64,000 nucleotides of DNA from Opitutia bacterium (GTDB lineage: Bacteria > Verrucomicrobiota > Verrucomicrobiia > Opitutales > Opitutaceae). The position numbers and the translations under genes are program-made. Every line of letters begins with the position of its first letter. Position 1 is the stretch's first letter. The notes beneath the pieces were generated by a model. The model was given only the letters and a program-made list of their open reading frames with translations. It did not search any database and was not told the origin of the DNA. Below, one piece after another: positions 1 to 64,000 of this stretch. The stretch is taken from contig JACPIT010000005.1 of the NCBI GenBank assembly GCA_016187945.1, forward strand, positions 186,001 through 250,000, given 5' to 3'.

Positions 1-688
1 CTTCCTGCGCGAAACTGCGGTCCTGGAGCGCGAAGCTCGGGTGGCGGAACGGCGGGTATTTGCCGTCGGCATCGGGCGCGGGGTGGCCGAGCGAGGCGGG
101 GTCGATGACGGTGAAGAGACATTGCTTCGCGGCGGTGACGAACTCGTCGTGCTGCTTCTGTTGCGCGGGATCGTCTTTCGTCATGAGCGCCATGAACGCG
201 AAGAGCATCGCGTATTGCTCGGAGATGAGCGGCTGGTTGCCGGTGTGCGCGCCGGTGTCGTCCTCGGGCGCGGCGGGATGCTCGGTCTCGTTGCCCCAAC
301 TGCCCTCGCTCGCGCCGGGCGGCGTGGTCGTCCAGTCGGCGTCGCCTTCCTTGTGGAGCACGCCCTTGTCGTCGGTGAACGTCACGCGCGTCGGCGCGAG
401 GTAGTCGTCGCTCGGGTCGTTGGGCGTCCAGTTGTTGTGCGGGCGGAGCGCGCGCGTCGACGAGGAGCGCCAGTCGCGCAGCGCCTTCGTCACGACTTCG
501 TCGCGGAAGGCGACCCAGGCGTCGTTCGAGTCGATCATGCGATCGCGCAGCGTCTGGAGATCGGAAGCGTGGAAAAGCAGCCGCGGGTGCGTGGTGACCG
601 GCGCCGCGGTCGCGGAGACGCTGAGGCTGGCGAGCGCGGCGAGTCCGAGACACAGTCGAAGCCAGAAGGGGCGGAGGTTCGTAGGCAT
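1..688 (-). CDS. Secreted heparinase II/III-like protein, N-terminal part (runs off window)
   Basis: The reading frame starts at the ATG at 688 and stays open to the window edge, giving about 229 residues of an N-terminus. It opens with a Sec-type signal peptide (MPTNLRPF, then a Leu/Ala-rich core ending near ATAAP). The mature part begins HPRLLF followed by a short helix starting DLQTLRDR, the usual opening of the alpha-toroid domain in heparinase II/III and alginate-lyase-like polysaccharide lyases. A periplasmic or secreted polysaccharide-degrading role is inferred from this opening alone, because the catalytic region lies outside the window. It is divergent from the next gene, with about 110 bp between them. 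Another secreted toroid-fold protein is possible. Confidence 0.55.
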   Translation of the reverse strand, partial: MPTNLRPFWLRLCLGLAALASLSVSATAAPVTTHPRLLFHASDLQTLRDRMIDSNDAWVAFRDEVVTKALRDWRSSSTRALRPHNNWTPNDPSDDYLAPTRVTFTDDKGVLHKEGDADWTTTPPGASEGSWGNETEHPAAPEDDTGAHTGNQPLISEQYAMLFAFMALMTKDDPAQQKQHDEFVTAAKQCLFTVIDPASLGHPAPDADGKYPPFRHPSFALQDRSFAQE

Positions 689-801
689 GATGCTTCCTAT
701 TTGCGGATTTCGGCCCGCCGATTTCCTCGCCGGCCCTATTTCGTCCGGGCCGTTCGGCTAAGAGGTTGATTTGACGGCGGCGGAGGTTTCTCGTCGGAGA
801 A

Positions 802-1782
802 TTGAACTGCACTCCCGTCATCGCGCCGCGTCCGCGGCTGCTCGCCGAGTCCGAGTGGCTCGCGCGGCGGCGCGCGCACGAGGCGCGCGTGCGCGTGTGG
901 ACCGACCCGCATCAGACGCGGCAGGCGCACGGCGAGAAGCACCCGGTCGAGGATTTTTTGTGGGAGTATTATTCGTATCGGCCGAGCTGGCTGCGCCGCT
1001 GGCATCCGGGTCCGGACGTCGTGCTGCTCGGCGAGGCGGCGCGCGAGTATCTGCGCTGGCCGGAATACGAACTCGTGCGCGTCGAGCGAACCGCGGCCGA
1101 CGCTACCAACGCCGCCGATGCGGCGAGCAGCGCCGGCGGCGGCACCGCCGGCAGCGAGTTCGTCGAAGGCGTGCGGGTGAACTGCGCGGCGTTCGACGCG
1201 AAGCGCCGCGAATCGCTCGCGTGGCTGCTCGGCTTGCTGCGCGCCACGGCGGAGCGCGCGCCGTCGTTCGCCTGTTTCGGCCTGCACGAATGGGCGATGG
1301 TCTACCGCCTCGCGCCCGGCGACGTGCGCCACGCGCAACTCCCGCTGCGTTTCCCGCCGGAGGAGATCGCGCGCATCGTCGAGTCGTTGCCGATCCGCTG
1401 CTCGCATTTCGACGCGTTCCGCTTCTTCACGCCGGCCGCGCGTCCGCTGAACCGCCTGCAACCCGAGCGCGCGACGACGGCGCAGCTCGAACAACGCGGC
1501 TGCCTGCACGCGAACATGGATCTCTACAAGTGGGCGTTCAAACTCGCGCCGTTCACGCCGAGCGAGCTGATGGCGGACTGCTTCGCGCTCGCGCGCGAGA
1601 TCCGCGAGGTCGACATGCGCGCGAGCGCCTACGATTGCACGTCGCTCGGCCTCGCACCGATCGCGATCGAGACCGCGGACGGTCGCGCCGACTACGAGCG
1701 CCGCCAGCGCGACTTCGCCGAGCGCAGCCAACCGCTGCGCGCGCGCCTGATCGCGGTGTGCGAGCGGTTGCTGGCGAGCTGA
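802..1782 (+). CDS. Conserved hypothetical protein (family often labelled 3-methyladenine DNA glycosylase)
   Basis: A 326-residue soluble protein with no signal peptide or membrane segment. The N-terminal block with RAHEARV, GEKHPVEDFL and RRWHPG is the signature of a conserved bacterial family that databases have often named 3-methyladenine DNA glycosylase. I see no helix-hairpin-helix or other glycosylase motif that supports the name, so no function is claimed. The start given is a TTG, and the GGAG in front of it is only about 3 nt away, so the true start is uncertain. Residues about 95-115 are a low-complexity Ala/Gly stretch. It is transcribed alone, with the next gene 103 bp downstream. 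Confidence 0.6.
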   Translation: MNCTPVIAPRPRLLAESEWLARRRAHEARVRVWTDPHQTRQAHGEKHPVEDFLWEYYSYRPSWLRRWHPGPDVVLLGEAAREYLRWPEYELVRVERTAADATNAADAASSAGGGTAGSEFVEGVRVNCAAFDAKRRESLAWLLGLLRATAERAPSFACFGLHEWAMVYRLAPGDVRHAQLPLRFPPEEIARIVESLPIRCSHFDAFRFFTPAARPLNRLQPERATTAQLEQRGCLHANMDLYKWAFKLAPFTPSELMADCFALAREIREVDMRASAYDCTSLGLAPIAIETADGRADYERRQRDFAERSQPLRARLIAVCERLLAS

Positions 1783-1885
1783 CCCGCCTCGTAGCAGTCG
1801 ACGTGAGGAGGCTGGGATTGCCGGCGCAGCCTGACACATCCTGCGGAGTTGCGCCGCACGCGTTCGCGCCTACGTTTCGCCGCGC

Positions 1886-2965
1886 ATGGCCGAACCCGGC
1901 TACATCATCCAGGAACGCACGCCGAAGAAGCCCGCCTACCCCATCCGCGACGAGTTGCGCGGCTACTTGCGCCGCTACCGCCGCGAGCGCGATCTGCCCG
2001 TTACCTACGAACGCCTGCGCGATTTTCACGAGGCGATGCCGCTCGTCGACGCCGACGGCAAAAACACGCTCTGGGACACCGTCGTCTACCGCGCCGAGGA
2101 CATGGCCGCGATCAACGAGGATCTGAAGCGCATCTACGCCCTGCTCAAAGTCGACGGCGACTTCTCGGTCATGCAGCACCTCTACATCGACCGCGTGGAC
2201 TTCTGCTCGTTCGGCAACTCGATGCCGTTCCGCGTCCGGATCGTGAACGCCTACAACGAAAACCCGGACTACTTCTACGTGAAGAAGGCCGACGCGTCGC
2301 GCGTCTACGGCCTCGAACTCGAGCACCTGCTCTCGCCCAACCGCCTGAATTTTCTCACCCACGGCAACTCGCTCATCGAGGAACACATCGCCGGCATCCC
2401 GGGCGACGTTTTCATCGAGCGCTGGCTGAGCGACCCAACCCTGCGCCCGATCCGCATCGCGAAGGAGTTGGTGAAGTTCAACGAGCGCTGCTTCATCCGC
2501 CTGCTCGGCGACATGCGCAGCTACAACTTCGTCTTCGTCGTCACGCCGGATTTCGAGAGTTCGCAGGTGCGCATCCGCGCGATGGACTTCGACCAGCAGA
2601 GCCACCACGGCCGGAAAAATTTCTATCTGCCGCAGTTCTTCAAGGACAACCTGCCGCTCGTCGAATTCTGCACGCAGCACCTGCACGCGAAGACGGCGTT
2701 CCAATACCAGCGCGAGGAGCAGACGCTGATGCTGCAACGCGCCGAGCTGGCGAAGGCGCGCCTCGACGCGCTGCTCGAGGCGATGGCGGTCGACCCGATC
2801 GCGCCCGACGAGCACGTGCGGCAGCTCCGCGAAGGCCTCGCGGACCACTACGAATCGAAGGACTTCCTCGCCTGCCCGACGATGGGCGCCCTCGTCCGCG
2901 AAAGCCTCGCGAAAACCCGCGCCCGCATCGAACACGACGCCAGCGGGCACTTGCCGAAGCTGTGA
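1886..2965 (+). CDS. Conserved hypothetical protein with kinase-fold-like motifs
   Basis: A 359-residue soluble protein of no named family that I recognise. Several spaced motifs resemble an atypical protein-kinase fold: YFYVKKAD (possible ATP-binding lysine), EEHIAGIPG, LLGDMRSYNFVF (like a catalytic loop with a conserved Asn) and IRAMDFDQ (like the metal-binding DFG position). These are visual resemblances and not a proven assignment. The remainder is helical and charged, with a C-terminal domain rich in Arg and Glu. The ATG at 1886 is the first in frame. A weak hairpin with a T-run lies about 100 bp after the stop. Confidence 0.6.
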   Translation: MAEPGYIIQERTPKKPAYPIRDELRGYLRRYRRERDLPVTYERLRDFHEAMPLVDADGKNTLWDTVVYRAEDMAAINEDLKRIYALLKVDGDFSVMQHLYIDRVDFCSFGNSMPFRVRIVNAYNENPDYFYVKKADASRVYGLELEHLLSPNRLNFLTHGNSLIEEHIAGIPGDVFIERWLSDPTLRPIRIAKELVKFNERCFIRLLGDMRSYNFVFVVTPDFESSQVRIRAMDFDQQSHHGRKNFYLPQFFKDNLPLVEFCTQHLHAKTAFQYQREEQTLMLQRAELAKARLDALLEAMAVDPIAPDEHVRQLREGLADHYESKDFLACPTMGALVRESLAKTRARIEHDASGHLPKL

Positions 2966-3071
2966 CGGGCGCTCTAATCGTGCTCGACAGCCTGTCGGGG
3001 GCACTGCACAAGTGCCGCACCCCTTAGCCCTTATGGCCACACCTTGCGTGTCCCTTAAGTCGCTCCCTTGC

Positions 3072-3095
3072 ACAGCCGCGGGCCAGGCTGTTTTT
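3072..3095 (+). terminator. Possible weak rho-independent terminator
   Basis: ACAGCC and GGCTGT form a 6-bp stem with an 8-nt GC-rich loop, followed by five T. It lies about 105 bp after the gene ending at 2965 and before the 64-aa gene. The stem is short, so this is tentative. Confidence 0.35.
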
Positions 3096-3151
3096 GTCTC
3101 GTTCATTGTGGATTGAACTAGTTCACTCACCCGCGGTCTATTCCTCGTTCC

Positions 3152-3346
3152 ATGTCCTCCTACGCCACCAAGAAGCTCGAAAGCGAACTGCAGAAGGCCG
3201 TCGCCTCCCGCAACGCCAACGCTTCCACCGTGCTGCCCTCCAAGCTGCCCGGCGAATATCGCGTTTCCCCCGAGGTTGCCGGCTACCTGAAGCGCATGAG
3301 CGACTATCGGGAGAAGGCCAAGACCGTCCGCGTTGGCAGCTACTGA
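3152..3346 (+). CDS. 64-aa conserved-looking small protein, unknown function
   Basis: A 64-residue, basic, soluble protein with no signal peptide. The N-terminal third (SSYATKKLESELQKAV) should form an amphipathic helix. The C-terminal half carries LPGEYRVSPEVAGYL and then a Lys/Arg-rich tail ending in GSY. The ATG at 3152 begins 17 nt before the next gene's ATG at 3364 once the stop is passed, so the two are probably cotranscribed. A partner, substrate or antitoxin of the cysteine-protease-fold protein is possible, but nothing in the sequence proves it. Confidence 0.5.
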   Translation: MSSYATKKLESELQKAVASRNANASTVLPSKLPGEYRVSPEVAGYLKRMSDYREKAKTVRVGSY

Positions 3347-3363
3347 GCTGTCGCTGACGGTCG

Positions 3364-4899
3364 ATGTCTGATTTCCGTTCTGCCATCGGTTCGGACCCAA
3401 CGTGGCACGCAACGGATGGGGCGTTTTCGAACTTCGAGTTCGTCGACACGCGCTTCGAATCGAACTCGATCCTCCGCCGCGTCCTCTCTTTGGCGCGAAA
3501 GCTCGGCTACCAAGGGATGCTGGAGGAGAAAATCCTCCCGGAGAGTTGCTCCCTGCTCCGCGAAGAGGATGCGGCTCTTGCCGTGCGCTTGCCTGACTTC
3601 CAACACTCGGCGGTGGTCCGGCTCAGTTTCTTCACGGGAGCAACCCAAGGCGCCCCCGGAGACTTCCTCGGTTACGCGATCATCAAACAGGATTATCACG
3701 CTGCGGGACCGTTCATGCACGTTTTCGAGGCCGTGCTCCGGCCACCGCGTGGGCCGAAGGAAAATAATTACAGCCACTGCCAGCGGACTTTTCACGTCCG
3801 CGCTGGCGACCAGTTGTATTCGGTCAGCGGGGTGCTTTACGCCCAGCAGAACGACGCGACCTTTGTCTGCGCCCACGTGGCCTTGCGCACGATGCTCTCC
3901 TGCGTGCTCCCGCAGGGCGATGTCAGCTACGCCCAACTCAACGCTTGGGCCGGAGTGGACCATGCGAACCCCGCCACGCAGGCGGGCACGCGCGGCCACG
4001 GCGCCGGCGGACTCACATCGGAGCAGGTGGAACGCATCCTCCACCACGCCGGCTTGCACCCGGAGTTGATCGTCAACGAACCCAACACTCCCGGCGAGTT
4101 GCCGGACGAAATCGAATTCCAGAAACTCCTCTACGGCTACCTCGAGTCCGGCCGCCCGGTGATGCTCGGCTTCGAACTCGGAGCCGATCCGGTCAACCAT
4201 GGCGATGGCCGCCACATCATCCCGATCTTCGGCCATACCTTCAATGAGGACCTCTGGGCGCCCGAGGCTGAGCGATTCTATTTCCGCCACAACCTCGGTT
4301 ACTTCACCAGCGAGAGCTGGCTCAGTTCCTACCTCGCCCACGACGACAACTTCGGGCCCTACGTCTGCCTCCCCCGCCATTACCTCCGGCGCGACCAGTT
4401 CCGCCTGCTGGTCGGTTTGAAGCCCGCCGGACTCACGGTCCCGCCAGACTCCGCCGAAGCGTGGGCCTTCGATTTTGCCAACAACATCGCCGCGCGCCTG
4501 CCAAGCGGCCTAGCGCCATGGCTGGACCGGCAGATCGCCTTCACCCAGGCGCAACTGCTTGTGCTGCGCCCCTTGCAGGTCAAACGGGAGCATTACCTCA
4601 CGCAGATGCGCGCGTCGCGTGATCGCGACGGCTTCGATATCGAGTCCGCCCACGTCGCCACCCTCGCGGCTCGTCTGCCCGAAACGTTCTGGCTGGTGGA
4701 GATCAGCGCCCCTGAACTCTTCCCGTCCAGCCGGCGCAAATTTGGCGAGGTGTTGATCGCCGCCGAACTGCCCGATCAAGCCATCGATCCCGTGCTCATG
4801 CTGCGCGCGCCGGGGGTTCTCGTCTTTCCCACGCCGACCGGCATCGAAACCCACCGCACGCGGCTCCGAGGACACACGGACCTATTTCGCCTGTCTTGA
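3364..4899 (+). CDS. Papain/C39-like cysteine-protease-fold protein
   Basis: A 511-residue cytoplasmic protein. The middle of the chain has features of a papain-like peptidase of the C39-like type: a Cys-bearing helix FVCAHVALRTML (Cys169), then about 115 residues later DGRHIIPIFGH (His284) followed by acidic/amide residues (FNED). The N-terminal 150 residues and the C-terminal 150 residues match nothing I know. Export or peptide maturation by a linked ABC transporter is unlikely because no transporter is adjacent. It follows the 64-aa gene by 17 nt and faces the nuclease-helicase gene, with only 17 bp between their stops. Peptidase activity is inferred from motif spacing; a transglutaminase or other papain-fold reaction remains possible. 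Confidence 0.6.
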   Translation: MSDFRSAIGSDPTWHATDGAFSNFEFVDTRFESNSILRRVLSLARKLGYQGMLEEKILPESCSLLREEDAALAVRLPDFQHSAVVRLSFFTGATQGAPGDFLGYAIIKQDYHAAGPFMHVFEAVLRPPRGPKENNYSHCQRTFHVRAGDQLYSVSGVLYAQQNDATFVCAHVALRTMLSCVLPQGDVSYAQLNAWAGVDHANPATQAGTRGHGAGGLTSEQVERILHHAGLHPELIVNEPNTPGELPDEIEFQKLLYGYLESGRPVMLGFELGADPVNHGDGRHIIPIFGHTFNEDLWAPEAERFYFRHNLGYFTSESWLSSYLAHDDNFGPYVCLPRHYLRRDQFRLLVGLKPAGLTVPPDSAEAWAFDFANNIAARLPSGLAPWLDRQIAFTQAQLLVLRPLQVKREHYLTQMRASRDRDGFDIESAHVATLAARLPETFWLVEISAPELFPSSRRKFGEVLIAAELPDQAIDPVLMLRAPGVLVFPTPTGIETHRTRLRGHTDLFRLS

Positions 4900-4916
4900 A
4901 TGCCCGCAATGGCCCT

Positions 4917-7900
4917 TCAAACTTCGTTGCCCGGCGGCTGGAGGAAGTCCGACCAACTGATCCAGCCTTTGCCTGCGTAATAGGCTGCTGGATTTCCCGG
5001 AATGTCTCGGGGTCTGTTGCCGGGGACTTTGCACCACGCCAGCCAATCTTTGCCTGTCTTGAGGCCGAGTTCCCGAGCGAAACTGCACGCCGAACGATAG
5101 GACCTGAAAATATGATCCGAAGGCGCAATGTTGCCGGTGCCGAGCCAGTCACCCCAACCGCGCCATTGGCTGCGGTAAACGTTGCGCGGGCTTTTGGGGA
5201 TGTCCGTCGGTAGTGGTGGTTTGTCGGGGAATTCCCCGTTAACATAATGCGGCCACTCGAGTGAACCCGTGATGTGCAATTCATGGACAAAGGATCGCGC
5301 CGATTCGAAGTCGCGAAAATTACGAGCTTTGCGGACCCTCTTCACCTCAGGAATGTCGGCTCCAAGCCAGTCGCCCCATCCGTTCCAGCCTTTGGTTGCA
5401 TAAGTGCGATCTGGTTGTCGCGGCACGCGCGGTGGCAACGCGTGAGGATCGCTTGCGAGCGCTATCCATGCGCTGCGCGATGTGAGGTGAAGCGATCTGG
5501 CGACCTCGCGTGCTTTGGCAAAGGGCAAGTAGTTGCGGACAGTAGTGCCAACCATACCGTTTCCAAGCCAGTCGCCCCAACTCACCCAGCCGCTGGACAC
5601 GTAGGCTTTCCAAGGCGATGCCGGAATATCGTTGGGCTTCGGCGGCAGATCAGGGCGGTCGCCACGACAGTAGGCCTTCCAGTGTTGCTGACCTGGAATT
5701 TTCAGTCCTCGCGCGAACGCTCTAGCCTCTTCGAACGGACGCCAAGGATCGCGAATATCTTCGTATCCCAACCAGTCCGCCCATCCAGCCCAATGGCCGG
5801 CATAGGCTTTGCATCGCTCTGGAGTGGCGGGAATGTCACCTGGCAAGGGCGGCTTACCGGGCAACTGACCAGAGCAGTAGGGATACCATTCATCAGAGCT
5901 TTTTAGGCCCAGGCCTCGTGTGAAAATGCGTGCATCAGCAAATGGGCGAAACTGCTTTTTCTTCGTTCCCTCCACTCCGGTTCCGAAGAACGCCCCCCAC
6001 GTAGTCCATCCCCGATTCAGGTAAGATTTATCCGGACTTTTCGGGACATCCGCTGGCCACTCCTGGCCGAGTTTCGCGACCAGCACACGCCACTGCTTCT
6101 GACTTTTCGCATGCCGCTCTCTCGCGAATTTGGCCGCTTCCTCGTAGCGCCGATAGCTTAGCTTCGCCACCAACCGCCAACACCGCACTTCAATCTCCCG
6201 AGCAAATTTCTCCGCGTCGACGCCGAGGGGCAGCGCGACTTCGTCGAGGTCGAAGTGCACCAGTCCGCCGATCTCGGGCGTGCGGCCCTCGGCGGTGGCG
6301 CGGAACCATTCCACGATGCGCTCATCGTGCGTCGCCAGCGCCCGCAGCACGAAAAGCACAAACTTGAAGGCGCTGCTTTCCGCCACTTCGTCGAGCGTCG
6401 CGCCGTCGGGCACCACGAGCGGCAGCAGGATGTAGCCCATCGTCTTGCCCGACGCCGGATCGAGCCGCAACGCCCGCCCTGCCGCCTGCACGATCTCGAT
6501 TGTGCTGCCCTTCGGGTCGGCGAAGAACACGCAATCGATGCTCGGCACATCCACACCTTCCGTCAGACACCGCGCGTTGGTGACGAGTGACGGCGTGGCG
6601 GCCAGAAATTCTTTCAGCTCCCGCTGCCGCGCGGCGCTTCCCATGCCGCCGTTTACATGGTGCGGCGCGATGGGAGTTTCTGCAGCGAACGCGCCGTTCA
6701 GCCGCCCGCACAGCTCCCGGAACTGTTTCGCCCGCGCGATGCTGCTGTGGAACGACACCGCGTGCCTCACGCCGTGTTCGCCCGTGGCGCCGCGGAGCGC
6801 GATCAAGCTCGCGAGCGCCTGCGCCGTCACCTCGTCGAGCCCCTCGGCGCCGAGATCGAGCCAGCGGTTCGCCTCGACCAGCCGTGCGACCTCCGAGGCG
6901 CGCACGCCGATGGTGAGGATGCGGTAGTCGCTCAGGATCGGCGGCGTGGCGGCGATGGCGTCCTTGAAGGTGAGCAAAGCGAACGTCTCGCCGTAGAGAG
7001 CGGGATCGTCCATCGACACGACCTCACCAGAGCGGCCTTGGAAGCGGCGTTCGGTCGCGGTCATGAACAACCGACGCGAGAGCGGCAGGTTTTCGTCGAA
7101 GAGCAGATGTGAGAAATGCTTCGCCTTGTGGCCGGTGGTGCGGTGCGCCTCGTCGAGCACGGCGAAGTCAAAGCTGAACCCTGCCTCACGCGCCGCCTCC
7201 GCCAGCACCGGCGAACTTTGGTAAGTGGTCAGCACGACGACCTGTCCGTCGCGCTCGCGCAGGGCCGTGAGATGCGTCGCGAGCACCGCCGGATCGGTGT
7301 CGCAAGGCAGACCGAGCTCGTGCACATGCGCGATGAGTTCGGCCTTTTCCGTCTTCGCCACGTCCGCGTCGCTGCACACGCACAGCCAGTCCGCCGCCTC
7401 ACCCCGCGCCAGTGCTTCGCGCATCCATGTTTCAAGAGTCTGGCGGATGAGCGCGATGCTCGGCACGGCCACGAGCACGCGCCGGGCGCCGAGTTTCCGC
7501 GCAATCCAGCAGGCCGTGAGGCTCTTCCCCGATCCGCAGGGACTGATGAGTTTGCCGCGAGCCGAGCCGCGCTCACCGAAGTGTGCAGCGGCGGACGCGC
7601 TGGCGCGCTCCTGATGCGGTAACGGGACTCGTGCCACCGGCAACGCCGGAGTGGCGTCGCCTCGGAGCGTTGCGCCCCATGAATGGAAAAACTCCGCATC
7701 CAGCCCAGCCCAAGTCTCGCCCGTGAGTTCGCCAATCCGGTCCGCTCCCTCGAACAAATCCGTGACGCGCTCCGTGGTGGTGCACACGAGGCCGAAGCTG
7801 ATCCCGCGACAGATCGCGAAGGCCAGCGAGGTGAACGTGGAGAGCTCGCGGTGCGTGAGCGCGGCATCGGTCTCGGTGCGGTATTTTGCCTGAATCGCCC

Positions 7901-8162
7901 AGAGCTCACCCGCACAGGTCTCCGCGACGAGATCGATGCCTTCGTCCGGCTTCGGCAGATTGAGTTTCGCGTGAATCGCCTCGGGCACCTCGGCGAGCAA
8001 CCAGATGTGGCGCAGTTTTGCCCGATACGCCGGCGCGGTCCGAAGATAGTGCTGCACGAGTAACTCGAACGGCCGACCACGCGCACACGGCGCAAGCAAC
8101 GATTGGCGGTTGGCAAACTCAGGCCACGACGCGACTGAAGCGAACTGCTCCGCGGAATTCAT
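4917..8162 (-). CDS. Mrr-like nuclease / DEAH helicase with six C-terminal integrase-type repeats
   Basis: A 1081-residue protein. Residues about 25-100 hold a PD-(D/E)XK-type restriction nuclease core (EGIDLVAE with Asp77, then AIQAKYR with Gln91 and Lys93), as in Mrr-like domains. Residues about 180-620 are a superfamily 2 helicase: SPCGSGKS (206-213), DEAH (336-339), MTATE (366-370), a motif V region near 528-542 and QAAGRALR (558-565). From about 670 to the end there are six repeats of roughly 60 residues with the pattern PF..AR.FAR.L.L....W...C, then DIP..P...Y..GW..WGDWLG, matching the repeat known from some phage integrases and helicases. The repeat-coding DNA (4938-6152) is visibly less GC-rich than the helicase part, suggesting a different origin. 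A DNA-defence role is inference. Confidence 0.8.
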   Translation of the reverse strand: MNSAEQFASVASWPEFANRQSLLAPCARGRPFELLVQHYLRTAPAYRAKLRHIWLLAEVPEAIHAKLNLPKPDEGIDLVAETCAGELWAIQAKYRTETDAALTHRELSTFTSLAFAICRGISFGLVCTTTERVTDLFEGADRIGELTGETWAGLDAEFFHSWGATLRGDATPALPVARVPLPHQERASASAAAHFGERGSARGKLISPCGSGKSLTACWIARKLGARRVLVAVPSIALIRQTLETWMREALARGEAADWLCVCSDADVAKTEKAELIAHVHELGLPCDTDPAVLATHLTALRERDGQVVVLTTYQSSPVLAEAAREAGFSFDFAVLDEAHRTTGHKAKHFSHLLFDENLPLSRRLFMTATERRFQGRSGEVVSMDDPALYGETFALLTFKDAIAATPPILSDYRILTIGVRASEVARLVEANRWLDLGAEGLDEVTAQALASLIALRGATGEHGVRHAVSFHSSIARAKQFRELCGRLNGAFAAETPIAPHHVNGGMGSAARQRELKEFLAATPSLVTNARCLTEGVDVPSIDCVFFADPKGSTIEIVQAAGRALRLDPASGKTMGYILLPLVVPDGATLDEVAESSAFKFVLFVLRALATHDERIVEWFRATAEGRTPEIGGLVHFDLDEVALPLGVDAEKFAREIEVRCWRLVAKLSYRRYEEAAKFARERHAKSQKQWRVLVAKLGQEWPADVPKSPDKSYLNRGWTTWGAFFGTGVEGTKKKQFRPFADARIFTRGLGLKSSDEWYPYCSGQLPGKPPLPGDIPATPERCKAYAGHWAGWADWLGYEDIRDPWRPFEEARAFARGLKIPGQQHWKAYCRGDRPDLPPKPNDIPASPWKAYVSSGWVSWGDWLGNGMVGTTVRNYLPFAKAREVARSLHLTSRSAWIALASDPHALPPRVPRQPDRTYATKGWNGWGDWLGADIPEVKRVRKARNFRDFESARSFVHELHITGSLEWPHYVNGEFPDKPPLPTDIPKSPRNVYRSQWRGWGDWLGTGNIAPSDHIFRSYRSACSFARELGLKTGKDWLAWCKVPGNRPRDIPGNPAAYYAGKGWISWSDFLQPPGNEV

Positions 8163-8242
8163 GAACAGACAGAGTGATGGCCCATCGTCATCCTGCCCTC
8201 GAGGCGACCGAGGTCGAGCGCCACTTCCCCGCCGCTACTCCC

Positions 8243-8872
8243 TCACCCCTGCGGCACGATCTTCTCCAGCGCGAGCGTCACCGCCGCCGTGCGGTTCTCC
8301 ACGCCGAGTTTCACGAAGGTGCTTTCGAGGTGCTTCTTCACCGTCGTGAGCTGGATGCCGAGGATCGTGCCGATCTCCGGATTCGTTTTTCCCTGCACCA
8401 CCCACGACAAAATCTCCGCTTCGCGCGGCGTCAGCCCGAGCGCTTGCGCGAGCGCCGCGGGCGTCGCGTCGGCGACCGAGGCGGAGCGGCCGCCGCTCGT
8501 TTGCTTGCGTCGGCGCAAGCGCGCGGCGACGGCGGCGAGCAGGTCGGTCGGCTCGATGGGTTTCACGAGATAATCGTCGGCGCCGAGATTCATGCCCGCG
8601 CGCAAATCCTCCTTCTCGCCCCAGCCGGTGAGAAAAATAAACGGCGTCGCCACCGTGCCGGGCTGCTCGCGCAGCGCTTGCAGCACGCGGTGGCCGTTCA
8701 TCTCCGGCATCGTGATGTCGCACACGACCAGGCCGGGCTTCTCCTTGAGCGCGAGCGCCACGCCTTCGCGGCCGTTGTGCGCCTCGAGCGTTTGGTAACC
8801 TTCGGCGGAGAGCAGCGCGGCGATTTGCCGGCGCATCTTCGCATCGTCGTCGATCACGAGGATTTTTTCCAC
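8243..8872 (-). CDS. Response regulator with LuxR-type DNA-binding domain
   Basis: About 209 residues from the GTG at 8872. The receiver domain is complete (KILVIDDD at the start, phospho-accepting Asp52 in CDITMPEMNG, FLTG and the conserved Lys in YLVKPIE). After a short linker, residues about 140-205 form a LuxR/GerE helix-turn-helix (LTPREAEIL, then TVKKHLESTFVKLGVENR). The frame stays open upstream, but the receiver fold begins at this GTG, so a longer start is unlikely. It is probably a two-component transcription factor. No kinase is directly adjacent; two kinases lie 2-6 kb away on the other strand. The target genes are unknown. Confidence 0.85.
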   Translation of the reverse strand: MEKILVIDDDAKMRRQIAALLSAEGYQTLEAHNGREGVALALKEKPGLVVCDITMPEMNGHRVLQALREQPGTVATPFIFLTGWGEKEDLRAGMNLGADDYLVKPIEPTDLLAAVAARLRRRKQTSGGRSASVADATPAALAQALGLTPREAEILSWVVQGKTNPEIGTILGIQLTTVKKHLESTFVKLGVENRTAAVTLALEKIVPQG

Positions 8873-9043
8873 GCGCGCAGATTGGTCAGCCGTCTCGCCG
8901 AAGTAAAGCGGCCAGCACGCCGCCCACGCGTCCCGATTACGGGAAAAAATTCCTAGCCGTCCGGCCCGCGCCCGCTGGCCAATACCGCGCCGCAGCACGC
9001 CCGTGTATTCTCGTCGCAACAAAACCGCCACCGCTTCCACGCC

Positions 9044-9478
9044 ATGACGCCCCAGGAAACCCAACTCGTCCGCACCTCCTTCGCCAAAGTCGTCCCCATC
9101 GCCGACCAGGCCGCCGCGCTCTTCTACGCGCGCCTCTTCGAACTCGATCCGGCGCTCCGCGCGCTCTTCTCCGGCGACATGGCCGCGCAGGGCAAGAAGC
9201 TCATGCAGGCGATCGGATTCTGCGTCGCCAGCCTCGACCGCCTCACCACCATCGTCCCGGTCGTCCGCGAAATGGGCCTGCGTCACGCCGGCTACAAGGT
9301 CCGCGACGAGCATTACGAGACCGTCGGCGCCGCGCTGCTCTGGACGCTCGAAAAAGGCCTCGGCGCCGACTTCACCGCCGAAACGAAAGCGGCGTGGGCC
9401 AAAGTTTACTGGCTCCTCGCCGAGACGATGAAAGCCGGCGCGCGCGACGGCGCCGCCCAGCAAGCCCGCGTCGCCTGA
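9044..9478 (+). CDS. Single-domain bacterial globin
   Basis: A 144-residue globin of the flavohaemoglobin/Vitreoscilla type, without the reductase domain. The proximal haem ligand is His81 in LRHAGYKV, the same context as His85 of Vitreoscilla haemoglobin. FYARLFELDP near residues 27-36 supplies the B-helix Tyr28 that usually stabilises bound oxygen or NO, and LLWTLEKGLG follows. It probably binds oxygen or detoxifies NO in the cytoplasm, and NO detoxification would suit an organism assimilating nitrate. It precedes a small membrane-protein frame and a c-type cytochrome on the same strand. Confidence 0.85.
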   Translation: MTPQETQLVRTSFAKVVPIADQAAALFYARLFELDPALRALFSGDMAAQGKKLMQAIGFCVASLDRLTTIVPVVREMGLRHAGYKVRDEHYETVGAALLWTLEKGLGADFTAETKAAWAKVYWLLAETMKAGARDGAAQQARVA

Positions 9479-9511
9479 CTCTCCACCGGCCGCACGCCAC
9501 CGCTCCACGCC

Positions 9512-9631
9512 ATGCCTCCCGTGCTCGAAACCGCTCGCGCCGACGCGCCGCTCCCGACGTGGGCCTGCGTCGCCGCGCTCGTCCAAGCCGTGCTCCTCTG
9601 CGCGAGCCTGACGCTCCTCGCTCTGAGCTGA
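9512..9631 (+). CDS. Possible 39-aa single-pass membrane protein
   Basis: A short frame, 33 bp after the globin gene and 65 bp before the cytochrome gene, encodes 39 residues: a short polar N-terminus and one hydrophobic helix (WACVAALVQAVLLCASLTLL). Position, strand and a clean membrane segment support it. Its small size and high-GC setting make a chance frame possible. Confidence 0.35.
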   Translation: MPPVLETARADAPLPTWACVAALVQAVLLCASLTLLALS

Positions 9632-9696
9632 GCCGCCGCCCGCCGCTCCTTTTTTCCCTGAAGACGGACACACACCACACCACGCCTCCCGTCCTC

Positions 9697-10110
9697 ATGA
9701 ACAAAACCAAGCAACTCCTCCTCACCGCCAGCCTGCTCGCCGCCGCCACCGCCGCATTCGCGCAATCGCCCGACGATGCCGTCGTCGCGCGCGGCCGCTA
9801 CCTCGTCGAAAATGTCGTCGGCTGCGCCGACTGCCACTCGGCGCGCAACCAGCGCGGCGAGATCATCCCCGCGCAGCATCTCATGGGCGCGCCGCTGCCC
9901 TTCGCGCCGACGGTGCCGATGCCCGCCTGGGCCGCCGTGTCGACGCCCATCGTCGGACTGCCGGGCTACACCGACGAGCAAGCCGTCACGCTCTTCACCA
10001 AAGGCCTGAAGCCCGACGGCAACATGCCGCGTCCACCGATGCCGCAATTCCGCCTCACCGAGGAAGACGCCCGCGCCGTCGTCGCGTATCTGCGCTCGCT
10101 CAAGAAATAA
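9697..10110 (+). CDS. Periplasmic monohaem c-type cytochrome
   Basis: 137 residues. A Sec signal peptide (MNKTKQLLLTASLLAAA...AFAQ) is followed by ARGRYLVENVVGCADCHS, a CxxCH haem-attachment site. The distal region with MPRPPMPQFRLTEEDARAVVAYL supplies the likely Met ligand and the closing helix of class I cytochrome c. It resembles the small single-haem cytochromes fused or linked to periplasmic dehydrogenases. The start at the ATG at 9697 is set by the signal peptide. An electron-carrier role in the periplasm is well supported by the family; its redox partner cannot be seen here. Confidence 0.85.
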   Translation: MNKTKQLLLTASLLAAATAAFAQSPDDAVVARGRYLVENVVGCADCHSARNQRGEIIPAQHLMGAPLPFAPTVPMPAWAAVSTPIVGLPGYTDEQAVTLFTKGLKPDGNMPRPPMPQFRLTEEDARAVVAYLRSLKK

Positions 10111-10220
10111 CCTTTCCGCTTCCGGTGCGCGCGCAGCGCTCGCCGGTCACAAACAGGGGTAACACTCGGGGCGCGGGCTGTCACCGCTCGCGCCCCGAAA
10201 ATTTTTCCGTTCTCGATCCG

Positions 10221-10352
10221 ATGACTCCGCTGCTCGCACCACTCGAAAAATCCGCCGCCACACTGGACGCCGGCCTGCTGCTGCTCGCCGGCTGCATCGC
10301 CGCGCTCTCGGTGCTGCTCCTGCGTCTGCGCACGGCGCCGCGGCGGCAGTAG
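10221..10352 (+). CDS. Possible 43-aa single-pass membrane protein
   Basis: A 43-residue frame with a polar N-terminus, one hydrophobic helix (AGLLLLAGCIAALSVLLLRL) and a basic tail, which predicts an inside C-terminus. It follows the cytochrome gene by 110 bp and ends at the first inverted repeat before the hybrid kinase. It looks similar in design to the 39-aa frame upstream. No family is recognised. Confidence 0.35.
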   Translation: MTPLLAPLEKSAATLDAGLLLLAGCIAALSVLLLRLRTAPRRQ

Positions 10353-10439
10353 CGCCGGTCTCCGACCGGCGTGATCGACCTGCTCGCGCGAGCTTCCGCC
10401 GCAAACGTCGATCCCATTTCCGCCAGTCAGAGACTGGCG
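10353..10439 (+). repeat. REP-like doublet (CGCCGGTC-TCC-GACCGGCG type)
   Basis: Two short inverted repeats with 8-bp arms and a 3-nt centre lie at 10353-10371 and 10421-10439 (CGCCGGTC/GACCGGCG and CGCCAGTC/GACTGGCG). The same pattern recurs near 17624, 51563 and 56999. It sits between two genes in the likely leader of the hybrid kinase. Confidence 0.7.
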
Positions 10440-10523
10440 CCACCTCCGGCTGCCGCCGTCTCATCTCCACCCCGCTTCCGGCATTGCCGCGCGCGCTCCG
10501 CGCCGCACACACTCCCCGACCGC

Positions 10524-14105
<3,582 letters not shown>

Positions 14106-14151
14106 AAGGCTGACGATGTTCCCCGCGCCCGCGATCTCGCACGACTTGACG

Positions 14152-14229
14152 GTAGGAGCGGCTTTACGCCGCGATTGCTCCGAAGCGCTTGCCGCGCCCG
14201 AACGGATCGCGGCGTAAAGCCGCTCCTAC
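14152..14229 (+). repeat. REP-like inverted repeat pair (GTAGGAGCGGCTTTACGCC family)
   Basis: A 25-nt arm beginning GTAGGAGCGG and its reverse complement lie about 28 nt apart between the two kinase genes. Full copies also occur at 16031-16106, 34276-34352 and 55052-55127, with one half-copy at 46554-46579. All lie between genes. Confidence 0.85.
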
Positions 14230-14299
14230 AAAAGCCCGCCATCCTCAGTCTGCCGTCCTCAGCCTTTCCGCCTTTCAGCCCATCCGCCTTTTCCGCCCC

Positions 14300-15370
14300 A
14301 TGCCCGAAACCATCCTCCTCGTCGACGACACCCCCGCGAACCTCAGCGTGCTGGCCGAGTGCCTGAGCGGCGCGGGCTTCTCGCTCCTGGTGGCCGAGGA
14401 CGGTGAGGACGCCCTCGCGCTCACCGCGCGCAACGCCCCCGACCTCATCCTCCTCGACGTGATGATGCCCGGCATCGACGGCTTCGCCACGTGCCGCCGC
14501 CTCAAGCAGCGCGCCGAGACGCGCGACATCCCCGTGATTTTCATGACCGCGCTCGCCGACACCGCGGAAAAACTGAAGGGCTTCGAGGCCGGTGCCGTCG
14601 ACTACATCACCAAGCCGATCCAGCACGAGGAGGCGCTCGCGCGCGTGAACACGCACCTCACGATCCGCCGCCTCCAGCGCGAACTCCAGCAGCAGCTCAC
14701 GCTGAAGGAGCGCTTCATGCGCTTCGCGAGTCATGACCTGCGCAATCCGCTTTGCCTGATCCTCATGTCCGGCGAACTCGCGAAGCGCAAAAAGCCCGCG
14801 CCCGAGATCGCCGAGTATCTCGACAGCATTCATTCCTCCGCGAAACAGATGCAGCGCATCGTCGACACGTTCCTCGACCTGCGCCGCTCGGGCGCGCAGA
14901 CGCCCGCGGGCCGCTGCGATCTCAACCTCCTCGCCGCCGCCGTCGCGGCGCAGCAGGAACCGGCCGCGGAAAACAAGCGCATGCTCCTCGCGCTCGAACT
15001 CGCCGAGGCGCTCCCGCCCGCGCGCGCCGACGCTGGACACGCCTACCAGGCGCTGACGAACTACGTGAGCAACGCGCTGAAATTTTCGCCGCCCGACAGC
15101 CGCATCGTCGTGCGCACGCGCGAAGCCGGACTGCGCGCGCGCGTGGAGGTCGCCGACTGCGGCCCCGGCGTGCCGGCGGCGGAGCGCGGCGCGTTGTTCA
15201 CGGAATTCGCCCGTCTCTCACCGCGCCCCACAGGCGGCGAGGAAAGTCACGGCCTCGGTCTGAGCATCGTGAAGCAGCTCGTCGAAGCGCAGGGCGGCGC
15301 GGTCGGCGCGGAATTTCCGGCGAGCGGCGGCGCGGTTTTCTGGTTCGAATTACCCATCGGCGGCGTGTGA
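14300..15370 (+). CDS. Receiver-histidine kinase (REC-HisKA-HATPase)
   Basis: 356 residues. The N-terminal receiver domain has ILLVDDTP, Asp53 in LLDVMMPGIDG and Lys105 in ITKP. A short coiled linker leads to a HisKA helix with His145 in FASHDLRNP and an ATPase domain with the N box (NYVSNALKFS), G1 (DCGPGV) and G2 (GLGLSIVKQL). This reversed order, receiver before kinase, is typical of proteins that take a phosphate from another kinase and pass it on, or act as bifunctional kinase/phosphatases. It sits 195 bp after the hybrid kinase on the same strand with only a REP pair between, which suggests one pathway. Confidence 0.88.
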   Translation: MPETILLVDDTPANLSVLAECLSGAGFSLLVAEDGEDALALTARNAPDLILLDVMMPGIDGFATCRRLKQRAETRDIPVIFMTALADTAEKLKGFEAGAVDYITKPIQHEEALARVNTHLTIRRLQRELQQQLTLKERFMRFASHDLRNPLCLILMSGELAKRKKPAPEIAEYLDSIHSSAKQMQRIVDTFLDLRRSGAQTPAGRCDLNLLAAAVAAQQEPAAENKRMLLALELAEALPPARADAGHAYQALTNYVSNALKFSPPDSRIVVRTREAGLRARVEVADCGPGVPAAERGALFTEFARLSPRPTGGEESHGLGLSIVKQLVEAQGGAVGAEFPASGGAVFWFELPIGGV

Positions 15371-15489
15371 GCGGCAGCGCCCCGGCGCGTTTATCGTCGC
15401 GGGTCATGCGGCGGACATTTGCTTGCGACCGGGAGCGAATGCGGCTGACTTCGTCGCGATCGCGAAAACCCCACGCTCGTGATTCCCGG

Positions 15490-16008
15490 ATGCTAATTCT
15501 CCGCAGCATCGTTTTCTCGCTGCTCCTCCCCGCCACGGTGGTGGGCTGGGTGCCGCTGCGCTTTTTCGAGCGCCACCCGATCTGGATCGAGGGCGGCCTC
15601 CGCTTCCATGAGTGGGCGGCCGCGGCGGGCACGCTGTTCGGATTCGCGACCTACCTCGCGTGCGCGTGGCAATTCACGTTCAGGGGCCGCGGCACGGTCG
15701 CGCCGTGGGACAGCCCCCGCAAACTCGTCCAACGCGGCTGCTATCGCTGGGTGCGCAACCCGATGTATCTCGCGCTCGGCGTCGTCCTCGCGAGCGAGGC
15801 GGTCTATTTCGAATCGTGGCGCATCGCGCTCTACCTGCTGTGCACGGCGTGCGTCGCGCAACTCGCCGTCGTGCTGCACGAGGAGCCGGAGATGAGCTTC
15901 CGTTTCGGCGCGATCTACGAGGACTACAAGCGCGCCGTGCCGCGCTGGTTCCCGCGCCGCCCGCGCCCGAGCGCGTTCGAGATCGATGCCACGAGCGTGG
16001 AGCGGTAG
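15490..16008 (+). CDS. ICMT/PEMT-fold membrane methyltransferase
   Basis: 172 residues with about four membrane helices. The conserved SAM-binding C-terminal region of isoprenylcysteine carboxyl methyltransferase-like proteins is clear: RGCYRWVRNPMYLAL, then HEEPEMSFRFGAIYEDYKRAVPRW. The ATG at 15490 gives a hydrophobic first helix; earlier in-frame starts would add only a basic, non-conserved leader. Bacterial relatives methylate varied small or lipid substrates, so the substrate is unknown. It is transcribed alone and followed by a REP pair. Confidence 0.8.
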   Translation: MLILRSIVFSLLLPATVVGWVPLRFFERHPIWIEGGLRFHEWAAAAGTLFGFATYLACAWQFTFRGRGTVAPWDSPRKLVQRGCYRWVRNPMYLALGVVLASEAVYFESWRIALYLLCTACVAQLAVVLHEEPEMSFRFGAIYEDYKRAVPRWFPRRPRPSAFEIDATSVER

Positions 16009-16030
16009 GGCCGGTTTCCGTCGTTTGGGC

Positions 16031-16106
16031 TGTAGGAGCGGCTTTACGCCGCGATGCGAGCGCGGCGCGCGCTTGAAACCCATCGCGGCGTAAAGCCGCT
16101 CCTACA
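16031..16106 (+). repeat. REP-like inverted repeat pair (GTAGGAGCGG family)
   Basis: Both arms of the family described at 14152 are present, separated by a GC-rich spacer. It lies between the stops of the methyltransferase gene and holA, which are convergent, so it may help stop transcription from either side, although no T-run is present. Confidence 0.8.
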
Positions 16107-16133
16107 AAAACCGCCTCCCGCCGTCTGCGCGCC

Positions 16134-17246
16134 TCACGCACCCAGGCACCGCACCACCATCTCGCGCATCACCGTTTCCTGTTCGTTCGGGCGGCGGATG
16201 ATCTCCTCGAACGCGCGGATGAATTCCTGCTGATTGTCGATCAGGCGGCGCAACGTCGGCAGCTTCGCGCCCGCGACGAGCTTGCCGGCATACCACTGGT
16301 TTTGCGTGAAGAGGTTGAACGAGCTCTTCTCCGTATCGCCGCCGAAGTGAGTCGCGTAAGCGCCCTGCGCGCGCGCCCACGCCGCCTTGTCGAAACCGAA
16401 TTTCTCCGACGGCGCGCGCAGGTCGCCGCCGTCGATCAGCACGCGCGCCTGGATGAGGATGCGGTTGCGATTCTGGAGCGACGAAATGAGCGGACGCGAG
16501 TCGCCGCCGGCGAAGAAGTGCCGCTGCAGCGCGTCGAGCGTGCCGCGCAAATCGCCCGCGAAAAACCGGTCCGCCGCCTCGAAGAAGTCGCCCTCGGCCA
16601 CGTTCGGCGTCAGCTCGGCCACGTGCGCCTCCTCGATCGTCGCGCCGTCGCCCGCGAACGTCGCGAGCTTGCGCACCTCTTCGGTGATGAGCCGCGTGTT
16701 CGCGCCGACCTTCGTCAGCAAGAGCTCCACCGCACCGTCGCCGAAGCTCGCCCCGATCTCGCGCGCCTCGGCGAGCGCGACGCCTGCCAGCCCCTCGGCC
16801 GCGCTGTCGGCATCGCCGCCAATCAGTTCGAAGTCCGCGTGCGACTCGCACCATTTCGGAAAACTCCGCCGGCGATCGATCGGCGCGGCGGTGACGATCA
16901 CGCCGACGTTCGTCGGATCGACCGTGCCGAGCAGTTCCTGCAGCGCCTCGACTTGGTTCAGCGCGCCTTCGGAGCGGCCGGTGACGGTGTCGGCGAGGAA
17001 GTTCACGTCCTTGAACCACACGACGCGTTTGCCGCCGAACATCGCGACCGTCTGCACGGCGTCGCGGAAACGGTTCACGGCGGTTGCGACTTCGTCGACG
17101 TTGTTGGCGAAACCGCTGACGATCTCGCGCGAAAAATCGTCCGCGCCCGCCTCGGAGGCCATGGCCTCGAACCGCTCCTTGCCCATCCGTCCGACGAGAA
17201 AGTCGTCGGGACCGCAGATGAAAACGAAAGGCTTGGCGGAAGGCAT
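16134..17246 (-). CDS. holA: DNA polymerase III delta subunit
   Basis: 370 residues matching HolA along its length. The opening FVFICGPDDFLVGRM is the degenerate AAA+ P-loop region, followed by MFGGKRVVWFKD, a central TRLITEEVRKLATFAG segment typical of the delta subunit, and a helical C-terminal collar domain. HolA opens the sliding clamp in the clamp-loader complex during replication. The ATG at 17246 fits the family start. A small membrane-protein gene lies 47 bp upstream on the same strand. Divergence from E. coli HolA is high, as expected outside Proteobacteria. Confidence 0.85.
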   Translation of the reverse strand: MPSAKPFVFICGPDDFLVGRMGKERFEAMASEAGADDFSREIVSGFANNVDEVATAVNRFRDAVQTVAMFGGKRVVWFKDVNFLADTVTGRSEGALNQVEALQELLGTVDPTNVGVIVTAAPIDRRRSFPKWCESHADFELIGGDADSAAEGLAGVALAEAREIGASFGDGAVELLLTKVGANTRLITEEVRKLATFAGDGATIEEAHVAELTPNVAEGDFFEAADRFFAGDLRGTLDALQRHFFAGGDSRPLISSLQNRNRILIQARVLIDGGDLRAPSEKFGFDKAAWARAQGAYATHFGGDTEKSSFNLFTQNQWYAGKLVAGAKLPTLRRLIDNQQEFIRAFEEIIRRPNEQETVMREMVVRCLGA

Positions 17247-17293
17247 CGCTCAACACACAACGCCCGCCGCGCCCGCTGGCAAGCGCGGGCTAC

Positions 17294-17527
17294 TCACTCG
17301 TTGCCGAGCGGAGCATCGACGGTGAAGAGCCGCACGATGCGACCGGCCAGGAGGACCGCCACTGCGCCAACCCCGATCTCGATTACGAGCACGATGGCAC
17401 GGTTGTTAATGACCGGCGAATGGAAGCCGGCAGCAGCCAGCGTCAGCAAATCGCCGGCCGATTTGAACAACAGATAAATACCGAGCAGGCGGACAACCAA
17501 TGTAGCGAGATATGCAGCAATTTTCAT
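17294..17527 (-). CDS. Small two-helix membrane protein, unknown
   Basis: 77 residues with two hydrophobic segments (about 4-34 and 45-65) and short polar ends. The ATG at 17527 lies ahead of the first helix. It is on the same strand as holA and between it and cinA. No family is recognised. The DNA is a little less GC-rich than its neighbours. Confidence 0.6.
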   Translation of the reverse strand: MKIAAYLATLVVRLLGIYLLFKSAGDLLTLAAAGFHSPVINNRAIVLVIEIGVGAVAVLLAGRIVRLFTVDAPLGNE

Positions 17528-17623
17528 GGATGGTGGTTGGCCCGTGCGAAGAAGACAGCTTCACGACGATCGCCGTGCAACCGAATTGTCGCCCGCCGTT
17601 GTGGCTCGCGCTGACTTATGTAG

Positions 17624-17698
17624 GGCGGGGTCGCCGACCCCGCCGGCGTTGCCGGTGATGCTGTCTTTCGAGGCGGGGGCAGCGACCCCATCCGACAA
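17624..17698 (+). repeat. REP-like repeat (GGCGGGGTC-GCC-GACCCCGCC)
   Basis: A 9-bp-arm inverted repeat lies at 17624-17644, followed by an imperfect inverted copy (GGCGGGGGCAGCGACCCC) ending near 17698. It belongs to the same style of element as the GCCGGTC repeats and lies just downstream of cinA. Confidence 0.6.
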
Positions 17699-17716
17699 CG
17701 CCCCTCACGCTCCTTC

Positions 17717-19042
17717 TCAATTCACCAACGGCTGCGCGGCGCGGCGTGCCTCGCGGACGACTTCGCGTCGCAGCCAGTCGATCGCCGCCGTGACCGCGCG
17801 TTGTTTCACGGTCGCGCGCGCGCCGGGATAACTGAGTTTCTTCGACCAATCGCCGGCCGGCGAATGCAGGCCGATGTAGACCGTGCCGACCGCGTTCTCG
17901 TCGCAGCACTTGCCCGCTGTCGGGCCGGCGTAGCCCGTGATCGCGAGGCCGTAGTCGGCGCTGAGCTGCTCGGCCACGCCGCAGGCCATCGCCACCGCGC
18001 ACTCCGCGCTGACGGCGCCGTGCTGCGAGAGCAGGCACTCGGGACAGTCGAGCAACAGCATCTTCGAGTCGTTGCTGTAGCTGACGATGCCGCCCATGAA
18101 GAATTTCGAGGCGCCGCAGATGTCGGTGAAACTGTTCGAGAGCAACCCGCCGGTGCACGATTCCGCGACGGCAAGCGTGCGACCGCTCTGGCGGAGATGA
18201 TCCGCCGTGACCTTCGCGAGCGAGTCGTGGCCGAGGCACACAAAGTCGTCGCCGAGCAGCGCGGCGCACTCGTCGGCGATGGCTTCGAGCGTGTCGCGCG
18301 AGTATTTTCCATCCGGCGAACTCACGCGGCAATCGACCTTCCACTGGTGCGCGCAATACGCGATGCCGAGCCCCGGGTAGCGGCCGAAGATCGGCTGGAA
18401 ACGCGTCTCGAGCATCGACTCTCCCACGCCGGCGGTGCGGAGCTGGATGTAGGATTCCTGTTCGGAAATGAGTCCGAGCTGCGCGAGCCGCGGCAGCACT
18501 TGCTCGAGGAACATCGGTTGCAGTTCGTTCGGCGGCCCCGGCAGCATCACGACCACTTTCCCGTCTTGCTGCGCCCAGAGTCCGGGCGCCGTGCCGTTCG
18601 GGTTGGGCAACACTTCGCCGCGTGCGAAGCGGAACGCCTGCTTGCGATTGTTCGGCGTGCACGTGCGGTTGAATTTCGCGAAACGCTCCTCGATCGCCGT
18701 CATCAGCGTCGGGTCGAAGACGAGTTCCTGCCCGAGCACCTCAGCGATCACTTCGCGCGTGCGATCGTCGCACGTCGGCCCGAGCCCGCCGCTGGTGATG
18801 ACGACATCGGCGCGCGACCAGCTCTCGCGAAATTGCCGCGCGATCGCATCGGCGTCGTCGGAGATCGTGACGTTGCGGTCGAGCTGCACGCCGCGTCGGC
18901 CGAGTTGCGCGCCGATCCAGGTGAGGTGCGAGTTGGCCGTGAGCCCGAGGAGCAGCTCGTCGCCGAGCGTCACGAGCTCGAAGCGCGGAGTTGATTTGCC
19001 AGCCGGGGAAGGCTGGGAATTGTTCGTCGGGTGGTCGGCCAT
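17717..19042 (-). CDS. cinA: CinA family protein (MoCF-like plus nicotinamide-nucleotide amidase domain)
   Basis: 441 residues. The N-terminal half is the MoCF/MogA-like domain (LVTLGDELLLGLTANSH, then VVITSGGLGPTCDDRT, and VVMLPGPPNELQPMF). The C-terminal half is the PncC amidase domain (LAVAESCTGGLLSN, then GIVSYSNDSK and AITGYAGPT). The family hydrolyses ADP-ribose and deamidates NMN in pyridine-nucleotide salvage. Both halves look complete. The first 18 residues are a polar leader; the ATG at 19042 is used because it is the first in frame. It is divergent from uvrC. Confidence 0.9.
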   Translation of the reverse strand: MADHPTNNSQPSPAGKSTPRFELVTLGDELLLGLTANSHLTWIGAQLGRRGVQLDRNVTISDDADAIARQFRESWSRADVVITSGGLGPTCDDRTREVIAEVLGQELVFDPTLMTAIEERFAKFNRTCTPNNRKQAFRFARGEVLPNPNGTAPGLWAQQDGKVVVMLPGPPNELQPMFLEQVLPRLAQLGLISEQESYIQLRTAGVGESMLETRFQPIFGRYPGLGIAYCAHQWKVDCRVSSPDGKYSRDTLEAIADECAALLGDDFVCLGHDSLAKVTADHLRQSGRTLAVAESCTGGLLSNSFTDICGASKFFMGGIVSYSNDSKMLLLDCPECLLSQHGAVSAECAVAMACGVAEQLSADYGLAITGYAGPTAGKCCDENAVGTVYIGLHSPAGDWSKKLSYPGARATVKQRAVTAAIDWLRREVVREARRAAQPLVN

Positions 19043-19244
19043 GTCCTAGGGCGGACCGTAGCGCTAAATTCCCAAAAATCCAGCCGCCTGAAGCCCGGAA
19101 TGGCCCACGAAACACACGAATCACACGAAAGAGCGCCGCGCGCGATCGCGCCCGCGCCCTCGTGCGCGCGCGCACACGCGTCGGCAGCTTGCCACTTGTC
19201 ACTTGGCCCTTGTCACTTGCCGGCGTCTCGCCGGCCACCGGCCC

Positions 19245-20747
19245 ATGCCTGAACCCCGCTCCATCGACGCCATTCGCGAAAAAGTCCGCGCGCTGCCGGA
19301 CACGCCGGGCGTTTATCTGATGAAGGACCGGCTCGGCCGCATCATCTACGTCGGCAAGGCCAAGAGCCTGAAAAAGCGCGTCTCGTCCTACTTCCAACCT
19401 GGTCGCACACGCCAGCTCCGCCACCAGCCGAAGATCCGCACGCTGATCGAGATGATCGCCGACTTCGAGACGATCGAAGTAAAGTCCGAGCCCGAAGCGC
19501 TCCTCCTCGAAGGCAAGCTGATCAAACAGTGGCGCCCGAAATACAACACCGACTTCACCGACGACAAACGCTTCCTCCTCGTCCGCGTGAATCTCGAGCA
19601 CGAGATGCCGCACTTCGCGCTCACGCGCTTCCGCAAGGAGGACCGCTCGCGCTACTTCGGGCCGTTCGCCCACTCCGGCCTCCTGCGCCGCACGCTCGCG
19701 ACGATGCGCAAGCAGTTCGGCGTCCTCCTCGGCGATGCGCACCCGCTCAAGCTCCCCGACGGCCGCTACCAACTCTACGAAGACGTGCGCGCCGAACTCT
19801 ACGGCTGGCCCAACGAAGTCTCCGCCGCCGACTACCGCGCGCGCGTCGAGCAGGCGTGCGATTTCCTCGACGGCAAGAGCCGCGAGTGGCTCGACGCGTT
19901 GCGCGAGGAGATGCAGGCGCGCTCCGCGAAACAGGAATACGAGAAAGCCGCCGAGCTGCGCGACGTCGTGCTCGCGCTCGAGCGCACGCTCTCGAAGACG
20001 CGGAAGTTCACGCGCGACCTGACCCAGCTCCGCCCGAACGAAGAAGCGCTGCGCCTGCTCGGCGAAGCGCTCAGCCTGCCCAGCCCGCCGGTGCACATGG
20101 AGTGCTTCGACATCTCGCACATCAGCGGCACGTTCGTCGTCGCGTCGATGGTGCACTTCACCGACGGCGTGCCGGACAAGGCCAACTACCGGCGTTTCTC
20201 GATCAAGAGTTTCATCGGCAACGACGACTTCCGCGCGATGGAGGAAGTCGTCGGCCGCCGCTACCGCCGGCTCATCGAGGAACAGAAACAATTTCCCGAT
20301 CTCGTCGTGATCGACGGCGGCCGCGGGCAGATCGCGGCGGCGTTGAAAGCGTTCCTCGCGCTCGAGTGTCCGCCACCGAAAATGATCGGCCTCGCGAAGA
20401 AGCACGAGACGATCATCTTCCCCGACGGACGCGACCCGCTGAACCTCCCGCTCGGCCACCCGGGCCTGAACATCCTCCAGCGCCTGCGCGACGAAGCACA
20501 CCGTTTCGCGAACACCTACAACGCCGACCTCCGCTCGCGAAAGATCAAGGAGAGCATCCTCGACGATTTCCCCGGCCTCGGCGAAAAGCGAAAAGCCGCG
20601 CTCCTCGCGCATTTCGGCTCCATCGACCGCCTGCGCGCCGCGACACCCGACGAGCTCGCCCAAGCCGAAGGCATCGGCCCGAAGTTCGCGGCGGAGTTGC
20701 ACGCGTTCCTCGCCCAGCCGCCCGAACCGCCAGCGAAAACAGATTGA
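19245..20747 (+). CDS. uvrC: UvrABC excinuclease subunit C, lacking the usual Cys cluster
   Basis: 500 residues, about 100 shorter than typical UvrC. The GIY-YIG nuclease is at the start (PGVYLMKDRLGRIIYVGKAK), the UVR interaction helix is at about 225-250 (SAKQEYEKAAELRD), and the RNase H-like nuclease follows (MECFDISHISGTFVVASMV, then VVIDGGRGQ), with helix-hairpin-helix repeats at the end. UvrC makes both incisions in nucleotide excision repair. The region between the first nuclease and the UVR helix normally carries four cysteines; here it reads LLGDAHPLKLPDGRYQLYED and has none. The ATG at 19245 was chosen because upstream codons lie in short repeated sequence. Confidence 0.93.
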   Translation: MPEPRSIDAIREKVRALPDTPGVYLMKDRLGRIIYVGKAKSLKKRVSSYFQPGRTRQLRHQPKIRTLIEMIADFETIEVKSEPEALLLEGKLIKQWRPKYNTDFTDDKRFLLVRVNLEHEMPHFALTRFRKEDRSRYFGPFAHSGLLRRTLATMRKQFGVLLGDAHPLKLPDGRYQLYEDVRAELYGWPNEVSAADYRARVEQACDFLDGKSREWLDALREEMQARSAKQEYEKAAELRDVVLALERTLSKTRKFTRDLTQLRPNEEALRLLGEALSLPSPPVHMECFDISHISGTFVVASMVHFTDGVPDKANYRRFSIKSFIGNDDFRAMEEVVGRRYRRLIEEQKQFPDLVVIDGGRGQIAAALKAFLALECPPPKMIGLAKKHETIIFPDGRDPLNLPLGHPGLNILQRLRDEAHRFANTYNADLRSRKIKESILDDFPGLGEKRKAALLAHFGSIDRLRAATPDELAQAEGIGPKFAAELHAFLAQPPEPPAKTD

Positions 20748-21000
20748 ACTGAGCCGCGCTTCCGAGGTGGAGCGGCTTGACCTCAAGACGCTCGGGATTG
20801 CGGTCCGCAGCGAAAGTCCGCGAGCGCGTTGGGGGCAACGCGCTCGACCTGCCCGGTCGGGTTCGGGGGGTGGTTGGCCGCGCGCCGATGCCGCTCCCCG
20901 CGCGCATTCCAAGAATCCCACTCGTCGGGCGCCCCGTGTCGGCGTAACCTACGCTAGGTGCGGTCGCCATCACGGCGCCGCGTTGAAAGGGGAAATTACC

Positions 21001-21273
21001 ATGAACGTCCATCACTTCGATTTCCACGAGGCCCTGCATTCGCGGGCGCTCGCGCTTCGCGTCGTCACCGTGCTCGCCGGGCTCTTCGTGCTCGCGCACT
21101 TCGGGCGCTTGCTCCTGCAACTTGAAATCCGCATCGCCGGACACGCGGTGCCGCTATGGCTGAGTCTCGTGGCGATGGTCATTGGCGGCGCGTTCGCCTG
21201 GTGGCTCGGCAGTCTCGCGTTCCGGAAAGACGAGAAGCCGCCGGAAACGAATCTGCCGGCTAGCGACCGCTGA
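21001..21273 (+). CDS. Small two-helix membrane protein, unknown
   Basis: 90 residues with two membrane helices (about 18-40 and 52-75) and a polar C-terminal tail. A GGGGA ribosome-binding site lies 7 nt before the ATG, which makes translation likely. The leader at 20944-20960 reads GTAACCTACGCTAGGTG, an inverted repeat loosely similar to the palindromes near cobA and the porin. No family is recognised. It is transcribed alone. Confidence 0.65.
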   Translation: MNVHHFDFHEALHSRALALRVVTVLAGLFVLAHFGRLLLQLEIRIAGHAVPLWLSLVAMVIGGAFAWWLGSLAFRKDEKPPETNLPASDR

Positions 21274-21321
21274 GGGCTTCGTTGCAGTTTACGAGACCGG
21301 CTGACGATCGCGTGCGTCGAG

Positions 21322-21447
21322 GTAGGGCGAGTCGTCCCGACGAGCCGCTTTCCGTCGGCGGAGATTCGTTCGCTTGGATCTTGTAGGCGGGTCGGGATCA
21401 GCAGATTCACCCGAAAGCGACGGCTCGTCGGGACGACTCGCCCTACC
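21322..21447 (+). repeat. Inverted repeat pair (GTAGGGCGAGTCGTCCCGAC family)
   Basis: The arm GTAGGGCGAGTCGTCCCGAC at 21322 is mirrored near 21428-21447 (GTCGGGACGACTCGCCCTAC), about 80 nt apart, between convergent genes. A single arm of the same family lies at about 24905-24932. Confidence 0.75.
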
Positions 21448-21474
21448 TTCCACAACCGCGCCCGCGTCCGCCGC

Positions 21475-22317
21475 TCACTTCCGCAGTCGCGTGATCCGCG
21501 CGAACAGCCGCGCGGGCAGCAGCCACTTTAGCAGCAGAAACACCTTCGCGTGGAACGGCGCGTTGTAGCGCGGCGCGGGATTGTCGCTCGCGAGCGCGGC
21601 CTCGACGCAGCGCGCGATGTCGTCGGGCGCTCCGGCGACGCGCTGCAGTTTCTTGTAGCCGACGCGAAAGCCCGCGAGGAACGGCTCGTAAGGCCCCGCG
21701 TGCGCGAGAATGTCGTCCGACGCCGCGTCGGCCACGTTGACGAACTCCGTCACGATGTAGCCCGGCCGGATCAGCGTCACGCGCACGCCGAACGGTTCCA
21801 GTTCGCCGCGCAGGCCGTCGGTGATCGCCTCGAGCGCGTGCTTCGTGGAGTCGTAGATGCTTGAGAGCGGGCGCGCGATGCGGCCGGCCACGGAGCCGAT
21901 GTTCACGACGCAGCCACTGCCTTGCGTGCGCATCGTCGGCAGCACGAGCTGCGTGAGCGCGATGAGCGAAAAGACGTTCGTCTCGAAATTCCGGCGGATC
22001 GCTTCGAGCGGCACGATCTCCACCGGCCCGCGCGTGCCGTAGCCGGCGTTGTTCACGAGGCCGTCGATGCGGCCGAATTTCGCGAGCGTCGCGTCGACGA
22101 GCCGGCGGCGGTCGGCGTCGCTCGTCACGTCGCCCGCGACCGCGAGCACGGCCGCGCCGGTCGGGTCGAGTTCGCGTGCGAGCGCATCGAGGCGCGCTTG
22201 GCGGCGCGCGGAGATCACGACCTTCGCGCCGGCGCGCGCGAGGCGGCGCGCCGTGGCTTCGCCGATGCCCGACGAAGCGCCCGTGATGATGACGACCTGA
22301 CCGGCGAGCTGGGGCAT
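21475..22317 (-). CDS. Short-chain dehydrogenase/reductase
   Basis: 280 residues of the classical SDR type. The cofactor motif is TGASSGIG near residue 13, the NNAGYG motif is near 89, and the catalytic pair is in IYDSTKHALEA (Tyr and Lys). An Arg at the end of the second strand (SARRQARLD) favours NADP(H) over NAD(H). A C-terminal hydrophobic/basic tail (FLLLKWLLPARLFARITRL) may bind a membrane, as in lipid-modifying SDRs. The substrate is unknown. It is divergent from the MuiA-like gene, with about 90 bp between starts. Confidence 0.88.
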   Translation of the reverse strand: MPQLAGQVVIITGASSGIGEATARRLARAGAKVVISARRQARLDALARELDPTGAAVLAVAGDVTSDADRRRLVDATLAKFGRIDGLVNNAGYGTRGPVEIVPLEAIRRNFETNVFSLIALTQLVLPTMRTQGSGCVVNIGSVAGRIARPLSSIYDSTKHALEAITDGLRGELEPFGVRVTLIRPGYIVTEFVNVADAASDDILAHAGPYEPFLAGFRVGYKKLQRVAGAPDDIARCVEAALASDNPAPRYNAPFHAKVFLLLKWLLPARLFARITRLRK

Positions 22318-22408
22318 GTTCGACCAATAGTCGAGTGTGGCGCATTGAACAGATTTTCTCTAAGAACCAGCGCGTCTGTCCGTGGTCCATTTTGCACCCA
22401 ATCAACTC

Positions 22409-24091
22409 ATGAAATCCCTCCGGCTCTCCGGCCTCCTCGCTTTAGTCGCGACCGCGCTCACCGCGGCGCCCGTCGAATCCGTCATCTCCGCCGTCACGGT
22501 CTACACCGATCGCGCCGTCGTCACCCGCACCGCCACCGTCGAACTCGCCGGCGGCCAGACCGAACTCGTCTTCGCCAACCTGCCCGAAGGCCTGCTCGAC
22601 CAATCCGTGCAAGTCAGCGGCCGCGGCACCGCGCAAGCCACCATCCTCGACGTCGCGGCGCGCCGCACGTTCGTCGACTTCACGCCCAACGCCCGCGTGA
22701 AGGAGATCGAGGACCAGCTCCGCGCGCTCCGCAACGACGACCGCTCCCTCGGCGACCAAGTCACCGTGCTCAACAGCCAGCGCGACAGCATCAACGAGTT
22801 CATGAAAAACGCCGTCGCCGCCACGAAGGACGCCGGTCGCCCGAAGCTCGACGACGTGCGCGCCACGCTCGAGTTCGGCCAGAAACAACTGCTCGAACTC
22901 GCGCAAGCCAACCAGAAGCTCGACCAGCAACGCGAAGACCTCGGCAACAAGATCGCCGCCCTCGAGCAGCAGCTCAACGAGCTCCGCGGCACCGGCGGCA
23001 AAGGTTTTAAGACCGTCGTCGTCCGCGTCTCCGCCGCCCAAGCCGGCAACCTCGACCTCGCGCTCTCCTACACGGTCGGCAACGCTCGTTGGATTCCCAG
23101 CTACGACGCGCGCGTGCTCAGCAGCGAACGCGCCGTGGCGCTGAGCTATTTTGGCGTCGTGCATCAGACGACCGGCGAGGATTGGAAAAACGTCGCGCTC
23201 ACGCTGTCCACCGCCCGCCCGTCGCTCGGCGGCGCAGCGCCGGTGCTGACGGCGTGGAATTTGGATGTGTTCAACCCGATCATCCTCGAACAGGCACGCC
23301 GTCAGGAAATGGACCGTTCGGCCCGGCTCAAGGCCACTCCCGCGATGGCTTACGCCGCCGCCAACGCTCCGCGCGAAGTGAACATGCAGACGCTCACGAG
23401 CGACGCGGAGGGAGCCGGCGGCAAACCCGAGAGCTTCGACGCGACCGACGCCTCCGCCACCCTCGAAGCCGGCGCCACCAGCGCGTCCTTCAAGATCGCC
23501 ACCGCCGCCTCGATCCCGAGCGACGGCTCCGCGCAGAAAGTGCCGATCGCGTCCACCAAGCTCGCCGCCAATCCCGAATACCTCACCGTGCCGAAGCGCC
23601 AAGCCACCGCGTTCCTCACGACGAAGGTCGTCAATTCGACCGAGTTCCCGCTGCTCGCCGGCGCGATGAACGTGTTCCTCGACGGCACCTTCGTCGCCAC
23701 GAGCAATCTCCGCACCGTGATGGCCGGCGAGAAATTCGACCTCGCGCTCGGCGCCGACGAGGGAATCAGCGTGAAGCACAAGCGCGTGCAGAAATTCACC
23801 GAGGACACCGGCCTCACCAACTCCGGCAAGCGCATCACCTACGAGTATCTCGTCACGATTCAGAACAACAAGAAGTCCGCCGAGCGCGTGATCGTCGCCG
23901 ACCAGATTCCGCTCTCGCGCAACGAAAAGGTGGTCGTGAAACAGCTCGTGCCCGACGCCCGCGACGTGAAGCCCACCGACGAAGGCACGCTGAAGTGGAC
24001 GCTCGACCTGAAGCCCGGCGAGAAGCGCGAGATCACGGTGAAGTTCGCCGTCGAGCACCCGAACGACGTCAACGTCACCGGCCTCGAGTAA
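22409..24091 (+). CDS. MuiA-like (DUF4139/DUF4140) secreted protein
   Basis: 560 residues beginning with a signal peptide (MKSLRLSGLLALVATALTAA). The next region (SVISAVTVYTDRAVVTRTA) is the diagnostic start of mucoidy-inhibitor MuiA-like proteins. A long coiled coil spans about 95-195, and the DUF4139 beta-rich part begins at LALSYTVGNARWIPSYDARV. The family is periplasmic or secreted; its biochemical role is not established. The ATG at 22409 is chosen because it starts the signal peptide. A strong terminator follows 146 bp after the stop. Confidence 0.85.
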   Translation: MKSLRLSGLLALVATALTAAPVESVISAVTVYTDRAVVTRTATVELAGGQTELVFANLPEGLLDQSVQVSGRGTAQATILDVAARRTFVDFTPNARVKEIEDQLRALRNDDRSLGDQVTVLNSQRDSINEFMKNAVAATKDAGRPKLDDVRATLEFGQKQLLELAQANQKLDQQREDLGNKIAALEQQLNELRGTGGKGFKTVVVRVSAAQAGNLDLALSYTVGNARWIPSYDARVLSSERAVALSYFGVVHQTTGEDWKNVALTLSTARPSLGGAAPVLTAWNLDVFNPIILEQARRQEMDRSARLKATPAMAYAAANAPREVNMQTLTSDAEGAGGKPESFDATDASATLEAGATSASFKIATAASIPSDGSAQKVPIASTKLAANPEYLTVPKRQATAFLTTKVVNSTEFPLLAGAMNVFLDGTFVATSNLRTVMAGEKFDLALGADEGISVKHKRVQKFTEDTGLTNSGKRITYEYLVTIQNNKKSAERVIVADQIPLSRNEKVVVKQLVPDARDVKPTDEGTLKWTLDLKPGEKREITVKFAVEHPNDVNVTGLE

Positions 24092-24236
24092 GAGCTCTGC
24101 CGCTCGGTCCCGTAGCGGTTCCGAGCGCAGCGAGAGTCCGCCCTTCGTCAGAATTTCGCTGCCGCGACGCGGCGAAAGCCTCACGGCTTCCGCCACCAGG
24201 CAGACGAAATTTCGGCTCCCCTTTTTCTGGGTGCGC
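24092..24236 (+). other. Structured intergenic stretch before a terminator
   Basis: No gene is seen. The stretch has several short hairpins: GCCGC-GAC-GCGGC, AAGCC-TCAC-GGCTT and the palindrome CGAAATTTCG, and leads straight into the terminator at 24237. It may be a long structured 3' end of the upstream transcript or a small RNA; no known RNA family is recognised. Confidence 0.3.
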
Positions 24237-24267
24237 GAGAGCCCGCCGCGAGGCGGGCTCTCTTTTT
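24237..24267 (+). terminator. Strong rho-independent terminator
   Basis: GAGAGCCCGCC and GGCGGGCTCTC form a perfect 11-bp stem around a GCGA tetraloop, followed by five T. It is the clearest terminator in the window and lies after the MuiA-like gene. Confidence 0.9.
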
Positions 24268-24398
24268 GCAGTGCACGGCAGAGCGCGTTGCCCCAGCGCG
24301 CTCACGCGCGAATGCGTTGAGGTCAACGCGCTCCACCCAACGCAACCCGCTGCGGCGCCGGCTTGCGCGCCGCGCCTGCTTCCGCCTGCATTCGCGCC

Positions 24399-24875
24399 AT
24401 GTCCACGCCCGCTCGCCCGGCTGCCGCTGTGCCCGTCCTGCTCGTTGTCGCCGCCGCGCTGTTCCTCAGCGGCGTCTTCTTCCCGTTTTTCCACGTGTCG
24501 AAGTTCTGGATTTTCCACGAAGCCGTCTCGGTGGTCGGCGGCATCGTGATGCTCTTTCAAGAGGGCGAGTATTTCCTCTTCGCGGTGCTGACGCTGTTCA
24601 CGCTCGTTTTCCCCGCCGCCAAGCTCGGCCTGCTCAGCCTGATCTGGCTCGAGCGCGACAAAAACCTCCCGCGCATCCAGCGCCTCCACGCCCGCGTCGC
24701 GAGCGTGGGTAAATGGTCGATGCTCGACGTGTTCGTCGTGGCGATCCTGATCGTCGTCATGAAAGCCGCCGGACTCGCCAAAATCGAAATCGGCCTCGGG
24801 CTTTATCTGTTCACGTTCTCGGTCGTCGCCACGCAGTTCGCGTCGTCTTGGATCGACCGGCAGTTGCGCGACTGA
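24399..24875 (+). CDS. PqiA-like integral membrane protein
   Basis: 158 residues with four hydrophobic segments. The pattern PFFHVSKFWIFHEAVSVV, GEYFLFAVLTLFTLVFPAAKL and GKWSMLDVFVVAILIV matches the paraquat-inducible protein A domain (the repeated unit of PqiA/YebS, here a single copy). E. coli PqiA takes part with PqiB/C in lipid transport between membranes, but no MCE-domain partner is adjacent. The leading dozen residues of the longer frame are not conserved, so the ATG at 24399 is used. Confidence 0.75.
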   Translation: MSTPARPAAAVPVLLVVAAALFLSGVFFPFFHVSKFWIFHEAVSVVGGIVMLFQEGEYFLFAVLTLFTLVFPAAKLGLLSLIWLERDKNLPRIQRLHARVASVGKWSMLDVFVVAILIVVMKAAGLAKIEIGLGLYLFTFSVVATQFASSWIDRQLRD

Positions 24876-25086
24876 GCGAGTTGAACTGACGCGTCGGTCG
24901 TCACGGTAGGGCGAGTCGTCCCCGACGAGCCGCGGCAAACAAACTCCAAAGCCGTGCAACCGATAGAAAGCCGGCGGCCTTGTCGGCGCGGGCCGCGTCG
25001 CCTTTGAATGGCGCCGTCTCACCCCGTTCACCCCTGCGCCTGCCGTCTCGCCACCGCCGAGACCCACGCTGCTCCGGCCCGTCCCC

Positions 25087-26232
25087 ATGAAACTCGCCTC
25101 GTTCCTCTGTTCGGTCACGCTGATCGCCTCGCTCGCGGCCGTCGTGGCCCGCGCCGCCGACTCCGCCGCGCCGCTCAATCCCTCCGGCTTTCGCATCCGT
25201 CGCGGCACGAATCTCAGCCACTGGCTCTCGCAATACGCCGGCCAGCCGCGCACGCAGTTCATCACCGAAAACGACCTGCGCTTCATCGCGCGCAGCGGTT
25301 TCGATCACGTGCGCCTGCCGATCGACGAGTCGGAGCTGTGGCTCAAGGATGGACGCCCGAACGAGGAGAACTTCGCCCTGATGCTCAGCGCCATCCGCTG
25401 GGCGCGCGCGAACGGTCTGCGCGTGATCGTCGATCTCCACACCGTGCACGCGCATCACTTCAACGCCGAGAACGAAGGCCTGAAGAACACGCTCTGGACC
25501 GACCCGAAATCGCAGGAGCATTTCCTCGGTCTCTGGCGCGAACTCTCCGCGCGCCTTCGCGATCAGCCCGTCGACGCCGTCGCCTACGAGATCATGAACG
25601 AGCCGGTCACCGACGATCACGAGGACTGGAACAAACTCGCCGCGACGACCCTCGCGCAAATCCGCACCACCGAGCCGACGCGCGTCGTCGTGATCGGCTC
25701 GAACAAGTGGCAAGGCCCGTGGACGTTCCCGCACCTGCGCGTGCCGGCCGGCGACAAGAACATCATCCTCAGCACGCACTGCTACGCGCCGTTCCCGTTC
25801 ACGCACCACAAGGCGAGCTGGGTGCCGCTGAAAGCCTACACCGGGCCCGTGCATTATCCCGGCCCGACGATCGCGGCTGACGACCTCGCGAAGATTCGCG
25901 CGTCCGGCAACCAGCCGTTGATCGACCAGCTCGGCAGCGCCGCCGAGAACTGGAGCCCCGCGCGCCTCCGCCAGGAATTGAAGCCCGCCATCGACCGCGC
26001 CAAGGAACTCGGCCTGCAGCTCTACTGCGGCGAGTTCGGCTGTCTGCCGACCGTGCCGCGCGCCGACCGGCTGGCCTACTATCGCGACTTCGTCGCCGTG
26101 CTCGAGCGTGAAAGCCTCGCGTGGGCCAACTGGGAATACAAAGGCGACTTCGGCGTCTTCGAGTGGCACGGCTGGGAATTCTTCGGCGGCGCACCCGACG
26201 TGGAGATGCTCGACGCACTGATGCAGCGGTAG
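25087..26232 (+). CDS. Secreted glycoside hydrolase family 5-type endoglucanase
   Basis: 381 residues with a signal peptide (about 1-24). The (beta/alpha)8 cellulase fold is recognisable: RGTNLSHWL, FDHVRLPID, GLRVIVDLH, then YEIMNEP with acid/base Glu172, HCYAPF, and LYCGEFG with nucleophile Glu316. The spacing is typical of GH5. It would act outside the cytoplasm on beta-glucan or related polysaccharide. No carbohydrate-binding module is present. A REP-type repeat lies a few bases after the stop. Confidence 0.9.
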   Translation: MKLASFLCSVTLIASLAAVVARAADSAAPLNPSGFRIRRGTNLSHWLSQYAGQPRTQFITENDLRFIARSGFDHVRLPIDESELWLKDGRPNEENFALMLSAIRWARANGLRVIVDLHTVHAHHFNAENEGLKNTLWTDPKSQEHFLGLWRELSARLRDQPVDAVAYEIMNEPVTDDHEDWNKLAATTLAQIRTTEPTRVVVIGSNKWQGPWTFPHLRVPAGDKNIILSTHCYAPFPFTHHKASWVPLKAYTGPVHYPGPTIAADDLAKIRASGNQPLIDQLGSAAENWSPARLRQELKPAIDRAKELGLQLYCGEFGCLPTVPRADRLAYYRDFVAVLERESLAWANWEYKGDFGVFEWHGWEFFGGAPDVEMLDALMQR

Positions 26233-26234
26233 CG

Positions 26235-26352
26235 TGGAGGGTCCGCGTCCCCGCGGACCGCGAACGCACATCGATTCCCGCCGGATCAGCGCGACCCACG
26301 CGAACGAAGAGAACGCGAAAACCGGCGGCCCGCGGGGACGCGGGCCCTCCGG
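26235..26352 (+). repeat. Inverted repeat pair (GGAGGGTCCGCGTCCCCGCG family)
   Basis: The arm GGAGGGTCCGCGTCCCCGCG just after the glycosidase gene is mirrored by CGCGGGGACGCGGGCCCTCC near 26333-26352. A relative of the same layout (GGAGGGCCGAGCTCCCGCG and mirror) lies at 27288-27367. Confidence 0.7.
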
Positions 26353-26368
26353 CAAGCCGAATGGGCTT

Positions 26369-27205
26369 TTACCGCTCGCGTCCGACCAAAAACCGCAACA
26401 CGTCCGGCAATCGCGCGGCCCAAGCGCGCTCGCTGTGCTCGGCGCCGGCGATCTCGCGATACTCGAGGTCCGCGCCCTGCGTCCAGCCTTTAGCCACGAG
26501 CGTGTCGCGGAAAAGTTGCGCCACTTCCCAGCCCGGCTCCGCCGTGCCCATGTCGAGCCAGAGGCGGACGTCGAGCTTGCGCGGCAGACGCGCGAAATCG
26601 CGCAGCGCGACGCGGTCGTCCCACCACAGCGACGGCGAGAGCGCCGCGACGTTGCCGAACACGCGCGGATGCCAGAGACCGAAGTAGAGCGAGACGAGCC
26701 CGCCCATCGACGAGCCGACGATCGAGGTCGTGCGCGGGCCGGGCAGCGTGAGGTAGCGCGCGTCGATGAAGGGCTTCAGCTCGGTCTCGACGAAGCGCGC
26801 GTAGCGTTTCGCGTCGCCCGCGCTGCGGAGCTTCGCGCCGTCCATGCCGTCGTAGTCGGCGCGCGTCGGCGTGTATTCGTCGATCCGGTGCACGCCGGTG
26901 TTGGCGATGCCGACGAGGATCGGCGGCACGATTTCGCGAGCGCGCAGGAGTTTTTCCGCCGTCTCGCCTGCCGCCCAGGCGACGCCGCCGAACGCGGTCT
27001 TCGGGTCGAAGATGTTTTGCCCGTCCTGGAAATAGATCACGGGATGCCGCCGCCGTGGATCGCCGTAGCCCGGCGGCGTCCAGATCGTGACGTCGCGGCT
27101 GTTGCGGAAAATCCGCGAATGAAACCGCGCGAGCACGCGGAGCTGCGGCGCGCGTTGGACGCGGCGGGAGCGGAGGGCAAGAGGTCGGCGTTCGGGAGCA
27201 GGCAT
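26369..27205 (-). CDS. Esterase of the alpha/beta-hydrolase (esterase D/Fes-like) family
   Basis: 278 residues. The core reads RDVTIWTPPGYG, PVIYFQDGQNIFD, and the nucleophile elbow TSIVGSSMGGLVSLYFG with its Ser. The acid is likely the Asp in WLDMGTAE, and the closing His is in GAEHSERAW. This is the layout of PF00756-type esterases that act on siderophores, acetyl groups or feruloyl groups. No signal peptide is evident; the first 25 residues are basic and not conserved, so the true start may be internal. It converges on the GH5 gene and may work on plant-type polysaccharide esters. Confidence 0.8.
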   Translation of the reverse strand: MPAPERRPLALRSRRVQRAPQLRVLARFHSRIFRNSRDVTIWTPPGYGDPRRRHPVIYFQDGQNIFDPKTAFGGVAWAAGETAEKLLRAREIVPPILVGIANTGVHRIDEYTPTRADYDGMDGAKLRSAGDAKRYARFVETELKPFIDARYLTLPGPRTTSIVGSSMGGLVSLYFGLWHPRVFGNVAALSPSLWWDDRVALRDFARLPRKLDVRLWLDMGTAEPGWEVAQLFRDTLVAKGWTQGADLEYREIAGAEHSERAWAARLPDVLRFLVGRER

Positions 27206-27287
27206 CGGTCGGCGCGCACGCTACGGGGGCGCTGCCGCCGGCCGCAAGTCCGGCGACGCGAACGACGTTTTCGCTTCGATCCCAAAC

Positions 27288-27367
27288 TGGAGGGCCGAGC
27301 TCCCGCGCGGCCGCGAATGGGGCACGCGCCGCGCAGCGATCGGCCTCGCGGGAGTTCGGCCCTCCAT
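27288..27367 (+). repeat. Inverted repeat pair (GGAGGGCCGAGCTCCCGCG family)
   Basis: Arms of about 19 bases are separated by about 40 bases of GC-rich spacer, between divergent esterase genes. It is probably a divergent copy of the element at 26235. Confidence 0.65.
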
Positions 27368-27489
27368 CCCTGATTTCTCGGCGCACGCGGCCTGAAAAAC
27401 TTCGGGGGTTCTCCTCCGCGCCGCGGCTTGCACCCGCCCCTCCCGCGCGTATGCAGGAAGGGCACACCCCCTGCTCCCGCCCACCCTGC

Positions 27490-28212
27490 ATGCACGAGCA
27501 ATACGTCCGCTGGTATACGCCGCACCTGAGTCGGGACTTTGAGATGCTCGTGTTCGGCCACGCGGGCATGCCGGTGATCCTGTTCCCCACGTCGCTCGGC
27601 CGGTATTTTCAAAACAAGGACTTCGGCCTCGTCGGCTCCGTCGCGCACCTCGTCGACGCCGGCCGCGTGAAACTCTACTGTCCCGACGGCATCGACGAGC
27701 AGAGCTGGTATAACAAATCCATCCATCCGGCCGATCGCGTGAAAACGCACATGGCCTACGAGCGCGTGATCCTGCACGACGTCGTCGCGCGCGCGCAGCA
27801 CGAGACCGGTCGCAGCCGGATCGCCGTCGCCGGCGCGAGCTTCGGCGGGTATCACGCGATGAACTTCGCGCTGCGTCACCCGGACGTCGCGGCGTATTGC
27901 GTGAGCCTCAGCGGCGCGTTCGACATCCGCTCGTTTCTCGACGGCTACTACGACGACAACGCCTACTTCAACAACCCCGTCGACTACCTGCCCAATCTCG
28001 GCGACCCGTGGTTTCTCGAACACGTTCGGCGCATGGGCATCATCCTCGGCACCGGCGAGCACGACATCTGCCGCGACCGCAACCACCACCTCTCGCGCCT
28101 CCTCAACGCGAAAGGCATCCCGCACTTCCTCGACGACCGTCAGCGATGCGGTCACGACTGGAACTATTGGCGCGACATGTTTCCGCATTACCTTTCCCTC
28201 CTCCACACCTGA
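27490..28212 (+). CDS. Esterase-like alpha/beta hydrolase, first gene of the amide-ligase cluster
   Basis: 240 residues from the ATG at 27490 (MHEQYVRWYTPHLSRDFEML). The nucleophile Ser lies in IAVAGASFGGYHAMNFA, and the likely catalytic His is in RCGHDWNYWRDMFPHYL at the C-terminus. There is no signal peptide. It belongs to a group of small cytoplasmic esterase-like proteins which, as far as I recall, are often found beside carboxylate-amine ligase and ATP-grasp genes. Here it begins the codirectional series ATP-grasp, YbdK-like ligase, aminopeptidase. Its role may be to release or edit a product ester; this is inference. Confidence 0.8.
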   Translation: MHEQYVRWYTPHLSRDFEMLVFGHAGMPVILFPTSLGRYFQNKDFGLVGSVAHLVDAGRVKLYCPDGIDEQSWYNKSIHPADRVKTHMAYERVILHDVVARAQHETGRSRIAVAGASFGGYHAMNFALRHPDVAAYCVSLSGAFDIRSFLDGYYDDNAYFNNPVDYLPNLGDPWFLEHVRRMGIILGTGEHDICRDRNHHLSRLLNAKGIPHFLDDRQRCGHDWNYWRDMFPHYLSLLHT

Positions 28213-28247
28213 CGCACCCGCCGCGACCGGCACGAAGCCATCACCCG

Positions 28248-28286
28248 AATCTTTCTCTTTCCTCTTTCTCTTAATCTTTCTCTCTC
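28248..28286 (+). repeat. Pyrimidine-rich repeat, single arm
   Basis: A C/T-only stretch with the pattern CTTTCTCTTTCCTCTTTCTC then TTAATCTTTCTC. Paired inverted copies of the same sequence lie at 30608-30718 and 47518-47625. Confidence 0.75.
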
Positions 28287-28289
28287 GTT

Positions 28290-28377
28290 TGTCATCGCGA
28301 GCCCGACGTAGTCGGGCGTGGCGATCCAGCAATCTAGCTGGCTGGATTGCTTCGTCGCCCCGCTCCTCGCAATGACA
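28290..28377 (+). repeat. MITE-like inverted repeat element (TGTCATCGCGAG...CTCGCAATGACA)
   Basis: An 88-bp element with near-perfect 12-bp ends. Internal inverted pieces are CCCGACTA-type arms and GCGATCCAG/CTGGATTGC. The same wording (TGTCATTGCGAG, GTGGCGATCCAG, CTGGATTGCTTCG) is a widespread intergenic repeat in unrelated bacteria. It sits in the leader of the ATP-grasp gene. Confidence 0.8.
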
Positions 28378-28419
28378 GGTTCGAGAAGGCGCCACACCAC
28401 AACTCAACCCGCTCTCCCC

Positions 28420-29400
28420 ATGAAAAAAATCGGCATCCTCCACGGCAAGGAACGCACTTTCCCGCACGCGCTCATCGAACGCATCAACTCCCTCAACGAG
28501 CCCGGCATCGTCGCCGAGCCGGTGAACATCAACCAAGTCGCGCAAGGCGCGCCGTCGCCCTACGCCGTCATCCTCGACCGCATCTCGCAGGACGTGCCGT
28601 TCTACCGCGCGTATCTGAAAAACGCCGCGCTCAACGGCACCGCCGTCGTCAACAACCCGTTCTGGTGGTCCGCCGACGAGAAATTTTTCAACAACTGCCT
28701 CGCGACCAAACTCGGCGTCGCCGTGCCAAACACCGTCATCCTGCCCTCGAAGGATCACCCCGCGGATTGCAGCGCGGAGTCGTTCAGCAATCTGGCGTTC
28801 CCCTTGGATTGGGACGGCATCTTCAGCTACATCGGCTGGCCCGCGTATTTCAAACCGCACTCGGGCGGCGGCTGGAAAAACGTCTACAAGGTCCACAACC
28901 CCGACGAATTTTTCAAAGCCTACGCCGAGACCGGCCAGCTCGTGATGCTGCTCCAGTCCGAGGTGCAATTCGACGACTACTACCGCTGCTACTGCATCGG
29001 CGGCACCGATGTCCGCATCATGCCCTACGAGCCGCGCAACGCCCATCACCTGCGCTACGTCGTCGACCGTCCGCCTGCCGCGCCCGCGTTGCTCGAGCGC
29101 ATCAAGCGCGACGTCCTCACGCTGAATCAGGCACTCGGCTACGATTTCAACACCGTCGAATTCGGCGTGAGCAACGGCGTCCCCTACGCGATCGATTTCT
29201 GCAACCCCGCGCCCGACGCCGACCGCAACTCCGTCGGCGAGGAAAATTTCAAATGGGTCGTCGACGCCGCGGCCCGGATGCTCGTCACCCGCGCCAAATC
29301 CCACCGCGACGGCGCCGACAACCTCACCTGGGGCAAATACGTCCAAGCGAGCGCCGCCGGAAAATTCATCGGCGCCGCGACGGCGGCGAAGAAAAAATAA
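28420..29400 (+). CDS. RimK-like ATP-grasp ligase
   Basis: 326 residues. The ATP-grasp fold is indicated by WPAYFKPHSGGGWKNVYKV (nucleotide-binding Lys and Gly-rich loop), the metal-binding part FNTVEFGVSNGVPYAIDFCN, and acidic residues beyond it. ATP-grasp ligases join a carboxylate to an amine through an acylphosphate. The substrate is unknown. It is the second gene of a codirectional cluster with an esterase, a glutamate-cysteine-ligase-type enzyme and an aminopeptidase, so a peptide-like small molecule is a reasonable guess. The ATG at 28420 begins the conserved sequence; the frame upstream crosses a repeat. Confidence 0.8.
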   Translation: MKKIGILHGKERTFPHALIERINSLNEPGIVAEPVNINQVAQGAPSPYAVILDRISQDVPFYRAYLKNAALNGTAVVNNPFWWSADEKFFNNCLATKLGVAVPNTVILPSKDHPADCSAESFSNLAFPLDWDGIFSYIGWPAYFKPHSGGGWKNVYKVHNPDEFFKAYAETGQLVMLLQSEVQFDDYYRCYCIGGTDVRIMPYEPRNAHHLRYVVDRPPAAPALLERIKRDVLTLNQALGYDFNTVEFGVSNGVPYAIDFCNPAPDADRNSVGEENFKWVVDAAARMLVTRAKSHRDGADNLTWGKYVQASAAGKFIGAATAAKKK

Positions 29401-29484
29401 CCTCCGTCCGTGCCCCACCGCGGAGGTGCGTAGGCCACCGCGCCTTCTCATCCTTCATCCATCATTCCTCATCCGTCGATCGCC

Positions 29485-30606
29485 ATGCCCACGCGCAAAA
29501 AATCCCACACCTTCACCCTCGGCATCGAAGAAGAGTTCCAGATCGTCGACCCCGTCACGCGCGAGCTGAAGTCGCACATCGAGGAGATCATCGAGGGCGG
29601 CAAGATGATCCTGAAGGAGCGCGTGAAACCCGAGATGCATCAGTCGGTCGTCGAAGTCGGCACCGACATTTGCCACGACATCGCCGACGCGCGCCGCTCC
29701 GTCACCGGCCTCCGCACCGACCTCGCGCGCCTCGCCCGCTCGCAAAATCTCCGCATCGCCGCCGCCGGCACACACCCGTTCTCGCACTGGATCGACCAGA
29801 AAATTTCCCCCGGCGAACGCTACGCCGGCGTGATCAACGATCTCCAGCAAGTCGCGCGCGCCAACCTCATCTTCGGCCTGCACGTGCACCTCGGCATGCC
29901 CGACCGCGAGACCGCGATTCACCTGCAAAACACCGCGCGCTACTTCCTGCCGCACATCTTCGCGCTCTCGACCAACTCGCCGTTCTGGGTCGGCCGCGAC
30001 ACCGGCTACGCGTCGTATCGCCTGCAGATTTTTCAGCGCTTCCCGCGCACCGGCATCCCCGACCTCTTCGAATCGGTGAACGAGTTCGACGACTACGTGA
30101 ACCTGCTCGTGAAGACCGGCTGCATCGATAACGCCAAAAAAATCTGGTGGGACATCCGCCTGCACCCGCTCTTCGGCACACTCGAATTCCGCATGTGCGA
30201 CATCCCGATGCGCGTCGACGAGACGATCTGCCTCGCCGCCATCATGCAGGCCGTCATCGCGAAGCTCTACAAGCTACACCGGCAAAACATGAGCTTCCGC
30301 ACCTACCGCGCCCGCCTCATCAACGAGAATCGCTGGCGCGCCGCCCGCTACGGCATCAAGGGCAAGATGATCGATTTCGGCAAACAGGAGGAAGTCGAGA
30401 CGCGCAGCCTCATCGCGGAACTCCTCGAGTTCATCGATGACGTCGTCGACGAACTCGGCTCGCGCAAGGAGATCGACTACGTCCAGACGATCCTCGCCCA
30501 AGGCACCGGCGCTGACCGCCAGCTCGCCGTCTTCGAGAAGACGAAAGACCTCAAAACCGTCGTCGACTACATCATCTCCGAAACCCACCACGGCCTCCCG
30601 CTCTGA
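29485..30606 (+). CDS. Carboxylate-amine ligase, GCS2/YbdK family
   Basis: 373 residues with the family start FTLGIEEEFQIVDPVTREL, the glutamine-synthetase-like catalytic sheet (IFGLHVHLGMPD with metal ligands), RLHPLFGTLEFRMCD and RYGIKGKMIDFG. These are hallmarks of the YbdK branch of glutamate-cysteine ligase type 2. E. coli YbdK has weak gamma-glutamyl-cysteine ligase activity, but most relatives act on unknown substrates. It lies 84 bp after the ATP-grasp gene. A pyrimidine-rich inverted repeat begins two bases after its stop. Confidence 0.9.
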   Translation: MPTRKKSHTFTLGIEEEFQIVDPVTRELKSHIEEIIEGGKMILKERVKPEMHQSVVEVGTDICHDIADARRSVTGLRTDLARLARSQNLRIAAAGTHPFSHWIDQKISPGERYAGVINDLQQVARANLIFGLHVHLGMPDRETAIHLQNTARYFLPHIFALSTNSPFWVGRDTGYASYRLQIFQRFPRTGIPDLFESVNEFDDYVNLLVKTGCIDNAKKIWWDIRLHPLFGTLEFRMCDIPMRVDETICLAAIMQAVIAKLYKLHRQNMSFRTYRARLINENRWRAARYGIKGKMIDFGKQEEVETRSLIAELLEFIDDVVDELGSRKEIDYVQTILAQGTGADRQLAVFEKTKDLKTVVDYIISETHHGLPL

Positions 30607-30607
30607 G

Positions 30608-30718
30608 TTAATCTTTCTCTTTCCTCTTTCTCTTAATCTTTCTCCTTCTCATCGCGTGCTTCGCCGTCTTTCCGTCCGAGCCGGAGAAAGAGAAAGATTG
30701 AGAGAAAGAGGAAAGATT
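30608..30718 (+). repeat. Pyrimidine/purine inverted repeat pair
   Basis: An all-C/T arm of about 42 nt (repeating TCTTTCTCTTTCCTC units) is followed by an approximately 30-nt GC-rich centre and an all-A/G arm that is its reverse complement. The layout is the same as at 47518-47625. Confidence 0.85.
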
Positions 30719-30816
30719 CACCGAACACCTCCCGCACCTTGTATTCCGACGCTCCCCGCACCACGCCGCCCTCTCCGGCGTTCCGCCCTCAGCCCTCCGC
30801 GCTCAGCTCTTCACCC

Positions 30817-31836
30817 ATGCCCGCCGCCACGCTCCCAAAAACCTTCGACCCCGAGCTGACGCCCGGCGCGCGCAACGCGATCCACATCTGCCTCGCGCTG
30901 AAAAAGCACGAGCGCATGACGATCATCGCCGACAATGCCTGCGCCGAGATCGCCGCCGCGCTCGTCGCCGAAGTCGAGCAAACCGGCGCCGCCTACGAAG
31001 TGTTTATCCTCGAGGACCACGGCCCGCGTCCGCACCGCGACATGCCCGCCGCCATCCTCGAGCACCTCGCGCAATCGCAGGTCTCGATCTACGCCTGCAT
31101 CACCCAAACCGGCGAGCTCCGCACGCGCATGCAGATGATGGACGTCATCAACCCGCGCAAGATCCGCCACGGGCACATGGTGAACATCAACAAACAGATC
31201 ATGCTCGAAGGCATGCGCGCCGACTTCCTCGCTGTCGACGCCCTCTCGCAAAAGCTGATCGAAAAATGCCGCCGCGCGAAACGCGTCACGTGCAAGACCG
31301 CCGCCGGCACCGGCTACGTCGCCGAACTTTCGCAATCTCTGAAGTGGGTGAAAACCTCCGGCCTCATCTCGCCGGAAAAATGGGGCAACCTGCCCGGCGG
31401 CGAGATCTTCACCTCGCCGTTCAACTCGAACGGCCGCTTCGTCGTCGACGGCGTCGTGGGCGATTACCTCTGCCAGAAATACGGCGACATCGCCGCCACG
31501 CCGCTGACGATCGACATCAAGGACAACCGCATCGCCGGCCTCGCGTGCGCGAACCAGGAACTGCTCCGCGAGTTCGACGCCTATTGTCACACCGACGAGA
31601 ACTCGAACCGCGTCGGCGAATTCGCCATCGGCACGAACCTCGCCTGCACGCGCATCATCGGCCACATCCTGCAGGACGAAAAGCTCCCCGGCATCCACAT
31701 CGCCTTCGGCCACCCGTATAGCGAACACACCGGCCAGCCGTGGAAAAGCACGACCCACATCGACTGCGTCGGGAGAAACTTCGACATCTGGCTCGACGAC
31801 GAACAAGTGATGGCGAAGGGCCAGTTCCTGATCTAG
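30817..31836 (+). CDS. M29-type (leucyl/AmpS-like) aminopeptidase
   Basis: 339 residues resembling the metallo-aminopeptidase T/AmpS group in fold and motif placement: an opening HICLALKKHERMTIIAD, a GGEIFTSPFNSNGRFVVDG segment (metal-binding Glu), EFAIGTNLACTRIIGHILQDEKLPGIHIAFGH-type C-terminal metal site with Glu and two His, and WKSTTHIDCV. The ATG at 30817 starts the conserved part. In this cluster a peptidase could mature or recycle the amide product. Only two bases separate its stop from the next ATG, so it is cotranscribed with the signal peptidase gene. Confidence 0.8.
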   Translation: MPAATLPKTFDPELTPGARNAIHICLALKKHERMTIIADNACAEIAAALVAEVEQTGAAYEVFILEDHGPRPHRDMPAAILEHLAQSQVSIYACITQTGELRTRMQMMDVINPRKIRHGHMVNINKQIMLEGMRADFLAVDALSQKLIEKCRRAKRVTCKTAAGTGYVAELSQSLKWVKTSGLISPEKWGNLPGGEIFTSPFNSNGRFVVDGVVGDYLCQKYGDIAATPLTIDIKDNRIAGLACANQELLREFDAYCHTDENSNRVGEFAIGTNLACTRIIGHILQDEKLPGIHIAFGHPYSEHTGQPWKSTTHIDCVGRNFDIWLDDEQVMAKGQFLI

Positions 31837-31838
31837 CT

Positions 31839-32390
31839 ATGCAATCGCGTTGGCGCGCCATAGGTCTGTCGGTAGGTGCTGCGGTGATCGTCATTGCAGT
31901 AGCACGCCTCTGGATAGTTGATTTCTATCGGCAATCCAGCCGCTCGATGTCGCCGCTAATTGCGCCTGGAGAGGTCTTCTGGGGAAACAAAGTAGCCGTT
32001 AGGTTCTCTGGCGGGTTTGTTCGTGGCGACGTGATCATCTTTAAGCAGCCGGTGGAGGATCGCACTGAATTCTGGGTTATGCGCATCGTCGGCTTGCCCG
32101 GAGACATCATCGAAACGGCGGGCGTGAAAGTTTCGATTAACGGAAACCCCATTGCGCACACTACGATCGGGAGTGTGGACGGAAATCTGCGAATCCTTGA
32201 GAAAATTGACGGTCGCTCTCATGAAATTCTCGTTTCGCAAGCGGAGGCGCCGATCTCGCGCAATGTTGTAGTGAAAGTGCCGGCAGACAGTTTTTTCGTC
32301 ATGGGCGACAACCGGAGTCTGGCCTTTGATAGCCGATACATCGGAACAATTCCTCGGGAAAACCTGGTCGCGCTCTGCTTTCGCCGATGA
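31839..32390 (+). CDS. Signal peptidase I-like protein with Met in place of the catalytic Lys
   Basis: 183 residues with one N-terminal membrane helix (about 7-27). The nucleophile box is SRSMSPLIAPGE (Ser36), and the closing box GDNRSLAFDSRYIG is intact. The general-base box reads WVMRIVGLPGD, so the position of the usual Lys (KR.IGLPGD) is Met81. It may be a variant enzyme using another base or an inactive relative. The codons are visibly less GC-rich than those of the neighbours, suggesting transfer. It starts two bases after the aminopeptidase stop, and its TGA overlaps the ATG of a truncated copy of the 33013 gene. Confidence 0.8.
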   Translation: MQSRWRAIGLSVGAAVIVIAVARLWIVDFYRQSSRSMSPLIAPGEVFWGNKVAVRFSGGFVRGDVIIFKQPVEDRTEFWVMRIVGLPGDIIETAGVKVSINGNPIAHTTIGSVDGNLRILEKIDGRSHEILVSQAEAPISRNVVVKVPADSFFVMGDNRSLAFDSRYIGTIPRENLVALCFRR

Positions 32391-32470
32391 TCCCCGCCCT
32401 CCGCCAGTGCTATAACGCCGCGTTCATCGACGCCCGCTACGCCGCCCCCGCGATCCGACCATCCGTGTGA
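32387..32470 (+). pseudogene. Truncated duplicate of the 5' end of the gene at 33013
   Basis: The first 60 bases from the ATG at 32387 match the first 60 bases at 33013 at 53 positions (MIPALRQCYNAAFIDARYAA against MIPALRQRYNAAFTDTRYAA). Similarity then ends, and the frame runs into a dispersed repeat and a stop after 27 codons. It is the remnant of an interrupted or duplicated gene, with the GxxExxY cassette between the two copies. Confidence 0.8.
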
Positions 32471-32574
32471 TCCGTGCAATCCGTGGTTCAATTTCTTTCT
32501 TCCTCCGCTGCGCGCTCTAGCCGCGCTCTCACGCTCTGGTTTTAACCACGGATTTCACGGATAACACGGATCAT
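32458..32574 (+). repeat. ATCCGTG-type inverted repeat pair, upstream flank of the GxxExxY gene
   Basis: The arm with ATCCGTGTGATCCGTGCAAT then CCGTGGTT is mirrored at 32541-32574 by AACCACGGATTTCACGGAT and ACACGGATC. The second arm ends at the ATG of the GxxExxY gene. Further copies lie at 32939-32972 and 35703-35810. Confidence 0.85.
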
Positions 32575-32935
32575 GCTGCACGAGAATATCACCGAGAGCG
32601 TCATCGGGGCGGCGATGAAGGTGCTGAATGAGCTCAAGCCGGGCTTGGACGAGAAACTCTACGAGCGCGCTCTCGTGATTGAGCTGACCAGGCGCGGTCA
32701 CAAGGTGGACCAACAACACCCCTTCGTGGTCCGCTACGACGGTATCGAAATCGGCACGCTGGTCCCCGACCTCATCGTTCACGACGCGGTCATCGCAGAT
32801 CCGAAGGTCGTCACCGACTTCAACGAAAGCCACATCGCCCAGATGCTCGGCTACCTGAACATCACCGGCCTGCACGTCGCCCTCCTCCTTAACTTCAAGC
32901 ACTCCGACCTCCGCTGGAAGCGCGTCGTCCGCTGA
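32573..32935 (+). CDS. GxxExxY family protein
   Basis: 120 residues with the defining N-terminal pattern ITESVIGAAMKVLNELKPGLDEKLYERALVIEL (GxxExxY is here GLDEKLY) and the family end FNESHIAQMLGYLNITGLHVALLLNF. The fold is thought to relate to PD-(D/E)XK nucleases; the function is unknown. Such genes occur in multiple dispersed copies in Verrucomicrobiota and Planctomycetota. It is enclosed by ATCCGTG-type repeats on both sides and splits two copies of the 5' end of the next gene, so it looks like a mobile or inserted cassette. Confidence 0.9.
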   Translation: MLHENITESVIGAAMKVLNELKPGLDEKLYERALVIELTRRGHKVDQQHPFVVRYDGIEIGTLVPDLIVHDAVIADPKVVTDFNESHIAQMLGYLNITGLHVALLLNFKHSDLRWKRVVR

Positions 32936-32938
32936 AAC

Positions 32939-32972
32939 CCATCCGTGTCATCCGTGTAATCCGTGGTTAAAA
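32939..32972 (+). repeat. ATCCGTG-type repeat, downstream flank of the GxxExxY gene
   Basis: The arm ATCCGTGTCATCCGTGTAAT then CCGTGGTTAAA begins three bases after the GxxExxY stop, in the same orientation as the first arm at 32458. Confidence 0.8.
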
Positions 32973-33012
32973 ACCAAAACGCCCGCCCGCGGCATCACTC
33001 CCGCCGCCGCCC

Positions 33013-34263
33013 ATGATTCCCGCCCTCCGCCAGCGCTACAACGCCGCGTTCACCGACACTCGCTACGCCGCTTTCACGCGCGAGCTGAACCGCTCGATGT
33101 ATTGGCCGGTGGACTTTCGCGTCGCGGAGTCGCCGCTCTTCCTCGACGAACCCACGACCCGCGCGCTCGTCGACGCCGCCACCGACATCACGCGCCAGCT
33201 CGCCACGCCCGAGTTCCGCCAGCACGCCGCCAACGCCGTCCCCGCCAACCTCTCCGTCCCGCACGAGACTGAGTTCCCGCATTTCCTCTGCATCGACTTC
33301 GCGCTCTGCCACGACACCGACGGCCGCGTCCTCCCACAGCTGATCGAGCTGCAAGGTTTCCCCACCGTCGCCTGCTGGCAGGTTCTCCTCACGAACACCT
33401 ACCGCGCGCACTTCCCGGAAATCCCGCCCGAATTCACGCCCTACTTCGCCGACGTAGCGCAGGCGTCCCGCCTGCCCTCCGGTTCCTCCCCGCCCACGCC
33501 CGCCGAGCAGGACGATCACTACCTCGACGAACTCCGCTCCGCCATCCTCGGCGACTGTCTGCCCGAGAACGTCGTCCTCCTCGAGATCGAGCCCGAGAAG
33601 CAGAAGACGCGCATCGATTTCGCCTGCACGCACAGCCTCCTCAACGTCCGCCCGATGTGCCTGTCGAAGATCCGACAACGCGGCCGCCAGCTCGTGTATT
33701 TCTCGGGCGGACGCGAGGTGCCGATCCACCGCCTCTACAACCGCGTCATCTTCGACGAGCTTTTGCGCAAGCCCGACTTCAAGCCCGGCTTCAATCTCCG
33801 CGACGACCGCCTCGACGTCCAGTGGGTCAGCCACCCGAACTGGTATTTCCGCATCAGCAAACACACGCTGCCGTTCCTGAAGAGCCGCTACGTCCCCGAC
33901 TGCCGCTTCGTCAGCGAACTCGCCGGCAACATTCCCGCCGACCTCGAGAACTACGTTCTGAAACCGCTCTACTCCTTCGCCGGCCTCGGCGTCGACATCG
34001 CGCCCACTCGCGAAAAAATCGCCGCGCTCTCGAATCCCGCCGAGTGGCTCCTCCAGCGCAAGGTCGCCTACGCGCCGATCCTCGCCACGCCCGACGGCCC
34101 CGCCAAAGCCGAAGTGCGCCTCATCCTCGTCGGCGACGGCACGGAGATGCCGCGCCTCGTCAACCAACTCGTCCGCCTCACGAAAGGCGCGATGCACGGC
34201 GTCGATTTCAACAAAGGCAAAACCTGGGTCGGCGCCAGCGCCGGCTTCCATCCGCCACCCTGA
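33013..34263 (+). CDS. ATP-grasp-like conserved hypothetical protein
   Basis: 416 residues with no signal peptide. Features suggest an ATP-grasp relative: LIELQGFPTVACWQ, then YVLKPLYSFAGLGVDI (nucleotide-binding Lys with a Gly-rich loop), WLLQRKVAYAP and AEVRLILVGDG near the C-terminus. Residues about 147-163 (VAQASRLPSG...) are encoded by a dispersed inverted repeat (33454-33475) that also occurs between genes at 55150-55171, so this loop is probably an in-frame insertion. Position suggests it belongs to the amide-ligase cluster, with its 5' end duplicated at 32387. The substrate is unknown. Confidence 0.7.
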   Translation: MIPALRQRYNAAFTDTRYAAFTRELNRSMYWPVDFRVAESPLFLDEPTTRALVDAATDITRQLATPEFRQHAANAVPANLSVPHETEFPHFLCIDFALCHDTDGRVLPQLIELQGFPTVACWQVLLTNTYRAHFPEIPPEFTPYFADVAQASRLPSGSSPPTPAEQDDHYLDELRSAILGDCLPENVVLLEIEPEKQKTRIDFACTHSLLNVRPMCLSKIRQRGRQLVYFSGGREVPIHRLYNRVIFDELLRKPDFKPGFNLRDDRLDVQWVSHPNWYFRISKHTLPFLKSRYVPDCRFVSELAGNIPADLENYVLKPLYSFAGLGVDIAPTREKIAALSNPAEWLLQRKVAYAPILATPDGPAKAEVRLILVGDGTEMPRLVNQLVRLTKGAMHGVDFNKGKTWVGASAGFHPPP

Positions 34264-34275
34264 GCGCGTCTTTCT

Positions 34276-34352
34276 TGTAGGAGCGGCTTTACGCCGCGAT
34301 TCGAGCGTGATGCCACTCGCGATGACCATCGCGGCGTAAAGCCGCTCCTACA
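34276..34352 (+). repeat. REP-like inverted repeat pair (GTAGGAGCGG family)
   Basis: Both arms are present as at 14152, just downstream of the ATP-grasp-like gene. Confidence 0.85.
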
Positions 34353-34374
34353 GTCACGCGAACGCGGGCTCGGA

Positions 34375-34481
34375 GTAGCGCGGTGCTTTAGCCCGCGCTG
34401 AAACTTTCCCAGCGCGAGCGAAAGCACCGCGCTACTTTTCGCCAGCCGTGCAGCCATGTAGGTTGCCCGCTCGCGGGCAAC
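34375..34481 (+). repeat. Two further inverted repeats between convergent genes
   Basis: AGTAGCGCGGTGCTTT is mirrored by AAAGCACCGCGCTACT (34375-34436), and GTTGCCCGC-TC-GCGGGCAAC forms a compact 9-bp-arm hairpin at 34462-34481. With the REP pair at 34276 they fill the whole gap between the convergent ATP-grasp-like gene and mobA. They may act as a two-way transcription stop, though no T-run is present. Confidence 0.65.
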
Positions 34482-34518
34482 TTCCTGGACGCCGCCGCTC
34501 GACTCGCGACTCGCGCCC

Positions 34519-35094
34519 TCACTCCGGCAACGCCCCCGCGTTCCAGTTGAACAGCGTCGCCTGCTCACGCGCCGTCAGCTTCACCGCTTTCATCAGCCCT
34601 TCATCCACCAACTCGCGTAGCAACGGCTGGAGCGAATGACTGCCGCCGTTCGCCACGTGCTCCTCGAAACTCAGCAACGCCGCGAGCGGGTAAATCGCCG
34701 CAAACGGCTCGAAAAAACCTTCGCGCGAAACTCCCACTGCACCGCGCCCCGGCCGGCAAAGCCCCGCGAGCTTCTCGAACCAGGCCGCATCCACCCGCGG
34801 CAAATCCACCGCGAGCACCGCCAGCCACTCGGTCTCGCACGCGCGCAACGCCGCATGCACGCCCGCAATCGGGCCGACGCCCTCTCGCGTGTCGCGCACG
34901 ACGGTCAACCCGGGCGCGAACGACCGCTGCCCCGCCCGCAACGCGAAGATCACCGGCCGCGCCCCCGCCGCCGTCAGCACGCGCTGCTGCCGGCGCCACA
35001 ACTCGACGCCATCGACGCAGAGCCGCGCCTTGTCTCGCCCCATCCGAGTCGAACGCCCGCCCGCAATCACCACGCCCGTGAGTTGTCGTTTCAT
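34519..35094 (-). CDS. mobA: Molybdenum cofactor guanylyltransferase
   Basis: 191 residues from the ATG at 35094. The nucleotide-binding opening TGVVIAGGRSTRMGRDKARL is diagnostic, followed by VVRDTREGVGPIAGVHAAL and VLAVDLPRVD (metal-binding Asp). MobA adds GMP to molybdopterin to make the bis-MGD cofactor, which the nitrate reductase NasA in this cluster needs. Residues before this ATG in the open frame are basic and unlike the family. It is the last gene on the minus strand of the nitrate region. Confidence 0.92.
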   Translation of the reverse strand: MKRQLTGVVIAGGRSTRMGRDKARLCVDGVELWRRQQRVLTAAGARPVIFALRAGQRSFAPGLTVVRDTREGVGPIAGVHAALRACETEWLAVLAVDLPRVDAAWFEKLAGLCRPGRGAVGVSREGFFEPFAAIYPLAALLSFEEHVANGGSHSLQPLLRELVDEGLMKAVKLTAREQATLFNWNAGALPE

Positions 35095-35222
35095 GTCCGC
35101 CGAAATAAAGAAGCTCCGCGCACGCTGCGACCGCAGAAACCGGCCCCGCGAACTCTCGCGTCCGCCGTTCTTTTTTGCGCCTCTTGCGCCTTTTTGCGGC
35201 CTCCTCGTCTTCGACTGCCGCC

Positions 35223-35687
35223 TCACACCGCATCACGCTTCAGCCAGCCGCCCGCAACGATCTTGCAGCGCAATCCTCCGCGCCCCTTCAGCCAATCCTC
35301 CGCCCCCGTCGCCACTGCCTGCTCCATCCAGTGACACGGCCGGCACTCCTCGACGCCCTCGAACGTGACGCCTTGCAGCACGAACCGCTCGCCGATCAGC
35401 GCGTTCAGGTCGACGCCCTCGGTGATGATGTTTCGCCGAAACGCCGACGGCGCGAGCGCCGGCACGCTGAACTCGCGTCGCACCGCATCGAAAATTTCCG
35501 CCGCGAAAAACGTCGCCTGCCCCTTGTATTCCGGCCGGTAGCCGAAAAAGCGATCGCCGCGCAACCCGTAGCCCGCGACGCATTCGACTTCTGGCACCTC
35601 CTCGATCGGATGCGTGTCTGCCCCTTGGCCGTAGCGCCCGAAAAAATTATGCCCCGGCGAAACGAAGATGTGGCGCACGCGGATCAT
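35223..35687 (-). CDS. MOSC-domain protein
   Basis: 154 residues from the ATG at 35687 (MIRVRHIFVSPGHNFFG). The MOSC fold of molybdenum-cofactor sulfurase C-terminal-type proteins is suggested by GLRGDRFFGYRPEYKGQATF, AFRRNIITEGVDLNALIGERF and GVEECRPCHWMEQA, which carries the conserved Cys. MOSC proteins carry sulfur or handle molybdenum cofactor. It lies between cobA and mobA on the same strand, so a role in maturing NasA is likely. The open frame upstream crosses an ATCCGTG repeat and is not used. Confidence 0.85.
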   Translation of the reverse strand: MIRVRHIFVSPGHNFFGRYGQGADTHPIEEVPEVECVAGYGLRGDRFFGYRPEYKGQATFFAAEIFDAVRREFSVPALAPSAFRRNIITEGVDLNALIGERFVLQGVTFEGVEECRPCHWMEQAVATGAEDWLKGRGGLRCKIVAGGWLKRDAV

Positions 35688-35702
35688 GTCAGGGACAGAG
35701 GT

Positions 35703-35810
35703 TGAACCACGGATTTCACGGATAGCACGGATTGAATCGAGAATCTGCGGCAACGAATTCTTCGCGAGAGCACAGCGCACCATCCGTGTCATCCGTGCAA
35801 TCCGTGGCTA
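35703..35810 (+). repeat. ATCCGTG-type inverted repeat pair
   Basis: AACCACGGATTTCACGGATA then GCACGGATT at 35703 is mirrored by ATCCGTGTCATCCGTGCAAT then CCGTGG near 35781-35810. It is the same family as the flanks of the GxxExxY gene, here without a gene inside. It separates cobA from the MOSC gene. Confidence 0.85.
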
Positions 35811-35845
35811 CCTGCTTTTGCGAAACCAGCCTCATCCGCGCGCAA

Positions 35846-36741
35846 TCAACGCACCGCGTCCGCGCACGGCAACGCGTTTTCCGGCGCCCGCCACGCCTGC
35901 GCGATCTCCGCCGCGCGCACGACTTCGCCCACGATCACCAATGCCGGCGTCGGCAACGCCATCGCATCCGCAACCGCCGCCGCCGTGCCGAGGGTCGCCA
36001 ACTGGATCTGCTGCCCCGCCGTCGCCACCGCCGACACCAGCGCCACCGGCGTGTCGAGCGCGCGACCGCACGCCACGAACTCGCTGGCAATGTGCCCGAG
36101 TGACCGCACGCCCATGTAAATGCACAACGTCGCATCGAGCCGCCCGTAAGCCTGCCAGTCGATCGGCGCGTGTCCCGCTTCCGGCGCCGCGTGCCCCGTG
36201 ATAAAAACCACCGCCGGGCTCGCCCGCCGATCCGTCAGCGGCACCTGCAACGCCGCCGCCGCCGCGAGCGCCGCCGTCACGCCCGGCACGACTTCGCACG
36301 CCACGCCCGCCGCGCGCAACGCCGTCAGCTCCTCGCCGACGCGCCCGAACACCGACGGATCGCCGCCCTTCAGCCGCACCACGCGCTTGCCGGTGCACGC
36401 GAGCCGCACGAGCAGCGCATTAATCTCGTCCTGCCGCGCCGCGTGCGCTCCGCAGCGCTTGCCGACATCGAACATCTCGGCGCCGTCACGCGCCCAACCC
36501 AAGACCTCGCGCGGAATCAGCGCATCGTGCACGATCGCGTCCGCCGTCTCGACGAGCCGCCGCGCCTTCAGCGTCATCAGCTCCGGATCTCCCGGCCCCG
36601 CGCCGACCAACCACACGCGCCCTCGCGCGCCCGCGCGAGCCTCGGCCGAAGTGTAACCTAATAGGTTACACTTTCGCTCGGGTGTCTTCTCGGAACGGTA
36701 ACCTATTAGGTTACTCGACGCTGAGGCGTGCGGGGCATTGC

Positions 36742-36745
<4 letters not shown>
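35846..36745 (-). CDS. cobA: Uroporphyrinogen-III C-methyltransferase (siroheme synthesis)
   Basis: 299 residues from the ATG at 36745, which overlaps the nasA stop (ATGA), a coupling used elsewhere in this operon. The SUMT core is clear: [50 protein letters not shown] and YMGVRSLG. It methylates uroporphyrinogen III towards siroheme, the cofactor of the nitrite reductase upstream. The first 43 residues are not part of the family and include NLIGY and CNLLGY, encoded by two DNA palindromes (36649-36673 and 36698-36714). A GTG at 36616, preceded by AGGG, would give a 256-residue protein of usual length with the palindromes upstream. Which start is used is open. Confidence 0.92.
36649..36673. 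promoter_or_regulatory. Palindrome, site 1 of the cobA pair
   Basis: A 25-nt palindrome with core GTAACCTAATAGGTTAC (36653-36669), extended by AAGT and ACTT at the ends. Its centre lies 45 bp upstream of the alternative cobA GTG. The same core occurs at 36698, 50365 and 50419 and nowhere else that I could find in the window. The regulator is unknown. Confidence 0.6.
36698..36714. promoter_or_regulatory. Palindrome, site 2 of the cobA pair
   Basis: Core GTAACCTATTAGGTTAC, the exact reverse complement of site 1's core, with centres 45 bp apart. Read on the minus strand, both sites encode NL(I/L)GY in the frame of cobA. Confidence 0.6.
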
Positions 36746-39092
<2,347 letters not shown>

Positions 39093-39096
<4 letters not shown>

Positions 39097-40871
39097 CGCA
39101 CAGCGTAGCCTGGCATCTTCGGCGCGTCGACCGCGCGGAAGAAAAGATAGCGCTCGGCGAGCTCGCCGGCGAGCAGGAGCGCCAGCGCGCCCGCAGGAAA
39201 GTATTTCGCGTAATGCGCCATTACCGGCTCGGCGGCGACGGGCGCGAGTGCGACGAGAGCCGCCGCCGCGCCCGCCACCAGGCCGAGCCGGACACACAGC
39301 ACACCAACAAAACGACCGCGCTGCACGCGCGCGGAAACGGAGTCGCCGCGGAGCGACGCAAACTCGACCGCGAGCTTGGCTAGCAGCACGGCCACGAGCG
39401 GGAATGTGGCGTAATACGAGATATTCGCGGAGGCCGTCGCGGGCGGGAGAATCGCGAGGGACGCGAGCGCGAGGAGCGCGCCGCCGAGGAAGAAACGCGG
39501 CGCCGTGGACGCCGGGCGCCAGAAGCTGCGATGCGTGTCGACGTAGATCATCACCGAGCAGACGAGTCCGGCCACGCCCACGAGCGCGGCGAACGCCGCT
39601 GCGCCCGGCAGGTGCGGCGCGAACGTCGCGAGCGCCGTGAGCCCGAACCAGGCGCCGAAGAGCACGGCTTCACGGCTGAACCACGAGTTTCTCAGGCCGA
39701 GGAAAACGCGCCAGGCGCGCAGCGGTTGACCGAGGTGGAAGGTGGCCGCGGCGAGTCCGAGCGCACCGAGCGCCAGCGGCGCGAACGCGAAATAATTTGG
39801 CGCGCGCGAAGCGAGCGGCGTGAGCAGCAGCGTTTGGAGAGCGATGGCCCACGGGAGCAGCGTGAGCATGAGCACGAGCGGCCAGTGCGCCGGCTGCGGA
39901 CGCAACGCGAGCGCGTCGGCCGCGCGCATGCCCGCGGGCAATTCGCGCGCGGTGACGTAGCGGGTGGTCGGCCGCGTGTAGGTGGGATCGGGGCCGGGGA
40001 AGGCGATCGGGATTTTCGATTTTGGATTTTCGATTTTCGATTTCGGACCGGCTGCGGCGACGGCGCCCGGAACAAGGGAGTGCGACTCGTTGGGGGACGC
40101 ATTTGGCGCCGTCGGAGATGCCGGCGCTGCGGCGGATGCGGTGGTAGTGACCACGACGATGCGGATGGCTTGCGTGGGGCAGGCTTGGGCGCAGGCGGGG
40201 GCTTCGCCGTGCACGAGGCGCTGGTGGCAGAGGTCGCACTTTCGCACGATGCCGAGACGCGCGTTGTATTTCGGCACGTCGTAGGGGCACTTCAGGACGC
40301 AATACTGGCAGCCGATGCACTGGTCATCGAGGTGGCGGACGATGCCGGTGAGCGGATCTTTTTCGTAGGCGAGCACCGGGCAGCCGTTGAGGCAGCCGGG
40401 GTCGGCGCAGTGGTGGCAGGCGCTCGTGATCGTCTGCACGATCGGCAGGTCCGAGGCGCAACCGAGCAACTGGCCGGTGTCGCGCCAGGTTTCGTTTTCG
40501 TCGAGACCGTTGAGCGCGTGACAGGCGGAGACGCACGCCTTGCAGCCGGAGCAGGCGTCGAGATCGACCTCGAAGGCGTATTGCTCGCCGGCGCGCGGGC
40601 GCGAGAGCGGGAGGAGCGACTCGAAGATTTTCGGCTTCGCGTCGCCGGTTTTCGAGTCGTCGTAAGCGCGACTCGCGCGCGCAGCGGGGGTGTCGAGGCG
40701 CGATTGTTCGACGAGGAGTTCGTCGAGGAAATCGCGGAGGCTGCCGGCCGGCGAAGGCGCGATGTCGGGGCGCGGAGCACCGCTCACGGCGGCGCGCGCG
40801 GGCGGCGCGGCGCTTTCGTGCTCGGGGCGGCGGTCGTCGACCGCCGCTGCTGGTTCGCCGGCGGTTTTCAT
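39093..40871 (-). CDS. Fused DmsB-like Fe-S and DmsC-like membrane subunit of the nitrate reductase
   Basis: 592 residues. Residues about 100-235 form a four-cluster ferredoxin of the DmsB type ([66 protein letters not shown]). A linker at about 274-287 contains PKSKIEN repeats encoded by ATTTTCGATTTTGG units. Residues about 320-590 hold some eight membrane helices of the DmsC type. DmsBC passes electrons from quinol to a molybdoenzyme; here the natural partner is NasA, whose ATG overlaps this stop. Two subunits in one chain is unusual compared with E. coli. It would give a quinol-fed assimilatory reductase; this is inference from context. Confidence 0.88.
40011..40044 (-). repeat. AT-rich repeat ATTTTCGATTTTGG in the DmsBC-like gene
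   Basis: Four tandem units of GATTTTCGATTTTGG type in the linker between the Fe-S and membrane domains, in frame, translated as (P/N)KSKIEN repeats. The same sequence occurs twice in the flavoprotein gene. Confidence 0.8.
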
Positions 40872-40880
40872 CGCGGGCGC

Positions 40881-42638
40881 TCAGTAAACGTCGCGCTGGT
40901 AGCGACGGGCGGATTTGAGCTGGGCGACGTAATCCGCGGCTTTGTCGGCCGTGCGACCGCTGGCGCGGGCGACGGCTTGCACGAGCGCTTCGTCGACGTC
41001 GCGGGCCATGCGCGAGGCGTCGCCGCAGACGTAGAAATTCGCGCCGGCTTCGAGCCAGGCGAAGAGTTCGGCCGCCTGCTCGAGCATGCGGTGCTGGACG
41101 TAGGTCTTCGTCGCGGCGTCGCGCGACCAGGCGAGATCGAGGCGCGTGAGCGTGCCGTCGCGTTGGAGTTCCTCGAGTTCCTCGCGGTAGAGGAAATCGG
41201 TGGCCGATTTCTGGTCGCCGAAGAAGAGCCAGTTGCGGCCTTTCGCGCCGGTGGCGCGGCGCTCGGCGAGGAACGCGCGGAACGGGGCGATGCCCGTGCC
41301 GGGGCCGACCATGATGACCGGCGTGTCGCCGCTCGCGGGCAGGCGGAAGTTCGGGTTGCGGTGCACGAACACGCCGGCGCGGCCGACGGAGAGCGCGCGT
41401 TCGGCGAGGAAGGTGGAGCACACGCCCTTGCGCGCGCGGCCGCCGAGTTCGTAGCGGACGGCGCCGACGGTGAGGTGAACCTGACCGGCGTGCGCGCGCG
41501 GCGAGGAGGAGATCGAGTAGAGGCGGGGCTGGAGTTTTTTCAGCGCGCCGACGAACACGGCGGGCGACGGGCGCTTCGAGGGAAACGCGAGGCGGAGCGC
41601 GTCGAGGACGTCGTGCGGCTGGCCGTGTTTCTCGGTGTTGAGCGCGAGCAGTTCGATCAGCGCGGGCGCGGGGCGGCCGAGGTCGTAGAGATCGGTGAGC
41701 GCGCGGCGGAGCGAAGTCGGCGAGCCGGAGGGCGCGGGGACGGACTCCTCGCCGTCGCAGCCGAGCGCGGTGATCACGTCGTTGACGAGCTGCGGGCAAT
41801 GCTGCGGGAAAACGCCGAGCGCGTCGCCGGCTTCGTAGGCGAGGTCGGAGTCGGCGAGGGAAAACTCGACGTGGTTCACTTCCTTGGCCGAGCCGGCGAC
41901 GTTCAGGCAGCGCACGGCGAGCACGGGCGCGTGGAAGGGATTTTTCTTGGAGAAGCGAGGCTCGGCGTCGGAATTTTCGATTTTCGATTTTGGATTTTCG
42001 ATTGGGACTACGGAGGTGGCGAGGATGGCGCCGGAGTTTGCGCTGGCGGAGAGCGCGGCGAGGGATTTTTCCAGCCACGACTGGAAGGGCGCATCGTAGT
42101 CGAGGTCGCAGTCGACGCGGTCGGCGGCGCGAGTGGCGCCGAGGCGGGCGAGGGCGGCGTCGAAGTCTTTCGCGCACTGGCAGAATTTCGCGTAGTTGGT
42201 GTCGCCGAGGCCGCAGACGGAGAAGCGGACGTGCGTGAGCTGCGCGCCGTTGAGGCTGCGGAGCGAGGAGAGGAGCGCCTTCGCGTTGTCGGGCGGCTCA
42301 CCGTCGCCGTAGGTGCTGGTGATGACGAGGAGCGCGCCGGAGGAGGCGAGGCGCGGGACGTCGGCGGAGGCGGCGTCGAGGATCGTCGGGGCGAAGCCGC
42401 GGGTGGCGGCGAGTTTCGCAGCTTTCTTGGCGAGATTTTCCGAAGTGCCGGTTTGGGAGCCGAACAGGATCGTCAGCGGCGCGGCCGGTGCCGCTGAATT
42501 TTCGATTTTCGATTCTCGATTTTCGATTGGGCTCGCGGCACGAGAGAAAAGGCCGGCGAGGTAACCGTTGAGCCAGGCACGCTGCTCGGGGGTGAACGGA
42601 GCCGAGTCGGGAATGAATGGGACGAAGGGCGATGACAC
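40881..42638 (-). CDS. CysJ-like NADPH flavoprotein (nitrite or sulfite reductase electron donor)
   Basis: 585 residues in the CysJ order: an N-terminal assembly helix (FTPEQRAWLNGYLAGLF), a flavodoxin FMN domain (LFGSQTGTSENLAKKAA, TSTYGDGEPPDNA), an FAD domain (RLYSISSSP, GVCSTFLAER) and an NADPH domain (MVGPGTGIAPFRAFL, FFGDQ, YVCGDASRMARDV), ending in RRYQRDVY as in E. coli CysJ. It passes electrons from NADPH. Twelve bases separate it from the siroheme reductase gene, so that enzyme is the likely acceptor. In-frame ATTTTCGATT repeats insert IENRESKIEN (about 36-46) and [11 protein letters not shown] (about 211-221) at two domain borders. Confidence 0.9.
   Translation of the reverse strand: MSSPFVPFIPDSAPFTPEQRAWLNGYLAGLFSRAASPIENRESKIENSAAPAAPLTILFGSQTGTSENLAKKAAKLAATRGFAPTILDAASADVPRLASSGALLVITSTYGDGEPPDNAKALLSSLRSLNGAQLTHVRFSVCGLGDTNYAKFCQCAKDFDAALARLGATRAADRVDCDLDYDAPFQSWLEKSLAALSASANSGAILATSVVPIENPKSKIENSDAEPRFSKKNPFHAPVLAVRCLNVAGSAKEVNHVEFSLADSDLAYEAGDALGVFPQHCPQLVNDVITALGCDGEESVPAPSGSPTSLRRALTDLYDLGRPAPALIELLALNTEKHGQPHDVLDALRLAFPSKRPSPAVFVGALKKLQPRLYSISSSPRAHAGQVHLTVGAVRYELGGRARKGVCSTFLAERALSVGRAGVFVHRNPNFRLPASGDTPVIMVGPGTGIAPFRAFLAERRATGAKGRNWLFFGDQKSATDFLYREELEELQRDGTLTRLDLAWSRDAATKTYVQHRMLEQAAELFAWLEAGANFYVCGDASRMARDVDEALVQAVARASGRTADKAADYVAQLKSARRYQRDVY
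41971..42004 (-). repeat. AT-rich repeat ATTTTCGATTTTGG in the flavoprotein gene (second copy)
   Basis: Tandem ATTTTCGATTTTCG and ATTTTGGATTTTCG units in frame, between the FMN and FAD domains. Confidence 0.8.
42496..42528 (-). repeat. AT-rich repeat ATTTTCGATTTTCG in the flavoprotein gene (first copy)
   Basis: Tandem TTTTCGATTTTCGATTCTCG units in frame, between the N-terminal helix and the FMN domain. It is a notable AT-rich stretch in GC-rich DNA. Confidence 0.8.
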
Positions 42639-42650
42639 GGAAAGCGGGAG

Positions 42651-44465
42651 TTACGAGAGGAGTTGCTTGAGTTCTTCGACGGTGTGGCGGCGGGACCAGG
42701 TGACGAACGTTTCGCCGGCGGTGCGGCGGGCGGCGAAGGTCGCGAGCGTGCGCGCGACGAGCGCGGGCAGATCGTCGGCGGCGACGTTGCGGAAAATTTC
42801 GCGGGCGATGCCCTGCTCCTGATCCATGCCGCCGCCGAGGACGACGTGGTAGCCTTCGCGACCGTCGGCGAGCTTCGTGGCGACGCCGCCGAGGTCGCCG
42901 CAGTAATGCTGCGCGCAGGAGTGCGGGCAGCCGGTGAGGTGGACGTTGACGGGCGCGTCGAGCGCCGGGCCGTGGGAGCGCAAGTGCGCGGCGACGGTGC
43001 GCGCGTGGCTCTTGGTGTCGGCGCCGGCGTATTTGCAGCCTTTGTTGCCGGTGCAGGCGATCACGCAGCCGGCGCTGGCGTGCGCGTCGGTGTAGAGGCC
43101 GAGCGCGTGCACGGCGTGGGCGACGGCGGCGGCGCTGTCGGCGGTGAGGTGCGGGATTAGGAGGTTTTGCCAGACGGTGAGGCGGAGTTCGCCGGTGCCG
43201 TAACGCTCGGCGAGAGCGGCGATGTCGCGCATCTGCGCGGACGTCATGCGGCCGACGGGCACGCCGACACCGAGATAAAAACGGCCGAACTCCGCCTGCG
43301 GGTGGATGCCGAGGTGGGCGCGCTTGTCGATCGGCGCGCGCGGCTCGCAAGCGGTGCGCGGCAGGCGCACGAGCGGGAACGAGAGCTTCTTCTGCGTTTC
43401 CTCGAGGAACTTTTCGTGACCCTTCCAGCGCTCGAGGAGGTATTTCAGGCGGGCCTTCTTGCGGTCGGTGCGGTCGCCGTTTTCGCGGAAGACGCGGATC
43501 ATCGCGGCGGCGACGGGCACGAGCTGCTCGGGCGTGAGGAGCAGGCCGGTGTCGCGCGCGAAATCCTTGTGGCCGGTGATGCCGCCGAGTTCGCAGCGGA
43601 AGTAGATGCCGGGCGCAGGCCGGAGAGCTGAGAGTTGAGGGTTGAGAGTTGAGAGACTGTTTTCCGTGACGCGGACGGCGAAGAAGCCGATGTCGTTCGT
43701 GTCGGCGGCGGCGGAGATCGTGCCGCCGGAATCGAAGGCGACGTTGAACTTGCGCGGCAGGCCGTAGAGGTCGCGGTGATTGAGAATGTAGTGATGCAAC
43801 GCGTGCGCGAACGGCCGGACGTCGATCAGCTCGCGCGCGTCGAAGCCCGACGTGGGGGTCGCGGTGATGTTGCGGATGTTGTCGGCGCCGGAGCCGCGCG
43901 AGGTGAGGCCGAGCTGCGAGACGCGCGTGAGCACGCGGACGATCGAGCGCGGCGGGAGTTCGCGGAGCTGGAAGTTCGCGCGCGTCGTGATGTCCGCGAC
44001 GCCGTTGCCGCACTCGTCGGCGAGGTCGGCGAGGCCGCGGAGCTGGTGCGCGTGGAGCTCGCCGGCGGGGATGCGCAGGCGGATCATGAAACTGTCCTGC
44101 GCAGGCGCGACGTAGAAGAGGCCGTGGAACTTGAAGCGGAAGGTGTCGGCCTCGTCGGGGAATTTGTCGGCGGCGGCGTGCGCGCAGAGTTTTTCCCAGA
44201 TTTCGAGCGAGTCCTCCTCGAGTTTCCAACGCTCGGGTTTCGAGAGATCGGAGACGGGCGTGCCGAAGACGGTTTCCTCCGCGAGCGCGGACGGCGCGGC
44301 GAGGTTGCCGGTGGCGGCGGCAGCGGGCGCGCCGGTGAGCGCGCCGTTGACGGTGAGGCCGACGAAGGGCGACGAGTTCAACGCGCCGGCGAGGAAACCG
44401 CTGAGGTATTCCTTCTGTTGCGGAGTGAATTCTCCGGCGGACGGTGGGAGCGCGGTGGAGAGCAT
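42651..44465 (-). CDS. Siroheme nitrite (or sulfite) reductase, NirA-like
   Basis: 604 residues from the ATG at 44465. Two ferredoxin-like half repeats are followed by the siroheme/[4Fe-4S] ligands: CTGNKGC near 468-475 and CPHSC near 512-517. It resembles ferredoxin-nitrite reductases more than E. coli CysI, and the neighbouring genes are for nitrate, so nitrite to ammonia is the probable reaction. The N-terminus GEFTPQQKEYLSGFLAGALN repeats the assembly helix of the partner flavoprotein, which is not usual in NirA. Residues about 267-282 (NSLSTLNPQLSAL) come from an in-frame repeat at 43622-43655. It lies two bases after the narK stop. Confidence 0.88.
   Translation of the reverse strand: MLSTALPPSAGEFTPQQKEYLSGFLAGALNSSPFVGLTVNGALTGAPAAAATGNLAAPSALAEETVFGTPVSDLSKPERWKLEEDSLEIWEKLCAHAAADKFPDEADTFRFKFHGLFYVAPAQDSFMIRLRIPAGELHAHQLRGLADLADECGNGVADITTRANFQLRELPPRSIVRVLTRVSQLGLTSRGSGADNIRNITATPTSGFDARELIDVRPFAHALHHYILNHRDLYGLPRKFNVAFDSGGTISAAADTNDIGFFAVRVTENSLSTLNPQLSALRPAPGIYFRCELGGITGHKDFARDTGLLLTPEQLVPVAAAMIRVFRENGDRTDRKKARLKYLLERWKGHEKFLEETQKKLSFPLVRLPRTACEPRAPIDKRAHLGIHPQAEFGRFYLGVGVPVGRMTSAQMRDIAALAERYGTGELRLTVWQNLLIPHLTADSAAAVAHAVHALGLYTDAHASAGCVIACTGNKGCKYAGADTKSHARTVAAHLRSHGPALDAPVNVHLTGCPHSCAQHYCGDLGGVATKLADGREGYHVVLGGGMDQEQGIAREIFRNVAADDLPALVARTLATFAARRTAGETFVTWSRRHTVEELKQLLS
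43622..43655 (-). repeat. In-frame GAGAGTTGAGGGTTGAG repeat inside the nitrite reductase gene
   Basis: Tandem imperfect units (GAGAGCTGAGAGTTGAGG, GTTGAGAGTTGAGAG) encode LSTLNPQLSAL on the minus strand. This unit is a common dispersed repeat style, and the insertion keeps the frame. Confidence 0.75.
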
Positions 44466-44467
44466 GT

Positions 44468-45775
44468 TCAGACGCGAGCGAGGCACATCGCACCCCAGGT
44501 GTTGCGCCAGCGGAACTTCACGAGGCCGAGGCCGGCGAGTGCGAGGACGCACAGCCCGGCGAAGAGGAGGATGCCGCTCGTGTAGCTGCCGGTCTGCGCG
44601 TGCGAGAAGCCGAACAACATGCCGAGACCGAAGCCGCCGAGCCCGCCGCCGCAACCGACGAGACCGGTCATGAGATTGATGTCTTTCGGGAAGCGCTGCG
44701 GCAGGAGTTGGAAGACCGAGCCGTTGCACATGCCGAACGCGCCCGACGCGATGAAGAACGCCGCGCCGCAGAGCCAGAGATTCGACGAGAGCGCGGCGAC
44801 GACGAGCGCGCCCGCGGCGACCGAGTAGAACACGCCGAGCGAGCGGATGCCGCCGAGGCGATCCGCCAGCGCACCGCCGAGCGGACGGCCGAGTGCGCCG
44901 ATCAGCGTGCAGAACGCTGCCATTTCGCCGGCATGCACCGGCTTCAGGCCGAACGCGTCCTTGAAGTAGAGCGCGAACGCCGTCGCGAGCCCAACGAAGC
45001 CGCCGAAGCTGATCGTGTAGAAAAAGCAGAACCAGTGCGCGTCGCGCTCGCGGAGCACGCGAACGTAGTCGGAGAGCTGCTTGCGCTTCACGACACCCGG
45101 CGGCTCCTTCGCGAAATACGCGTAGAGCAAAAACGCGATCCCGAGCGGGATCAGCGCGGCGCCGAAGACCGCCTGCCAGCCCCACGTCGCGGCGATGCGA
45201 GGCGCGAGCAAGTGATCGATCACGACGCCGATGTTGCCCGCGCCGGCGAGCCCGAGCACGACGCCTTGGAGATGCGGCGGATACCAGCGACCGGCCTGCG
45301 GCAGCGCGACCGCGAAGCTCGCACCGGCGACGCCGAGCACGAGACCGAGCACGAGAGTCTGGCCGAGAGTGGAGAGTCCGAACTGCCAGGCCATGAGCAG
45401 GCCGCACATCACCGCGATCTGCGCGAGCAGGCCGGTGTTCTTCGTGCCGATGCGATCGACGAGCAGGCTCAACGCGATGCGCAGCACGGCGCCGGCGAGG
45501 ATCGGCGTGGAGACCATCAGGAATTTTTGCTCGCTCGTCAGACCGAGTGCCGGAGCGATCAGCGCGCCGAGAGCGCCGAGCATCGTCCACACCATGAAGC
45601 TCACGTCGAAATAGAGGAACGACGTCGCCAGCGTCGGCCAGTGGCCGGTGCGGCGGAGCTGTTGCGAGACGCTCAGCGCCGCGTCTGTCGGGGCAGGCTC
45701 GGCCGACTCGACCGGGCACGTTGCCGCGGGGAGCGAAACAGTAGCAAGAGGGGAAGTTTCAGCGCGTGAAGACAT
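44468..45775 (-). CDS. narK: Nitrate/nitrite transporter, NarK/NasA-type MFS
   Basis: 435 residues with about twelve membrane helices after a polar leader of some 40 residues. Family signatures: FMVWTMLGALGALIAPALGLT, VSTPILAGAVLRIALSLLVDRIG, LGLAGAGNIG and the nitrate-signature Gly-rich helix GLVGCGGGLGGFGLG. NarK-type proteins take up nitrate or exchange it for nitrite. It starts the series narK, nirA-like, cysJ-like, dmsBC-like, nasA, cobA, with gaps of a few bases or overlaps. A candidate operator (ATGA-N7-TCAT) lies about 80 bp upstream of its start. Confidence 0.93.
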   Translation of the reverse strand: MSSRAETSPLATVSLPAATCPVESAEPAPTDAALSVSQQLRRTGHWPTLATSFLYFDVSFMVWTMLGALGALIAPALGLTSEQKFLMVSTPILAGAVLRIALSLLVDRIGTKNTGLLAQIAVMCGLLMAWQFGLSTLGQTLVLGLVLGVAGASFAVALPQAGRWYPPHLQGVVLGLAGAGNIGVVIDHLLAPRIAATWGWQAVFGAALIPLGIAFLLYAYFAKEPPGVVKRKQLSDYVRVLRERDAHWFCFFYTISFGGFVGLATAFALYFKDAFGLKPVHAGEMAAFCTLIGALGRPLGGALADRLGGIRSLGVFYSVAAGALVVAALSSNLWLCGAAFFIASGAFGMCNGSVFQLLPQRFPKDINLMTGLVGCGGGLGGFGLGMLFGFSHAQTGSYTSGILLFAGLCVLALAGLGLVKFRWRNTWGAMCLARV

Positions 45776-46125
45776 TCGTCGGCGCTAAAAGCGCGGGCCA
45801 TGCCAGCGGTTCGCGGCGGACGCGTTCGCGCGGCGCAAAGAATTCATGGCGGCATGAACAACGCTCATTAAAGTCAGCGAAAAATAAGGCGTGCGATGAG
45901 CGCGGCTCACCGACGAGCCGGGTGAAATCGTCGATGCAGGAAGCGCGCGGGAACGCGAAGGCGGGGCGGTTGCCCGACGAGTCTACGCGATGGGATTACG
46001 CGAGCGGGTGGGTCACGCGAAGATAGAGCGGCGGCGCCGGACGGACCGTCGGTCGGGAGCGACGTTTGCGGGTTTTGAATGGGTGCGAGCGTTCGAGGGG
46101 CCGGCTGAAGCCGGCCCTACCTCGA
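45776..46125. other. Leader region of narK, no gene seen
   Basis: About 350 bp without a convincing gene. It holds the ATGA-N7-TCAT site at 45854, a TTCATG-gcgg-CATGAA inverted repeat overlapping it (45843-45858), an A/T-rich patch (45868-45890) that may be part of the promoter, and a GGGCCGGCT-GA-AGCCGGCCC inverted repeat at 46098-46117. Confidence 0.6.
45854..45868. promoter_or_regulatory. Candidate LysR-type operator upstream of narK
   Basis: ATGAACAACGCTCAT, an ATGA-N7-TCAT dyad 79 bp before the narK start. Matching sites are at 46364 (ATGAACAGCGCGCAT) and 54044 (reverse complement ATGAACGGCGCTCAT), the last directly in front of the lysR gene. Length and symmetry suit LysR-family sites. 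Confidence 0.5.
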
Positions 46126-46326
46126 TCAGTCGCGCTCGACGAGGCCGGTTGGCCAGGCGCAGTAGCTCGGTGACGGATCGCACGACGCCAGCGGGAGCGT
46201 GAACGGCACGGCGGGCTTCTTCGGCGGCGGCAGCAGCGACGTCCGATGCGCCAGATCCTGGTCGAGCGGACCGAAGAGCCGGTCGGGAACCAGGTTGAGC
46301 GGGGGCGTGGCGGGCTGCGAGGTCAT
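46126..46326 (-). CDS. 66-aa proline-rich small protein, unknown
   Basis: 66 residues from the ATG at 46326 (MTSQPATPPLNLVPDRLFG). It is rich in Pro with an SLLPPPKKPAVPF core and ends CAWPTGLVERD; there is no membrane segment. An ATGA-N7-GCAT site lies 38 bp upstream, in the position expected of a regulated promoter, and the gene is inside the nitrate island, which supports a real coding sequence. A longer frame upstream crosses that site and is not used. The function is unknown. Confidence 0.45.
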   Translation of the reverse strand: MTSQPATPPLNLVPDRLFGPLDQDLAHRTSLLPPPKKPAVPFTLPLASCDPSPSYCAWPTGLVERD

Positions 46327-46363
46327 GCGGGAGAGTTTAGCGAGTCGCGTGCCACCCGAAGCC

Positions 46364-46378
46364 ATGAACAGCGCGCAT
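46364..46378. promoter_or_regulatory. Candidate operator upstream of the 66-aa gene
   Basis: ATGAACAGCGCGCAT, one mismatch from the ATGA-N7-TCAT pattern. Adjacent TCATGC-CTC-GCATGA (about 46393-46407) and GCATGAAC near 46415 add further half-sites. Confidence 0.45.
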
Positions 46379-46553
46379 GCGCCAGTAAAATGCTCATGCC
46401 TCGCATGAATTTTATGCATGAACAACTGGGGGCGGCGGACCGCGGCGGCGGTGCGTTTTTGGGGGCGACCTTGCAGTGGGTGTCGGGAGGGGGAGCGGGT
46501 TCGCGCCGGAAGCGGTTGCGGCGCGACCGGGTGCGTTGCGCGCGCCGCGCTCG

Positions 46554-46579
46554 GATCGCGGCGTAAAGCCGCTCCTACA
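46554..46579 (+). repeat. REP half-copy (GATCGCGGCGTAAAGCCGCT family)
   Basis: A single arm of the GTAGGAGCGG element, with no partner arm within 100 bp. It lies upstream of the 66-aa gene and downstream of the ABC ATPase gene. Confidence 0.8.
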
Positions 46580-46614
46580 GTTCGCGGTGCGAGAACGCCG
46601 AGTCGGACGGGGCT

Positions 46615-47448
46615 TCAGCCCGCACGGGAAGGGTTCAGCGCGGGCTGAAGCGACGCGCTACTGACGGGCTTCGCCGGGCGTTCGTGGCTGCGCTCTTCAA
46701 GGAACGAGATGAGGTTTTCGCGGCACCGGTAATACTCGGGATCTTCGAACAAGGTGCGGCGATCGCGCGGGCGCGGGAACGGCACCGTCATGATTTCGCC
46801 GATGGTGGCGCGCGGGCCGTCGGTCATGCAGACGACGCGGTCGGCGAGCAGGATCGCTTCGTCGACGTCGTGCGTGATGATGAGCGCGGTGATTTGCTGG
46901 CGCTGCCAGACGGCGAGGAGCGCGTCCTGGAGTTCTGCGCGCGTGAGCGAGTCGAGCATGCCGAAGGGCTCGTCGAGCAGCAGCATCTTCGGCGAGAGGG
47001 CGAACGCCCGGGCGAGACCGACGCGCTGGCGCATGCCTTGGGAGAGTTCGCCGGGCTTTTTGTGCAGGGCGTCGCCGAGGCCGACGATCTTGAGGTAGTA
47101 TTCGGCGAGTTCGCGGCGCTGTGCGGGCGAGTAGGCGAAGTAAACCTGGTTCACGCCGAGGAGCACGTTGTCGAGGACGCTGAACCACGGCAGCAGGCAC
47201 GGCGCCTGGAAGACGACGCCGCGATCAGGACCGGGCTCGGTGATGGTTTTGCCGTCGAGCAGCATCGTGCCGGAGGTCGCGGGCGTGAGGCCGGCGATCA
47301 TCGAGAGCACGGTGGATTTGCCGCAGCCGGAGTGACCGATGAGCGAGACGAACTCGCCGGGCGCGAAGTCGAGGTTGAAGTCCTCGACGATCACGGTCGG
47401 GCCGTAGGCTTTGTGGATGCCGGTGAGTTGGAGGAGTGGTTCTGGCAC
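46615..47448 (-). CDS. nrtD: Nitrate ABC transporter ATP-binding protein (NrtD-like)
   Basis: 277 residues. Walker [11 protein letters not shown]-loop [12 protein letters not shown], signature [14 protein letters not shown], Walker [12 protein letters not shown] and H-loop ITHDVDEA are all present, typical of the nitrate/sulfonate/taurine import ATPases. A C-terminal [14 protein letters not shown] motif is common in NrtC/D. The last 15 residues ([15 protein letters not shown]) are encoded by a GCGGGCTGAAG-type dispersed repeat, so the natural end has been extended by it. It pairs with the second ATPase 180 bp upstream. Confidence 0.85.
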
Positions 47449-47517
47449 GGGGAGCGGAGGACGGAAGACTGAGGACGGATTACGGAGAGACGACGGATTG
47501 AGGGCGAAGGGTCAGAG

Positions 47518-47625
47518 ACTCTTTCCTCTTTCTCTTAATCTTCCTCTTTCTCCCCGTTTGGATGCGGTGCGGTGTGCGTCCGATTTTGGGGGAGAAAGAT
47601 TAAGAGAAAGAGGAAAGAGAAAGAT
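47518..47625 (+). repeat. Pyrimidine/purine inverted repeat pair
   Basis: A C/T-only arm (CTTTCCTCTTTCTCTTAATC then TTCCTCTTTCTC) and its A/G mirror are separated by about 45 GC-rich bases. It lies between the two ABC ATPase genes and ends five bases before a stop codon. Confidence 0.85.
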
Positions 47626-47630
47626 ACGCC

Positions 47631-48584
47631 TCACGCGCTCGCGAAGGCGGCTTCGAGGCGGCGGCGGGCGTGCCAGTGGAAGAAGGGACGGCCTTTCGCG
47701 GAGATATCGGCGGGGCGCAGGGACGGCGGAGCGAGTTGCTCGCCGTCGGCGCGGCCGCGGCGGGCCTGGCCGATTTCGAGCAGGCGCGCGGTGATGTGCG
47801 CGCGGAGGTGCTTGAACTCGGGATCGTGGTTCAGCGCCTTGCGGTCGCGCGGGCGCGCGAGGTTGACGGCGATCGGCTCGGCGAGCGTCGCGCCGGGGCC
47901 GGTGGTGAGCGGGATGATGCGGTCGGCGAGGAGGAGGGCTTCGTCGACGTCGTTGGTGATGAGGACGACGGTCTTGCGGTCGCTTTCCCAGATGCGCGCG
48001 AGTTCCTGCTGGAGCGTGCCGCGCGTGAGGGCGTCGAGCGCGCCGAGCGGCTCGTCGAGGAGGAGGACGCGGGGATTCATCGCGAGACCGCGCGCGAGGG
48101 CGACGCGCTGGCGCATGCCGCCGGAGAGCTGGCGCGGCAGGCGGTCGCGCGCATGGGCGAGGTTGACCATCGCGATGTATTTCTCGACGTGCTCGCGGCG
48201 CTGTTCGGACGGCCAGACGGGGAAGCACTGGTCGACGGCGAGCGCGATGTTCTCGTAGACGGTGAGCCACGGGAGCAGCGAGTAGTTTTGAAACACGACG
48301 CCGCGATCGGAGTCGGGCTCGACGACGGTTTTGCCGGCGCAGGTGACGCTGCCGGCGTCGGGCGCGCTGAGGCCGGCGATGAGGTTGATGAGCGATGTCT
48401 TGCCCGAGCCGGAGTAACCGACGATGGCGACGAACTCGCCGCGGCGCACGGTGAGGTTGATGTCGCGGAGGACTTCGGTGCGTCCGCTGGCGGAGCGGAA
48501 GGACTTCGAGACGCCGGTGAGTTGGAGGTAGGTTTCCGGCGCGGGGTCGGCGGTGGAGATGCGTGGAGGAGGAACAGCGGACAT
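47631..48584 (-). CDS. Nitrate ABC transporter ATP-binding protein (NrtC/D-like)
   Basis: 317 residues from the ATG at 48584. Walker A GYSGSGKTS, VVFQNYSLLPWLTVYEN, signature LSGGMRQRVALARG, Walker B LLLDEPLGALDALTR and ITNDVDEALLLADRI are complete. In cyanobacteria NrtC carries an extra C-terminal nitrate-binding domain; this protein stops after a short basic tail and lacks it. With the second ATPase it could make a heterodimer for NrtB. Its family start is uncertain by about 13 residues. Confidence 0.85.
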   Translation of the reverse strand: MSAVPPPRISTADPAPETYLQLTGVSKSFRSASGRTEVLRDINLTVRRGEFVAIVGYSGSGKTSLINLIAGLSAPDAGSVTCAGKTVVEPDSDRGVVFQNYSLLPWLTVYENIALAVDQCFPVWPSEQRREHVEKYIAMVNLAHARDRLPRQLSGGMRQRVALARGLAMNPRVLLLDEPLGALDALTRGTLQQELARIWESDRKTVVLITNDVDEALLLADRIIPLTTGPGATLAEPIAVNLARPRDRKALNHDPEFKHLRAHITARLLEIGQARRGRADGEQLAPPSLRPADISAKGRPFFHWHARRRLEAAFASA

Positions 48585-48595
48585 GGGAATTTTTT

Positions 48596-48856
48596 TCAGA
48601 GGGAAATGCGGCGGGCGCGCCACGCCGTGGCCGCGGAGAGCACGGCGACGGCGAGCGTCACGGCGGGCGTTAGCAGGGTCTTGGCCAACACCGCGCGCGT
48701 GATTTCGCCGCGCAGCAGGTGGTCGCCCTGGTTGATCGCGATCTGCAGCAACGCGACGGGCACGGCGACTTTCACGGCGCCGAGCCAGACCGCCGGCTCG
48801 CGCAGCGGCGCGAACCAGCGGGTGGAGGACGTGGAAGTGGACGCGGTGGCGGGCAC
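48596..48856 (-). CDS. nrtS: NrtS-like small nitrate/nitrite membrane transporter
   Basis: 86 residues from the GTG at 48856, three bases before the porin stop. It has two membrane helices. REPAVWLGAVKVAVPVALLQ, then INQGDHLL and a second helix match the NrtS pattern (KVAL...NLINQGD..L...). NrtS proteins are small two-helix proteins reported to move nitrate and nitrite, probably as oligomers. The overlapping position in the ABC operon supports a nitrate role. Non-AUG start and no clear ribosome-binding site lower confidence in the exact N-terminus. Confidence 0.6.
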   Translation of the reverse strand: MPATASTSTSSTRWFAPLREPAVWLGAVKVAVPVALLQIAINQGDHLLRGEITRAVLAKTLLTPAVTLAVAVLSAATAWRARRISL

Positions 48857-48858
48857 GA

Positions 48859-50442
48859 TCAGAATTTCAGCACGAGTTGCGCGTAGCTGAAGCTGGCGCC
48901 GTCGGCGCGGCCGGTGGCGGCGAGGTAATCGCCGGCGTCGAAGTGGCTGTAGCCGAGGAGAATTTCGTAGGGCGGGCTCGGCGACCAGGTGAACGTGGCG
49001 TCGAACTCGCGGCCGGCGTCCTTCGGCAGCGCGCCGGTGCGCGAGGCGGCGGGGCGGACGATCGCGATGGCGTTGGCGCGATACCAAAAGTCTGTCGTGC
49101 GCGCCAAGGAGAACCAGTGGTAGTCGAGGCGGAGCACGCCTTTCTTGAGCGAGTTGTCGACGTGGATGAACGGCCGCGCGCGGAACGTGACGGCTTTGCT
49201 CTCCATGTTTTTCCAGGCGAACACGTCCATGAAGCCGTAGTGGAGGTGATTCGTGTGAAAGAGATTCAGGAAGCCCTCGTTCTTGGTGTCGCCCGGGTTT
49301 TTGTCGCCGGAGGCGTAGTTGAATTCGACGCCGACGCGCGGGACAAACGCGACGCGCTCCCACGTGTAGCCGGCCTCGGCGTGGAACGCGTAGGCGCGGT
49401 GGTCGAACCAGTCGAAGCCGCGCACGGTGGTCGCGGGCAGGCCGGGGCGCGCTTTGCCCCACTGGTAGGCGCCCTCGACGGTGTAGTCGAAGCCCTTGAG
49501 CGGCGCGATCGAGATGTTCTGCGCGCGGAAGCCGAGCGTGTAGATTTTCTCCGGCACGTCGAAGGCGCGGACGTTGCCGTTGCCGAACGCGGGCGCGGGC
49601 ACGACGTAGTTCGGGAGGTTCTCGGTCTTGCCGCGGTAGAGGAGATAGGCGTCGAGCTTCGTGTTCTTGATCGCGCCGGAATTCTGGACGTAGACGCCGA
49701 GGAAGAGGTCGTCCTTGTCGGAGCGGTCGAGCTTGTAGTCCTTCACGCGGTCAGTGGTCGTCTCGCCGGGCGTGACGACGGAGGTCGCGAGGAAATCGAA
49801 CGTCGTGCGCTGGTCAGCCCAGTTGTAGACAGCCTTCACGCCGTCGAAGACGCGCGCAGGGTTGTTCCACTCGAAACCGCCGACGAGGCGCTGGTCGCCG
49901 TAGGCGATCATCTGGCGGCCGACGCGCGCGGACCAACCGGAGTCGCGCGGATCGCCGACGTCGACGTAGAGCTGGCGCAGGTCGATGCGGTCGTCGCCCT
50001 CGGCGGCGTTGACGTAGGGGACGTTGGGGCGCTTCGAGTCGTATTCGCGCGCGTCCTGGAGCTGGCCGTAGAACGAGAGCGTGGGCGAGACGGTGTATTT
50101 CGCGCCGGCGCGGAAGCGCGTGAGGACGAAGGTGTCGTCGTTCGCGGTGTCGGTGAGCGAGTTGAAATCGAAGGTGTTCTCGCGCAGCTCGACGCGCACG
50201 CGGGCGTTGAAGTCGAGCGCGAGCTTGCCGCCGTCGAGCGTGACGGGGTCGCCGAAGATGTAAGCCTGCGCCGCGGGCGCGGCTGCGAGCAGTGCGAACG
50301 CGGCGATCTGCGCGAAAGTCGACACATGAGCCGCGCCGAACGCGGCGCGCGTGTGCGCGGCGATGTAACCTAATAGGTTACAATTCGGCGTGGACTCAGA
50401 GGAGTGGGGGGCTGGTTTGTAACCTAATAGGTTACAAATCAT
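48859..50442 (-). CDS. Outer-membrane porin, alginate-export-like, of the nitrate operon
   Basis: About 527 residues from the ATG at 50442. After a hydrophobic signal segment (FAQIAAFALLAAAPAAQA) the protein is a series of amphipathic beta-strands: FNARVRVELRENTFDFNSL, RVGRQMIAYGDQRLVGGFEW and closing strands ending YAQLVLKF, the layout of alginate-export-family porins. It probably lets nitrate cross the outer membrane. The start is uncertain: GTG 50325 begins just before the signal core, and ATG 50511 is longest. The N-terminus of the longer forms includes two CNLLGY peptides encoded by the two palindromes at 50365 and 50416. It lies between nrtB and nrtS-like genes. Confidence 0.8.
   Translation of the reverse strand: MICNLLGYKPAPHSSESTPNCNLLGYIAAHTRAAFGAAHVSTFAQIAAFALLAAAPAAQAYIFGDPVTLDGGKLALDFNARVRVELRENTFDFNSLTDTANDDTFVLTRFRAGAKYTVSPTLSFYGQLQDAREYDSKRPNVPYVNAAEGDDRIDLRQLYVDVGDPRDSGWSARVGRQMIAYGDQRLVGGFEWNNPARVFDGVKAVYNWADQRTTFDFLATSVVTPGETTTDRVKDYKLDRSDKDDLFLGVYVQNSGAIKNTKLDAYLLYRGKTENLPNYVVPAPAFGNGNVRAFDVPEKIYTLGFRAQNISIAPLKGFDYTVEGAYQWGKARPGLPATTVRGFDWFDHRAYAFHAEAGYTWERVAFVPRVGVEFNYASGDKNPGDTKNEGFLNLFHTNHLHYGFMDVFAWKNMESKAVTFRARPFIHVDNSLKKGVLRLDYHWFSLARTTDFWYRANAIAIVRPAASRTGALPKDAGREFDATFTWSPSPPYEILLGYSHFDAGDYLAATGRADGASFSYAQLVLKF
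50365..50381. promoter_or_regulatory. Palindrome, site 1 of the porin pair
   Basis: Core GTAACCTAATAGGTTAC, identical to the cobA site. Its centre is 48 bp from the alternative porin start GTG 50325, close to the 45 bp seen at cobA. Confidence 0.6.
50416..50438. promoter_or_regulatory. Palindrome, site 2 of the porin pair
   Basis: The same core (50419-50435) extended to TTT and AAA ends, with centre 54 bp from site 1. Both sites read CNLLGY in the porin frame. Confidence 0.6.
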
Positions 50443-50589
50443 GGGGGCGCTTTCGCCGACGGAGACGGCGGCGCGGGCGGCGGGGCGGGTGTGAGGAGAG
50501 GGCGTGGTCATTTGCTGGGTGTTTGGTGTCAGGCCGGGTTTCGAGGGAGCGAACCGGAGCGCGGCAGCAGAAGGGGAATGGGAAAACGG

Positions 50590-51378
50590 TCAGGTCGCGG
50601 CGCGGAGTTTGGCCTCCGCGAGGCTCATCAGGCGGTCGAGGACGAAGCCGATGAGGCCGATCGCGATCACGCACATGACGATGTGGCGGTAATTGAGGGC
50701 GTTGTATTCCTGCCAGAGGAAGCCGCCGAGGCCGGGCGCGCCGGTGAGCATCTCGACGGCGACGATCACGAGCCACGCGATGCCGAGCGAGAGGCGGAAG
50801 CCGGTGAACATGTAAGGCAGCGCGGAGGGCACGATGATCTTCTGGAGCATCTGGAGCCACGAGAGCTTCAGGACTTTGCCGACGTTGAGATAATCCTGCG
50901 GCACGGAGCGGACGCCTTGCGCGGTGTTGAGCACCGTCGGCCACATCGAGCAGAACGCGATGGTGAACAGGCCGGCGCCGTCGAGGCCCTTGAAGATGCC
51001 GAGGCCGATCGGGAACCATGCGAGCGGCGAGATCGGGCGCACGATCTGGATGATCGGGTCGAACGCTTTCGTGAAGAGCGTCGAGAGACCGAGGATCAGG
51101 CCGAGCGGCACGCCGAGGAGCAGGCCGAGCGAGTAGCCCTTCGCGACGAGGTAGAGCGATTTCCACGTGAAGCGGAGGATGCCCTGGTCCTGTTCGCCGC
51201 GATAGGCGAGCGGGTCGGTGATGTAGCTTTTCGAGTCGTGCCAGGTCTCGGTGGGACCGGGGAAGTAGTTGCTGTCGTCCTTGCTCTTGTCGTTCGCCGA
51301 GTAGAGATGCCAGGCGACGAGGAAGAGCCCGATCATCACGAGCGGGAGGATGAGCCAGTCGAGTTTGAAGGCTTTCAT
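50590..51378 (-). CDS. nrtB: Nitrate ABC transporter permease
   Basis: 262 residues from the ATG at 51378. An N-terminal membrane helix, a periplasmic loop, then the binding-protein-dependent permease core (SLYLVAKGYSLGLLLGVPLGLI, FWPTVLNTAQGV-type EAA loop SMWPTVLNTAQGVRSVPQDYL, VVAVEMLTGAPGLGGFLW). The layout is that of NrtB/SsuC/TauC. It would form the membrane channel with the NrtA binding protein upstream and the two ATPases downstream. No repeats lie inside it. Confidence 0.9.
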   Translation of the reverse strand: MKAFKLDWLILPLVMIGLFLVAWHLYSANDKSKDDSNYFPGPTETWHDSKSYITDPLAYRGEQDQGILRFTWKSLYLVAKGYSLGLLLGVPLGLILGLSTLFTKAFDPIIQIVRPISPLAWFPIGLGIFKGLDGAGLFTIAFCSMWPTVLNTAQGVRSVPQDYLNVGKVLKLSWLQMLQKIIVPSALPYMFTGFRLSLGIAWLVIVAVEMLTGAPGLGGFLWQEYNALNYRHIVMCVIAIGLIGFVLDRLMSLAEAKLRAAT

Positions 51379-51562
51379 GAGGAGAGCGGAGGGTGTCAGA
51401 GGGATCGCCACGGCCCGCGGCGCGGGCCTCGCGATGACGAGGCTGGGCGAAATCCGTTTCCGTTGCGCGGAAGCGGCCCGGCCACGAGGGCCGGCACTAC
51501 AGGTTGGGAGCGAGCGGAGGCGAAGATCGTCATCGGGCGGGATGTGCGCGGGCGCGGCGTTT

Positions 51563-51581
51563 CGCCGGTCGGAGACCGGCG
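51563..51581 (+). repeat. REP-like inverted repeat (CGCCGGTC-GGA-GACCGGCG)
   Basis: A single 8-bp-arm copy of the element at 10353, in the 228-bp gap between nrtB and nrtA. The rest of that gap is GC-rich with no gene seen. Confidence 0.75.
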
Positions 51582-51606
51582 CTACCTATGTGCGACGCGC
51601 GAGGGT

Positions 51607-52926
51607 TCAGCCTTTCAGCGCGTGGACGGCGAAGCTCTTCGCGTAGGCTTCGAGATCGCCGCTCGGGTCGAAGGTCGTGCCGTCGAAAAGTTTTTCGGGC
51701 GAGTTGTCGAAGCCGCGACCGGTGACGCCGAGTTCGGCCATCGCTTCGCTGTAGAGGTCGTGGCGGCAGACTTTGTCGATGACCGAGTAGTCGGGCGCGC
51801 CGGTCACCATGCCCCAGCGGCGGAACTGCGTAAGCCACCACTTGCCGTATTTCGGCTGCGGGAAATTGCAGTTCCGCTTGCTGAAGTGCATATAGAACTC
51901 GTCCTGCTTCTTGCGGCCGTCGCCGTAATCGTAGTCGCCGAGCATGCGGCCGAGGATGATTTCCTTCGGGCAGTTGATGTAGGCGGGCTGCGAGACGATG
52001 TCGGACATCTCGGAGCGGTTGTCCAAGTTGTCCATCCACTCGGAGGCTTCGTGCACGGCCTTGAGGATGGCTTTGACGGTCTTCGGATTTTTCGTCGCGA
52101 ACTCCTCGGTGAAGGCGAGCACCTTTTCCGGGTGATCCTTCCACATGTCCTGCGTGGTGATCGCGGTGTAGCCGATGCCGTCGTCGATGGCGCGGGCGTT
52201 CCACGGCTCGCCGACGCAGAAGCCGTCCATCTTGCCGACGCGCATGTTCGAAACCATCTGCGGCGGCGGGATCGTGACGAGATTCACGTCGGCGCCGGCG
52301 CCGGCGGCGTCGCCCGGGTGAATGCCGCCGCTGGCGAGCCAGTAACGCATCCACATCGCGTGCGTGCCCGGCGGGAAAGTCATGGCGAACGTCAGCGGCT
52401 TGCCGGCTTTCTTCGCTTCGTCGACGAACGGCTTCATCGCGCTCGCGTCGGCAGCCACTTTGCCGCGGAAGGATTTTTTCAACGAGATCGCCTGGCCGTT
52501 GCGGTTGAGCATCCAGGCATAAACCATCGGCTTCTTGGGCGAACCGAGCAGGCCCATCGTCGAGGCGTAGGGCATGCCGATGAGCATGTGCGTGGCCTGG
52601 TTGTCGCCGGTGGAGAGGCGGTCGCGAATGACGGCCCAGCTCGCTTCCTTCGAGATCTTCGAGCGGATGCCGTATTTTTTGAAGAAGCCTTTTTCGTGCG
52701 CGACGACGATCGGCGAGCAGTCGGTGAGCGCGATGATGCCGAACTTCACGTCGGGCGTCTCGGGCGCGTCGGAAGCGGAAGCCGCGGTGGCGGCCCAGGA
52801 TTTGTTGCCGAGGGCGGCGAACAAGGCGGCGCTGCCGGTGAGCAGCGCGCCGCGTTTCAGGAATTCGCGGCGATCAAGCGTGCCGGGGACGGCGGAGGAG
52901 CGATGGGGAGGCGTGGACGGGTTCAT
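51607..52926 (-). CDS. nrtA: Tat-exported nitrate-binding protein of the ABC transporter
   Basis: 439 residues from the ATG at 52926. A twin-arginine signal (DRREFLKRGALLTGSAALFA) precedes the NrtA/CmpA-type binding fold: VKFGIIALTDCSPIVVAHEKGFF, IGMPYASTMGLLGSPKKPM, MRVGKMDGFCVGEPWNARA and NFPQPKYGKWWLTQFRRWGM. The last two are strong NrtA/CmpA signatures. It binds nitrate in the periplasm for NrtB. It overlaps the end of the NasS-like gene by 53 bases. The open frame before this ATG is antisense-like and not used. Confidence 0.92.
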   Translation of the reverse strand: MNPSTPPHRSSAVPGTLDRREFLKRGALLTGSAALFAALGNKSWAATAASASDAPETPDVKFGIIALTDCSPIVVAHEKGFFKKYGIRSKISKEASWAVIRDRLSTGDNQATHMLIGMPYASTMGLLGSPKKPMVYAWMLNRNGQAISLKKSFRGKVAADASAMKPFVDEAKKAGKPLTFAMTFPPGTHAMWMRYWLASGGIHPGDAAGAGADVNLVTIPPPQMVSNMRVGKMDGFCVGEPWNARAIDDGIGYTAITTQDMWKDHPEKVLAFTEEFATKNPKTVKAILKAVHEASEWMDNLDNRSEMSDIVSQPAYINCPKEIILGRMLGDYDYGDGRKKQDEFYMHFSKRNCNFPQPKYGKWWLTQFRRWGMVTGAPDYSVIDKVCRHDLYSEAMAELGVTGRGFDNSPEKLFDGTTFDPSGDLEAYAKSFAVHALKG

Positions 52927-53965
52927 GCGTGGGTGTGCTGAGGGCTTGGTGATGGAGGTCTTCGCGGAAAATTTGTGCAGGCAGCGCGGCGCCCGCCGCG
53001 CCGGCGGGCAGAAGGCCGGCGGCGCCGAGCTCGGATTGGAGCGCTTGCGCGCGGGCGAGCGTCGGGGCGTTCGCGCCGTGCGCGAACACGAGGAAATCCG
53101 CCGCGGCCTCGAGGCGGCCCTGGCCGGCATCGAACTGGCCGGTGAGCGCGGGAAGGAGCGCGGCGAGCGGGACGTTGAGCGCGTCGCGACGGCTGAGCAG
53201 ATCGGCGAGCGCAGTGCGGTTGGCGGGCTCGTCGCACCACGCGCAGGCTTCGTGCAATGCGGCGATGAGGCGCGCGTGTTCGTCGGCGCGCTCGGCGGCG
53301 AAGCTGTCGCGCACCATCAGCACTTTCTCGACGTGGCCGGGCGAGAGCGCGGAGCTCCACGTCGGGCACCAACCGGCGCCGGCCTGCACGGCGAGCGTGT
53401 TCCACGGTTCGCCCGCGCAGTAGCCGTCGAGCGTGCCGGCGACGAGATTGCTGAACGTCTGCGCCGGCGGCACGATGACGATGCGCACATCGCGCTGCGG
53501 GTCGACGCCGGCGGCGCGCAACCATTGCAGCAACTGGAGGTGATGTGCCGAGTGGCGGAAGACGACGCCGAGCGTGAGTTTCTGTTCGCCGCGGCGGCGC
53601 TGCGCTTCGAGGCGGAAATCCGTCGGGGTGCGCACGCCCGCATCCCACAGGCGGCGCGAGAGCGTGAGCGCGTTGCCGTGGAGATTCAGCACGAGGCCGG
53701 TGAGCACGTCGGCGCGCGGGCAATCGACGCCGAGGCGCGTCGACCACAACATCGGCGCCGGCGCCGGCGCGGCGTCGAGTTCGCCGTGGATGATTTTGTC
53801 GCGGATGGTGGCCCAGCCGATTTCGCGCGTGAGCTCCACGCGCAAGCCGTGGCGAGAGAACAACTCCCGCTCGCGGGCGACGAGCAGCGGCGCGGCGTCC
53901 GTGAGCGCGAGAAACCCCAGCCGGAGGGCGGCGGACGGACGCGGGACACGGAGAAAGGCGTTCAT
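52874..53965 (-). CDS. Cytoplasmic NrtA/NasS-like nitrate-binding protein
   Basis: 363 residues with the NrtA fold (LRLGFLALTDAAPLLVARERELFSRHG, GTLDGYCAGEPWNTLAVQAG) but no signal peptide; it starts MNAFLRVPRPSAALRL. Proteins of this type without a signal act as nitrate sensors (NasS) that hold an antiterminator (NasT) in several proteobacteria. No NasT gene is nearby, so its partner, if any, is elsewhere or different. It is the first gene of the minus-strand operon and lies 95 bp from the divergent lysR, with a candidate operator between. It also could be the missing binding domain of NrtC made as a separate protein. Confidence 0.8.
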   Translation of the reverse strand: MNAFLRVPRPSAALRLGFLALTDAAPLLVARERELFSRHGLRVELTREIGWATIRDKIIHGELDAAPAPAPMLWSTRLGVDCPRADVLTGLVLNLHGNALTLSRRLWDAGVRTPTDFRLEAQRRRGEQKLTLGVVFRHSAHHLQLLQWLRAAGVDPQRDVRIVIVPPAQTFSNLVAGTLDGYCAGEPWNTLAVQAGAGWCPTWSSALSPGHVEKVLMVRDSFAAERADEHARLIAALHEACAWCDEPANRTALADLLSRRDALNVPLAALLPALTGQFDAGQGRLEAAADFLVFAHGANAPTLARAQALQSELGAAGLLPAGAAGAALPAQIFREDLHHQALSTPTHEPVHASPSLLRRPRHA

Positions 53966-54043
53966 GACGTATTAACTGAGCGGGGGCCGTGCCATGCCGC
54001 GAAGTTGGCCCGTTGATTGCTTAGGAAAGAATTAATCCGGCGC

Positions 54044-54058
54044 ATGAGCGCCGTTCAT
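54044..54058. promoter_or_regulatory. Candidate operator in front of lysR
   Basis: ATGAGCGCCGTTCAT, an ATGA-N7-TCAT dyad two bases before the lysR ATG and 79 bp from the divergent NasS-like start. The position suits autoregulation plus control of the nitrate operon. Confidence 0.5.
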
Positions 54059-54060
54059 CC

Positions 54061-54993
54061 ATGCACAAGCCGCTCGACAGTCGTCAGCTCGCAGCCTTCG
54101 CCGCCGTGGCGCGGAGGCTGAGCTTCACGCAGGCGGCGAAAGATCTCTTTCTCACACAAAGCGCTGTCAGCCACGCGCTGAAGGCGCTCGAGGACGACGT
54201 CGGCGCGCGCCTCATCGAGCGCAGCGGCCGTCAGCCGCAACTCACGCCCGCCGGGGAAAAACTGCTGCGGCGCACCGAAGCGATCATGCGCGAGATGACG
54301 GCGGCTCGCGCGGAGCTCGACGAAAGCTCCGAGTGGGGCCAGGCGCGGCTGCGCGTCGGCGCGAGCACGACGGCGTGCCAGTATATACTACCGACGGTGC
54401 TGCGCGAATTCCGCGAGAGTTTCCCAAATTGCGAAATCGTCGTGCAACCCGGCGACCACGGCCGTCAGGTCGAGTTGCTCAACTCCGGCCAGGTCGATCT
54501 CGCGCTGCTGCTCGCGCCGGGCGCGGGACGCGACACGGAGTTCGTGCCGCTGTTCGAGGACGAGCTGTGTTTCCTCGTGCACCCGCGTCACCCGTGGGTG
54601 AGCGCCGGCGTCGTCGATCGCGAGAATCTCGGCCGCGAGACGTTCGTGCTCTACAACCGCACGAGCCACACGTTTCAGCTCGTGAGCGAGTATTTCCAAC
54701 GCGAACGCGTGCCGCTGGCGCACGTGATCGAGCTCGGGAGCATGGAGGCGATCAAGGAGCTGGTGAAAATCGGCCTCGGCGTCGCCGTGCTCGCGCCGTG
54801 GATCGCGCAATCGGAGCTGACGAGCGGCGCGCTCGTCGCGCTCCCGCTCGGCAAACGCAAGCTCACGCGCACGTGGGGCGTCGCGTATGCGAGCGACCGC
54901 ACGCTCTCGCTCGCGGAGCAGACGTTCATCGGACTTTGCCGCTCGCTGACGCAGGATTCGGATTTCGCGCAACGCGCGACCGGGACCGGGTGA
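54061..54993 (+). CDS. LysR-family transcriptional regulator, likely of nitrate assimilation
   Basis: 310 residues. The winged-helix DNA-binding region is at 5-65 (LAAFAAVARRLSFTQAAKDL, TQSAVSHALKALE), followed by a linker helix and a periplasmic-binding-type effector domain (LRVGASTTACQYILPTVLREF, LGVAVLAPWIA). It is divergent from the nitrate operon, a usual arrangement for LysR regulators of the adjacent genes. Relatives in this setting include NtcB, Nac and CysB/Cbl types; the sequence does not decide which. Its own promoter carries the ATGA-N7-TCAT site. Confidence 0.9.
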   Translation: MHKPLDSRQLAAFAAVARRLSFTQAAKDLFLTQSAVSHALKALEDDVGARLIERSGRQPQLTPAGEKLLRRTEAIMREMTAARAELDESSEWGQARLRVGASTTACQYILPTVLREFRESFPNCEIVVQPGDHGRQVELLNSGQVDLALLLAPGAGRDTEFVPLFEDELCFLVHPRHPWVSAGVVDRENLGRETFVLYNRTSHTFQLVSEYFQRERVPLAHVIELGSMEAIKELVKIGLGVAVLAPWIAQSELTSGALVALPLGKRKLTRTWGVAYASDRTLSLAEQTFIGLCRSLTQDSDFAQRATGTG

Positions 54994-55051
54994 GCGGCGA
55001 ACGGCAGGGAAGTTCGCGCGTCGCGCCACGCGCTATGCGCTACGCGAAAAC

Positions 55052-55127
55052 TGTAGGAGCGGCTTTACGCCGCGATTCGGACGCGGCGTGCGCACCGCAG
55101 CAATCGCGGCGTAAAGCCGCTCCTACA
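55052..55127 (+). repeat. REP-like inverted repeat pair (GTAGGAGCGG family)
   Basis: A full pair as at 14152. A 22-nt inverted repeat beginning GTAGCGCAGG follows at 55150-55171, identical to one inside the gene at 33013. Confidence 0.85.
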
Positions 55128-55211
55128 ATTCACGCTGCGGCAGTTCGGAGTAGCGCAGGCGTCCCGCCTGCTTCGCCGTCTGCCGCTGGCTGGAAGCCGG
55201 CGCTGCTCGGC

Positions 55212-55248
55212 AAAAACAAAGCCGCGGCGCCTTGCGGCCGCCGCGGCT
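55212..55248 (-). terminator. Rho-independent terminator of the outer-membrane barrel gene
   Basis: On the minus strand, AGCCGCGGCG and CGCCGCGGCT form a 10-bp stem with a 9-nt loop, followed by TTTGTTTTTG. It lies 29 bp after the stop at 55277. Confidence 0.75.
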
Positions 55249-55276
55249 GACTGCACACACTTTTATTGACCCAAAC

Positions 55277-55924
55277 TCAGAAGCGGATGTTCGCGCCGAC
55301 GCTGTAGGTCATGTTCTTGTCGTCGTCGCGCTCGACGCCGGCTTGCAGGCCGACGCGGCTCGAGAGCCAGTAATTGGCCTTCACGCCGTAATTCCACGAG
55401 TCGTTGTCGGAACCGCGCGTGATGTCCTCGTAGCGGACGTAGGGCGTGACGGTGACGCTCGAGACGACTTCGAACTCGGCGCCGACGCCCGCGCCCCACG
55501 CGAACGAATCCTCGCTCACGCCGGCGGCCTTTTGCCAGACCCAGCCGATGCCGGCCTCGACGTAGGGCTTGATGCCGCCCGCGGTCAGGAACGCGCGCGC
55601 GCCGGCCATGAGGTCGTGCTGCGTGAGGCGCGTGCCCGCGAACTTGCTCGAACGCGCGTAGCCGTATTCGAGGATGCCGTCGAGGCCTTCGCGCAGGCTC
55701 TGGTTGGCCGCGAGCGAATAGCGCGAGGCGTGAATGCTGGTCGCATCGAAGTCGACGTAGCTGTAGCCGAGCGTCGTGTAACTCTGGCCGAGCAGGCCGG
55801 TGGGTTTGGCGTCCGCCGGATTCGGCACGGCGACATTCGCGCTCTGCGCGAACGACGCGGAAGCGAGGCCGAGCGAAACCGCCGCGGCCAGGACGAAAGT
55901 TTTGAAGGAAGGAACGTTTTTCAT
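55277..55924 (-). CDS. Outer-membrane beta-barrel protein
   Basis: 215 residues from the ATG at 55924. A signal peptide (about 1-27, ending ASFAQ) is followed by alternating strands with aromatic girdles (TTLGYSYVDFDAT, LDGILEYGYARSS, GGIKPYVEAGIGWVW, FEVVSSVTVTPYVRYED) and a C-terminal strand ending in Phe (YSVGANIRF), the mark for barrel assembly. It is probably an 8-strand barrel of OmpA/OprG type. The function is unknown. Its own terminator follows. Confidence 0.85.
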   Translation of the reverse strand: MKNVPSFKTFVLAAAVSLGLASASFAQSANVAVPNPADAKPTGLLGQSYTTLGYSYVDFDATSIHASRYSLAANQSLREGLDGILEYGYARSSKFAGTRLTQHDLMAGARAFLTAGGIKPYVEAGIGWVWQKAAGVSEDSFAWGAGVGAEFEVVSSVTVTPYVRYEDITRGSDNDSWNYGVKANYWLSSRVGLQAGVERDDDKNMTYSVGANIRF

Positions 55925-56213
55925 GGTTTGGTTTTTTGCTTGGTCGTGCCTCGCAACGGAGCCGCGCGGTGAAGCGCGGCATGTTGCGGTGCACGCGGAT
56001 GAAAACACGCCGCCGCGGGCGAAGTTCCGGCGGAAAATTTTCCCGGTGCGCGGAACACCGTCGCGACGCGCTTGTCGGGCCGACGGGTTTTTCCCACGCG
56101 TGGGACGTTCCGCGCGCGACGCGCGAAATTTCGCCGGAAAATTCTGCGCGCGCGTCGCGTCACTTGCGCTCGCGAGCAACGCGAGTAGCCTGCCGCTCCA
56201 CCCCACTCCACCT

Positions 56214-56747
56214 ATGAAGTTCGTCCGCTTCGCCTTCGCGCTCGCCACCGCCATGCTCTTCTTCGCCACTTCCAACGCCGATCCCGTGAAAGTCGGCGAT
56301 GCCGCCCCCGCCGTCGCCGGCACGACCGACACCGGCGAGAAACTCAATCTCGCCGACGTCTACAAGCAGCAGCCCTACACGCTCGTGTATTTCTACCCGA
56401 AGGCCGACACGCCGGGCTGCACGAAACAGGGATGCTCGCTGCGCGACGGCTACGAGGCGCTGCTGAAAAAAGGCGTCGCGGTGATCGGTGTCAGCCACGA
56501 CGACGTCGCCGCGCAGAAAGCGTTTAAGGAAAAGTATCACCTGCCGTTCACGCTTATCGCCGACACCGACAAGACCGTGATCAACGCCTTCGGCGTGCCG
56601 ACGCGCACGGTGCCGGCCGTGGGTGAGTTTGCGTCGCGCTCCGCGTATCTCATCAAGGACGGCAAGATCGTCTACACCGACTACAAGGGCACGACCGACC
56701 AGCAGGCGAAGGTGATCCTCGATTTCATCGAGGCGCAGAAAAGCTGA
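56214..56747 (+). CDS. Exported Bcp-type peroxiredoxin
   Basis: 177 residues. A signal peptide (about 1-22) precedes the thioredoxin-fold AhpC/TSA domain. The peroxidatic and resolving cysteines are in DTPGCTKQGCSLRD, spaced C-x4-C as in Bcp/PrxQ. LTLIADTDK-type and the closing AYLIKDGKIVYTDYKG strands are conserved. It would reduce hydroperoxides in the periplasm with a thioredoxin-like partner. Export is unusual for Bcp but common in Verrucomicrobiota-like genomes. The ATG at 56214 is set by the signal peptide. Confidence 0.88.
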   Translation: MKFVRFAFALATAMLFFATSNADPVKVGDAAPAVAGTTDTGEKLNLADVYKQQPYTLVYFYPKADTPGCTKQGCSLRDGYEALLKKGVAVIGVSHDDVAAQKAFKEKYHLPFTLIADTDKTVINAFGVPTRTVPAVGEFASRSAYLIKDGKIVYTDYKGTTDQQAKVILDFIEAQKS

Positions 56748-56998
56748 GCCGGGAGCAGGCAATCGCCCGCGAATTTCCCGAATTCGCGCGAAAAAAAACG
56801 CCGATCTCCGAATCCATCGAACGGTGTCGTCGCTCAAATGGGGGAGCACATTGCTCCCTCTGAATTCGCGACGATTCGCGCCATTCGCGGGAGGCCTCCT
56901 GCAAGAGTTCGACCACGAAATCGCGCGCACGCGAAGGCACCTGAAGCGGGTTCCGCCCTCTGCTTCCTCCGTTTCCTCCTGTGAAATTCGTCCACTCT

Positions 56999-57019
56999 GG
57001 GCCGGTCAGAGACCGGCCC
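56999..57019 (+). repeat. REP-like inverted repeat overlapping a gene end
   Basis: GGGCCGGTC-AGA-GACCGGCCC. It overlaps the last codons of the BASS transporter gene, so the C-terminal residues SRAGL and the stop are supplied by the repeat. Confidence 0.75.
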
Positions 57020-57986
57020 TACTCCAGCGGTTCGCCAGCACGCCGTTCACGAGCAGTTGGATCGGGTGATAGAACATGATCGGCAGCAAAATCAGCGAGA
57101 GGTCCGCGCGCGCGCCGAAGATCAGCACCGCCAGCGGCACGCCCATCGCGAGTGTCTTTTTCACGGCGCAAAAATAACCGGCGATGAAATCTTCGCGGCT
57201 CAGTCGCAGCGCGCGACACGACGACCCGATCAGCACCGACATGAACGCAAAGAGCCCGACGGCGAGCGCGAGCGTCTCGAACGTCACCGCCGCGCCATAG
57301 CGCTGCCACACGCGGTCCTGCACGGAGTCGCAAAACGCCGCGTAAACCATGAAGAGGATCGCGCCGTTGCTGAGGCGCGTGACCCACTTCTTGCGCGCGT
57401 CGATCCACGCCGCCGCACGCGTGCGCGCCAGCGCGCCGAGCGCGAACGGCGCCAGCGTCAGCGCGGTGATTTTCAACAGCAGCGGGCCAATGGGCGCCGT
57501 CTGCCCCGTCGTGCGCATCAGCAACTGCACGAGCAGCGGCGTCAGCAGCACGCCGAGCACATTCGAGAGCGCCGCGTTGAAAAGCGCGCCGGTCGTGTTG
57601 CCGCGCGCGACCGAGGTGAACACGACCGAGCTGGAAACCGTCGACGGCAGCACGCACAGATAAAGAAACCCATCGCGAATCGCCGTCGGCATCGACGGCC
57701 AGAGTGCGGGCATGACGGCGTTGAGCCCGAGGCCGACGAGCGGAAACACACCGAACGTGAACGCTTGCACGATGACATGCAGCCGCCAGTTCGCCGCGCC
57801 CTCGCGGACTTTTTCGAAGGGCAGCGACCAGCCTTGAAGAAACAGGATCAGCGCGACGCCGAGGTTCGTGAGCACCTCCGGCTGCATCCAGCCGCCGCGC
57901 GCGGCCGGCTCGGGAAACACGAACGCGAGCGCCGTGGCGGCGAGCAGGCCGAACAGGAAGGCATTGGAGCGGAGCCAGGCGGTCAT
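57006..57986 (-). CDS. Bile acid:sodium symporter (BASS) family transporter
   Basis: 326 residues from the ATG at 57986 with about nine to ten membrane helices. Family features: GVALILFLQGWSLPFEKVREG, LYLCVLPSTVSSSVVFTSVARGNT and a second crossing motif, and the C-terminal ALAVGLFAFMSVLIG. It resembles the SLC10A7/YfeH branch. The transported substrate is unknown. The leading 24 residues of the longer frame are basic and come from GC-rich spacer, so this ATG is used. Its stop lies inside a REP-like repeat. Confidence 0.85.
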   Translation of the reverse strand: MTAWLRSNAFLFGLLAATALAFVFPEPAARGGWMQPEVLTNLGVALILFLQGWSLPFEKVREGAANWRLHVIVQAFTFGVFPLVGLGLNAVMPALWPSMPTAIRDGFLYLCVLPSTVSSSVVFTSVARGNTTGALFNAALSNVLGVLLTPLLVQLLMRTTGQTAPIGPLLLKITALTLAPFALGALARTRAAAWIDARKKWVTRLSNGAILFMVYAAFCDSVQDRVWQRYGAAVTFETLALAVGLFAFMSVLIGSSCRALRLSREDFIAGYFCAVKKTLAMGVPLAVLIFGARADLSLILLPIMFYHPIQLLVNGVLANRWSRAGL

Positions 57987-58076
57987 TGCCGCGATCCTCC
58001 TCCGTGGGTCAGCGCGCTTGCGCGCGCCGACGAAGCGCGCGCAAGCGCGCTGGCCCACAGGAAAGCATGGCCGTCT

Positions 58077-59006
58077 TCAGAGTTCATCGTCATTCACCGG
58101 CGCGAGGATTTCGGCGCGCGGGTCGAGTTTGGCCCGCTCGATCCATTCGCTGAACAGCGGCGAGCGGTCGAGCAGCGCGCGCGTCAACGGCGCCGCCACG
58201 AGGTCGATCACGCGCAGCGTGCCGTCGGCGGCGCGCACGACATTGCGGTCATGCGTGTCGGCGACGAGCCACGGCTCGCCGTCGAGAAACGCCAGCCGCG
58301 GGTGGTCGCGGTCGGCGCGCAGGAAGCGCGACGGCATCGGGATGAAGCGATCCGGGGCGAGCCCGGAGACATCGTGTTTTTCCGGCAGCGGTCGGCCGTA
58401 GGTTTGTTTCGCGACGAGCACGCCCTCGTGCGTGATGCCGATGAGTTCGGTGGGCATGCCGACGATGTGCGTCAGGCGCAGTTTTTCGAAGAGCCGCCGG
58501 TAGCTGCCGGGCACGGCGGTGGAGCGCAGGTGTCCGTCCTCGTCCCAATCGAAACGAAACGTCGCCCCGACCTCGCCGCCCTCGCGGAACAGGAAAAATT
58601 TGTAGACCGACTGGCGTTCGTCGGCGAAGGCCAGCGCCTCCACGCCGCCGCCGATCCGGTGCAGGCGCGCGGTGTTGGCTTCGAAGGGGTCGTCCGATTC
58701 CGAGTCGAAGCCGAAGTCCTCCAGGCGCACCAGCGGCAGCGTGCGGCGGAACGCGCGGATGGCGTTGCCGAGCGCCGTCCAGCGCGGCTCGGCGAATTCG
58801 AGCAGGCCTACTTCGTCGTCTTTCGCGACGACGAGAGAGTGGTCTTGATGTGCTCCGAAAGCGCATTCGGCTGCCGCCGCGCCCACTTGATCGAGCGCCC
58901 GAAGTCGTTGCCCGTGACTGTCCAGAATTGCTGACCATCCTTCCGCGCCGGGGAAGCGGGCGCCTTCGAGGAATGTCTCTCCTCCGGTGAAGGGGTCTTT
59001 TTGCAT
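58077..59006 (-). CDS. Conserved hypothetical protein with kinase-fold-like motifs (polyvalent-kinase-like)
   Basis: 309 residues from the ATG at 59006. The C-terminal half includes LVADTHDRNVVRAADGTLRV then IDLVAAPL. The spacing Asp-x-His-x-x-Asn and a following Ile-Asp resembles the catalytic and metal-binding segments of kinase-fold domains found in phage polyvalent proteins. Residues near 190-200 (HEGVLVAKQTYGRPL) could hold the ATP-binding Lys. The N-terminal 80 residues are of no known type. No membrane segment is present. The function is unclear; the assignment is by eye only. Confidence 0.55.
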   Translation of the reverse strand: MQKDPFTGGETFLEGARFPGAEGWSAILDSHGQRLRALDQVGAAAAECAFGAHQDHSLVVAKDDEVGLLEFAEPRWTALGNAIRAFRRTLPLVRLEDFGFDSESDDPFEANTARLHRIGGGVEALAFADERQSVYKFFLFREGGEVGATFRFDWDEDGHLRSTAVPGSYRRLFEKLRLTHIVGMPTELIGITHEGVLVAKQTYGRPLPEKHDVSGLAPDRFIPMPSRFLRADRDHPRLAFLDGEPWLVADTHDRNVVRAADGTLRVIDLVAAPLTRALLDRSPLFSEWIERAKLDPRAEILAPVNDDEL

Positions 59007-59505
59007 GGATCGGACACGCTTTTCACCGTGCGCCGGCTCCGGCGCGACGCAAAACGAAACTGCGCGCAAGCTGTTCACACCCCCGGGGTGGGATACTCGT
59101 TTTTCACACGCCGGTAGCCCGGATGTTTCACCCGCGAGCGAAGCACGCGACGCAGCGCGGTAGCGGAATTCGTGAGAATATCGCCGCTGCGGAGGCGCGA
59201 AAACCCTACGGTTTCCGCCACGCCGGAAATATCCGGGGTAGCGAAGCGAGCGAAGGAAGCATACCGGGGGCTTCGCTTCCTTCGCTGCCTTCGTGTAAAA
59301 ACAACAGCCCGCCTTCCCTCTGTGTTCGGCGTATTCAGCGGCCCGCCCGGTCGCTCAACGAGCGCGCGCCGGACCGGAATCGCCACCCCGATCTGTAACG
59401 ACTGTCGGCTTGCCGCGGCCGACGGAGCCGGCTTGGGTCGCAATCCCGACGCTTGACACCCCCCGGCCCCTCCACTGACTTTGACCCTCTTTTTTTAACA
59501 AAACC
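59007..59505. other. Intergenic region upstream of rpmH with a hairpin
   Basis: About 500 bp with no gene seen. A perfect 12-bp inverted repeat (AGCGAAGGAAGC / GCTTCCTTCGCT) lies at 59249-59286. A single DnaA-box-like TTTTTCACA is at 59100-59108, and a TTGACA -35-like hexamer at 59453-59458 with no clear -10. The region therefore may hold the rpmH promoter but not a recognisable origin. Confidence 0.5.
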
Positions 59506-59643
59506 ATGCAACCTACATTCCGCCCGCACCGCAAGAAACGCGCTCGCAAGATCGGTTTCCGCGCCCGCAAGTCGACCCGTGGTGGCCGCAAAGTCCTCGC
59601 CTCCCGCCGCCGCAAGGGCCGCAAGCGCCTCACTGTCGTCTGA
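59506..59643 (+). CDS. rpmH: Ribosomal protein bL34
   Basis: 45 residues, the usual size of L34. It begins [20 protein letters not shown] and continues with the Arg/Lys-rich [20 protein letters not shown] and RLTVV end, the full family pattern. It is a structural protein of the large ribosomal subunit. The stop is 13 bases before the rnpA start. Position in the rpmH-rnpA-yidD-yidC block is conserved across bacteria and confirms the call. Confidence 0.97.
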
Positions 59644-59656
59644 TTTTCCGCTCGCC

Positions 59657-60049
59657 GTGCCCGGCGCTGACACGCCTCCGCCGTCGCAGCGCCTCCGCGC
59701 CACGCAGCGCGTGAAGCGCAATCGCGATTTCCGCGCCGCGCGCGAGCACGGCCGCCGCGCCGATTGCGGCGCGTTCCTCCTGGTCTGGCGCGCCCGGCCC
59801 GCGCCGGACGAAGCGACGCCCGCCCGCTTGGGCGTGGTCGCCTCGAAGGCCGCCATCAGCAACAACGCCGTGCTCCGCAACCGCGCCAAGCGCCGGCTGC
59901 GCGAAGTTTTCCGCAAGCACCAGCACCTCGTGCCCGCCGGGCTCGACCTGGTGCTGACCGCGCGACCGGCCACTCTGCGCCAGCCGCTCGCGGAAGTGGA
60001 GCAAAGGTTCGTCGCCGCTTGTCGGAAGCTGGCTCCTCAGAATGTCTGA
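59657..60049 (+). CDS. rnpA: Ribonuclease P protein component
   Basis: 130 residues from the GTG at 59657. The conserved parts are RLRATQRVKRNRDFRAARE at the start and RLGVVASKAAISNNAVLRNR then AKRRLREVFR, the RNR motif that contacts the RNase P RNA. It helps the RNA subunit cut tRNA 5' leaders. The longer open frame overlaps rpmH in another frame and is not used. The end overlaps yidD by eight bases. Confidence 0.9.
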   Translation: MPGADTPPPSQRLRATQRVKRNRDFRAAREHGRRADCGAFLLVWRARPAPDEATPARLGVVASKAAISNNAVLRNRAKRRLREVFRKHQHLVPAGLDLVLTARPATLRQPLAEVEQRFVAACRKLAPQNV

Positions 60050-60446
60050 ACCATCGGCAACTCCCGTGGCGGCGGTCTCGCACCGTCGCACGACGCTCGC
60101 AGGTAGGGCGGCGAGTCCCTTCGCCGCCGAGGCTCGGCGCGGAGCGGAGTCCACTCCCTACCTCGCCGTCCTCGCCCGCCTGCCTGCGCGCGCCGTGGAT
60201 GCGTTGCTCTGGCTCTACCAAAAACTCGTTTCGCCCGCGCTCCACGTCGCCGCGCCGTCCTGCGGCTGCCGTTTCGCGCCGACGTGCTCGCACTATGCGC
60301 GCGAAGCGCTGCGCGAACACGGACTCGTCGCCGGTCTCGCGCTCGCCGCGCGCCGCCTCGCCAAATGCGGCCCGTGGCACCCCGGCGGCCTCGATCCCGT
60401 GCCGCGACGGAAACTCTCGTGCTCGCGCGTGCACACCGCCGCCTGA
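60042..60446 (+). CDS. yidD: Membrane protein insertion efficiency factor
   Basis: 134 residues, longer than the usual 70-90. The family core is at about 55-125: LYQKLVSPALHVAAPSCGC, RFAPTCSHYAREAL, RLAKCGPWHPGGLDPVP. It aids YidC-dependent membrane insertion. The extra N-terminal 40 residues (GRAASPFAAEARR...) are encoded by an inverted repeat (60102-60162, GGTAGGG...CCCTACC) that is not part of the family, so it is probably an in-frame insertion. The true start may be internal. It overlaps rnpA. Confidence 0.88.
   Translation: MSEPSATPVAAVSHRRTTLAGRAASPFAAEARRGAESTPYLAVLARLPARAVDALLWLYQKLVSPALHVAAPSCGCRFAPTCSHYAREALREHGLVAGLALAARRLAKCGPWHPGGLDPVPRRKLSCSRVHTAA
60102..60162 (+). repeat. Inverted repeat inserted in yidD
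   Basis: GGTAGGG and CCCTACC ends with internal inverted arms (GGCGGCGAGTC..., GGCTCGGCGC...). It resembles the GTAGGGCGAGTC family at 21322. It lies in frame in the N-terminal part of yidD. Confidence 0.6.
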
Positions 60447-60485
60447 GCGTCACTCTCACCGCCCCCCCCCCGCTCCCTCCCTTTC

Positions 60486-62303
60486 ATGGACAAGAAAAAC
60501 ACCGCCATCGGCGTGCTGCTCCTCGTGGCCGCCATGCTCGCCTTCTATTTCAGCGCCAAGTTCGCGCCGCCGCCGGCGAAGCCCGCGATCCCGACGACAC
60601 CGGTGACGAGCCCCGTCGCCACCAACGAGGCGCCCGCCGCCGGCCCGGCGCGCTCGCCCGCCGACACCACGTTCACCGCCTCCAAGACCCCGAGCGGCGC
60701 GCCCGCCGAATTCGTCACGCTCGCCAACGACTACGTCACCGTCCGCTTCACCACCGCCGGCGGCGCCATCGATCGCATCGAGCTGAAGAAGCACGCCGCC
60801 ACGCTCGACGCCCACGGCAAGCCTTCCGCCGCTCCCTACACGCTCAATTCCCCGCAAGCCGCGCCCGCGCTCAGCTTCGGTTCGTTCCCCGGCGTCGATC
60901 GCGACGCGCGCTACGAACTCGTCTCGCACACCGATCGCGAGGTCGTTTATCGCACCACGGTCGACGGCAAACTCGAGGTCACGCGCCGTTACCAGCTTCT
61001 CGGCGGCACTGCGGGCGATCCCTATCAGGTCCGTCACGAGACGACCTTCCGCAATCTCAGCGCGCAACCGCTGCCGCTGCCGCGCACCTCGCTGAATCTC
61101 GGCACCGCCTCGCCGCTCGGTCCGCTCGACAACGGCATGTATGTCAACGCCGGCTACTACAACGGCGACAGCACCGAGTTCATCCGCCGCGACGAGCTCG
61201 CCGGCGGCGGCTTCTTCTCGTCGAGCGCGCCGCTGCCGTTCATGGACAAGGTCGCTCCGATCACCTGGGCCGCGGTGAAGAACCAGTTCTTCGCCGCCAT
61301 CCTCACGCCCGACGAGCCCGGCGTCGGCCTGCGCATCGAGCGCGTGAAGATCGATACCCGCGCGCCCGTCGAGGATCGCGCCGCCTACGGCGTCAGCGGC
61401 GAGTTGCAGATCGACCTGAAACCCATCCCGGCCAACGGCGCCACGAAATGGAGCGCCACCTACTACAACGGCCCGAAGGAATACCGCCGCCTGTCCTCGT
61501 CGGCCAACTTCCCGAAGGACGAGGGCAAGGTGATGAATTTCGCCCCGATCTGGTTCAACAAGGTTTTCCTCTCGCAGTGGGTCGGCCCGATGATGCTCCT
61601 GTTGCTCACTTGGATTCACGATTTCGTCCCGAGCTGGGGCTGGGCGATCGTCGTGATGACGATCCTGCTCAAGGTCGTCACGCTGCCCTTCACGCTCGCG
61701 GCCTCCCGCTCGGCCAAGCGCATGCAAAAACTCATGCCGCTCATCCAGGAGTCGCGCGAGAAATACAAAGACAACCCGCAGAAGCAGCAGGAAGCGATGA
61801 TGCGCATCTACAAGGAGAACAAGGTCAACCCGCTCGGCGGTTGCATCCCGATCCTCGTCACGATGCCGCTCTTCATCGCCTTCTTCGCCGTGCTCCAAGG
61901 CGCGGCCGAGTTGCGCTTCGCGCCGTTCCTCTGGGCTGTCGATCTCTCGGCCCCGGACACCGTCTACTCGTTCGGCGTCTTCAATCTGCCGCTGCTCGGC
62001 CTGACGCACCTCAACATCAACATCCTCCCGATCCTCATGGGCGCGACGATGATTTACCAGATGCGCCTCACGCCCACGGCGCCCAACGTCGATCCGGCGC
62101 AGCAGACCATGATGAAGATCATGCCGTGGATGTTCGCGTTGTTCTGCTACAGCTTCGCCTCCGCGCTCGCGCTCTACTCGACGATCAACGCGCTCTTCTC
62201 GATCGGCCAGCAGATGTTCATCAACAAACTGCCCGAGCCGCAACTCGCCGCCCCCGTCGGCGCCGACGGCCTGAAGAACGTGACGCCGAAACGGAAGAAG
62301 TAG
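60486..62303 (+). CDS. yidC: Membrane protein insertase
   Basis: 605 residues. An N-terminal membrane helix (about 5-25) leads to a large periplasmic beta-domain (about 70-350), then the five-helix Oxa1/YidC core (VGPMMLLLLTWIHDFVPSW, TILLKVVTLPFTLAASRSAK, GCIPILVTMPLFIAFFAVLQ, LNINILPILMGATMIYQM, FSIGQQMFINKLP). It inserts membrane proteins with or without the Sec translocon. Length and domain order match diderm bacteria. It ends with a basic tail (KNVTPKRKK) that may contact the ribosome. Confidence 0.96.
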   Translation: MDKKNTAIGVLLLVAAMLAFYFSAKFAPPPAKPAIPTTPVTSPVATNEAPAAGPARSPADTTFTASKTPSGAPAEFVTLANDYVTVRFTTAGGAIDRIELKKHAATLDAHGKPSAAPYTLNSPQAAPALSFGSFPGVDRDARYELVSHTDREVVYRTTVDGKLEVTRRYQLLGGTAGDPYQVRHETTFRNLSAQPLPLPRTSLNLGTASPLGPLDNGMYVNAGYYNGDSTEFIRRDELAGGGFFSSSAPLPFMDKVAPITWAAVKNQFFAAILTPDEPGVGLRIERVKIDTRAPVEDRAAYGVSGELQIDLKPIPANGATKWSATYYNGPKEYRRLSSSANFPKDEGKVMNFAPIWFNKVFLSQWVGPMMLLLLTWIHDFVPSWGWAIVVMTILLKVVTLPFTLAASRSAKRMQKLMPLIQESREKYKDNPQKQQEAMMRIYKENKVNPLGGCIPILVTMPLFIAFFAVLQGAAELRFAPFLWAVDLSAPDTVYSFGVFNLPLLGLTHLNINILPILMGATMIYQMRLTPTAPNVDPAQQTMMKIMPWMFALFCYSFASALALYSTINALFSIGQQMFINKLPEPQLAAPVGADGLKNVTPKRKK

Positions 62304-62305
62304 CG

Positions 62306-62396
62306 ACTAGCGAGGAGTGAGTAGCGAGCATTCGCCAGCGCGGCCGGATGCTCGCTCGCACACCTACTCGCTACCCGCTACTTACTACTCGCTACT
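62306..62396 (+). repeat. TAGCGAGTAGC-type inverted repeat region
   Basis: GACTAGCGAGGAGTGAGTAG with GCGAGCATTCG and a mirrored CACCTACTCGCTACCCGCTA then CTTACTACTCGCTACTG. It fills most of the gap between yidC and yebC and ends eight bases before the yebC ATG. Confidence 0.65.
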
Positions 62397-62404
62397 GTCG
62401 CCCC

Positions 62405-63157
62405 ATGGCCGGCCACAACAAATGGTCCAAAGTCAAACGCCTCAAAGCCGTCACCGACGCGCGCAAAGGCAAAGTCTTCTCGCGCCTCGCGCGTGACATC
62501 ACCCTCGCCGCCAAGGCCGGCGGCGGCTCGCCCGACGCCAACGCCCGCCTGCGCACGCTGCTCCTCAAGGCCCGCGAATCGAACATGCCGGCCGACAACG
62601 TCGATCGCGCGATCAAAAAGGGCACAGGCGAGCTGCCGGGCGTCGTATTCGAGGAAATCACCTACGAAGGCTATGGCCCCGGCGGCGTCGCGTTCATCGT
62701 GAAGGTCACGACCGACAACAAGCAACGCGCCGCGCAGGACATCCGCTCTGTCTTCACGCGCTGGGGCGGCAACCTCGCGCAGACCGGCTCGGTGTCGTTC
62801 CAGTTTCTGCACGCGGGCCAGTTCCTCATCGCCGCCGGCAAGACGACCGAAGACAAACTCTTGGAAGTCGCCCTCGAAGCCGGCGCCGACGACGTGATAA
62901 CGACCGAGCAAGGCTTCGAGGTGCGGTGCGCCGTCCACGCCTTCGACAAAGTCGCGCACGCACTCGAGCAGACCGGTCTCAAAACCGACTCCGCCGAAAT
63001 CGCCTACATCCCGACCGTGACGGTGCCCATCACCGGCCTCGATCTCGCGAAGAACATCGTGAAGCTCCAGGAATCGCTCGAGGAAAACGAGGACGTCCAA
63101 GCCGTCTTCTCGAACGACGAGATGGACGAAGCCATCAGCGACGCCGCGCACGGGTAA
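62405..63157 (+). CDS. yebC: YebC/PmpR-family regulatory protein
   Basis: 250 residues with the family start MAGHNKWSKVKRLKAVTDAR, GGSPDANARLRTLLLKARES, ADNVDRAIKKGTGEL, YEGYGPGGVAFIVKVTTDNK and a C-terminal AIADDDA-like end (FSNDEMDEAISDAAHG). Family members bind DNA or help translation of difficult proline stretches, depending on the branch. The ATG at 62405 starts the conserved sequence; the upstream part of the frame crosses the TAGCGAG repeat. It completes the rpmH-yidC block. Confidence 0.93.
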   Translation: MAGHNKWSKVKRLKAVTDARKGKVFSRLARDITLAAKAGGGSPDANARLRTLLLKARESNMPADNVDRAIKKGTGELPGVVFEEITYEGYGPGGVAFIVKVTTDNKQRAAQDIRSVFTRWGGNLAQTGSVSFQFLHAGQFLIAAGKTTEDKLLEVALEAGADDVITTEQGFEVRCAVHAFDKVAHALEQTGLKTDSAEIAYIPTVTVPITGLDLAKNIVKLQESLEENEDVQAVFSNDEMDEAISDAAHG

Positions 63158-63315
63158 ATCGACGTATCGTCTGCTGCCCTTTGAGGGGCTCGGCTCCAGA
63201 CGAGACGTTCGTGGCGGCGAGCGCCATATTGGCAAAAAAAAGCGACTCCGCCAGGACGCGCGGGACTGGACATTCTCGGATACGAGATTCAATGCTTGGC
63301 CGTGCGGTTTTCACG

Positions 63316-64000
63316 ATGAAATACAAGGTCATCTCCCTCTTTTCGGGTGCGATGGGTCTCGACCTTGGGCTCGAACAAACGGACCGATTTGAGATTGTGG
63401 CGTGCGTGGAAAAGGAGCCGGCGTTCTGCGAGACGATCCGACTAAACCAACGCGAAGGCCGCCTCCCGCGATCGCTTAAAGTCTTCGAAGGAGATATCGC
63501 GTCCATTTCTCCTCGGCAGATTCTGGACGAATGTGGGCTCGGGGCTGATGAAGTGGATCTGATCGTCGGCGGTCCGCCTTGCCAGGCATTTAGCACCGCG
63601 GGGAAGCGTGGCACCGTTCAAGATCCCCGTGGCACGCTCCTCTGGGAATATCTGCGTTTCGTGAATGCGATCCGACCGCGGTTCTTTCTAATGGAAAACG
63701 TCCGCGGGTTGCTTTCCGCGGCACTCAAACACCGACCGATCGCGCAAAGACCCGACAAAGGCGGCCCGCCGCTCACCCCCGAAGAGGAGCCCGGATCGGT
63801 CGTGCGACTCTTCGCGAAAGATTTGGAGGAACTCCCGGGATCGCCTTATCACTTGGATGTTTTCGAGGTGAATTCGGTCAATTACGGCGCCCCGCAAATC
63901 CGCGAGCGCGTTTTGTTCATCGGCAATCGGGACGGCAGGATCATCGATTTCCCGCCACCCACCCATGGCGCGCCTCAAGCGGAAGATCCCTCCGAGTTGC
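63316..64000 (+). CDS. C5 cytosine DNA methyltransferase, N-terminal part (runs off window)
   Basis: 228 residues to the window edge. Motif I VISLFSGAMGLDLGLEQ, motif IV GGPPCQAFS with catalytic Cys89, motif VI FFLMENVRG with Glu127 and motif VIII QIRERVLFIG are all in order. It methylates cytosine in DNA, probably as part of a restriction-modification or defence system continuing beyond the window. The DNA is visibly less GC-rich than yebC upstream, which suggests transfer. The target-recognition domain is not visible. Confidence 0.92.
   Translation, partial: MKYKVISLFSGAMGLDLGLEQTDRFEIVACVEKEPAFCETIRLNQREGRLPRSLKVFEGDIASISPRQILDECGLGADEVDLIVGGPPCQAFSTAGKRGTVQDPRGTLLWEYLRFVNAIRPRFFLMENVRGLLSAALKHRPIAQRPDKGGPPLTPEEEPGSVVRLFAKDLEELPGSPYHLDVFEVNSVNYGAPQIRERVLFIGNRDGRIIDFPPPTHGAPQAEDPSEL

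Follow-up and report, generated by a model that had tools for sequence, protein, structure and literature searches.

Three ligases of three types, a GCS2 enzyme, a RimK-like enzyme and an enzyme resembling GspS, YgiC and eukaryotic glutathione synthetase (GSS), are encoded together in a stretch of 64,000 nucleotides from an Opitutaceae genome (the window), and it is nearly certain that they and their companions act in one pathway. We infer that this pathway probably assembles, stepwise and without the ribosome, a soluble glutathione-like metabolite of the gamma-glutamyl-peptide type. The cluster is formed by est, grasp1, gcs2, m29 and grasp2, all located on the plus strand and with open reading frames; these are the five codirectional genes that a preliminary description had named as esterase-like, ATP-grasp, YbdK/GCS2, M29-type and second ATP-grasp-like. 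Two genes inside the interval (S26 and GxxExxY) and one just outside it (estB) had been overlooked; estB belongs to the conserved unit, and the other two do not. The features of the region are:

26369..27205, minus strand: estB, second PF00756 esterase, divergent and upstream (Pfam Esterase, E 1.8e-30)
27490..28212, plus strand: est, PF00756-like alpha/beta hydrolase of ~240 aa (Pfam Esterase PF00756, E 2.3e-10)
28420..29400, plus strand: grasp1, RimK/LysX/Ddl-fold ATP-grasp ligase (by predicted structure and conserved residues)
29485..30606, plus strand: gcs2, YbdK-family (PRK13515) GS-fold carboxylate-amine ligase (by NCBIfam and Pfam scores and GhExE signature)
30817..31836, plus strand: m29, M29-fold metallohydrolase (PF02073, E 2.6e-14, residues 154-308)
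31839..32390, plus strand: S26, signal peptidase I-like gene outside the conserved unit (by Pfam and NCBIfam; absent from the relatives' loci)
32382..32445, plus strand: partial copy of the 5' end of grasp2, 64 nt, 89% identical to 33008-33071
32573..32935, plus strand: GxxExxY (PDDEXK_3) gene outside the conserved unit (by Pfam and NCBIfam; repeats on its flanks)
33013..34263, plus strand: grasp2, ATP-grasp ligase of GspS/YgiC/eukaryotic glutathione-synthetase fold (by predicted structure and conserved residues)

By curated cut-offs and signature, gcs2 is a YbdK-type carboxylate-amine ligase with a putative gamma-glutamyl:amine ligase activity: it scores 552.7 bits against PRK13515 (cut-off 371) and 220.3 bits against PF04107 (cut-off 21), and it matches E. 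coli YbdK (1r8g) with an E value of 3.9e-49. The Mg/ATP signature GhExE, as defined in a passage of PMC2588565, reads GIEEE at residues 13-17, and G13, E15 and E17 are at least 97% conserved in 67 sequences. No further GCS2 match was found in the genome of the window, which is 95.7% complete.

For grasp1, the Pfam matches were at chance level only (E 0.1 and 0.11), and NCBIfam gave none. Its model adopts the predicted fold of RimK, LysX and Ddl; in the structural comparison RimK came first (Z 20.1, rmsd 3.2, 264 residues), followed by PsnB (Z 18.0), Ddl (17.8) and synapsin (17.6), and given that these scores are close and that Foldseek ranked Ddl first, the substrate of grasp1 is not set by the fold alone. 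Ddl is also the nearest family by sequence profile (E 5e-4). K88, K145, K153, R189, E247, D259 and N262 are at least 97% conserved (78 sequences), and with roles assigned by eye they match the template of the peptide-ligase assemblage given in section 5 of PMC4431377, K88 being the linker lysine, K145 the strand-2 lysine and E247 the acidic residue, together with R189 and with D259-x-x-N262 as a variant of ExN. In a passage of the same source, the R2K clade is described as having a second lysine in the RAGNYA loop and no linker lysine, and as proposed protein modifiers; by the same visual assignment grasp1 has the loop lysine, K153, but keeps K88, which places it outside this clade. The R2K_2 profile matches grasp1 of the window with E 0.11 only, and up to E 1 it gives weak matches to 30 of 41 grasp1 members (best E 9.6e-4).

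For grasp2 of the window nothing was listed in Pfam up to E 10, and this includes the glutathionylspermidine synthase family PF03738 (GSP_synth). That family is matched by 2 of 30 grasp2 members, at best with E 0.0026, a level that plainly unrelated families in that list reach as well, and CP_ATPgrasp_1 by one of the 30 (E 0.035). The structural model is confident (pLDDT 89.7, pTM 0.89); its top Foldseek match is 3n6x (E 1.2e-13), a putative glutathionylspermidine synthase, and the best structural matches are YgiC (Z 25.9), YjfC (25.4) and GspS (23.3), the VIA-align superposition with YgiC covering 342 of its 383 residues at an rmsd of 3.5. Identity to the aligned structures of the GspS/YgiC/glutathione-synthetase fold group is 8-15%, and support for the fold at the sequence level is weak (YgiC profile, E 0.061). 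The invariant residues in 30 sequences include D95, E112, Q114 and K317.

The M29 assignment of m29 is based on its Pfam score (53.3 bits, gathering score 27) and on E196, E268, H294, H314 and D316, which are invariant in 11 aligned sequences (the window and 10 of 12 M29-bearing loci) and which we take to be the E, E, H, H, D metal ligands of M29 enzymes. The first three align with AmpS and the last two with NicX; by sequence the nearest solved chain is the dioxygenase NicX (5.2e-5), followed by AmpS (0.0056), and an aminopeptidase activity is only putative. In 9 of the 54 loci described below, m29 occupies the position before grasp2 where Bacteroidota have a class-I glutamine-amidotransferase-like (GATase-like) gene, and the two were never found together (80 loci, tblastn). 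In the GATase-like protein C108, H211 and E213 are invariant in 16 of 16 sequences. The best reading of this exchange, which is a concrete clue to the chemistry, is that the two are interchangeable hydrolases for trimming or recycling. The est product carries a GASFGG motif and conserved S117, D192 and H222 (19 sequences), and a start at 27490 fits the length of its relatives better than one at 27451; in estB, S166, D234 and H257, at least 97% conserved in 62 sequences, likely form a Ser-Asp-His triad.

Conservation was analyzed by tblastn in the 80 loci most similar to the query, out of at least 590; of these 80, 54 have enough flanking sequence. In these 80 the gene order recurs in Verrucomicrobiota, Ignavibacteria and Bacteroidota, so the genes are kept together in relatives, and the shared amide-ligation pathway put forward in the preliminary description is strongly supported by this recurrence, by the genome-wide co-occurrence of the ligases and by their correlated distances. 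Among the 54 loci, gcs2 is present in 51, estB in 45 (on the minus strand, upstream of grasp1), grasp2 in 24 and est in 16. The median gap is 2 nt between gcs2 and grasp2 (4 loci) and 20 nt between the GATase-like gene and grasp2 (9 loci). Since grasp2 is absent nearby in 30 of the 54 loci, the cluster may consist of two modules; the trees of grasp1 and grasp2 conflict on two loci, L035 and L047.

At the genome level, grasp1 and grasp2 showed identical distributions, in 10 of 57 genomes and in 9 of 194 Verrucomicrobiota genomes (the window's own included in both). A sample of 198 genomes was taken from the phylum to which G238, a genome with a Cyclobacteriaceae locus, belongs; the name Bacteroidota was assigned to this phylum in the present analysis. 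Here grasp1 was found in 72 genomes (>200 bits; of 75, G250, G291 and G420 were left out as partial matches of ~20 bits), grasp2 in 60 (G291, with 31 bits over 25 positions, left out), GCS2 in 61 (6 of 67 below the cut-off left out) and all three in 54. One of the six, G249, lies just below the cut-off (334.5 bits) and has neither of the other ligases. Partial sets comprise ten genomes with a lower-scoring grasp1 alone, four without only GCS2, four without only grasp2, two without only grasp1 and one with GCS2 alone. Co-occurrence gave Fisher p values of 7e-34, 1e-32 and 2e-38, inflated in that the test ignores relatedness, and the ligase distances correlate with r 0.775-0.924, a level reached in 0 of 999 permutations (Mantel test, likewise inflated by relatedness). 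Most unlinked cases fall on different contigs of draft genomes and give no distance; on the same contig, grasp1 lies more than 6 kb from GCS2 in seven genomes and from grasp2 in four, and the near-pair count is one too high, given that the grasp2 match of G310 is split across two contigs and its weaker piece, near grasp1, was entered. Ligases retained together even at such distances indicate that their co-occurrence is not mere linkage and point to a shared product under selection. The clustering is not due to chance: that these are independent genes and accidental neighbours is exceedingly improbable, and although the unrelated S26 and GxxExxY genes do sit in the cluster of the window and est is patchy, the co-occurrence counts in effect refute it, the genes going together in two phyla and, in some genomes, doing so even when widely separated within a single contig.

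The recurrent neighbours scanned with Pfam are an outer-membrane TonB-plug protein, a sigma factor, a beta-barrel-like protein, a deformylase, RuvX, UbiA, an MFS transporter, chorismate synthase, BatD, a copper-type ATPase, an AraC-type regulator and two more with no Pfam match, and no clue to the building blocks was found among them. In the gaps of 60-2500 nt between est, grasp1, gcs2, M29/GATase and grasp2, frames opening at any M, V or L residue were compared, and no small ORF was widely conserved; among the six groups listed, the largest were Uma2 pieces, frames antisense to these and, in three loci, a hydrolase. No widely conserved candidate for a precursor-peptide or tag gene thus came from these gaps, and a small metabolite is favoured over a protein tag as the product. 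The preliminary description had suggested the synthesis and trimming of a small peptide-like metabolite or tag; shared amide ligation has stood, and trimming is backed only indirectly, by the M29/GATase exchange in the slot before grasp2.

A substrate cannot be read off a ligase fold, and the following order of steps is what we infer. GCS2 would use ATP to activate a carboxylate group, most likely that at the gamma position of glutamate as first substrate, and couple it with either an amine or an amino acid; the RimK/LysX/Ddl-like grasp1 would then add an amino acid, and the GspS/YgiC/eukaryotic glutathione-synthetase-like grasp2 would make the final amide bond, by which an amino acid or an amine caps the C-terminal carboxylate. 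The hydrolase, of M29 type here and of class-I-GATase type in Bacteroidota, may remove or recycle one residue, perhaps the gamma-glutamyl group, and the PF00756 esterases may release, deacylate or turn over the small-molecule product.

Other products were weighed against this one. Grasp2 could cap a peptide with a polyamine, for instance spermidine, in the manner of E. coli GspS, YgiC and YjfC, which are its closest structures; YgiC and YjfC have been reported as peptide-spermidine ligases (Pederick 2023, cited in a passage of PMC12568646), and a grasp1 relative occurs in seven of the eight Bacteroidota genomes with nspC over the cut-off (hypergeometric p 0.004). However, those eight are the only ones among 198 with this carboxyspermidine decarboxylase gene, the polyamine route examined; it is present in two (G369 and G433) of the 54 three-ligase genomes, when 2.2 are expected by chance, and the same fold serves amino-acid acceptors in glutathione and homoglutathione synthetases and in Cp1B, so that we consider polyamine conjugation unlikely. 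It seems quite improbable that the product is a glutathione analogue serving as principal low-molecular-weight thiol. Glutathione is indeed made in two steps, by a GCS2 and a glutathione-synthetase-fold enzyme, only one GCS2 was found in the window's genome, and bshC was absent in 14 of 14 Verrucomicrobiota genomes searched (nine with the cluster, five without); but a third ligase is superfluous for glutathione, and in the Bacteroidota sample bshC is over the cut-off in 192 of 198 genomes, compared with 54 for the three ligases. Since this bacillithiol gene is near-universal there, the product of the cluster is not their replacement for bacillithiol.

Ligation of amino acids onto a protein or ribosomal precursor, as by RimK, Pup ligation, the Anbu operon or graspetide ligases, is suggested by the fold of grasp1, nearest to RimK and then to the graspetide ligase PsnB, and by the weak R2K_2 matches of its family, a clade proposed to modify proteins. 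The linker lysine missing in R2K members is kept in grasp1, the gaps searched hold no widely conserved small ORF, and neither an Anbu peptidase nor Alpha-E or transglutaminase was found among the recurrent neighbours scanned; we regard this alternative as having a low probability. PuuA and PuuD are the GS-fold ligase and class-I-GATase-like pair of the Puu pathway, and gcs2 with the GATase-like protein parallels them, which would fit a breakdown of amines or amino acids under gamma-glutamyl protection, with glutamate added by GCS2 and removed by M29/GATase. Such a role leaves two extra ligases unexplained and the recurrent neighbours scanned include no oxidoreductase or dehydrogenase, which makes it rather improbable. 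Returning to the stepwise synthesis of a gamma-glutamyl-peptide-like compound, we tentatively suggest that it could be a new metabolite or cofactor that is neither glutathione nor bacillithiol, made by three ligases of two unrelated folds and serving a shared function in about a quarter of the sampled Bacteroidota and a few Verrucomicrobiota.

Linked amidoligases are already a known kind of system, of which this three-ligase combination is a variant; Iyer and colleagues reportedly surveyed in 2009 ATP-grasp and GS-fold ligases linked with peptidases, which fits the surveys mentioned in the preliminary description. Glutathione and homoglutathione biosynthesis, by gamma-glutamylcysteine ligase and a eukaryotic-type glutathione synthetase, shares with the cluster a GCS2-fold ligase and a GspS/glutathione-synthetase-fold ATP-grasp; the cluster has in addition a hydrolase, a pair of esterases and a third ligase, of RimK type. 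RimK, LysX and ArgX have the fold of grasp1 and its conserved ATP-grasp lysines and arginine; in contrast, grasp1 is 12-18% identical to them in the structural rows, lacks a significant Pfam match, is nearest to Ddl by profile and has the extra loop lysine of the R2K clade. E. coli YgiC, YjfC and GspS resemble grasp2 over nearly the whole length (Z about 22-26), and differ in that grasp2 of the window lacks a Pfam match and nspC is rare in the hosts. A passage of PMC5666114 describes, in the Anbu operon, a putative peptide-ligase ATP-grasp beside a peptidase; here too an ATP-grasp lies beside a putative peptidase and 3n6x is the top match of grasp2, but gcs2 passes ordinary YbdK-type models, CP_ATPgrasp_1 is found in a single grasp2 member, and Anbu, Alpha-E and transglutaminase are missing among the recurrent and window neighbours scanned with Pfam. 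In the E-64 pathway (Cp1B and an amide bond synthetase), an enzyme similar to hGSH synthetase works in tandem with a second ligase (passage of PMC12568646); its GSS-fold ATP-grasp, 9cjn, has a Z of 21.7 to grasp2, whereas that pathway is fungal and its partner enzymes belong to other classes. According to parts of PMC4431377, linked peptide ligases often perform successive ligations in peptide-derived metabolites, and in a passage of PMC2588565 glutathione-like peptide synthesis is inferred for a different GCS2-like family, whose neighbour is a thiol peptidase of GATase-like type. No description of the present gene combination was found in the open-access literature searched, which is no proof of absence, nor is it mentioned in passages of the graspetide survey PMC8939145.

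All three ligases thus occur in 54 of 198 Bacteroidota and patchily in Opitutaceae. For neither of the window's two ATP-grasps, however, does Pfam or NCBIfam give a significant match. The set is present in named isolates, among them Larkinella soli, Pedobacter cryoconitis, Arcicella rosea and Flavihumibacter stibioxidans, so the product could be identified in such hosts. In the window no RNA families or tRNAs were found, and promoter and terminator scans gave counts about equal to those in shuffled sequence. A defence role was rejected, PADLOC giving no match for six proteins; the PHROGs search returned a single weak match, for estB, and neither grasp1 nor grasp2 matched any of 72,556 plasmid records.

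The two genes between m29 and grasp2 were rejected as cluster members, being found in 0 (S26) and 1 (GxxExxY) of the 54 loci. The S26 gene has a GC3 of 0.595, compared with 0.86-0.89 for the surrounding genes, and among loci L001-L101 it is present only in the window's own. The GxxExxY gene, additionally found in L013, L015, L025 and L026, is likely an insertion, and the 64-nt partial copy of grasp2 is read as an insertion scar.

All five codirectional genes that the preliminary description had placed in a cluster were found in the window, and the cluster is real, but two genes lying inside the interval and a second esterase gene next to it had been overlooked. The genes are arranged as follows:

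26369-27205, minus strand, estB, second PF00756 esterase
27490-28212, plus strand, est, PF00756 esterase
28420-29400, plus strand, grasp1, RimK/LysX/Ddl-fold ATP-grasp
29485-30606, plus strand, gcs2, YbdK-type carboxylate-amine ligase
30817-31836, plus strand, M29-like gene
31839-32390, plus strand, signal peptidase I-like (S26) gene, between M29 and grasp2
32573-32935, plus strand, GxxExxY gene (PDDEXK_3), between M29 and grasp2
33013-34263, plus strand, grasp2, GspS/YgiC/glutathione-synthetase-fold ATP-grasp

The starts of est (27490) and grasp1 (28420) are those that agree best with the relatives. The host genome is Opitutaceae-like; in the grasp1 tree, the rows closest to the window are MAGs of Opitutia and Candidatus Didemnitutus. 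Outside the cluster there are ordinary genes (PqiA-like, GH5 cellulase, MobA-like, MOSC, tetrapyrrole methylase, and molybdopterin oxidoreductase).

GCS2 scores 552.7 bits on PRK13515 (cut-off 371), and its match to E. coli YbdK has E 3.9e-49; its family keeps the GhExE signature. Grasp1 has no significant match in Pfam or NCBIfam; its AlphaFold2 model (pLDDT 85.4) matches RimK with Z 20.1 (rmsd 3.2, 264 residues), LysX and ArgX with Z 17.8-19.3, the graspetide ligase PsnB with 18.0, and Ddl with about 17-18. Ddl is on top in Foldseek, and is reached by the grasp1-family sequence profile at E 5e-4. From residues assigned by eye on the template of PMC4431377 (section 5), grasp1 retains the linker lysine K88, the strand-2 lysine K145, R189 and E247, shows the ExN motif in the variant form D-x-x-N, and carries an additional loop lysine, K153. 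The extra loop lysine is shared with the R2K clade, which is weakly matched by 30 of 41 grasp1 members (best E 9.6e-4); however, since R2K proteins lack the linker lysine that grasp1 appears to retain, we do not place grasp1 in R2K. For grasp2 of the window, Pfam lists nothing up to E 10. Its model (pLDDT 89.7, pTM 0.89) matches YgiC with Z 25.9 (rmsd 3.5, 342 residues), YjfC with 25.4, GspS with 23.3 and human glutathione synthetase with 22.9; the remaining members of this fold group go down to Z 19.3, and the row after is at 12.2. The grasp2-family profile finds YgiC at E 0.061, a weak support for the fold from sequence.

The two ATP-grasp genes occur in the same genomes: each is present in 10 of 57, the identical ten, and in 9 of 194 Verrucomicrobiota, the identical nine and a few kilobases apart (own genome included in both). 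A scan of genome contigs for grasp1 gave at least 590 relatives, mostly Bacteroidota among the best 80 that were kept. In the 54 of these 80 loci with complete flanks (2 kb or more upstream, 5.5 kb or more downstream), the genes near grasp1 are gcs2 (51), estB (45), grasp2 (24), est (16), a class-I glutamine-amidotransferase-like (GATase-like) gene (14), M29 (9), GxxExxY (1) and S26 (0). In a sample of 198 Bacteroidota genomes, grasp1 (counted over 200 bits) is present in 72, grasp2 in 60, PRK13515 (counted as GCS2) in 61, and all three in 54. Where grasp1 and GCS2 coexist (58 genomes), they lie within 3 kb in 38, more than 6 kb apart on one contig in 7 and on different contigs in 13; for grasp1 and grasp2 (also 58), the distance stays within 6 kb in 35 (among them G310, with a split gene) and is larger on the same contig in 4, and in 19 the two are on different contigs, cases in which an assembly break is indistinguishable from a real separation. 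Given the distant pairs on one contig, the ligase genes are at least sometimes retained together without being neighbours. Distances between the families correlate (r 0.775-0.924; 0 of 999 permutations as high). Incomplete sets count against a tight single unit: grasp1 and grasp2 without GCS2 (4), grasp1 and GCS2 without grasp2 (4), grasp2 and GCS2 without grasp1 (2), GCS2 alone (1), and a lower-scoring grasp1 alone in 10 Bacteroidota genomes, perhaps a subfamily with a different role. These solitary relatives (218-450 bits, in genomes without grasp2 or PRK13515) belong to G252, G258, G275, G279, G331, G340, G375, G379, G404 and G427; the carboxyspermidine decarboxylase gene nspC is over the cut-off in G258, G279 and G375.

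The co-occurrence of grasp1, grasp2 and GCS2 strongly supports the shared amide-ligation pathway that had been proposed, and because the three ligases occur together the cluster probably carries out ordered amide formation. According to a passage of PMC4431377, linked peptide ligases often perform successive ligations in the synthesis of antibiotics, siderophores and cofactors. The pair of GCS2 and a glutathione-synthetase fold has the logic of glutathione synthesis; unlike that pathway, the RimK-like grasp1 would add a third ligation. Linked amidoligases are already known as a kind; the present combination, which includes two ATP-grasp families that lack significant library matches, is a variation on it.

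A replacement thiol was rejected as the product in Bacteroidota because the bacillithiol gene bshC is over the cut-off in nearly all genomes (192 of 198). In Verrucomicrobiota bshC is missing from the 14 of 14 genomes searched, with or without the cluster, so the product may be a thiol there. The YgiC fold of grasp2 suggests a spermidine conjugate, a reading weakened by the fact that nspC is over the cut-off in only 8 of the 198 Bacteroidota, with 2 among the 54 three-ligase genomes, which is the chance level; nevertheless, 7 of the 8 nspC genomes have a grasp1 relative (p 0.004), and thus the grasp1 family may have a polyamine link. No widely conserved precursor or tag gene was found in the intergenic gaps searched, and none of the recurrent neighbours scanned indicates the building block.

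As a rule, the slot between gcs2 and grasp2 is filled by M29 in Verrucomicrobiota and, in 16 loci of Bacteroidota, by the GATase-like gene; M29 also occupies it in L035 and L076 (titled Ignavibacteria) and L047 (titled Bacteroidota), and four grasp2 loci (L052, L063, L065, L071) have neither. Among the best 80 of the at least 590 relatives, M29 is found in 12, the GATase-like gene in 16 and both together in 0; in the 24 flank-complete grasp2 loci (M29 in 9, GATase-like in 13) the zero overlap has p 4e-5 if loci are taken as independent, which they are not. PF02073 covers M29 residues 154-308. When the window's protein is aligned with those of 10 of the 12 M29-bearing loci, five positions (E196, E268, H294, H314, D316) show no variation. 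The closest solved chains by sequence are the dioxygenase NicX (5.2e-5) and then AmpS (0.0056); since the NicX alignment has M29 keeping two glutamates that NicX has lost, M29 is more likely a two-metal hydrolase than a dioxygenase. C108, H211 and E213 are kept in 16 of 16 GATase-like proteins. That two unrelated hydrolases occupy one slot suggests a common hydrolytic role and not ammonia supply; as a precedent, in the part of PMC2588565 that treats another GCS2-like family, a GATase-like thiol peptidase or gamma-glutamyl cyclotransferase adjoins it. In the grasp2 tree eleven M29-type rows cluster (support 97/95), and in the grasp1 tree L035 and L047 group with Ignavibacteria (87/82); as the trees differ on these two loci, parts of the cluster may have been transferred separately.

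S26 and GxxExxY are read as passengers. The S26 gene was found in none of the loci L001-L101 except the window's own, and its GC3 is 0.595 versus 0.86-0.89 in the surrounding genes, which together suggest a recent acquisition. At 32382-32445, overlapping the end of S26 with its stop, lies a 64-nt stretch that partially repeats the 5' end of grasp2 (33008-33071; 89% identity), which suggests an insertion. GxxExxY, which the same-genus relatives L013 and L015 carry too, as do L025 and L026, has inverted ATCCGTG repeats on both sides; repeats of this type, in both orientations, lie at 32459-32489, 32541-32571 and 32939-32969, and again downstream at 35702-35732 and 35780-35810. Just 3' of grasp2, at 34276-34352 and 34374-34436, there are intergenic inverted repeats, perfect or nearly so, of 25-27 nt. 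Two intergenic gaps of the cluster contain an identical pyrimidine-rich 35-nt repeat (28248-28282 and 30610-30644), and the latter gap also has a close copy in inverted orientation (30684-30716), a pattern resembling a small mobile repeat. Between grasp1 and gcs2, a Uma2-like gene (by eye) is present in 7 of the best 80 of the at least 590 grasp1 relatives (L032, L034, L040, L059, L062, L079 and L099).
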